Virus record (IMG/VR): IMGVR_UViG_3300044809_000117
Location: 1 to 22,084 of that record
Direction: 5' to 3' (one strand)
Source of the DNA: a virus
DNA: 22,084 nucleotides
Part shown: positions 1-22,084 of the stretch, piece by piece
How positions within the stretch are numbered: position 1 is the first letter of the stretch
How the letters are laid out: each line of letters starts with the position of its first letter
Made by a program: the position numbers and the translations under genes
Notes under the pieces: model-generated
Databases searched by the model: none
What the model was told of the DNA's origin: nothing
What the model saw: the letters and a program-made list of their open reading frames with translations, nothing else

Positions 1-117
1 CTTGCCCTCAATGTCGCCAGAGCCCACCCCGATACAACCACCTCCTTGCGCCTCAAACTCAAGCGCGCCGGATGGAACGATACCTTCCTCTTCGAGCTCC
101 TTGGCCACATGCGATAG
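1..117 (+). CDS. C-terminal end of a probable head-tail connector/adaptor protein (partial)
   Basis: An open frame enters from the left edge and stops at TAG 115-117, giving 38 residues that end in FELLGHMR. The 5' part lies outside the window, so no domain can be seen. The call rests on position: in RcGTA-type clusters the gene just before the DUF3168 gene is a head-tail adaptor. The reading frame is GC-rich at third positions and stops 39 bases before the next start, consistent with a same-operon neighbour. The residues themselves are not diagnostic, so a different head-completion protein is possible. Confidence 0.5.
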   Translation, partial: LALNVARAHPDTTTSLRLKLKRAGWNDTFLFELLGHMR

Positions 118-143
118 CCCTGCCCTTCAGGGGAGGGTAAGAA
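118..143 (+). repeat. Fragment of the 3014-3184 palindromic repeat family
   Basis: The stretch CAGGGGAGGGTAAGAAAG here (about 128-145) matches the right end of the large palindromic element at 3164-3181. Only this one end is present. It lies directly before the DUF3168 start, and its last bases (GAAAGGA) form the only Shine-Dalgarno-like sequence for that gene, just as the full element does for the DUF2163 gene. Confidence 0.6.
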
Positions 144-156
144 AGGAAATCCCCCC

Positions 157-567
157 ATGCCATCCGCCAACGCCGCCCTCCGCTCCGCCATCCATGACGC
201 GCTGATCGCCGACACCGCGCTCACCTCCGCGCTCGGCGGCGCTCACGTCTATGACGAGCCGCCGCGCAACTCGGCGTTTCCCTATGTCACGCTCGGCGAG
301 GCGCGCATTGTCGATGCGTCCGCCGATGACGGCCCGACCCAGGAGCATCAGTTGACGCTGCATGCGTGGTCGCGGCAGGGCGGTCACAAGCAGGCCCATG
401 TCATCACCGGCGCGCTGCTGCAAGCGCTTGACGACGCGCCGCTCGCGCCCGACGGGCACCGGCTGGTGAATTTGCGTTTTTCCATCGCCGACATCCGGCG
501 CGAATCCGACGGCCGCACCTATCACGCGCTGGTGCGGTTTCGCGCCGTCACCGAACCCGCAAGTTAA
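157..567 (+). CDS. DUF3168 family tail terminator/completion protein (GTA gp8-like)
   Basis: This 136-residue protein has the DUF3168 pattern: an N-terminal helix (ANAALRSAIHDALIAD), the VYDEPPRNSAFPYVTLGEA segment, a central TQEHQLTLHAWSR strand and a C-terminal YHALVRFRAVTE strand. Family members are tail-completion proteins at the head-proximal end of siphovirus-type tails, and in RcGTA the equivalent gene precedes the major tail protein gene. The same order holds here, with only nine bases to the next start. The ATG at 157 is preceded by AAAGGA at 143-148. Length is typical of the family. Assignment to the family is strong; the exact tail position is carried over from relatives. Confidence 0.85.
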   Translation: MPSANAALRSAIHDALIADTALTSALGGAHVYDEPPRNSAFPYVTLGEARIVDASADDGPTQEHQLTLHAWSRQGGHKQAHVITGALLQALDDAPLAPDGHRLVNLRFSIADIRRESDGRTYHALVRFRAVTEPAS

Positions 568-576
568 GGAGCAACC

Positions 577-984
577 ATGGGCGCGCAAAAAGGCAAGGAC
601 CTTCTGCTCAAAATCGACGGCGGCGCAGGTTTTGTTACGGTAGCGGGCCTGCGCAGCCGCAGGATCGCGTTCAATGCCGAACTGGTCGACATCACGCATG
701 CGGAGTCGGTGGATCGCTGGCGCGAACTCCTGGCCGGCGCCGGCGTCAAGCGCGCCTCGATTTCAGGGCGCGGGCTGTTCAAGGACGCGAGTTCTGACGC
801 GCTGGTGCGGCAGGCTTTCTTCGACGGCGCGGTGAACCAGGCCCAGGTGATCGTGCCGGATTTCGGCACCATCGAGGGCCTGTTCCAGATTTCCGCCCTC
901 GAATTTGCTGGCGAGCACAATGGCGAGGTGACGTTCGACCTGTCGCTGGAGTCGGCGGGCGCGCTGACGTTTACCAGCTCGTAG
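577..984 (+). CDS. Major tail tube protein, TP901-1/GTA gp9 family
   Basis: This 135-residue protein begins MGAQKGKDLLLKIDGG and contains VAGLRSRRIAFNAELVDITHAES, the usual N-terminal signature of TP901-1-type major tail proteins in GTA clusters. It continues with a WRELLAGAGVKRASISGRG turn and ends in a strand-rich GEVTFDLSLESAGALTF segment. It should polymerise into the tail tube. Start choice is firm: AAGGAG at 567-572 overlaps the end of the previous gene and is four bases from ATG. The stop codon TAG at 982-984 lies inside the left arm of the palindromic repeat at 981-1097, so the insertion or growth of that repeat set the present end of the gene. Confidence 0.88.
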   Translation: MGAQKGKDLLLKIDGGAGFVTVAGLRSRRIAFNAELVDITHAESVDRWRELLAGAGVKRASISGRGLFKDASSDALVRQAFFDGAVNQAQVIVPDFGTIEGLFQISALEFAGEHNGEVTFDLSLESAGALTFTSS

Positions 985-1097
985 GGCGGATTAGCACTTG
1001 CGTAATCCGCCGCGCCGGCCACGCGCAGCGGCGGCGGGTTACGCTTCCGCCTTTTCGCGTTGAACTACGGTGGACGGGGTCGCTAACCCGCCCTACG
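981..1097. repeat. Palindromic intergenic repeat with GTAGGGCGGATTA ends
   Basis: The left end GTAGGGCG (981-988) is the reverse complement of CGCCCTAC (1089-1096). Inside are repeated pieces of GCGTAATCCGCC and GGCGGGTTACGC in both orientations, so the element can fold into a long hairpin. The layout matches a family of short palindromic elements spread through many proteobacterial chromosomes whose edges read TAGGGCGG...CCGCCCTA. It fills nearly the whole gap between the major tail and chaperone genes. Confidence 0.75.
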
Positions 1098-1112
1098 ACA
1101 CGGAGTTTTCCC

Positions 1113-1439
1113 ATGCCCAACAAACACCGCGGCGAGATCGAGGCCGAGCTTGGCGGCAACCGGCACACGCTGGTGCTCACGCTGGGCGCGCTGGCGGAGC
1201 TGGAGGCTGCATTTGGCGCGGATGATCTGGTGGCGCTGGCGGAGCGTTTTGGGTCGGGGCGACTGTCCGCGCGCGATCTCGTGCGCATCATTGGCGCCGG
1301 TCTGCGCGGCGCGGGAGCGACGATCAGCGACGACGAAGTCGCGGCGATGACGGTGGATGGCGGCGCCGCCGGCTATGTGCGGATCGCAGCCGAACTGATC
1401 GCCGCGACGTTCGAAGATACGTCGGCGCCGGCCGCATGA
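1113..1439 (+). CDS. GTA gp10-type tail assembly chaperone
   Basis: This 108-residue protein begins MPNKHRGEIEAELGGNRHTLVLTLGALAELEAAFG and has the order typical of the 'gene transfer agent family protein' (tail tube chaperone, TAC): a short beta start, the LTLGALAELE helix, LVALAERFGSGRLSARDLVRIIGAGLRGAG, and a C-terminal DDEVAAMTVDGGAAGYVRIAAELIAATF region. Such proteins coat the tape measure and guide tube assembly. CGGAG at 1099-1103 serves as ribosome-binding site, just beyond the repeat. The stop overlaps the next start as ATGA (1436-1439), so translation is likely coupled to the second chaperone gene. Confidence 0.85.
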   Translation: MPNKHRGEIEAELGGNRHTLVLTLGALAELEAAFGADDLVALAERFGSGRLSARDLVRIIGAGLRGAGATISDDEVAAMTVDGGAAGYVRIAAELIAATFEDTSAPAA

Positions 1440-1642
1440 TAAAACCGTTTCCCTGGGACGCGGCGATGCAGTTTGGATTCGGCGTGCTGCATCTGCCATC
1501 CGATGCGTTCTGGAAGATGACGCCGCGCGAACTCGCGCACGCCATCATCGCCGTGCGCGGCTATGCGCCGGCGCCGATCGAACGCGGCGATCTTGACGCG
1601 CTGATGAAAGCGTTTCCGGACAGGCAAGCGAACCATGGCTGA
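1436..1642 (+). CDS. Second tail assembly chaperone, rcc01693-like
   Basis: This 68-residue protein contains FPWDAAMQFGFGVLHLPSDAFWKMTPREL, the hallmark of the small rcc01693-type chaperone found between gp10 and the tape measure gene in GTA clusters. A following helix is rich in charged residues (GDLDALMKAFPDRQ). It overlaps the preceding gene by four bases and the next by eight (1635-1642), a compact chaperone-chaperone-tape measure arrangement. In siphophages the two chaperone products often come from one gene by programmed frameshift; here they are two separate, overlapping frames. Confidence 0.82.
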   Translation: MIKPFPWDAAMQFGFGVLHLPSDAFWKMTPRELAHAIIAVRGYAPAPIERGDLDALMKAFPDRQANHG

Positions 1643-2219
1643 CAGCACCGACCTCCTCAGCACGTCCAGCACGCTCGACAGCCTGTCGCTGAAGACCAAG
1701 GACCTCACCGCCAGCGCCAGTGGATTTGCGCGCGCGATGACGCAGGCGTTTTCGGCTTCGGTCACCGGCGGCAAGCAGTTCGACGATGTTTTAAAATCAC
1801 TGGCATTGCGGATCTCCGATCTGGCAGTGCGCCTTGCGTTCAAGCCGCTGGAGAAATCGCTGACCAGCGGCATCTCCAGCCTGCTGTCGGGATTGACCGG
1901 CAGCGTCGGCGGCTCGGCGTCGTCGTCACTGACCGCGGCCTCCGGGGCGATAAAGCCGTTCGCATCCGGCGGCGTGATCGGCACGCCGACCTATTTTCCG
2001 CTTCAAGGTGGCGGCGTCGGCCTCGCCGGCGAAGCCGGACCGGAAGCGATCATGCCGCTGACCCGCGGCGCCGACGGCCGGCTCGGCATCGCGGGCGGCG
2101 GCGGCAACACCATCAATGTGCAGATCGCCACGCCAGACCTCGACAACTTCCGCCGCTCGGAGAGCTACATCACCGGCCAGATCGCGCGTGCGGTGGCACG
2201 GGGGCAGCGGAGTTTGTGA
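1635..2219 (+). CDS. Short tail tape measure protein, GTA gp11-like
   Basis: This 194-residue protein has an N-terminal helical half with DDVLKSLALRISDLAVRLAFKPLEK, then a Gly/Ser-rich stretch. The region from about residue 107, PFASGGVIGTPTYFPL followed by GLAGEAGPEAIMPL, is the conserved C-terminal motif of lambda-family tape measure proteins. Phage tape measures usually run to 600 residues or more; GTA versions are about this short, which supports a GTA rather than an ordinary siphoprophage. It probably sets tail length inside the tube. The start lies inside the end of the chaperone gene, with no separate promoter. The downstream gap is filled by a repeat. Confidence 0.85.
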   Translation: MADSTDLLSTSSTLDSLSLKTKDLTASASGFARAMTQAFSASVTGGKQFDDVLKSLALRISDLAVRLAFKPLEKSLTSGISSLLSGLTGSVGGSASSSLTAASGAIKPFASGGVIGTPTYFPLQGGGVGLAGEAGPEAIMPLTRGADGRLGIAGGGGNTINVQIATPDLDNFRRSESYITGQIARAVARGQRSL

Positions 2220-2223
2220 GCTC

Positions 2224-2365
2224 TCGTGCCCCCGGACGCAGCGCAGCGCGTAGCCCTTGCGAAGCGGTGCGCTGCAGAGCCGGGGCCGTAACGAACGCCG
2301 GTGCTTGGTACGGTCCCGGTTCTGCGAAGCAGCGTGAAGAACGCTGCATCGCGCCCGGGACACGG
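2224..2365. repeat. Repeat family B, copy 1 (TCGTGCCC...GGGACACG)
   Basis: This block and 4103-4238 share near-identical sequence over about 140 bases, including GACGCAGCGCAGCGCGTAGC, TGCGCTGCAGAGCCGGGGCC and CGGTCCCGGTTCTGCGAAGC. The ends are imperfect inverted repeats (TCGTGCCC against GGGACACG). It occupies the gap between the tape measure and DUF2460 genes. Elements of this kind are common between genes in Bradyrhizobium-type genomes. Confidence 0.85.
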
Positions 2366-2376
2366 GATGCCGAATC

Positions 2377-3012
2377 ATGTCCTTTCACGAAATCCTGTTT
2401 CCGCTCGACATCGCGCTGCGCAGCGCCGGCGGGCCGCAGCGGCGCACCGAACTCGTGACCTTCGGGTCCGGGCGCGAGGCGCGCAATGCGCGCTGGGCGG
2501 ATTCGCGCCGGCGCTATGATGCCGGCTACGGCGTCAAGACGCTGGAGGCGCTGCAGGCGGTGGTGGCGTTCTTCGAGGAGCGACGCGGGCAGCTCTATGG
2601 CTTCCGTTGGCGCGACCGGCTCGATCATTCCAGCGCTGCACCGGGCGCGCCGGTCTCGCCGCTCGACCAGGGCATCGGCACCGGCGACGGCGTAACCGCC
2701 GCGTTTCAACTGGTGAAGACCTATGGCGCAGGCTTTGCGCCGTATGCGCGCGAAATCGCAAAACCGGTTGATGGCAGCGTGCGCGTCGCGGTCGCAGGCA
2801 GCGAACTCGCGGGCTCGGCGTTCAGCTGCGATGCGACCACGGGTGCCGTCACGTTTCTCAGTGGCCATATTCCTGCTGCCGGCGCCGCGATCACTGCGGG
2901 GTTCTTGTTCGATGTGCCGGTGCGGTTCGACACCGATTATCTCGAAGTCGATCTCTCGGCGTTTGCTGCGGGCGCGATCCCGAAAATTCCGCTGGTGGAG
3001 ATCAGGGTGTGA
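2377..3012 (+). CDS. DUF2460 distal tail protein (TIGR02217, GTA gp12-like)
   Basis: This 211-residue protein starts MSFHEILFPLDIALRSAGGPQRRTELV and carries FGSGREARNARWADSRRRYDAGYGVKTLEALQAVVAFFEERRGQLYGFRWRDR, the defining DUF2460 region. The second half, with GDGVTAAFQLVKTYG and VPVRFDTDYLEVDLSAFAAG, is also typical. In RcGTA the matching protein forms the distal end of the tail tube, linking it to the hub. The ATG at 2377 is the only reasonable start; it follows repeat copy 1 by 11 bases and has a weak ribosome-binding sequence. Length is normal for the family. Confidence 0.9.
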   Translation: MSFHEILFPLDIALRSAGGPQRRTELVTFGSGREARNARWADSRRRYDAGYGVKTLEALQAVVAFFEERRGQLYGFRWRDRLDHSSAAPGAPVSPLDQGIGTGDGVTAAFQLVKTYGAGFAPYAREIAKPVDGSVRVAVAGSELAGSAFSCDATTGAVTFLSGHIPAAGAAITAGFLFDVPVRFDTDYLEVDLSAFAAGAIPKIPLVEIRV

Positions 3013-3013
3013 C

Positions 3014-3184
3014 TTCTTCCTACCCTGCCCTGGAGGGGGAGGGTCGCCGCGAATGAAATTCGCGGCGGGGTGGGGTGACGCTCCATCCGCGGGCTCCACT
3101 CCCGCGGCTTCACCCCACCCCGTCTCGCATTGCGCTTCGCGCATGCTCGCCGACCCTCCCCCTCCAGGGGAGGGTAAGAAAGAA
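3014..3184. repeat. Large palindromic repeat (TTCTTCCTACCCTGCCC ... GGGGAGGGTAAGAA)
   Basis: The left arm TACCCTGCCCTGGAGGGGGA (3021-3040) pairs with the right arm beginning CCCTCCCCCTCCAGGGGAGG (about 3154-3173). Nested arms GGGGTGGGGTGACG and TTCACCCCACCCC pair inside these, around a small GCGGGCTCCACTCCCGC hairpin. It starts one base after the DUF2460 stop and ends five bases before the DUF2163 start. Its right end GGGTAAGAAAGA is the only candidate ribosome-binding region for the next gene. A solo right end occurs at 118-143. Confidence 0.85.
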
Positions 3185-3188
3185 TCTC

Positions 3189-4097
3189 ATGCGTCCCATT
3201 CCCTCCGCCCTGCAAACAAAACTCGACTCCGGCGTCACCACGCTGGCGCGGTGCTGGAAGCTTTTGCGGCGCGACGGCGTGGTGATGGGGTTTACCGACC
3301 ACGATCGCGACCTCAACGTCGGCGGCGTGACGTTTCGCGCCGGCACCGGGTTTTCTTCATCCGAAGCGGCGAGCCGGTTCGACCTCTCGGTGGACGGCGC
3401 GGAAATTTCCGGCGCGCTCGCCGATGATTCCCTCACCGATGCCGACCTCGCCGCCGGGCGCTATGACGCGGCGCAAGTGGAGACCTGGCTGGTGGACTGG
3501 AGCGACCCGTCGCTGAAGCTGTTGACCGCGCGCGGCACGCTCGGCGAGGTCAGGCGCGAGGGACAGGCGTTTGTCGCCGAGCTGCGCGGGCTCGCGGATC
3601 TGTTGTCGCAGGAGAGCGGAAGGCTCTACACCGCCAGATGCGGCGCCGATCTTGGCGATGCGCGCTGCACGGTCGATCTGACCAATCCGGCGCTGCGCGG
3701 CACCGGCGCGGTCAGCGTGGTTGAGGCCACCTCGATCTTCGTTGCCTCCGGCCTCGATGGTTTTGCCGACGGATGGTTTTCATTGGGCCGTCTGCTCTGG
3801 AGCAGCGGCGCCAATGCGGGGCTGGCGATCGAAATAAAGGAGCATCGGCTCGTTGCCGGCCACGCGCGGCTGACGCTGTGGCAGGCAATGCCCGAGGTGG
3901 TCGCGATCGGCGACGCTTTCACGGTGACCGCCGGCTGCGACAAAAGCTTTGCCACCTGCCGCGCCCGCTTCGCCAACACCGACAACTTTCGCGGCTTTCC
4001 GCAAATCCCCGGCAACGATTTCCTGATCGGCGCGCCGGTGCAGGGCGCGCCTGGGAATAACGGGCTGTCGCTGTCGCCGCCGGTGCTGGGCGGGTAG
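3189..4097 (+). CDS. DUF2163 tail hub protein (TIGR02218, GTA gp13-like)
   Basis: This 302-residue protein reads MRPIPSALQTKLDSGVTTLARCWKLLRRDGVVMGFTDHDRDLNV at its start. That is the classic N terminus of the DUF2163/BR0599 family, with the conserved GFTDHDRDL motif. The C-terminal part has GCDKSFATCRARFANTDNFRGFPQIPGND, the conserved Cys-containing C-terminal motif. In RcGTA the protein is the baseplate hub. The frame stays open upstream into the palindromic repeat as far as 3075, but ATG 3189 fits the family's N terminus. The stop is followed by repeat copy 2. Confidence 0.92.
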   Translation: MRPIPSALQTKLDSGVTTLARCWKLLRRDGVVMGFTDHDRDLNVGGVTFRAGTGFSSSEAASRFDLSVDGAEISGALADDSLTDADLAAGRYDAAQVETWLVDWSDPSLKLLTARGTLGEVRREGQAFVAELRGLADLLSQESGRLYTARCGADLGDARCTVDLTNPALRGTGAVSVVEATSIFVASGLDGFADGWFSLGRLLWSSGANAGLAIEIKEHRLVAGHARLTLWQAMPEVVAIGDAFTVTAGCDKSFATCRARFANTDNFRGFPQIPGNDFLIGAPVQGAPGNNGLSLSPPVLGG

Positions 4098-4102
4098 GGA
4101 AT

Positions 4103-4238
4103 TCGTGCCCCGGACGCAGCGCAGCGCGTAGCCCTTGCGGAGCGGTGCGCTGCAGAGCCGGGGCCGTCACGAACACCGGTGCTCGGTACGGTCCCGGTTC
4201 TGCGAAGCAGCGCTGAAGAAGCGCTGCCCGGGACACGA
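4103..4238. repeat. Repeat family B, copy 2
   Basis: This is the second copy of the element at 2224-2365, in the same orientation. The main differences are small substitutions and short indels near GCGCTGAAGAAGCGCTGCCC at the right end. It fills the gap between the hub and peptidase genes. Its right end runs directly into ACGAGG, which serves as the ribosome-binding sequence for the peptidase gene. Confidence 0.85.
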
Positions 4239-4247
4239 GGCTATCCC

Positions 4248-4688
4248 ATGACCCCACCTCTCACCCGCGCCGCGATCGTCACCGAGGCACGCGCGTGGAT
4301 CGGCACGCGCTATTGCCATCAGGCCTCGGTGAAAGGCGTCGGCTGCGATTGCCTCGGGCTGGTGCGGGGCGTTTGGCGCGCCTGCGTTGGCGATGAGCCG
4401 GAGACGGCGCCGCCTTATGCGCCGGATTGGGCCGAGGCCAAAGGCGAAGAGTCGCTGGCCAATGCCGCGTTCCGCCATCTCATTCCCGTCGTGTGTGAAA
4501 ATTTCGCCGCAGGCGACGTGCTGCTGTTTCGCTGGCGCGACGGGTTTGTCGCCAAGCATGTCGCGATCGCGGCATCCACCACCAGCATGATCCACGCCCA
4601 TGACGGCGCGTCGGTCTGCGAAGTCGCGATCGCGCCGTGGTGGCGGCGGCGTCTGGCTTATGCGTTTGCCTTTCCCGGAGTCGAATGA
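4248..4688 (+). CDS. NlpC/P60 tail cell-wall peptidase (TIGR02219, GTA gp14-like)
   Basis: This 146-residue protein has the NlpC/P60 layout. The catalytic cysteine is C35 in GVGCDCLGLVRG, the catalytic histidine H104 in FVAKHVAIAA, and the polar residue is probably H116 or H118 in MIHAHDG. An early ARAWIGTRYCHQ segment matches the phage tail-tip version. The enzyme should cleave peptide stems of murein during entry of the particle's DNA and sits in the tail tip. ATG 4248 follows ACGAGG at a spacing of seven. The stop TGA (4686-4688) overlaps the start of the megatron gene, so the two are probably translated as a coupled pair. Confidence 0.92.
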   Translation: MTPPLTRAAIVTEARAWIGTRYCHQASVKGVGCDCLGLVRGVWRACVGDEPETAPPYAPDWAEAKGEESLANAAFRHLIPVVCENFAAGDVLLFRWRDGFVAKHVAIAASTTSMIHAHDGASVCEVAIAPWWRRRLAYAFAFPGVE

Positions 4689-7600
4689 TGGCATCTCTCG
4701 TTCTCTCTGTCGCGGGTGCTGCGGCCGGTGCGGTGTTCGGGCCGGCCGGCGCGATTGTGGGAAGGATCGCGGGCGCGCTGGTCGGCAATATCATCGATCA
4801 AAAACTGTTCGGGCCGGGCGACCAGAATGTGGTCGGGCCGCGGCTCGCCGACCTCGATGTGATGGCGTCGACCGAGGGCGCGCCGATCGCGCGGGTGTAT
4901 GGCCGCGCGCGTCTGGCAGGGCAGGTGATCTGGGCGACGCAGCTCGAGGAGGTGGTCTCGGATTCAACCACGTCGGCGGGCGGCAAGGGCCATCTGGTGT
5001 CGGGGCCGCGCACGACCACCACGACCTATTCCTATTTCGGCAATTTCGCGGTCGGGCTGTGCGAAGGCGTGATCGGCGGCGTCGGGCGGATCTGGGCCGA
5101 CGGCCAGCCGCTGGATCTCACCGGCAAGACCATCCGCGTCCATCGCGGCACCGAGGAGCAGGCGCCGGACGATCTTATCGTCGCCAAGGAGGGTGCTAAC
5201 AATTCGCCGGCCTATCGCGGGCTTGCCTATGTCGTGTTCGAGCGGCTGCCGCTACAGGATTTCGGCAACCGCATTCCGCAACTCTCGTTCGAGATCATCC
5301 GGCCGGTCGGAGCGCTTGAAAGCATGGTGCGCGCGGTGACGCTGATCCCCGGCACCACCGAATTCGGCTATGAGCCATCTGCGCTCGTGAGCATTCTCGC
5401 GCCAGGCACGTCGCGCCAAGAGAATCGCCACGTCTCGAGCGCGGCCTCGGATGTACAGGCCGCGCTCGACGATCTTCTGGGCGTGTGCCCAAATCTCGAA
5501 CGCATCGCATTGGTGGTGGCGTGGTTCGGCACCGATCTGCGCTGCGGCCATTGCGCGGTGCAGCCCGGCGTCGAAGTTGCCGTAAAGGGCATCAACGGCC
5601 CCGGGTGGTCGGTGGATGGCGTAACGCGGCCGGGCGCGTATCTCGTCTCGCAAATCGGCGGCCGGCCGGCGTTCGGCGGCACGCCGTCCGATCTGAGCGT
5701 GCTGCACCTGATCGCGGAGCTTAAAGCGCGCGGGCTGAAGATTACCTTCTATCCGTTCCTGGTGATGGATATTCCATCAGGCAATGCGCTGCCCGATCCG
5801 TGGACCGGAGCATCGTCGCAGCCGGCCTATCCCTGGCGCGGCCGCATTACCTGCGATCCCGCGCCGGGACAGCCGGGCTCGCCGCAGGGCACATCGGCGG
5901 CGGCGACCCAGGTGGCCAATTTCTTCTCCGGCGGCACGTGGAATTACCGCCGCATGATCTTGCACTATGCGAATCTGGTTGCCTCAGCGGGCGGTGTCGA
6001 TGCGTTCCTGATCGGCTCGGAGTTGAGAGCGCTGACGCGGGTGCGCTCCGGCGCGGGCGTCTATCCGGCGGTCGATGCGCTGGTGACGCTGGCGGCGGAC
6101 GTGAAGGCGATCGTCGGTTCGTCTACGCTTGTTACTTATGGCGCCGACTGGACCGAGTATGGCGCCGACGTGGTCGATGCAAGTGAGGTGCGCTTTCCGC
6201 TCGATCCGCTGTGGGCATCATCGGCGATCGGCGCGGTAGGCATCGATCACTACGCTCCCTTGGCCGACTGGCGTGACGAGGCGGGGCATCGCGATTCGCT
6301 TGTTGCGTCGTCGACCTATGACCTCGACTATCTCGGGCACAACATTAGCGCGGGCGAAGGCTACGACTGGTATTACGCCGACGATGCCGCGCGTGCGTCG
6401 CAGACCCGCACCGATATCGCTGACGGTTTGGGCAAACCATGGGTGTTCCGTTCCAAGGACATCTGGGACTGGTGGTCCAACCTGCACTATGAGCGCGTCG
6501 CGCATGCGGAGCTGATCACGCCGACTGCATGGATACCGCGCTCAAAACCGATCTGGTTCACCGAGGTAGGCTGCCCCGCCGTCGACAAGGGCGCCAACCA
6601 GCCCAGCGTGTTTCCCGACCCAAAGTCGTCGGAAAACTACCTGCCGTATTTTTCCAACGGCGCGCGCGACGATCTGATTCAGCGCCGCGCGCTGGAAGCA
6701 TTTGTCGGCACGTTCGACCCCGTTTTCGGCGCGGACGACGCGCACAACCCGGTGTCGCCGGTCTATGGTGGACGCATGGTCGACGTCTCCGCGGTCCATC
6801 TGTGGACCTGGGACGCGCGGCCGTATCCGGTGTTTCCCGCGGCGACCGACATCTGGAACGACGGGCCGAACTGGCAGACCGGACACTGGCTCACCGGGCG
6901 GCTCGGCGCAGCACCCCTCGATGCGCTGGTCGGCACGCTGCTTGATGATGCCGGCGTCGACGGCGTCGATACGAGCGGTTTGCGCGACGGCTGCGACGGC
7001 TATGTGGTGGACCGGCCGATGTCGCCGCGCGCGATGATCGAGCCCTTGGCGATGGCCTATGCGTTCGACGCGACCGCCGCAGACGGCACGCTGCGATTCA
7101 TCCAGCGCGGCGGCGCGCCGGTGGCGGAGATTTTTGAAGACGATCTGGTGCTTCCGGATAGCGGCACGGTGGCGCGATTGACCCGCGCGCAGGAAACCGA
7201 ACTGCCGCGCGAGGCGAGCTTCGGCTTCACCGACGCGATCGCGGACTATCGCCGCTCCGCGGTGACCTCGCGAAAACTGGTGGGCGCAGCCGGACGCACG
7301 CTGCACTCCGATCTTGCCGTGATCACCAACGATGCCGCGGCGACCCGGCGCGCGGAAATCTGGCTGCAGGATCTGTGGGCAGGACGCGAGGGCGCAGAGT
7401 TTGCGCTGGGAATGAACGCGTTGCGGCTGGCGCCCGGCGATGTCGTCGCGCTCACCTTGAGCGGCCGGCGCCGGCTGTTCGAGATCGGCGATCTGATCGA
7501 CACCGAGGCGCGACAGGTCAAGGCGCGCAGCATCGATCCGGAAGTGTTTTCGGTGCCCTTGGCAACGTCGCGCAAAAAGCTGCCGGCGATTCCGGCGGCG

Positions 7601-8536
7601 CTCGGGCCGGTTGCGGTGACTGTGCTGGATTTGCCGGCGCTGGATTCCTCGACGCCGGTGGTGCTGACGCGGCTGGCGATCACGGCCAATCCCTGGCCGG
7701 GCTCGGTGGCGATCTGGACGTCGTCCGACGGCGCGAGTTTTGAGGTCGCCGCGGTGGCGGCCGCACCTTGCGCGATCGGCGAGACGCTGGATGATTTGCC
7801 GGTGGGCCCGACCGCGCGCTGGGATCGCGGCAATCAGGTTCGCGTAAAACTTTATAGCGGCGCACTGGCCTCGATCAGCGACGCCCGGGTGCTGGAAGGC
7901 GGCAACGCCGCGGCGGTGCGGAACGCCGACGGCGCGTGGGAGATTCTTCAATTCGCCAATGCCGAACTGGTCGACGGCCAGACCTGGCTGCTGTCGCGAC
8001 TGCTGCGCGGGCAGGCCGGCAGCGAATTTGCGATGGCCAGTCCATTGCCGGCGGGCGCGCCGTTCGTCGTGCTCGGCGCGCATCTGGTGCCGATCGCCGT
8101 TGGACTCGACACGTTGGCGCGGCCGATGCAGTTGCGCATCGTGGCAAGCGGGCGCAACCACGACGATCCCATGGCGGTGGCCTTGACGGTGACGCCCGGC
8201 GACACGGCGCTTAAGCCGCTGGCGCCGGTGCATGTCACCGCGCATCGCGCGGGGGACGGCGTTCACATCTCCTGGATCAGACGCACGCGGATCGACGGCG
8301 ACGGTTGGGGCATCGAGGTGCCGCTCGGTGAGGAAGTCGAGGCGTATGTGCTGGAGATTGTTTCCGGCGGCGCCGTGGTGCGTTCCATTGCCTGCGCGTC
8401 GCCGCAGGCGCTTTATGCCAATGCCGATGAACTGGCGGATTTCGGAACGCCGCAAACCAGTTTGCACATCCGCGTCGCGCAGCTTTCCGCGACTGTCGGC
8501 ACCGGATACGCGGCGGATGCGACGCTCACGCTCTAG
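4688..8536 (+). CDS. GTA TIM-barrel 'megatron' host-recognition protein, gp15-like
   Basis: This 1282-residue protein is the largest in the window. Its N terminus MASLVLSVAGAAAGAVFGPAGAIVG is a Gly/Ala-rich hydrophobic segment found in the family. A VYGRARLAGQVIWATQ region and a phage-tail region follow. From about residue 250 to 720 lies the GTA_TIM domain, with ERIALVVAWFGTDLRCGHC, ITFYPFLVMDIPSGN, AVGIDHYAPLADW and PIWFTEVGCPAVDKGANQPS (a probable glycosidase-like acidic residue in the last). A phage tail domain with EDDLVLPDSGTVARLTRAQE and a long beta-rich C terminus complete it. It forms the tip fibre in RcGTA. GGAG at 4677-4680 favours ATG 4688; ATG 4685 is also possible. Confidence 0.93.
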   Translation: MASLVLSVAGAAAGAVFGPAGAIVGRIAGALVGNIIDQKLFGPGDQNVVGPRLADLDVMASTEGAPIARVYGRARLAGQVIWATQLEEVVSDSTTSAGGKGHLVSGPRTTTTTYSYFGNFAVGLCEGVIGGVGRIWADGQPLDLTGKTIRVHRGTEEQAPDDLIVAKEGANNSPAYRGLAYVVFERLPLQDFGNRIPQLSFEIIRPVGALESMVRAVTLIPGTTEFGYEPSALVSILAPGTSRQENRHVSSAASDVQAALDDLLGVCPNLERIALVVAWFGTDLRCGHCAVQPGVEVAVKGINGPGWSVDGVTRPGAYLVSQIGGRPAFGGTPSDLSVLHLIAELKARGLKITFYPFLVMDIPSGNALPDPWTGASSQPAYPWRGRITCDPAPGQPGSPQGTSAAATQVANFFSGGTWNYRRMILHYANLVASAGGVDAFLIGSELRALTRVRSGAGVYPAVDALVTLAADVKAIVGSSTLVTYGADWTEYGADVVDASEVRFPLDPLWASSAIGAVGIDHYAPLADWRDEAGHRDSLVASSTYDLDYLGHNISAGEGYDWYYADDAARASQTRTDIADGLGKPWVFRSKDIWDWWSNLHYERVAHAELITPTAWIPRSKPIWFTEVGCPAVDKGANQPSVFPDPKSSENYLPYFSNGARDDLIQRRALEAFVGTFDPVFGADDAHNPVSPVYGGRMVDVSAVHLWTWDARPYPVFPAATDIWNDGPNWQTGHWLTGRLGAAPLDALVGTLLDDAGVDGVDTSGLRDGCDGYVVDRPMSPRAMIEPLAMAYAFDATAADGTLRFIQRGGAPVAEIFEDDLVLPDSGTVARLTRAQETELPREASFGFTDAIADYRRSAVTSRKLVGAAGRTLHSDLAVITNDAAATRRAEIWLQDLWAGREGAEFALGMNALRLAPGDVVALTLSGRRRLFEIGDLIDTEARQVKARSIDPEVFSVPLATSRKKLPAIPAALGPVAVTVLDLPALDSSTPVVLTRLAITANPWPGSVAIWTSSDGASFEVAAVAAAPCAIGETLDDLPVGPTARWDRGNQVRVKLYSGALASISDARVLEGGNAAAVRNADGAWEILQFANAELVDGQTWLLSRLLRGQAGSEFAMASPLPAGAPFVVLGAHLVPIAVGLDTLARPMQLRIVASGRNHDDPMAVALTVTPGDTALKPLAPVHVTAHRAGDGVHISWIRRTRIDGDGWGIEVPLGEEVEAYVLEIVSGGAVVRSIACASPQALYANADELADFGTPQTSLHIRVAQLSATVGTGYAADATLTL

Positions 8537-8563
8537 CTCTTGCCTTCCCGATGGCGCGCGTGG

Positions 8564-8788
8564 CTATGGACCCGGCAAGCCAAGCGCCGTCCAGCACTGC
8601 TGATCGCATTCCGCTTTAACCGGCAGACCGTCGTTGTCCTGGAATGCCATTAGCGCGTTCAGCGTGTCGTCATTGAAGGTGCCAGTGGGGCCGCCGGGAC
8701 CGACCGAATAGCCCTTGGCGATGATCGCGTTCTGCATCGCCGTCACCATCGGGCCGCTGTCGCCGGGTTTGAGGGGAAGTCCTGCCAT
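8564..8788 (-). CDS. Small peptidoglycan-binding domain protein
   Basis: This 74-residue protein is essentially one PG_binding_1 domain: LKPGDSGPMVTAMQNAIIAKGY, then GTFNDDTLNALMAFQDNDGL and CWTALG at the end. The repeat binds murein non-catalytically. There is no signal peptide and no attached enzyme, unusual for the domain, so it may be cytoplasmic until lysis or part of a particle. The start at 8788 has AGGAGA eight bases upstream on the minus strand; an in-frame upstream ATG at 8830 lacks this. It faces the megatron gene tail to tail, with 27 bases between their stops. Confidence 0.8.
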   Translation of the reverse strand: MAGLPLKPGDSGPMVTAMQNAIIAKGYSVGPGGPTGTFNDDTLNALMAFQDNDGLPVKAECDQQCWTALGLPGP

Positions 8789-8866
8789 TCGCAAATCTCC
8801 TGAAGGAAGTACCGCAGGAGTGTCGTGCAACCAAAGCGCGAATGCAAGCGGCGACAGCTCGGCCGT

Positions 8867-9199
8867 CTAGCGCTTTTCGTTCTCCAGGGAGCGTTCAGCT
8901 GCGGCTGTCATATGGACACGACGCGAGCTTTCCTCGACAACGGCTCCGGCGTTCTTCACGGTTTCGGCGAAAGCCTCAAGCGTCTCGATGTGCAACTTGA
9001 GCTGCTCGCGTTCCGTTTCAGACAAGTCCGACAGAGCAAGGGCTGGATTGGTCATCTGGCGCAAGGCATCGGCCTGCTTTTGTCTTAGCTGCTTTGCGGC
9101 TGCCCTGTTGTCGAAATGGTTGGCCACGAGGAGGAACAGCCCCGGTACCACGGTTGCGAAAAAAGGAGCTGTGATCGCCAGTAGTTCGACCCGTGTCAT
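8867..9199 (-). CDS. Single-pass membrane protein with coiled coil, cassette copy 1, gene b
   Basis: This 110-residue protein starts MTRVELLAITAPFFATVVPGLFLLVANHF, one membrane span at residues 5-27. A long charged helix follows with RAAAKQLRQKQADALRQM and LSETEREQLKLHIETLEAFAETVKNAG, a likely coiled coil. Its start overlaps the stop of the upstream cassette gene as ATGA (9196-9199). The N terminus resembles that of the protein at 11441-11734 (MTTVQILTVLTPVAAFAFMSAIALFERRFD), and the two occupy the same place in duplicated cassettes. I do not recognise the family. Roles such as a holin partner, spanin-like or regulatory membrane protein are open. Confidence 0.65.
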   Translation of the reverse strand: MTRVELLAITAPFFATVVPGLFLLVANHFDNRAAAKQLRQKQADALRQMTNPALALSDLSETEREQLKLHIETLEAFAETVKNAGAVVEESSRRVHMTAAAERSLENEKR

Positions 9200-9411
9200 T
9201 CCGCGTCCTCAAGGTCATTCAGGAATGTCCTGCCGATCGCGACCAATATAAGCGCAGCCATTATCGATCCAAGCAGGGTGAACCCTAATGCGTCGAAACT
9301 TCTTCTCGCCCGTTCCGGATCAAAAATAGCGCCGGCGACAGGAGTGAAGATACCGATGGCAACGCTCGCAGTGGACGCTCCGTTGAACCACAACGCAGCA
9401 AGCCTTTTCAT
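9196..9411 (-). CDS. Two-span small membrane protein, cassette copy 1, gene a
   Basis: This 71-residue protein has two hydrophobic segments, about residues 12-30 (ASTASVAIGIFTPVAGAIF) and 44-62 (TLLGSIMAALILVAIGRTF). The core LAALWFNGASTASVAIGIFT and the end GRTFLNDLEDAE align with the protein at 11731-11988 (LTATWFNTFATAIMTAGVLA and GRAILGDLEE), so the two are paralogues. It is translated first in the ATGA-coupled pair on the minus strand, divergent from the DUF2793 fibre gene. Proteins of this size and topology are sometimes labelled 'amino acid transporter' in databases; nothing here supports that. A holin-like role is possible but unproven. Confidence 0.65.
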   Translation of the reverse strand: MKRLAALWFNGASTASVAIGIFTPVAGAIFDPERARRSFDALGFTLLGSIMAALILVAIGRTFLNDLEDAE

Positions 9412-9552
9412 TGCGTCGTGTCGCTTCGAGATTCATACGCCAAAGCCCGATTTTTCGGAAACTTACATTTGGTGATTGTCGGCGCGCAAGACCGCCGTAA
9501 CCGAGCATTTGATTGCCTGCACCAGCATCGCGAGCAACACGGATCGCACACC

Positions 9553-11400
9553 ATGACCGACACCCCCAACCTCGGCCTTCCCTTCATCGAAGGCAGCCAG
9601 GCGCAGAAGCACGTTACGCATAACGAGGCGCTGCGGATTCTCGATGCGGCGATCCAGGTTGTGGTGCAGGATCTGACGCGGACTTCGCCGCCGTCGTCGC
9701 CGGCCGAGGGCGAGCGGCATGTCGTGGCCTCCGGTGCGACCGGCGCGTGGGCGGGGCAGGGCAATGCGATCGCGACCTGGCAGGACGGCGCCTGGGCGTT
9801 CCTGGTGCCGCGCACCGGCTGGTGCATCTGGTCGGTGGCTGCCGACGTGATGTTCGTGTTCGACGGCACCCACTGGCGCGATCTGCGCGACCTGCCGGTG
9901 ACCCTGGATAATGCGGTTCATGTCGGCATCAATACCACCGCGAGCTCTCCGAATCTGCTCAGCGTCAAGTCGAACGCGGCGCTGCTCACGGCCATCAACG
10001 TCGCCGACGGCGGCAGCGGCGACGCGCGCTTGCAAATCTCCAAGGAGAGTGCTGCGAAAATCGCGTCGGTGTTTTTCTCCGACGCTTTTTCCGGACGCGC
10101 CGAATTTGGCCTCGTCGGCTCCGATGCGTTCAAGCTGAAAGTGTCCGGCGACGGCTCGGCGTGGGTCGAGGCCTTCAATATCGATCAAACGACGGGCAAT
10201 CTGTCATTGCCGCGCGGGTTAGCGCTGACCGGCGTCGTTTCGCCGCCGCAGCTCACCGCCAACCAGAACGACTACAACCCGACTGGCATCGCTACCGCCT
10301 CGGTGCTGCAGCTGTCGTCGGATGCGTCGCGCACCGTCACCGGCCTTGCCGGCGGCGCGGAGGGACGCGTCGTCAGCCTCATCAATATCGGCGGCCAGCC
10401 GATCGTGCTGGCGGACGAAAGTACGTCGTCATCAGCCGCCAATCGCTTCACGCTTGGCGCTAGCCTGACCATCGCCGCAAAGCAGGCGGCGATGTTGCGT
10501 TACGACGGCACCGCCGCGCGCTGGCGGCTGATCGCGGGCGCGACCGGGTTGCTGGCGGCGTCGAATAATCTTTCCGATGTTGCAAGCACAGCCGCTGCGC
10601 GCGCCAATCTCGGCGTTCGCGAGCAGCTGACGGCGAACCGCACCTACTATGTCCGCACCGACGGCTCCGACGGCAATAACGGCCTCGCCAATTCCAGCGG
10701 CGGCGCCTTTCTCACCATCCAGAAGGCGATCGACACCGTCGCGGCGCTGGACCTGTCGGTCTACACCGTCACCATCCAGGCCGCCGACGGTACCTACACG
10801 GGAGCGGTGACGGTTACCGGCCCCTGGGTTGGTTCCGGCAGCGTTACCCTTCAAGGCAATACGACGACGCCTGCCAACGCAGTGATCACGACGGCCGTCG
10901 CCGGCGCCGCCGCGCTTTCGGTTCAATCCGGCGGCCGTCTTTCCGTCGCCGGTTTCAAGCTGGTTTCGTCAGGCAGCGGTGCGACTGCGGGGTTGAAGTC
11001 GTCGGGTTCGGCGATCCTGGTGACGGGTGCGATGGATTTCGGCGCTGCCAACCGCCAAATGCAAGCGGCCGGAAGCGGCAGCATCACGTTCGGCGCCGGC
11101 ATCACCTACAACATCAGCGCGGGCGCGGTAACGCATATCTTCTGCTCGTCGAGCGGCAACGTCGCGATCGAAGGCTGCACCGTCACCACCACGGGAGCGA
11201 TCGCATTCTCCGGCGCGTTCGTGACGTCGTCATTCGTCGGCGCGGTGATCATCGACAGCAACACCTTCACAGGCGCGAGCGCTACGGGATCGCGCTACTC
11301 GATCACCGCCAACGGCGTGGTCTACACGGCCGGTGCCGCAACCACCTACCTGCCGGGCAACGCGGCCGGATCGACCGGCAGCGGCGGGCAGTACACTTAG
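9553..11400 (+). CDS. DUF2793 tail fibre with C-terminal beta-helix
   Basis: This 615-residue protein opens with MTDTPNLGLPFIEGSQAQKH and HNEALRILDAAIQ, the DUF2793 signature. GEWHV-like strands and FLVPRTGWCIWSVAADVMFVFDG follow, so the domain spans about residues 1-115. The middle (about 120-350) is a strand-rich fibre shaft region with LQISKESAAKIASVFFSD. From about residue 360, YYVRTDGSDGNNGLANSSGG opens a right-handed beta-helix of Gly/Thr/Val-rich rungs that ends at QYT. In RcGTA a DUF2793 tail fibre protein is encoded away from the main cluster; here it lies close behind it. An in-frame ATG at 9418 is less likely because the family starts at MTDTPNLGLP. Ligand is unknown, probably a surface glycan. 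Confidence 0.85.
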   Translation: MTDTPNLGLPFIEGSQAQKHVTHNEALRILDAAIQVVVQDLTRTSPPSSPAEGERHVVASGATGAWAGQGNAIATWQDGAWAFLVPRTGWCIWSVAADVMFVFDGTHWRDLRDLPVTLDNAVHVGINTTASSPNLLSVKSNAALLTAINVADGGSGDARLQISKESAAKIASVFFSDAFSGRAEFGLVGSDAFKLKVSGDGSAWVEAFNIDQTTGNLSLPRGLALTGVVSPPQLTANQNDYNPTGIATASVLQLSSDASRTVTGLAGGAEGRVVSLINIGGQPIVLADESTSSSAANRFTLGASLTIAAKQAAMLRYDGTAARWRLIAGATGLLAASNNLSDVASTAAARANLGVREQLTANRTYYVRTDGSDGNNGLANSSGGAFLTIQKAIDTVAALDLSVYTVTIQAADGTYTGAVTVTGPWVGSGSVTLQGNTTTPANAVITTAVAGAAALSVQSGGRLSVAGFKLVSSGSGATAGLKSSGSAILVTGAMDFGAANRQMQAAGSGSITFGAGITYNISAGAVTHIFCSSSGNVAIEGCTVTTTGAIAFSGAFVTSSFVGAVIIDSNTFTGASATGSRYSITANGVVYTAGAATTYLPGNAAGSTGSGGQYT

Positions 11401-11440
11401 GCTGCATGATTCCGGAAGCGTCCGGCGGCGTCCGCGTCGT

Positions 11441-11734
11441 CTACTTCTTCTGCTTCGCCGCGATTGCTTTGTCGAGGTCCGCGAGCGCGCCATGCAGGTC
11501 GCCGTCGTTGCCGTCCTTGCCCTTCGCGAGGTCGTGTCCGACCACACGATATGCCATCAGCGTTTCCAGATTCGCAGACATGAGTTTGTCGCGAATGATG
11601 ACCCCTCGTAATCCCGGCGAGTTCGACACAGCCTCTGGCGCGCGGTCGAAACGACGCTCGAAAAGCGCGATAGCGCTCATGAACGCAAAGGCGGCAACCG
11701 GTGTCAGAACGGTCAAAATCTGGACGGTCGTCAT
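11441..11734 (-). CDS. Single-pass membrane protein with coiled coil, cassette copy 2, gene b
   Basis: This 97-residue protein starts MTTVQILTVLTPVAAFAFMSAIALFERRFD, a membrane span at about residues 5-25 followed by an Arg-rich cytoplasmic-side patch. The rest is helical and charged (LRGVIIRDKLMSANLETLMAYRVV, then GDLHGALADLDKAIAAKQKK). It is ATGA-coupled (11731-11734) to the two-span gene upstream, exactly as in copy 1 at 8867-9411. Similarity to the copy 1 partner is clearest in the N-terminal span; the soluble parts have drifted. Function not recognised. Confidence 0.65.
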   Translation of the reverse strand: MTTVQILTVLTPVAAFAFMSAIALFERRFDRAPEAVSNSPGLRGVIIRDKLMSANLETLMAYRVVGHDLAKGKDGNDGDLHGALADLDKAIAAKQKK

Positions 11735-11988
11735 TCCTCAAGGTCTCCCAAGATTGCTCGTCCCGCGAAATGTAAACCCGCACTGACAAGCATGCAAACG
11801 GCCACAATCGTAAAAATCAGCACGGGATCCTGCTCCTTTGGGCCAAAGCCGTAGATAATCGAGGCGAAGGGCGCCAATACACCAGCCGTCATAATGGCCG
11901 TGGCGAAGGTATTGAACCATGTTGCCGTGAGCTTCTTGCGCTCGTTACGAACGACTTTGTTCACCTTTGCAACTCGCCATTTTGACAA
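11731..11988 (-). CDS. Two-span small membrane protein, cassette copy 2, gene a
   Basis: The frame encodes up to 85 residues with spans at about residues 27-47 (TFATAIMTAGVLAPFASIIYG) and 57-77. It ends GRAILGDLEE, matching the copy 1 paralogue at 9196-9411. The first codon at 11988 would be TTG. A GTG at 11964 (giving VNKVVRNERKKLTATWFN) is an alternative start and leaves the conserved part intact, so the 5' end is uncertain. It leads the duplicated two-gene cassette on the minus strand, downstream of and convergent with the fibre gene. No recognised family; holin-like topology is noted but not proof. Confidence 0.62.
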   Translation of the reverse strand: MSKWRVAKVNKVVRNERKKLTATWFNTFATAIMTAGVLAPFASIIYGFGPKEQDPVLIFTIVAVCMLVSAGLHFAGRAILGDLEE

Positions 11989-12087
11989 AGAAACTCGCCA
12001 GAAGCTTCTTACGAAGCCAGCGCCGGGCAGTCAAGGCGATACACTCTAGGGTTGTGTACCATCTCCGCTTGCGCAACTTTGACGCGC

Positions 12088-12603
12088 TCAACGCCCCGAT
12101 GGCGGCGGCAGCGGCGCACCTCCGACTGAAATCGCCGGCGGCTGCTTGGGAGCAGCGGGCTTCTTCCGCGGAGCCGCGGGAGCCGGCGGCGGGGCAGGCG
12201 CGGCGGCTTGTGCCGATGCGGCGGGACGCTGCAGCGTGTCGATCGTCGCGCCTAAGGCCGCGACCTGGTCGGACAGGCGTTTGATCTCCGCCTGCTGGGC
12301 CGCGACAAGCTGCGCGGTCGATTGCAGGGTTCCCGTGATCTGCTGCTGAAAGGCCTGAAAATCCTTCAGCCCGACGGATTTGTCCGGGACCTCGCCGGGT
12401 GCGGCGCCGGGCGCTGCCACCGATGACATAAAGGACGGTAACGCGGGAAGGCCACCATCCCAAGAGCGCCAGAGCAAAGCCGAGGCCGCCCCTAATATCG
12501 CAAGCCCCGCGGCAACGGCGATTGGCACCCAACGCCTGCGTTTAGGCGCCGGCTGGTGCAGGTCCTCAATTTCATCAGGTGCGTTATCGAACAGATGGGC
12601 CAC
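12088..12603 (-). CDS. Single-pass coiled-coil membrane protein with Pro/Ala-rich tail
   Basis: This 171-residue protein begins at GTG 12603, preceded by GAGGA on the minus strand. A short acidic cytoplasmic head (DNAPDEIEDLHQPAPKRRR) precedes one membrane span at about 26-45 (VPIAVAAGLAILGAASALLW). A helical region from about 78 to 125 (DFQAFQQQITGTLQSTAQLV and QQAEIKRLSDQVAALGATID) looks like a coiled coil. The C terminus is rich in Pro, Ala and Lys. The N-in, C-out layout with the KRRR stop signal suggests a periplasmic coiled coil. No catalytic motif is visible and I do not recognise the function. It is separated from the neighbouring cassette by about 100 bases. Confidence 0.65.
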   Translation of the reverse strand: MAHLFDNAPDEIEDLHQPAPKRRRWVPIAVAAGLAILGAASALLWRSWDGGLPALPSFMSSVAAPGAAPGEVPDKSVGLKDFQAFQQQITGTLQSTAQLVAAQQAEIKRLSDQVAALGATIDTLQRPAASAQAAAPAPPPAPAAPRKKPAAPKQPPAISVGGAPLPPPSGR

Positions 12604-12683
12604 CGCAAATCCTCAATTTAATGCGGCGACCTTACGACTTATCCCGGCCCTCACTCAAGACACCCCGGAGTTTCCCCCATGCC

Positions 12684-12836
12684 CTAATCGTCTTTCGGCG
12701 AGGCTTTTGTCGCGCCTATGGCCCCCTTGCGTACGTTACCGGCGTTGCCCTCGCCAACGTCGTCGCCGGCGGCGACCAGTATTTCCCCCGGGCCCGCACC
12801 GTGAACCGGGCGATCCGGCTTGTTCCCTAAAAACAC
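12684..12836 (-). CDS. Possible small ORF of about 50 residues
   Basis: The minus-strand frame from GTG 12836 gives a polar, Gly-rich peptide (GNKPDRPVHGAGPGEILVAA, then GDDVGEGNAGNVRKGAIGAT, ending SPKDD). About three quarters of its codons end in G or C by my count, like the genes around it. The start lacks a properly spaced ribosome-binding site and no family is recognised. The gap 12604-12853 otherwise shows nothing I can name. Confidence 0.25.
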   Translation of the reverse strand: MFLGNKPDRPVHGAGPGEILVAAGDDVGEGNAGNVRKGAIGATKASPKDD

Positions 12837-12853
12837 CTCCCAGGAGAATAGAA

Positions 12854-13117
12854 ATGATCTCACGACGCATTCTGGCGGCGGCGGCCGCGCTGATCCTGCT
12901 GACATCCGGAGCGTCTGCTCAGCAACAGCCCGATCCCGCTACGTCACAGCGCTTGCTGGAAATAACCAAAGTTCAGCGCACGCAATTTCTCGAACTGTTC
13001 ACCGAGGCGATGGCGCGCGGCGACGTGCTTGCGAACGAGCTTTCGAAGGCTCAAGCGCGGATCAAGGAACTTGAGAAAAAGCAGGAAGACACGGCAACGC
13101 CTGCGAGTCCGCGCTGA
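12854..13117 (+). CDS. Small Sec-exported coiled-coil protein
   Basis: This 87-residue precursor has a clear signal peptide, MISRRILAAAAALILLTSGASAQ, with cleavage probably after ASA. The remaining 64 residues are helical: QRLLEITKVQRTQFLELFTE, then LANELSKAQARIKELEKKQE, ending in a Pro/Ser tail. CAGGAGAA at 12841-12848 gives a good start. A second, diverged copy lies at 15679-15924 with the same AQQQ.DPA...QR and KAxARIKEL landmarks, and that copy has a stop codon in place of Gln. The mature protein would be periplasmic and could form a helical oligomer. Function is not recognised. Confidence 0.72.
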   Translation: MISRRILAAAAALILLTSGASAQQQPDPATSQRLLEITKVQRTQFLELFTEAMARGDVLANELSKAQARIKELEKKQEDTATPASPR

Positions 13118-13148
13118 CGGGCGCGGGTTTCGGGCAGCCGGCATAGTA

Positions 13149-13172
13149 CGCCGCGACAATGTCGTCGCGGCG
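13149..13172 (+). other. Strong hairpin without T-tract
   Basis: CGCCGCGAC (13149-13157) and GTCGCGGCG (13164-13172) form a perfect nine-base stem around a six-base loop. It lies 31 bases after the exported protein's stop and about 75 bases before the next start. No run of T follows, so it may stabilise or attenuate the transcript rather than end it. Confidence 0.5.
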
Positions 13173-13245
13173 CTCCGCCGGAAGAAGCGGGCCGCAAGGC
13201 CGGCGCTTCACGCCATCTGAAAACCATCAAAATTCAGGACTGACC

Positions 13246-13788
13246 ATGCTCGCAACGTTACGCGCGATGGGCGCGCTTGCGCTTCACGGCGGCGCTTTCG
13301 CGTCGCCAAACTGGCTGTATTGGCTGGACTACGCGACGTACCCGCTGCTGGTGATCTGGCTTGCAATGACGGACTGCCGTTCGTTCGGTTGGGTCGCGGC
13401 GGCGCTCGCAGGACTCATCCTGTTTACCTTCGTCGAATATTGGGCGCATCGCCTGCTGCTGCACCAGATCTTCTATCATCAAGCGCATCAGCGGCATCAC
13501 ACGCATCCGGCGGAATACGTTGTGTTTCCGATCTGGTACTTGCCGTCGATTTTCGCGGCCTTCTTCGTCGCACTTCCGCTTTCGGTCTTCACCGGCTTTA
13601 TCACGGGCTACATCTGGTTTCATAGCTGGCATCACGTCCTGCACCATGTCGACCTGTCGCGGTGGCCTCGTGCGGTGCAGCGCTACGCGCTCTGGCACTT
13701 CGAGCACCACCGGATCGATGGCTGCAACTTCGGAATCACCGTTCCGGTTTGGGATTTCGTGTTTCGCAGCTACCGGCGGGCTTCATGA
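13246..13788 (+). CDS. Fatty acid hydroxylase/sterol desaturase family membrane enzyme
   Basis: This 180-residue protein carries the histidine clusters of the di-iron hydroxylase superfamily: H68-x4-H73 (WAHRLLLH), H78-x2-H81-x2-HH84-85 (HQAHQRHHTH), HSWHHVLHH and HFEHHRIDGCNFG. Hydrophobic spans lie between them (about 29-41, 49-63 and 100-120). The family hydroxylates or desaturates lipids in the membrane with O2 and an electron donor. ATG 13246 is chosen because upstream residues are not family-like; ribosome-binding sequence is weak (TCAGGAC). It is an envelope-lipid gene set among fibre genes, so it may alter membrane lipids or be a passenger. Substrate cannot be told from sequence. Confidence 0.85.
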   Translation: MLATLRAMGALALHGGAFASPNWLYWLDYATYPLLVIWLAMTDCRSFGWVAAALAGLILFTFVEYWAHRLLLHQIFYHQAHQRHHTHPAEYVVFPIWYLPSIFAAFFVALPLSVFTGFITGYIWFHSWHHVLHHVDLSRWPRAVQRYALWHFEHHRIDGCNFGITVPVWDFVFRSYRRAS

Positions 13789-13793
13789 CCGGC

Positions 13794-13811
13794 CGCCGCC
13801 TTCGGGCGGCG
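13794..13811 (+). other. UUCG-loop hairpin after the hydroxylase gene
   Basis: CGCCGCC-TTCG-GGCGGCG forms a seven-base stem with a TTCG tetraloop, five bases after the hydroxylase stop. It is the same 18-base hairpin as the terminator at 16047-16064 but is not followed by a T-run, so termination is likely weak or RNA-stability related. Confidence 0.55.
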
Positions 13812-13893
13812 CATTCGCCGGCACGGCGCAGGGCGGCCCCGGTGTGCCGCGCTCGATCGTCTGCCGGAAATCTTCCTGAACTCAGTAGTCCTG

Positions 13894-13933
13894 CTCTAAC
13901 TCTCTAACTCTCTAACTCTCTAACTCTCTAACT
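13894..13933 (+). repeat. Octamer tandem repeat (CTCTAACT) x 5
   Basis: Five perfect, contiguous copies of CTCTAACT lie just before CAAAGGA, the ribosome-binding sequence of the exported fibre-like gene starting at 13950. Copy number can change by slippage. Each change would move the ribosome-binding site eight bases from any upstream promoter or regulatory site without touching the coding frame. Confidence 0.95.
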
Positions 13934-13949
13934 CAAAGGAAAATTCAAA

Positions 13950-15716
13950 ATGATCTCACGACCCATTCCCGCGGCGGCGGCATTGCTGTGCACGCTGTCG
14001 GCGCCGGCGCAAGCGCAGTCCTCGGCGATTACGATCGATCCAACAGTTGGGACCACGAACCAGGGGCTGGTGATCAATCAAACCTTGCCATCAAGCGGCG
14101 TCGCTACCGGTCCGCTGCTCTTGAATTCGATAACGGCCACCAATCCGGGAACGTCGACTACTGGCGGCGGTTTGAATTGGGATGCCTTTGGTCAAATTCA
14201 AAACCAGATCAACGCTCTTAGGGTGAACTTCGCGACCAGCGCCGCCAACGGCACCAACAACGGTGCCTTCAGCGTTGCGAATTTTGTCACCGCGCCAGCG
14301 GAGAGCTACGGAGCGGCGACTGGCGTCACGATAGATGGGAATGCTTCAGGCCACGACGCATGGGGCTTCATCGGTTACGCTACCGTATGGCCCGGCGCGA
14401 CCGTCGGACCGTTGATAGGGATGGAGGCAGAAGTCGGAATTTCGAACGGCGGCAGTGCGACGTATCGTATTGGCGTCGGGTCCAACACCCAAGGCCCAGT
14501 GCAAGGCAGCGTACTTGATGCAGCCTTTATGGCGTCCAGCGGTGGGGTCACAGTTCCTGGGTCACTTCCAGGAGCGCTGGCGACCCCCTGGCAGCATCTT
14601 ATGGCGCTGGTCACCAATATCTTTGGCGCTGCCGGGTCGCCCATAACCCCGACTGGAGACTTCTTCTTTTCCGAGTCCCCGGTCACGGTCGCGCACTTCG
14701 CGAACCTGCCCAACGTCACCGTCACGGGGAACATTCTGGATTTCCCGAACATGGCCCTCTACGGAAACGGCTCAGCATCCTTCGGCGTCAGGGGCCTGCT
14801 GATACCGCCAGGAACCATATACAGTTCCTGTGCGTCCTGCGGAAACGCTCAGGTCTTCGGGGCGGCCAACGGCGCGAGCGGCGCTGACGGCATGACCATG
14901 CAGGACAGCGCCGGCACCAACATCATGTTCAGCGGGGTTGCCGAGGCGGGCAATACCTTCACTCGGTTCGGGCAAGTCACCGGTAACTGGGGCGAGCTGG
15001 TAACCCTCGGCTCGACCAACGCCGGCCTCATGATCGGCACGCTCACAAGTGCGCCCTTGATTATGGGCACCAACAACACGGAACGGGTCCGAGTGACCTC
15101 GGGCGGACTGTTCAACATCGGTCCGGCCGTTGCGCCCGACACGCTGCTGACCGTGAACGGCAATAGTGGCGCGTCCGCCGCGCCAGGGTTCGGCGTCGCG
15201 CAACTGCATCTGATCGGCCAAGACGGTCAGATCGGCGGTGCGTACGCGGACGTGTTCAGTGCGCAGGGCCTCTATGCCAATCGTCACGCGGGCGGAACGC
15301 TAGCGTCCAGGACTGCCAGTGCTGGTCTCACGACCACGATCAGCTTCTCGGCGCAGCATTGGGATACTTCGGTTTATTCGGCAAGTGCCAGCATGGACAT
15401 GGGTACGATCAATACCCAGTCCCTGACCGATCATAGCGGCTTCTGGCGGGTTCGCACGGTTGCGACCGGCTCGACGATCTTGACCGAACGCATGCGCGTC
15501 CAGCAGGGGCTTACGCTCGGCAACTCGACCAGCGACCCGGGCATCGGTCTGATCTATCTCAACAACGCCTCGTTCCTGATGCGCAACCTCACTTCATGGA
15601 CTAACGGCGCCGCCGCCGCGGCCGGCACGCTGACCAACGCTCCCGCCGCCGGAAACCCAACCAAATGGATACCCATCGATGACAATGGCACTACGCGCTA
15701 CATTCCTGCTTGGTAG
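13950..15716 (+). CDS. Sec-exported fibre-like beta-rich protein
   Basis: This 588-residue protein begins with a signal peptide, MISRPIPAAAALLCTLSAPA, cleaved probably after AQA. The body is rich in Gly, Thr, Ser and Asn with alternating strands. Toward residue 370 it has LMIGTLTSAPLIMGTNNTER and VRVTSGGLFNIGP, resembling the shaft before the chaperone of S74-type tail fibres, but no S74 domain follows. Residues about 385-540 align with residues about 442-590 of the spike at 19682-21760. The end reads KWIPIDDNGTTRYIPAW. A Sec signal on a fibre-type protein is odd: phage fibres are normally cytoplasmic until lysis. It may act as a surface or periplasmic adhesin. AAAGGA gives the ribosome-binding site. 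Confidence 0.75.
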   Translation: MISRPIPAAAALLCTLSAPAQAQSSAITIDPTVGTTNQGLVINQTLPSSGVATGPLLLNSITATNPGTSTTGGGLNWDAFGQIQNQINALRVNFATSAANGTNNGAFSVANFVTAPAESYGAATGVTIDGNASGHDAWGFIGYATVWPGATVGPLIGMEAEVGISNGGSATYRIGVGSNTQGPVQGSVLDAAFMASSGGVTVPGSLPGALATPWQHLMALVTNIFGAAGSPITPTGDFFFSESPVTVAHFANLPNVTVTGNILDFPNMALYGNGSASFGVRGLLIPPGTIYSSCASCGNAQVFGAANGASGADGMTMQDSAGTNIMFSGVAEAGNTFTRFGQVTGNWGELVTLGSTNAGLMIGTLTSAPLIMGTNNTERVRVTSGGLFNIGPAVAPDTLLTVNGNSGASAAPGFGVAQLHLIGQDGQIGGAYADVFSAQGLYANRHAGGTLASRTASAGLTTTISFSAQHWDTSVYSASASMDMGTINTQSLTDHSGFWRVRTVATGSTILTERMRVQQGLTLGNSTSDPGIGLIYLNNASFLMRNLTSWTNGAAAAAGTLTNAPAAGNPTKWIPIDDNGTTRYIPAW

Positions 15717-15924
15717 CCTGCTTCTCGCATCGGCCGCCGCCGCACAGCAGCAGCCGGCCGATCCGGCGTTTCTTCAGCGCGCGCTTGTTGCGCTGCAAGC
15801 CCAACGCAATCAGGCGATGGATTCCTCCGCCGCCCAACAGGCGCGCGCCGATGGGCTCGCGGAAGAACTCGCAAAGGCTTAGGCGCGGATCAAGGAGTTG
15901 ACGCCTGACGCCGCGCCGAAGTGA
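15679..15924 (+). pseudogene. Second small exported coiled-coil protein with an in-frame stop
   Basis: The frame starts at ATG 15679, 38 bases inside the end of the preceding gene, and encodes a signal peptide (MTMALRATFLLGSLLLASAA) and a helical stretch similar to the protein at 12854-13117. It meets TAG at 15880-15882 after GLAEELAKA. Reading through, the next residues ARIKELTPDAAPK end at TGA 15922-15924. The paralogue has GCT CAA GCG CGG ATC AAG at the same place, so one C-to-T change made a Gln codon into a stop. The truncated 67-residue form could still be made and exported, losing only the last 13 residues, so inactivation is not certain. Confidence 0.7.
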
Positions 15925-16046
15925 TTCGCCGAAACATCACTTGCATGCGGCCAGGGCGTGAATGCCGGGAAAGAATTGGCGAGCAGGGACCATCCTGCCC
16001 TGTACCCCGCAACCCTCCCGCTAGCAACTGCCACCTATAACTTATT

Positions 16047-16072
16047 CGCCGCCTTCGGGCGGCGTTTTCTTT
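16047..16072 (+). terminator. Intrinsic terminator
   Basis: CGCCGCC-TTCG-GGCGGCG (16047-16064) is a perfect seven-base stem with a TTCG loop, followed at once by TTTTCTTT. It ends the unit of exported genes and lies 12 bases before the endolysin start, so the endolysin must have its own promoter in the read-through or be expressed from leakage. The 120 bases before it hold nothing else I recognise. Confidence 0.9.
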
Positions 16073-16084
16073 GGGAGCCTGTCA

Positions 16085-16846
16085 ATGGCCTTCATCAACA
16101 TGCTCTACAACCTTTGGCCTAATGGCGATGAGAAAGTTCCTGGCCTGCGCGATGGTATCGCCGCAACGGCGCAGGCTGTCTTTAAAAAATATGGCGTCGA
16201 TAGCCCGCTTCTGGTCGCCCATGTCATGGCGCAGATCTCCCACGAATGCGGCGCGGGCCACGACGTGGTCGAGAACCTGAACTACACCGCGGGACGCATG
16301 ATGCAGGTGTGGCCGTCGCGCTTTCCGACCATGGCGAGCGCGGCGCCTTACGCCGGCAATCCGCGGGCGCTCGCCAACAAGGTCTACAACGGCCGCATGG
16401 GCAACGCGGCCGGCTCCGACGATGGCTGGAATTTTCGCGGCCGAGGTGCTGCGCAGACCACAGGGCGCGAGGGCTATGCGCGGCTGGCGAAGGCAACCGG
16501 CCTCGATCTCATCAACCATCCCGACCTGGTCAACGATCCCCAGCGGTTTCTCGAATGCGGCGTCGCCGATTTTATCCTGTGCGGCTGCCTCCCGTTCGCC
16601 AAGGCCGATGACGTCTTGAACGTCACACGGCGCCTGAACGGCGGCACTGTCGGCCTCGCGCAGCGCCAGATATGGCTTGCGAAATGGAAGGCGGCGCTGG
16701 GCACGGCGCCGATCGTGTTCGCGCCGGCGCCGGTCAGCGCGCGCAAGCCCGCGCCGGTTTCGCCGCCGCCACCGTCTGCCACGAAACCGCAGTCTCTGCT
16801 CGGGCGATTTATCGCCGCGCTGATCGTGGCTTTCAGGAGGAAGTAA
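16085..16846 (+). CDS. GH19-type endolysin (chitinase/lysozyme family) with C-terminal tail
   Basis: This 253-residue protein has a GH19 fold signature: VAHVMAQISHECGAGHDVVENLNYTAGRM, with probable catalytic E54, then NKVYNGRMGN and GWNFRGRGAAQTTGREGYARL. It ends the catalytic part near residue 205 (LNGGTVGLAQRQIWLAKWKA). A Pro/Ala linker follows (about 210-235) and a short hydrophobic, basic tail (SLLGRFIAALIVAFRRK). It should cleave the glycan strands of murein, releasing particles. The hydrophobic tail is unusual and may anchor or delay the enzyme at the membrane. The start has GGGAG 9-13 bases upstream. The stop TAA is followed directly by ATG 16847 with AGGAGG inside the last codons. Confidence 0.9.
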   Translation: MAFINMLYNLWPNGDEKVPGLRDGIAATAQAVFKKYGVDSPLLVAHVMAQISHECGAGHDVVENLNYTAGRMMQVWPSRFPTMASAAPYAGNPRALANKVYNGRMGNAAGSDDGWNFRGRGAAQTTGREGYARLAKATGLDLINHPDLVNDPQRFLECGVADFILCGCLPFAKADDVLNVTRRLNGGTVGLAQRQIWLAKWKAALGTAPIVFAPAPVSARKPAPVSPPPPSATKPQSLLGRFIAALIVAFRRK

Positions 16847-17030
16847 ATGTGGAGTGTCATGCGCGGGCTTGACTCGCCCGAGAGGTGAAGTCCGCCGGTG
16901 CGGTAAGGGCCTCGTGGTTCGATCAACCTTGACGATAGTCGTACAATTAGAAGCGGCCATCGCCCGTCGTACCCTGCAACTTATTCGCGAACAAGCCGCC
17001 AAATCAAATTGTCTACCGCTCCATGCCCGA
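16847..17030. other. Gap holding a short dead-end frame and the first 60-bp repeat
   Basis: A 13-codon frame starts at ATG 16847, right behind the AGGAGG in the endolysin's last codons, and stops at 16886-16888. It has the position of a downstream gene whose body has been lost. The remainder contains TGCGCGGGCTTGACTCGC, a fragment resembling common alphaproteobacterial intergenic repeats, and the first copy of the 60-bp direct repeat. Confidence 0.4.
16971..17030 (+). repeat. Diverged 60-bp direct repeat, left copy
   Basis: This block aligns without gaps to 19451-19510 (49 of 60 bases equal by hand count); shared core CGCGAACAAGCCGC. Similarity falls off just before 16971. The two copies flank the YfhO-family gene. 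Many differences lie at every third base in the frame that reads LIREQAA, suggesting the block was once part of a coding sequence. Confidence 0.7.
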
Positions 17031-19292
17031 CTAGGCCATGCCGCCTTCGGCAACGTGCTGCGCTCTTATTACCGGAAGCCGGCGATGTCGATAACGTCCC
17101 AGAACAGCCATAAGGATGACAATGACCCAGACAACATGGGCTATCCAGGCGAAGCGCACGAAGGGCATGAACTGCAGTCTGACGAGCTCCGATGTGGCGG
17201 GGATCACGACGCCCTGGAACGCACCGTTAACCGGAACGGTGCGCGCAACCTGCCATCCCGACGCGGTCCTGACGGAAGCGCGCCAGTCATTATGGTATTG
17301 CTGACTGAGGGTCAAAACCGAATCTGTATCGGGATAATTGTGAACCTCGAATTCCAGCACATCGCCTTGGTCTGATGTCTTGACCGGTCGAATCCCCTCG
17401 CGCGTGGTTGAAGAGATATCGCCAGGCCCGGCTTTCGTTGTGGTTGGTGACTGGAGGCAGCACCCCATGCTGTCGCGGACGCGATAGAGCTGAAGCGTCC
17501 CCTCGGCGCCGAACCTTTCAAGGTTGGGGTGAAGGATCGGCGCCGGCGATATCACCAGACCGATGTTGCTCATCCAGAAGACGTGGCTGCCGAAGTCAGG
17601 TGCAACCATGCTGTTCCATCGCCCGTACTGTTCGGTTTCGCCGCCCAGTTCGCGGAGCAGCGCCTGGTATCGATGAGACGACAAACTGTCATAGCTGTGA
17701 ATCGAAGCGACACCAAAAATAGTGTTCGAGTTTGGAAGCAGCACATCCACGCCCGGAGCGATGAGAGCAATTCGCGTTCCGGCTGGAGTCGCCGCGATCA
17801 CCCGTTTGACCAGATCCGAATTCCGGATCAGGTCGGTCGCAGGCCGCCGCAGCATCAGGGGAAAAGCGGTGCAGGCGCCGGTCAGCCCCAGCGCGGCGAT
17901 CAGGGCAACGGATCGAAGCGAACCGACGAGGCAGCCGGCGAGAAGCAGGATTATGGCCAGCATTGCCGCCGCGATACCCCATCGGATGGTCATGCCAGCC
18001 GTCCAGCAAAAGCACAGTACGGCGATGAGACTGACCGTGGTTCCGATTATCGACCATTTGACCCCGCCAGTCCGGAACGGAGATTGCGCGGTCAGTGCGT
18101 TGACGCCATAGGCGGAAACGATGGCCAACGGCAAAACAAGCGTGCCCAGTGGATTGTCGCGCGAGAGGTTGAAGCCCAGGTGCCGCACGCCGAATGCGTA
18201 GAGCGGATGAACAAACGCAAAAGCGCAAACAATGACAATCGCGAGCCACCAGCCCCACGTCTGCCGCGAGCATCGCAGCAAGCTGAACAAGGCAAGAAAG
18301 AGAATCACCGGCGTGATGCTCACCCCGTCATAGGGCAGGGGGAACGATGGCGAGACCGGGTTTGCGATGATCTCCGGGAAGGTACCGGTCGCGAAAGTAC
18401 GCATCAGCGTCGTGAAGGAATCGATTGTCGGTAGCGTCGCCATGAAGAACGACACATCGGTCGCGATGCGGGCGGAGCGCGAGGCAGTGCTGGCAATATC
18501 CAGAACGTTGGGCGCCGAAAGCAGGATTCCGCCGACGCCAAAAACTGCCACTGCGCCCAGATATTTGATGGCCGCAGCGGTGCCTGCTGACTTCCGGCGC
18601 CGCTGCAACGCCCACAGCATAAATCCCGCCAGCAGGTAGGCCTCGAAAACGACCCCCTGTGAGTGCGCCGTCATCATGAGGCTGTAGCAGCTGAAGGCAA
18701 GAACGGCGCCTCCCGGCAAATCGATTTGCCTTGCCATGCGCGTCAGCGCGTAGAACGCGCCGGCAGACCAGCAGGTTACCGCAAGAAACATGGGAAAGGT
18801 CAGCCAGTACATCATTAGCGGCGCCGCGGCGACGCTTCCTCCGGCAATGAGGCCAGCGAGAGGATTCAAGGACAGTTCCTTGCACAGCAGCATCACAAAC
18901 AGGCCCGCAAGAAAGCAAAGACCAAGCGACATCAGGGTCAGCAATCGGGCGGGGTTGTTGGTGATCTTCGCAAGAACCCACATCGGCGTATAGGCGCCGC
19001 TGAATCCGCCTTGATAGAGCGGCCTGCCGAGTTCGTTGGTGCTGGTCCACAATGCGAGCCAGCCCGATCGTGGAGCTTGCACGTGACTTTGAATTTCAGG
19101 AATAAAGAAATGCCAATAATCGAAGAACTTGCCGTTCTCGGTATACGCCGACGGCGTGCGCGGCGGTCCTGTTTCCGCGGCTAATGGGTAAGGCGCGACG
19201 ACTTCGCCGAACATCCAGAACGGGTGGATCAGCGCGAAAAATAAAGCGACGTAGATCAGCAAGGCGCTTCTGAAGCTCAGTTTACGGTCCAT
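17031..19292 (-). CDS. YfhO-family polytopic membrane protein (GT-C-like)
   Basis: This 753-residue protein has about a dozen hydrophobic spans in the first 500 residues, then a soluble domain of about 210 residues, and a final span (FAWIAHVVWVIVILMAVLG) near the C terminus. The first loop has FFDYWHFFIPEIQ after span 1, and later LGFNLSRDNPLGTLVLPLAI. The layout is that of bacterial YfhO-family proteins, related to GT-C glycosyltransferases, some of which glycosylate surface polymers. It is alone on the minus strand between phage-like + genes, with repeats on both sides, so it was probably inserted. No strong ribosome-binding site is visible before ATG 19292. Donor and acceptor cannot be read from sequence; a surface-glycan role is inference. 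Confidence 0.75.
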   Translation of the reverse strand: MDRKLSFRSALLIYVALFFALIHPFWMFGEVVAPYPLAAETGPPRTPSAYTENGKFFDYWHFFIPEIQSHVQAPRSGWLALWTSTNELGRPLYQGGFSGAYTPMWVLAKITNNPARLLTLMSLGLCFLAGLFVMLLCKELSLNPLAGLIAGGSVAAAPLMMYWLTFPMFLAVTCWSAGAFYALTRMARQIDLPGGAVLAFSCYSLMMTAHSQGVVFEAYLLAGFMLWALQRRRKSAGTAAAIKYLGAVAVFGVGGILLSAPNVLDIASTASRSARIATDVSFFMATLPTIDSFTTLMRTFATGTFPEIIANPVSPSFPLPYDGVSITPVILFLALFSLLRCSRQTWGWWLAIVIVCAFAFVHPLYAFGVRHLGFNLSRDNPLGTLVLPLAIVSAYGVNALTAQSPFRTGGVKWSIIGTTVSLIAVLCFCWTAGMTIRWGIAAAMLAIILLLAGCLVGSLRSVALIAALGLTGACTAFPLMLRRPATDLIRNSDLVKRVIAATPAGTRIALIAPGVDVLLPNSNTIFGVASIHSYDSLSSHRYQALLRELGGETEQYGRWNSMVAPDFGSHVFWMSNIGLVISPAPILHPNLERFGAEGTLQLYRVRDSMGCCLQSPTTTKAGPGDISSTTREGIRPVKTSDQGDVLEFEVHNYPDTDSVLTLSQQYHNDWRASVRTASGWQVARTVPVNGAFQGVVIPATSELVRLQFMPFVRFAWIAHVVWVIVILMAVLGRYRHRRLPVIRAQHVAEGGMA

Positions 19293-19450
19293 TCAGAATA
19301 CCGGTCCGAGACTCTGCAAATTCGCGTCCAGAACGATTGTCGCAATGCGCGGCAGCGGCCCCGGTGGATGCAGCAAGGATGGACTTCCGCGCCATCCGCG
19401 GCGGCCGGTCGCCCACAAACCCTTGAGCAGACGAGACCGTGCTTTGTCCT

Positions 19451-19510
19451 ACCGTGCAGCTAATCCGCGAACAAGCCGCTAACTCAGATTTTCCAGCGCT
19501 CCACGCCCGA
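19451..19510 (+). repeat. Diverged 60-bp direct repeat, right copy
   Basis: The partner of 16971-17030, same orientation, offset exactly 2480 bases. Here it is joined directly to an endolysin 3' end remnant. The preceding gap 19293-19450 shows nothing I can name. Confidence 0.7.
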
Positions 19511-19514
19511 CCAG

Positions 19515-19610
19515 CCGGCTTTGCCGCCGGTTACGCCACCGTCTGCCACGTCGCAGTCTCCGCTCGCGCGATTGATTGCCGCTTTGGTCGCGGCGTTCCG
19601 CAGAAAATAA
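19515..19610 (+). pseudogene. Remnant of an endolysin 3' end
   Basis: Read in frame to TAA 19608-19610 this encodes PALPPVTPPSATSQSPLARL followed by IAALVAAFRRK. It matches the linker and tail of the intact endolysin (PVSPPPPSATKPQSLLGRF, then IAALIVAFRRK). The catalytic domain is absent upstream; instead the 60-bp repeat is joined to it. It sits about 70 bases before the spike gene. The matching tail and stop position leave little doubt that it is a duplicated end of the endolysin gene or of a close relative. Confidence 0.8.
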
Positions 19611-19681
19611 CGCCCGTCTCCGGGCCCCCCGCGCAGGCGCATCGAAAATTTTCCGACCTCTTAACCCCGAAGGAGCCGACC

Positions 19682-21760
19682 ATGACCCAGCTTGTCTTCA
19701 ATACCTATGATGACCTCATTGCCGCTGCGCCCTCAGCGGGGGATACCGCGGTGCTGCTCGGCTATGCGTGGAAAGGCGACGGCGGCGGAGGCGACCTGAT
19801 CTGGGACAGCGCTTCCACCGCGACGCCGCACACCTCGATCATCATCCAGCGCGCCGCCGGCGGCACCGGTCGCTGGTTTCGCCTGTTCGACGAACAGGAC
19901 GGACCAGTCAACATCAGATGGTTCGGTGCGCTCGGCGATAGCGTGACCGACGACAAAGCCGCGATCGATGCGGCGATCGCCTATTGCGTCGCCAGAAGTC
20001 GTACCCTGGGATTCCCTGATGGCACCTATGCGCATGCCGGCGCGATCAATTGGGCCTTCAACCATCTCCACGTCATGGCGCTCGGCGATGATGTCGTTTT
20101 TCTTCATACCGGCACGGGCGTTGCACACAGTTTCAGCGGCATCGCGAACTACCCGGGAACGCAAGGCTGCGTCGGCGGCGTGTTCGGCGGCCCTGGCCGG
20201 ATCATGCTGAAGGGCAACCTTGCCGGCACCACCACGCGGGTTATCGATCTGGACAACTGGCATCAAGGCTACATGAAGGTGGCGCTTCATGACGGGCAGA
20301 CCGCTTTCTACGGTAATGATACCGGTGGAGTCGGTTCGTCCGCCGTGGAAACCACCTTCGACCTGCGCATCACGTCCCAGGACGGTCCTTGGGCGCATCA
20401 GCCCGGTCATGGTGTCGACTTTACCAAGCCGGTCGCCTGCATCTTCGAAAAATTGATCGTCGAGAACGTCGGAAACGGCGGTGTCACCGCTGTCGCCCTC
20501 ACCGGCGCGGCTAACAACTTGTTCCGGGGCGGCACCGTCGAAGGCAATCTCGGAAGCGGCATTACCGAAGACAGCACTTGCAGTCATAATACCTATATCC
20601 AGCTCGCCAACGAAGCAAACGGCGGGACCAACGACTGGATTCTGTCCGGGACCGCGCCGGTCCTGATCAACTGCAATGGCGGCGGCGCCAACGGATGTCT
20701 GTTCAACAGCACCAGCGCCACGTTGATCGGCGGCGTGTTCTATAATGTCGTGATCAACGACAACAATCTGTGGTCCAATTCAACCGAGTTTCACGGCAGT
20801 TTCACCAATAACGGAACACATACCACCATTATCAATCCGCAAGGAGGCGTGGCGACTGCGGTGGAGTCCGCCGCCACTGTCCTGCAGTCCAAGACATTCG
20901 ACACCGCAAACGCCAATACACTCAAGATCAATAGCAACACCGTCAACGCTGTCACTGGAACTGGCAGCACGGTCGCGCTGAGCGCGGCACCGCGGTTTAC
21001 GGGGCAGGTCGAGATTGGTGCGAATGTCGCGCCGGATTCGACCTTGACGGTGAATAACAATACCGGAGCTGCTGTTGCGCCGTCGCTGCCGCGTGAGCTG
21101 CATCTGATTGGCGCCGACGCCGCCTTCAGTGGCGTTCTCTCCGACAACTATGGCAGCGAGGGTCTTTATCTCGCGAGGGCGGCGGACGGCACCCAGGCCA
21201 GCAAAATCGCCATCGGCCCCCATACGTCATATTTCGCGATAGGCGGACAAACATGGGACGGGTCTGCCTACACCAGCAACATTGCAATCGAGTTCATGAC
21301 GGTCAATACGCAGACGGGATCGGATCATAGTTCCCGCGTTCGCATCAAGACCGTGCCGGCGGGAAGCACGACGGTCCAGGAGGTCGTCAGCTTCGGGTCT
21401 GGCGTATCGGTTGGAACGACGACGGATTACGGCCTGCAGAATTTGCTGGTGGCCGGCTCGGTCTCAACCGCGTCTCCGGTCACGCTCACCGGCACCTCGG
21501 GATCGGCCGGCGCGACCGACAGTTCGATCATCGTCAACGCATCCGGCACATTCACGCTGACGCTGCCGCCGGCTGCGAGCTATTCCGGCCGATGGCTGAG
21601 CCTGAAATCGATCGCCGCCCAAACCGTCAACAGCGCGTCGTCGAACGTGGTGCCCCTCGCGGGCGGCGCGTCCGGCACGGCGCTGCTCACGGCAGCCGCG
21701 GGAAAATGGGCCAACCTGCAATCGGACGGCACCAACTGGATCGTCATGTCGGCGAACTAG
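19682..21760 (+). CDS. Pectate-lyase-like tail spike
   Basis: This 692-residue protein begins MTQLVFNTYDDLIAAAPSAG, an N-terminal particle-binding segment common in tail spikes. VNIRWFGALGDSVTDDKAAIDAAIAYC, about residues 78-104, is the classic entry of a pectate-lyase superfamily beta-helix. The helix runs to about residue 400 with Asn/Gly-rich rungs. Residues about 442-590 form the domain shared with the exported protein at 13950-15716, and the last 100 residues resemble generic fibre ends (SGRWLSLKSIAAQ, ANLQSDGTNWIVMSAN). Such spikes bind and often cut surface polysaccharide. AGGAG at 19671-19675 fixes the start at 19682; the frame open upstream to 19439 covers repeat and remnant sequence. 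No signal peptide is present. Confidence 0.85.
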   Translation: MTQLVFNTYDDLIAAAPSAGDTAVLLGYAWKGDGGGGDLIWDSASTATPHTSIIIQRAAGGTGRWFRLFDEQDGPVNIRWFGALGDSVTDDKAAIDAAIAYCVARSRTLGFPDGTYAHAGAINWAFNHLHVMALGDDVVFLHTGTGVAHSFSGIANYPGTQGCVGGVFGGPGRIMLKGNLAGTTTRVIDLDNWHQGYMKVALHDGQTAFYGNDTGGVGSSAVETTFDLRITSQDGPWAHQPGHGVDFTKPVACIFEKLIVENVGNGGVTAVALTGAANNLFRGGTVEGNLGSGITEDSTCSHNTYIQLANEANGGTNDWILSGTAPVLINCNGGGANGCLFNSTSATLIGGVFYNVVINDNNLWSNSTEFHGSFTNNGTHTTIINPQGGVATAVESAATVLQSKTFDTANANTLKINSNTVNAVTGTGSTVALSAAPRFTGQVEIGANVAPDSTLTVNNNTGAAVAPSLPRELHLIGADAAFSGVLSDNYGSEGLYLARAADGTQASKIAIGPHTSYFAIGGQTWDGSAYTSNIAIEFMTVNTQTGSDHSSRVRIKTVPAGSTTVQEVVSFGSGVSVGTTTDYGLQNLLVAGSVSTASPVTLTGTSGSAGATDSSIIVNASGTFTLTLPPAASYSGRWLSLKSIAAQTVNSASSNVVPLAGGASGTALLTAAAGKWANLQSDGTNWIVMSAN

Positions 21761-21798
21761 CTCAGCCACCCTTCGCAAGGGTCTTTCGAAGCGGATGG

Positions 21799-21844
21799 AT
21801 TGCCGGGTCATCCCCGATCAAGTCGGGGACAGGCGCCCGGCAAT
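21799..21844. repeat. Palindromic intergenic repeat (ATTGCCGGG...CCCGGCAAT)
   Basis: The outer arms ATTGCCGGGT (21799-21808) and GCCCGGCAAT (21835-21844) pair with one G-T mismatch. An inner hairpin TCCCCGA-TCAAG-TCGGGGA (21811-21829) sits between. It lies 38 bases after the spike stop. It could help end transcription, but there is no T-run. Confidence 0.75.
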
Positions 21845-21865
21845 GGCGCGGGGCTGTCTTCTCAA

Positions 21866-21901
21866 TTCATCGCCGCACGCGTCGCGGCTCTTCAGGAGGA
21901 A
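21866..21901 (+). pseudogene. Short endolysin 3'-end remnant carrying AGGAGG
   Basis: The sequence TTCATCGCCGCACGCGTCGC followed by GGCTCTTCAGGAGGAA parallels the last codons of the endolysin (16808-16843), including the AGGAGG. It encodes FIAARVAALQEE against FIAALIVAFRRK. Here it provides the ribosome-binding site of the last gene. The match is short, so chance similarity of a signal-rich region is possible. Confidence 0.5.
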
Positions 21902-21907
21902 ATGACC

Positions 21908-22084
21908 ATGCTCGAACTTTTCATTCTCGCCGCCGGTTTTGCCGGCGGCTATGCCGCGTCGGTCTATTCGTGGCCGCAGGTTCGCGTTAGCGCGATCGGC
22001 TTCACGGCTGAAATCAACCAGCTCCGCGCCCGGGCCAAACGCCTCGAAGACCAACTCCGCGAAGCTGCCAAGGGAGGCGTGTGA
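21908..22084 (+). CDS. Small single-pass membrane protein with coiled coil
   Basis: This 58-residue protein starts MLELFILAAGFAGGYAASVY, a membrane span at about residues 2-20, followed by a helix EINQLRARAKRLEDQLREAA. ATG 21908 lies eight bases from AGGAGG (21894-21899); ATG 21902 in the same frame is too close to it. Its place right behind an endolysin-like end suggests that it once followed the endolysin gene directly. Length and topology would fit a spanin or accessory lysis protein, but no motif proves this. The stop is the last codon of the window. Confidence 0.62.
   Translation: MLELFILAAGFAGGYAASVYSWPQVRVSAIGFTAEINQLRARAKRLEDQLREAAKGGV

Follow-up and report, generated by a model that had tools for sequence, protein, structure and literature searches.

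Among the described systems closest to the gene pairs reported here, SidA of Caulobacter is a LexA-controlled inner-membrane division inhibitor of 29 amino acids that acts on FtsW, and DidA, from the same organism, is a protein of 71 amino acids with one span that is DNA-damage induced, SOS-independent and controlled by DriD (PMC4211646). The LexA box reported for Caulobacter is GTTC-N7-GTTC (PMC4211646, PMC9578287). In Firmicutes, YneA and SosA are SOS-induced membrane division inhibitors. Each of our pairs encodes a two-span protein (A) and a single-span protein (B), and the resemblance to these systems is one of description. Like SidA, the pairs are alphaproteobacterial and consist of very small inner-membrane proteins, with a GTTC-N7-GTTC promoter in one clade, but SidA is a single protein and not an overlapping pair. 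DidA shares the size range, the alphaproteobacterial origin and, with B, the single span, whereas its control by DriD rather than LexA and its lack of a hairpin partner set it apart. YneA and SosA are likewise small SOS-induced membrane proteins, but they belong to a different phylum and are encoded by single genes. Two further classes come in pairs. Small membrane toxin-antitoxin modules have short hydrophobic paired genes and a patchy distribution, as do our pairs, although A belongs to no recognised toxin or antitoxin family (Pfam, NCBIfam) and the window's pairs gave no PADLOC match. Phage holin/antiholin pairs combine small two-span and one-span membrane proteins, whereas A and B are host-chromosomal and lie outside phage lysis cassettes.

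A gene transfer agent cluster with two antisense gene pairs

The window, that is, the whole stretch of DNA analysed (22,084 bases), is deposited in IMG/VR as a 'virus' entry. It is the tail end of an RcGTA-type gene transfer agent (GTA) cluster, a domesticated element and not a phage. According to Pfam, the left half of the record encodes a tail tube protein, a GTA-gp10-type chaperone, a TAC, a DUF2460 protein, hub proteins, an NlpC/P60 protein and a GTA_TIM/Rcc01698 protein, after which comes the DUF2793 gene; the RcGTA-type markers (GTA_TIM/Rcc01698, GTA-gp10 TAC, DUF2460, BR0599-type hub, NlpC/P60 and DUF2793 fibre) are present in order. DUF2793 has been named the GTA tail fibre in a co-evolution study (PMC10883770), so that the fibre assignment made in the earlier note stands, but in the setting of a domesticated element. 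When genomes were scanned with the fibre, the locus fell close to genomes of Afipia, Nitrobacter, Rhodopseudomonas and Bradyrhizobiaceae, and the fibre was found to be under purifying selection (dN/dS 0.13 against the related locus L003). The features that concern us are the following:

4685 to 8536, plus strand: GTA TIM-barrel/Rcc01698-like tail protein (Pfam GTA_TIM 8.1e-136, Rcc01698_C 1.2e-32), directly abutting the fibre gene in relatives
8564 to 8830, minus strand: 88-aa peptidoglycan-binding-domain protein (Pfam PG_binding_1 2.8e-9), inserted beside pair 1
8867 to 9199, minus strand: B1, single-span protein of pair 1, 110 aa, overlapping A1 at ATGA
9196 to 9411, minus strand: A1, two-span protein of pair 1, 71 aa from the ATG at 9411
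9553 to 11400, plus strand: DUF2793 fibre gene of the GTA-like cluster (Pfam DUF2793 1.7e-32), true start about 9553
11441 to 11734, minus strand: B2, single-span protein of pair 2, 97 aa, overlapping A2 at ATGA
11731 to 11988, minus strand: A2, two-span protein of pair 2, 85 aa from the TTG at 11988, with the full family signature; an alternative GTG start at 11964 gives 77 aa, MNKVVRNERKKLTA...
16085 to 16846: GH19-type endolysin, near the pairs

The 88-aa PG_binding_1 protein had no counterpart in the relatives' loci L006 to L058, and a terminator and promoter scan of positions 8500 to 12650 yielded nothing above chance.

The ATGA-coupled arrangement on both sides of the fibre gene, on the strand opposite to it, and the two predicted spans of A and one of B are as the earlier note had described them. 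Its statement that the two copies are clearly related applies to the A proteins, which are homologous (BLASTP, 33% identity over 75 positions, E 3e-8; A1 as query recovers A2 within the record at E 1.2e-6), and fails for the B proteins, between which no local alignment could be obtained even at E 100. B1 and B2 have in common their length class, an N-terminal span (MT..., with a proline in the span) and their position, nothing more. A1 itself lacks both the N-terminal NE..KL motif of the family and the conserved histidine of span 2, while an upstream ATG (MNLEATRRNEK), bearing the family's N-terminal RRNE, lies in another frame. Because this motif is out of frame, A1 is probably damaged, and its sequence suggests that it is probably a frameshifted, shortened or restarted copy.

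A family of paired inner-membrane proteins in Hyphomicrobiales

Both pairs belong to an undescribed family of tiny inner-membrane proteins, mostly borne by Hyphomicrobiales, whose genes nearly always stand side by side. HMM searches of sampled genomes, with a first-look filter that scored part of the candidates per genome, detected A in 74 of 297 genomes of the GTDB family to which genome G005 belongs, in 36/297 of its order and in 11/398 of its phylum (9 of these 11 being also in the order search). As many as five copies, the maximum seen, occur in one genome (G168). Plasmid matches came from Methylobacterium, Microvirga and Komagataeibacter; on the Methylobacterium and Microvirga plasmids, A is followed, with an ATGA overlap and in the absence of any fibre, by a single-span protein of 31-39 aa, and on the Methylobacterium plasmid an HTH gene lies directly upstream of the pair. 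The A signature consists of N-E-x-x-K-L-x-A, a G...P in span 1 and L-H...R..L..L at span 2.

No family covering A was found in Pfam, NCBIfam, PHROG, PADLOC or the PDB, where a profile search returned nothing significant. The libraries searched thus offer neither a name nor a model for a protein family that about one in four sampled genomes of a large alphaproteobacterial family carry, the likely reason being the tiny size of both genes. Literature searches on the A motif and on SOS small membrane proteins in rhizobia returned nothing relevant in the library consulted. A SLATT or CBASS-type membrane effector was considered and rejected, the SLATT_4 model giving 11.7 bits against an NCBIfam cut-off of 55 (E 0.18); a SLATT_2 match was seen in one of 38 members (E 0.0085). 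As for viral sequences, a pattern scan of IMG/VR with A1 retrieved one true relative, the corresponding scans with A2 and with an A2/Methylobacterium alignment retrieved none, and two A queries found no match among 50,697 phage records.

For 79 of the 86 A matches of a first set, the start of B overlaps the stop of A by 4 nt, and for four more the overlap is 1 or 11 nt; on re-reading, nearly all apparent exceptions have B in a different frame or with a different start. A second set displayed the same pairing, with one clear exception, a weak A match without B (L220). Taken together, A and B are adjacent and overlapping in essentially all of the about 110 family members seen, in a search where lone B genes escape detection, B being too short for independent searches. 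Purifying selection acts on both genes (median dN/dS over 52 close pairs, 0.12 in A and 0.14 in B), and therefore both encode real proteins. The suggestion in the earlier note that the two proteins work together is well supported by this pairing and selection, and A and B very probably form an obligate functional pair.

With spans counted by hydropathy rather than by a trained predictor, the charge distribution allows a topology to be predicted. Lysine and arginine residues number 218 in the N-tail, 53 in the loop and 188 in the C-tail over 83 A proteins, and 10 in the N-tail and 275 after the span over 81 B proteins. By these counts, A would fold as a helical hairpin whose two termini are cytoplasmic, and B would cross the membrane once, its N-terminus facing outward and its basic tail lying in the cytoplasm. 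With moderate confidence (pLDDT 72, pTM 0.42), AlphaFold modelled A2 as a pair of long helices spanning residues 3-46 and 55-84, and its prediction for B1 was poor (pLDDT 56). Of 81 B proteins, 41 end in [PA][AG]E, versus 0.3 expected from the internal frequency in the tails; the window's B1 and B2 are devoid of this end.

In the genomes at large, relatives stand among housekeeping genes, on chromosomes and a few plasmids, each clade keeping to a chromosomal site of its own, such as one between ubiB-like and coaBC genes. Neighbouring genes show almost no strand preference (32 on the same strand and 25 on the opposite one upstream, 29 and 28 downstream). Pfam, PADLOC and PHROG scans of the nearest neighbours revealed no enriched partner, defence or phage class, the few phage or defence neighbours being two integrases and isolated restriction genes. 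In each of the 14 complete genomes with both features, pair and GTA cluster stand apart, the closest distance being about 131 kb; four genomes with a pair gave no GTA_TIM match, and nearly all related GTA loci have the fibre without any pair. The pairs are therefore neither conserved in nor linked to GTA clusters. The earlier note had named single, scattered homologues with no tie to fibres or phages as an outcome that would speak against it; as found, the homologues do lack such a tie, but they are paired.

Origin of the pairs around the fibre gene

In 35 of 46 related loci, the gap between the TIM-barrel and fibre genes does not exceed 70 bp and is mostly about 10 bp. This gap measures about 1,016 bp in the window, 687 bp in L033 (on the same contig as L003) and 801 bp in L034, and in all three it contains an antisense insertion corresponding to pair 1 or to what remains of it. 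Neither L003/L033 nor L034, the two closest relatives of the window, has pair 2. Pair 1 is decaying: its A gene has lost the N-terminus in the window, is frameshifted in L003 and is mostly gone in L034, as read from metagenome assemblies, while B1 is open in the window, in L003 (111 aa) and in L034, with a dN/dS of 0.28 between the window and L003. The same order, A broken and B open, probably also holds for L070. Cases are few, and the family members seen included none in which A was intact and B broken.

The earlier note had proposed either an old duplication or two separate insertions, which is right in outline. In the tree, pair 1 groups with L142, a chromosomal pair located beside a purine-biosynthesis gene in genome G168, with a support of 90 for A and 95 for A plus B, and the A sequence closest to that of pair 2 is L108 (46%). 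This topology favours a separate origin of pair 1, although a clade of pair 1, L003 and pair 2 was not rejected by the AU test (p 0.82 for A alone and 0.61 for A plus the B span), both analyses relying on only about 77 alignable columns. That the two cassettes arose by tandem duplication within the locus rather than by two arrivals agrees with the homology of A1 and A2 and with the AU test, but we think it improbable in view of the grouping of pair 1 with L142, the affinity of pair 2 for L108, the unalignable B proteins and the presence of pair 1 only in the nearest relatives. Under the reading that we prefer, two host units would have inserted antisense around the fibre of the GTA cluster, and the window's pairs would be host cargo, not tail or release functions. 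For the window, a story of phage and fibre is thereby replaced by one of host cargo inserted in a GTA operon.

Candidate functions of the pair

A perfect GTTC-N7-GTTC lies upstream of 12 of 124 pairs versus 3 of 668 neighbouring genes (Fisher p 4e-8). The motif was one of five types tried, but the margin is large and the boxes all fall in one clade; the p-value overstates the evidence, as related sequences are not independent. The enrichment is specific, GTTC being the only one enriched among 12 permuted tetramers and 7 the only one among spacers of 3 to 12, and a TTGAC precedes the box by 10-27 nt in 12/12 cases. Within the clade, boxes occur in 14 of 15 genomes, and two members recovered after the motif had been defined (L235 and L236) were both boxed. 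Judged by the box, membership of the SOS regulon is predicted for this clade only, where the pairs are in all likelihood under LexA control. No perfect box was found upstream of the window's pairs, and one-mismatch boxes are at chance level in the window (19 versus 17.1 expected). Upstream of A, EcfG matches did not exceed the largest shuffle, and no RpoH or sigma-70 consensus was detected.

Our best explanation as a whole, plausible although we stop short of calling it probable, is that of an obligately paired host inner-membrane unit, made under stress, that slows growth or division. The stop/start overlap would couple translation so that A and B are made together and assemble into a heteromeric inner-membrane complex. 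On the host chromosome the pair would be a stand-alone unit among housekeeping genes, and in one clade a LexA-type promoter would cause it to be made on DNA damage. The stress-made complex may then slow growth or division, akin to SidA, DidA and YneA in its action without being a member of that class. Inhibition of growth or division is our leading guess because small SOS-made membrane proteins of known function in Caulobacter and Bacillus (SidA, YneA) block division; resting on this analogy, it is offered tentatively. Counting against the explanation are the confinement of the LexA box to one clade and its absence from the window's pairs, the missing [PA][AG]E end of the window's B proteins and the low-to-moderate AlphaFold confidence.

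A constitutive role is possible, if rather doubtful: A and B could be an accessory or regulatory complex tuning a larger inner-membrane machine, such as a transporter or a respiratory or envelope enzyme, with SOS control added in one clade only. The strong purifying selection and the lack of a LexA box outside that clade agree with this, and the lineage-wise conservation of the sites beside housekeeping genes (ubiB-like, coaBC) also fits a constitutive envelope function. However, no conserved partner gene appears among the nearest neighbours, and patchy presence, in about a quarter of the genomes of the best family, together with up to five copies in G168, is a poor fit to a core subunit.

It is unlikely that A (or B) is a membrane toxin or growth stopper neutralised by its partner in an addiction-like module. 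Small hydrophobic paired genes, patchy spread, multicopy genomes, plasmid occurrence and the HTH gene upstream of the Methylobacterium pair would all suit such a module, as would the order of decay, in which A breaks while B stays open and the reverse was not seen. Against it stand the lack of any toxin or antitoxin family match and the stable lineage positions, which are not mobile islands; the decay events, moreover, are few and come mostly from metagenome contigs.

A GTA or phage function, be it a holin/antiholin for GTA release or the fibre immunity-like pair entertained in the earlier note, is very improbable despite the two copies flanking the fibre and the nearby GH19-type endolysin, given the housekeeping neighbours, the distance from GTA clusters in 14 complete genomes, the pairless fibres of nearly all relatives, the phage records without match to two A queries, and a holin match that was weak and seen in only 1 of 38 members (E 8e-4), with neither a supported holin family nor a lysis-cassette location.

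Returning to the stress-made unit that we favour, its most specific form is a widespread two-protein Hyphomicrobiales system, SOS-controlled in one clade, in which a heteromer of hairpin and single-span subunits, the second often (P/A)(A/G)E-ended, would block growth or division on DNA damage as SidA does in Caulobacter, with copies in plasmids and GTA clusters. So stated, the proposal is speculative and we regard it as unlikely; were it a true DNA-damage checkpoint, it would bear on how Hyphomicrobiales halt division after DNA damage. The obligately overlapping membrane genes, together with the LexA promoters of one clade, make the function concretely testable. Some members (L131, L141) have, between the box and A, an additional gene that encodes about 61 residues and contains an NPPKGDGHRNG motif.

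LexA boxes upstream of A in one clade

Perfect LexA boxes (GTTC-N7-GTTC) were found behind TTGAC, upstream of the gene for the two-span protein A, at loci L120, L121, L122, L127 and L130-L133, and also at L135, L137, L141, L160, L235 and L236; these loci belong to one clade of the A/B family, and all lie outside the window. At two loci, a further gene separates the LexA box from A:

L131:2584-2775 and L141:4810-4971 region, small gene (about 61 aa) carrying the motif NPPKGDGHRNG

Pfam returned nothing for this gene at either locus. At L129, the same motif is the continuation of a longer open frame upstream.

Variation in B and copies of A

Of 81 single-span B proteins, 41 have [PA][AG]E as their last three residues, far above chance; L163, L158 and L129 are examples. 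L161 carries a single A followed downstream by two tandem B-like genes. One chromosome, that of genome G168, holds five A copies at sites far apart: L126, L142, L159 and L184, plus a fifth at 3660037 that is broken by a stop.

Other genes in the window

Two genes adjoin the A/B pairs:

8564-8830, minus strand, small peptidoglycan-binding-domain protein, antisense insertion between the TIM-barrel and fibre genes
12088-12603, minus strand, 171-aa protein that has one span and a tail rich in proline, just past pair 2

No counterpart of the former was found at the related loci. The latter, common to the window and L033, gave only weak matches, SlyX-like and spanin-like. Farther from the pairs lie:

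13950-15716, plus strand, long fibre-like gene
17031-19292, minus strand, 753-aa multi-span membrane protein, downstream of the endolysin
19439-21760, plus strand, long fibre-like gene with a pectate-lyase-like domain

The 753-aa protein had no Pfam match, and the two fibre-like genes have, as judged by eye, a similar stretch in common near the C-terminal half.

Follow-up and report, generated by a model that had tools for sequence, protein, structure and literature searches.

The L-shaped tail fiber of T5 is a virion fiber and is not exported. Its C-terminal region (4UW7, 5AQ5) is homologous, as a domain and in fold, to a region shared by two proteins described here, although the T5 fiber carries an intramolecular chaperone, to which neither of the two proteins shows a Pfam match. 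As described in passages of a 2024 study (PMC10769870), in which a predator shows phage-like fibers on its own surface, mosaic adhesive trimer (MAT) proteins are exported, surface-displayed chimeric fibers with signal peptides. According to the same passages, MAT N-termini form a conserved β-rich domain of about 130 amino acids located right after the signal peptide, for which no structural homolog exists in the PDB (PMC10769870). The RcGTA-type gene transfer agents (GTAs) provide the point of reference for the genomic surroundings.

The window, that is, the whole 22,084-base stretch analyzed, is a linear fragment that begins at tail genes. Based on family matches, it holds a GTA tail cluster, with genes matching the GTA megatron, hub, distal tail and NlpC families (NF048004, TIGR02218, TIGR02217, TIGR02219; all over cut-off), the megatron at 4685-8536 with 1777.8 bits (NF048004; plus strand, as are all window features given below). 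The cluster also encodes a DUF2793 fiber protein without signal peptide (9553-11400), and an endolysin-like protein assigned by a PHROG endolysin match is found at 16085-16846. Unlike RcGTA, the window has no head genes, and the two proteins considered here, the products of 13950-15716 (P1, 588 amino acids) and 19682-21760 (P2, 692 amino acids), matched no RcGTA part.

P1 and P2 share a C-terminal domain, located at residues 386-532 of P1 (15105-15545) and 441-585 of P2 (21002-21436), with 59 of 147 positions identical in a BLASTP comparison of the two translated genes (40%, E 1e-26). This is the same stretch that the initial annotation had aligned by landmarks, and its claim of a common domain is thereby confirmed. 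A scan of the 22,084-base record identified these two copies only. A profile of eight fiber segments from other phage contigs, built without rows from the window, L021, L045 or L048, matches both P1 (i-E 7.3e-7) and P2 (i-E 2.3e-6), and since this independent profile recovers both proteins, their similarity is not due to low-complexity chance. Judged from sequence and modeling, the shared module is a member of a widespread phage tail-fiber domain.

The closest structural relatives were identified using a wider profile, A8 (13 rows), run against PDB sequences. Its best match is the Bdellovibrio MAT protein Bd1334 (8OML, E 2.5e-18), followed by 8ON4 (4.1e-14), 8OL4 (Bd2439, 7e-14) and the T5 fiber 4UW7 (1.1e-7); the MAT link depends on A8, as the narrower profile A2 (3 rows) reached only E 0.059, and single-sequence phmmer searches of PDB with P1 and P2 gave no match at E up to 1. 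A model of the shared domain, with mean pLDDT of 74-88 in blocks 61-130 and lower values elsewhere, matched 8OML in Foldseek (E 8.6e-6) and gave VIA Z-scores of 10.5 for 8OML (98 residues), 9.3 for 4UW7 and 8.8 for 8ONF; the next protein after the MAT and T5 structures was an Acinetobacter phage tailspike (Z 5.7). Bd1334 and Bd2439 are thus the best sequence-profile and fold match of the P1/P2 domain. It had been suggested that the domain might be trimer-forming, and the T5 and MAT matches place it in that category, as a putative trimer-forming element of a fiber shaft or tip, with the trimeric state itself predicted by homology. A model of full-length P1 (8 rows) was set aside at pLDDT 39.

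P1 begins with MISRPIPAAAALLCTLSAPAQA, followed by Q at the predicted cleavage site (13950-14015), and is preceded by AAAGGA; the N-terminus is a typical Sec signal according to our own rule, used here instead of SignalP. Similar to Bdellovibrio MAT proteins, especially Bd1334 and Bd2439, P1 combines a signal peptide, in its case rule-based, with a homologous fiber domain and an exchangeable C-terminal tip. The last 54 residues (535-588; 15552-15713) are 85% identical to the tip of a signal-bearing spike in L054 and 70% identical to signal-less fibers in L003 and L004, so that tips are common to different bodies, as in the MAT superfamily; the tips of P1 and P2 differ. P1 is, however, shorter than MAT proteins, ends in a short tip module unlike theirs and showed no S74 domain; it adjoins a GTA tail cluster, and its relatives are found in phage contigs. 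No family or fold was matched by residues 23-384, and these searches showed neither an outer-membrane anchor nor the MAT N-terminal domain there. Translated searches with P1 in the phage collection, with its C-terminal part in plasmids and with P0004 in phages and plasmids gave no match, and the P1 domain alone found no relative among viral contigs.

Directly upstream of the P1 ribosome-binding site lies a perfect 8-bp tandem repeat, CTCTAACT, in 5.1 copies (13894-13934; TRF score 82, the next best in the window scoring 39), which is a possible phase-variation tract. It is not a general feature of such genes, being absent from L019, L048 and L045; among the loci compared, it was seen only in L001, the window's own copy.

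P2 starts with MTQLVFNTYDD after GAAGGAG and has no signal. Its residues 76-123 (19907-20050) match the start of a β-helix (PF12708, E 7.1e-7, partial match), and its C-terminal tip (590-692; 21449-21757) is a module widespread in phage fibers. The initial description of P2 as a signal-less β-helical protein is borne out, as is that of one module used on a signal-bearing and a signal-less protein, the P1 signal being judged by rule. The partial β-helix body, the fiber-type C-terminus and the lack of a signal are those of a phage tailspike, and we infer from sequence that P2 is a tail spike and P1 an exported protein. A P2 homolog in L021 (15133-17298; identical at 52% of 517 aligned positions) likewise lacks a signal. 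A translated search of phages with P2 returned a single weak match, in the tip. The P2 domain and tip are, in addition, 61% identical over 255 amino acids to a signal-bearing phage fiber in L048. Module exchange thus goes further than initially noted, with both domain and tip shared between signal-bearing and signal-less proteins.

The DNA encoding the P1 signal peptide is found again on other genes whose mature parts are unrelated. It agrees in 30 of the first 36 nucleotides with a gene for a small signal-bearing helical protein at 12854-13117 and in 53 of 69 with the spikes of L019. Between about -40 and +70 relative to their starts, the two spikes of L019 differ little from each other (matches of 38/40, 40/40 and 32/40 in three blocks), and they are dissimilar on both sides of this segment. 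A small signal-bearing ORF follows every signal-bearing gene of the spike type, five in all (P1, both L019 spikes, the L048 spike and the L054 spike), but none follows the two signal-bearing fibers and two collars. Behind P1, this ORF encodes a helical protein and overlaps the end of the gene (15685-15882); an in-frame stop makes it shorter than its relatives, so that the P1 locus may be decaying; spike 1 of L019 is frame-disrupted.

Beyond the window, signal-bearing fiber proteins were identified in only four records, of which two are contractile-tailed phages; with the window this makes five records, possibly from related samples. In the phage contigs L045/L093 and L048/L096, signal-bearing collar and fiber genes occupy the tail-fiber position, located after the baseplate wedge genes, alternating with signal-less fiber parts and followed by lysis genes. 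The mature parts of eight signal-bearing proteins, partly homologous and therefore not independent in their counts, contain 55 cysteines in 5,170 residues, compared with 33 in 9,927 for a set of 25 ORFs without signal, taken from three of the contigs that encode them (p 9e-8); the contrast weakens to p 6e-6 once the signal-less P2 (6 cysteines) and its L021 homolog (10) are counted. Seven of the eight have an even number of cysteines, mature P1 containing only two (294, 297), and tests of pair spacing gave p 0.012, 0.005, 0.075, 0.18 and 0.18. Two signal-bearing collar proteins have four cysteine columns in common, at which none of seven signal-less homologs carries cysteine. Such cysteine richness is expected after export.

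We favor, with moderate confidence, the reading that P1 is a Sec-exported, MAT-like chimeric fiber, most likely a glycan-binding adhesin, and P2 a conventional tailspike that is not exported and belongs to a particle, either GTA or phage. P1 would have been built by joining a Sec signal peptide to a fiber body ending in a T5/MAT-type domain with an exchangeable tip. After translocation by Sec it would trimerize outside the cytoplasm and, like the MAT proteins of Bdellovibrio, act as a glycan-binding adhesin, either attached to the cell surface or shed from it. P2 would be its unexported counterpart, with a tip taken from a common set of modules. Export could instead serve the phage or GTA: a fiber in the periplasm or on the lysogen surface might, for example, occupy or alter the receptor, controlling superinfection or re-adsorption as a lysogenic-conversion factor. 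The collar and fiber genes in tail-fiber position fit this idea, as does lambda Lom, described in passages of PMC12309495 as a membrane protein with a signal, whose gene lies between those for spike and fiber and which is expressed in lysogeny. However, host-type genes stand between P1 and the GTA tail genes, and we consider such a role unlikely. It had also been proposed that P1 might block or mimic the receptor of the spike, but a binding domain common to both proteins would be expected to recognize one ligand and not to imitate it, and the tips of the two differ.

The cassette position in two contractile phages and the cysteine enrichment would also suit an unusual virion route, in which signal-bearing fibers are exported, disulfide-folded in the periplasm and added to particles at lysis. 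This appears highly improbable, as each cassette also has signal-less fiber parts able to serve the particle and we know of no tailed-phage precedent for exported fibers joining particles at lysis. That P1 is a functionless relic, in which a duplicated signal segment happened to become joined to phage-fiber debris, would agree with its stop-shortened partner, the disrupted L019 spike and the heavy shuffling of modules in the region; its intact 588-residue frame with a good ribosome-binding site and the intact signal-bearing spikes of L019, L048 and L054 make this rather improbable. With low confidence, we extend the export reading to a wider proposal: some phages and GTA loci might encode sets of Sec-exported, disulfide-stabilized tail fibers with small exported helical partners, made by swapping a signal-DNA cassette onto fiber modules, which would mature in the periplasm and then coat the lysogen or load onto particles at lysis.

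The MAT-type fiber domain on a signal-bearing protein near a GTA cluster, together with signal-bearing fibers at the fiber position of contractile phages, suggests how bacteria may acquire such adhesins, through the joining of a signal segment to phage fiber modules, and raises the question of why tailed phages would export their own fibers. No account of exported tailed-phage fibers appeared among the titles and abstract openings surveyed or in passages of PMC12309495, PMC3556154 and PMC3765740. Export is not general to phage fibers of this kind: the collar homolog of Bradyrhizobium phage ppBeUSDA76-2 has no signal, and rule-called signals in L063 and L070 stem from internal starts, for which reason they were discarded as false. 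Among 30 ORFs, a credible signal was found only in L054 and in a short L056 ORF. The latter is located on the same contig as L019.

Comparison of the two translated genes confirmed the earlier proposal that a candidate exported chimeric fibre protein (P1, window 13950-15716, 588 aa) and a tailspike-like protein with a beta-helix (P2, window 19682-21760, 692 aa) share a domain: residues 386-532 of P1 and 441-585 of P2 are identical at 59/147 positions (E 1e-26). The proposed difference in signals also held. The rule-based signal peptide of P1 consists of a positively charged segment, a hydrophobic core and AQA|Q, with AAAGGA preceding the start, whereas P2, with a clean start preceded by GAAGGAG, lacks a signal and matches a beta-helix in part. 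The window record contains no third copy of the domain. A perfect 8-bp tandem repeat (13894-13934, 5.1 copies) lies right before the P1 ribosome-binding site and could make P1 expression phase-variable.

A P2 homologue with 52% identity is encoded at L021, one of the loci compared with the window, and a profile search of six-frame ORFs from the compared loci added domain members at L005, L007, L015, L018, L052, L055 and L066. With the rows from the window, L021, L045 and L048 excluded, the profile still recovered P1 at 7.3e-7 and P2 at 2.3e-6. No Pfam family matched the P1 domain, and Pfam gave only two single weak hits across the 13 domain members; two PHROG tail-fibre families hit 7/13 and 6/13. 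Against PDB sequences, the 13-row profile matched the Bdellovibrio proteins Bd1334 (8OML, 2.5e-18; 8ON4) and Bd2439 (8OL4), as well as the T5 L-shaped tail fibre (4UW7, 5AQ5, 4UW8), with PDB names following PMC10769870. The predicted domain model, confident in residues 61-130 only, had the same proteins as its best Foldseek and VIA matches (VIA Z 10.5 to 8OML and 9.3 to 4UW7), the next protein being an Acinetobacter phage tailspike at 5.7. The viral library yielded 37 matches at E 0.001 or better, including tail-fibre, chaperone-bearing and many uncharacterised phage proteins.

The window opens with gene transfer agent (GTA)-type tail genes, namely megatron (NF048004, 1777.8 bits), hub, distal tail and NlpC, followed by a DUF2793 fibre gene. 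P1 and P2 lie downstream, amid an endolysin and host-type genes including a fatty acid hydroxylase and a 753-aa protein on the opposite strand. This minus-strand gene, located between the endolysin and P2, is flanked by 69-bp direct repeats (16966-17034 and 19446-19514, 81%). It looks like an insertion, since L021 has no gene at this place. The P2 homologue of L021 immediately follows the endolysin. The window (1-22084) is classed as viral by IMG/VR, yet it may be a chromosome fragment because its tail genes are of GTA type. At L019, two signal-bearing beta-helix spikes, one frame-disrupted, occupy the slot after the DUF2793 fibre.

The P2 domain and tip show 61% identity over 255 aa to a signal-bearing L048 fibre, and the last 54 aa of P1 show 85% to a signal-bearing L054 spike and 70% to signal-less L003 and L004 ORFs. 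This recurrence indicates that tips are exchanged between bodies with and without a signal. At the DNA level, the P1 signal segment is similar to those of the window 12854 gene (30/36) and the L019 spikes (53/69), whereas the mature parts that follow are unrelated. Between the two L019 spikes, near identity extends from about -40 to about +70, with divergence on either side.

Besides the window, signal-bearing fibre-type proteins occur in four records, L019, L045, L048 and L054. The L045 contig is a contractile-tailed phage, with PHROG-assigned sheath, tape measure, hub and wedge genes in its L093 portion, as is the L048 contig, whose L096 portion has the gene order of L093. Past the wedge genes of both phages, signal-less fibre parts alternate with signal-bearing collar/fibre genes. 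Signals were found in 5/22 ORFs of a first survey (L019 two, L045 one, L048 two) and credibly in 2/30 of a second (L054 and a short ORF of L056, which forms one contig with L019); export tags are therefore rare among such fibres overall. No precedent for exported fibres is known in tailed phages. Long 15-base repeat arrays in a signal-bearing collar gene (L045 2398-3573) encode glycine/threonine-rich and LSVPG-type repeats. A short signal-bearing ORF (L019 21236-21634) that joins the N-terminus of a fibre to a piece of a fibre C-terminus has the appearance of a remnant left by a deletion.

Cysteines make up 55/5,170 mature residues in 8 signal-bearing proteins versus 33/9,927 in 25 signal-less ORFs, which were picked by position from three of the contigs encoding those proteins (p 9e-8). 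The signal-less figure becomes 52/11,955 (p 6e-6) once P2, its L021 homologue and the DUF2793 fibre are counted as well. Cysteine pairs are spaced more closely than expected by chance in P0004, a member of the beta-helix alignment (p 0.012), and in the L048 spike (0.005); the spacing is borderline in the L054 spike (p 0.075) and not tighter than chance in the collars (0.18 each), P2 (0.30) and its L021 homologue (0.96). In the beta-helix alignment, P0004 and L048 have one cysteine pair of which L054 lacks both partners. Four alignment columns hold cysteine in two signal-bearing collars and in 0/7 signal-less phage homologues. These observations favour true export of the signal-bearing group; as regards P1 alone, which has two cysteines, their bearing is indirect.

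The mosaic adhesive trimer (MAT) proteins of Bdellovibrio, which include Bd1334 and Bd2439, are described in PMC10769870 as proteins on the cell surface, with signal peptides, trimeric shafts like those of phage fibres, tips that vary and some disulphides. By analogy, P1 most plausibly works like a MAT protein, a likeness of mode and not an assignment to the MAT class. Capsule is the binding target of both the tail fibre and the head spike of RcGTA (PMC10218006), so receptors of this kind could be contested by a surface fibre that carries a related domain. MAT proteins aside, exported tailed-phage fibres were not found in a search of partly available literature, which is weak evidence of absence.

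Small, helical-looking signal-bearing proteins follow P1 (window 15685-15882) and signal-bearing spikes (L019 18083-18343 and 20908-21219, L048 7968-8252, L099 2366-2578 on the minus strand), the one at window 12854-13117 alone lacking such a position; they are possibly chaperones or spanin-like.
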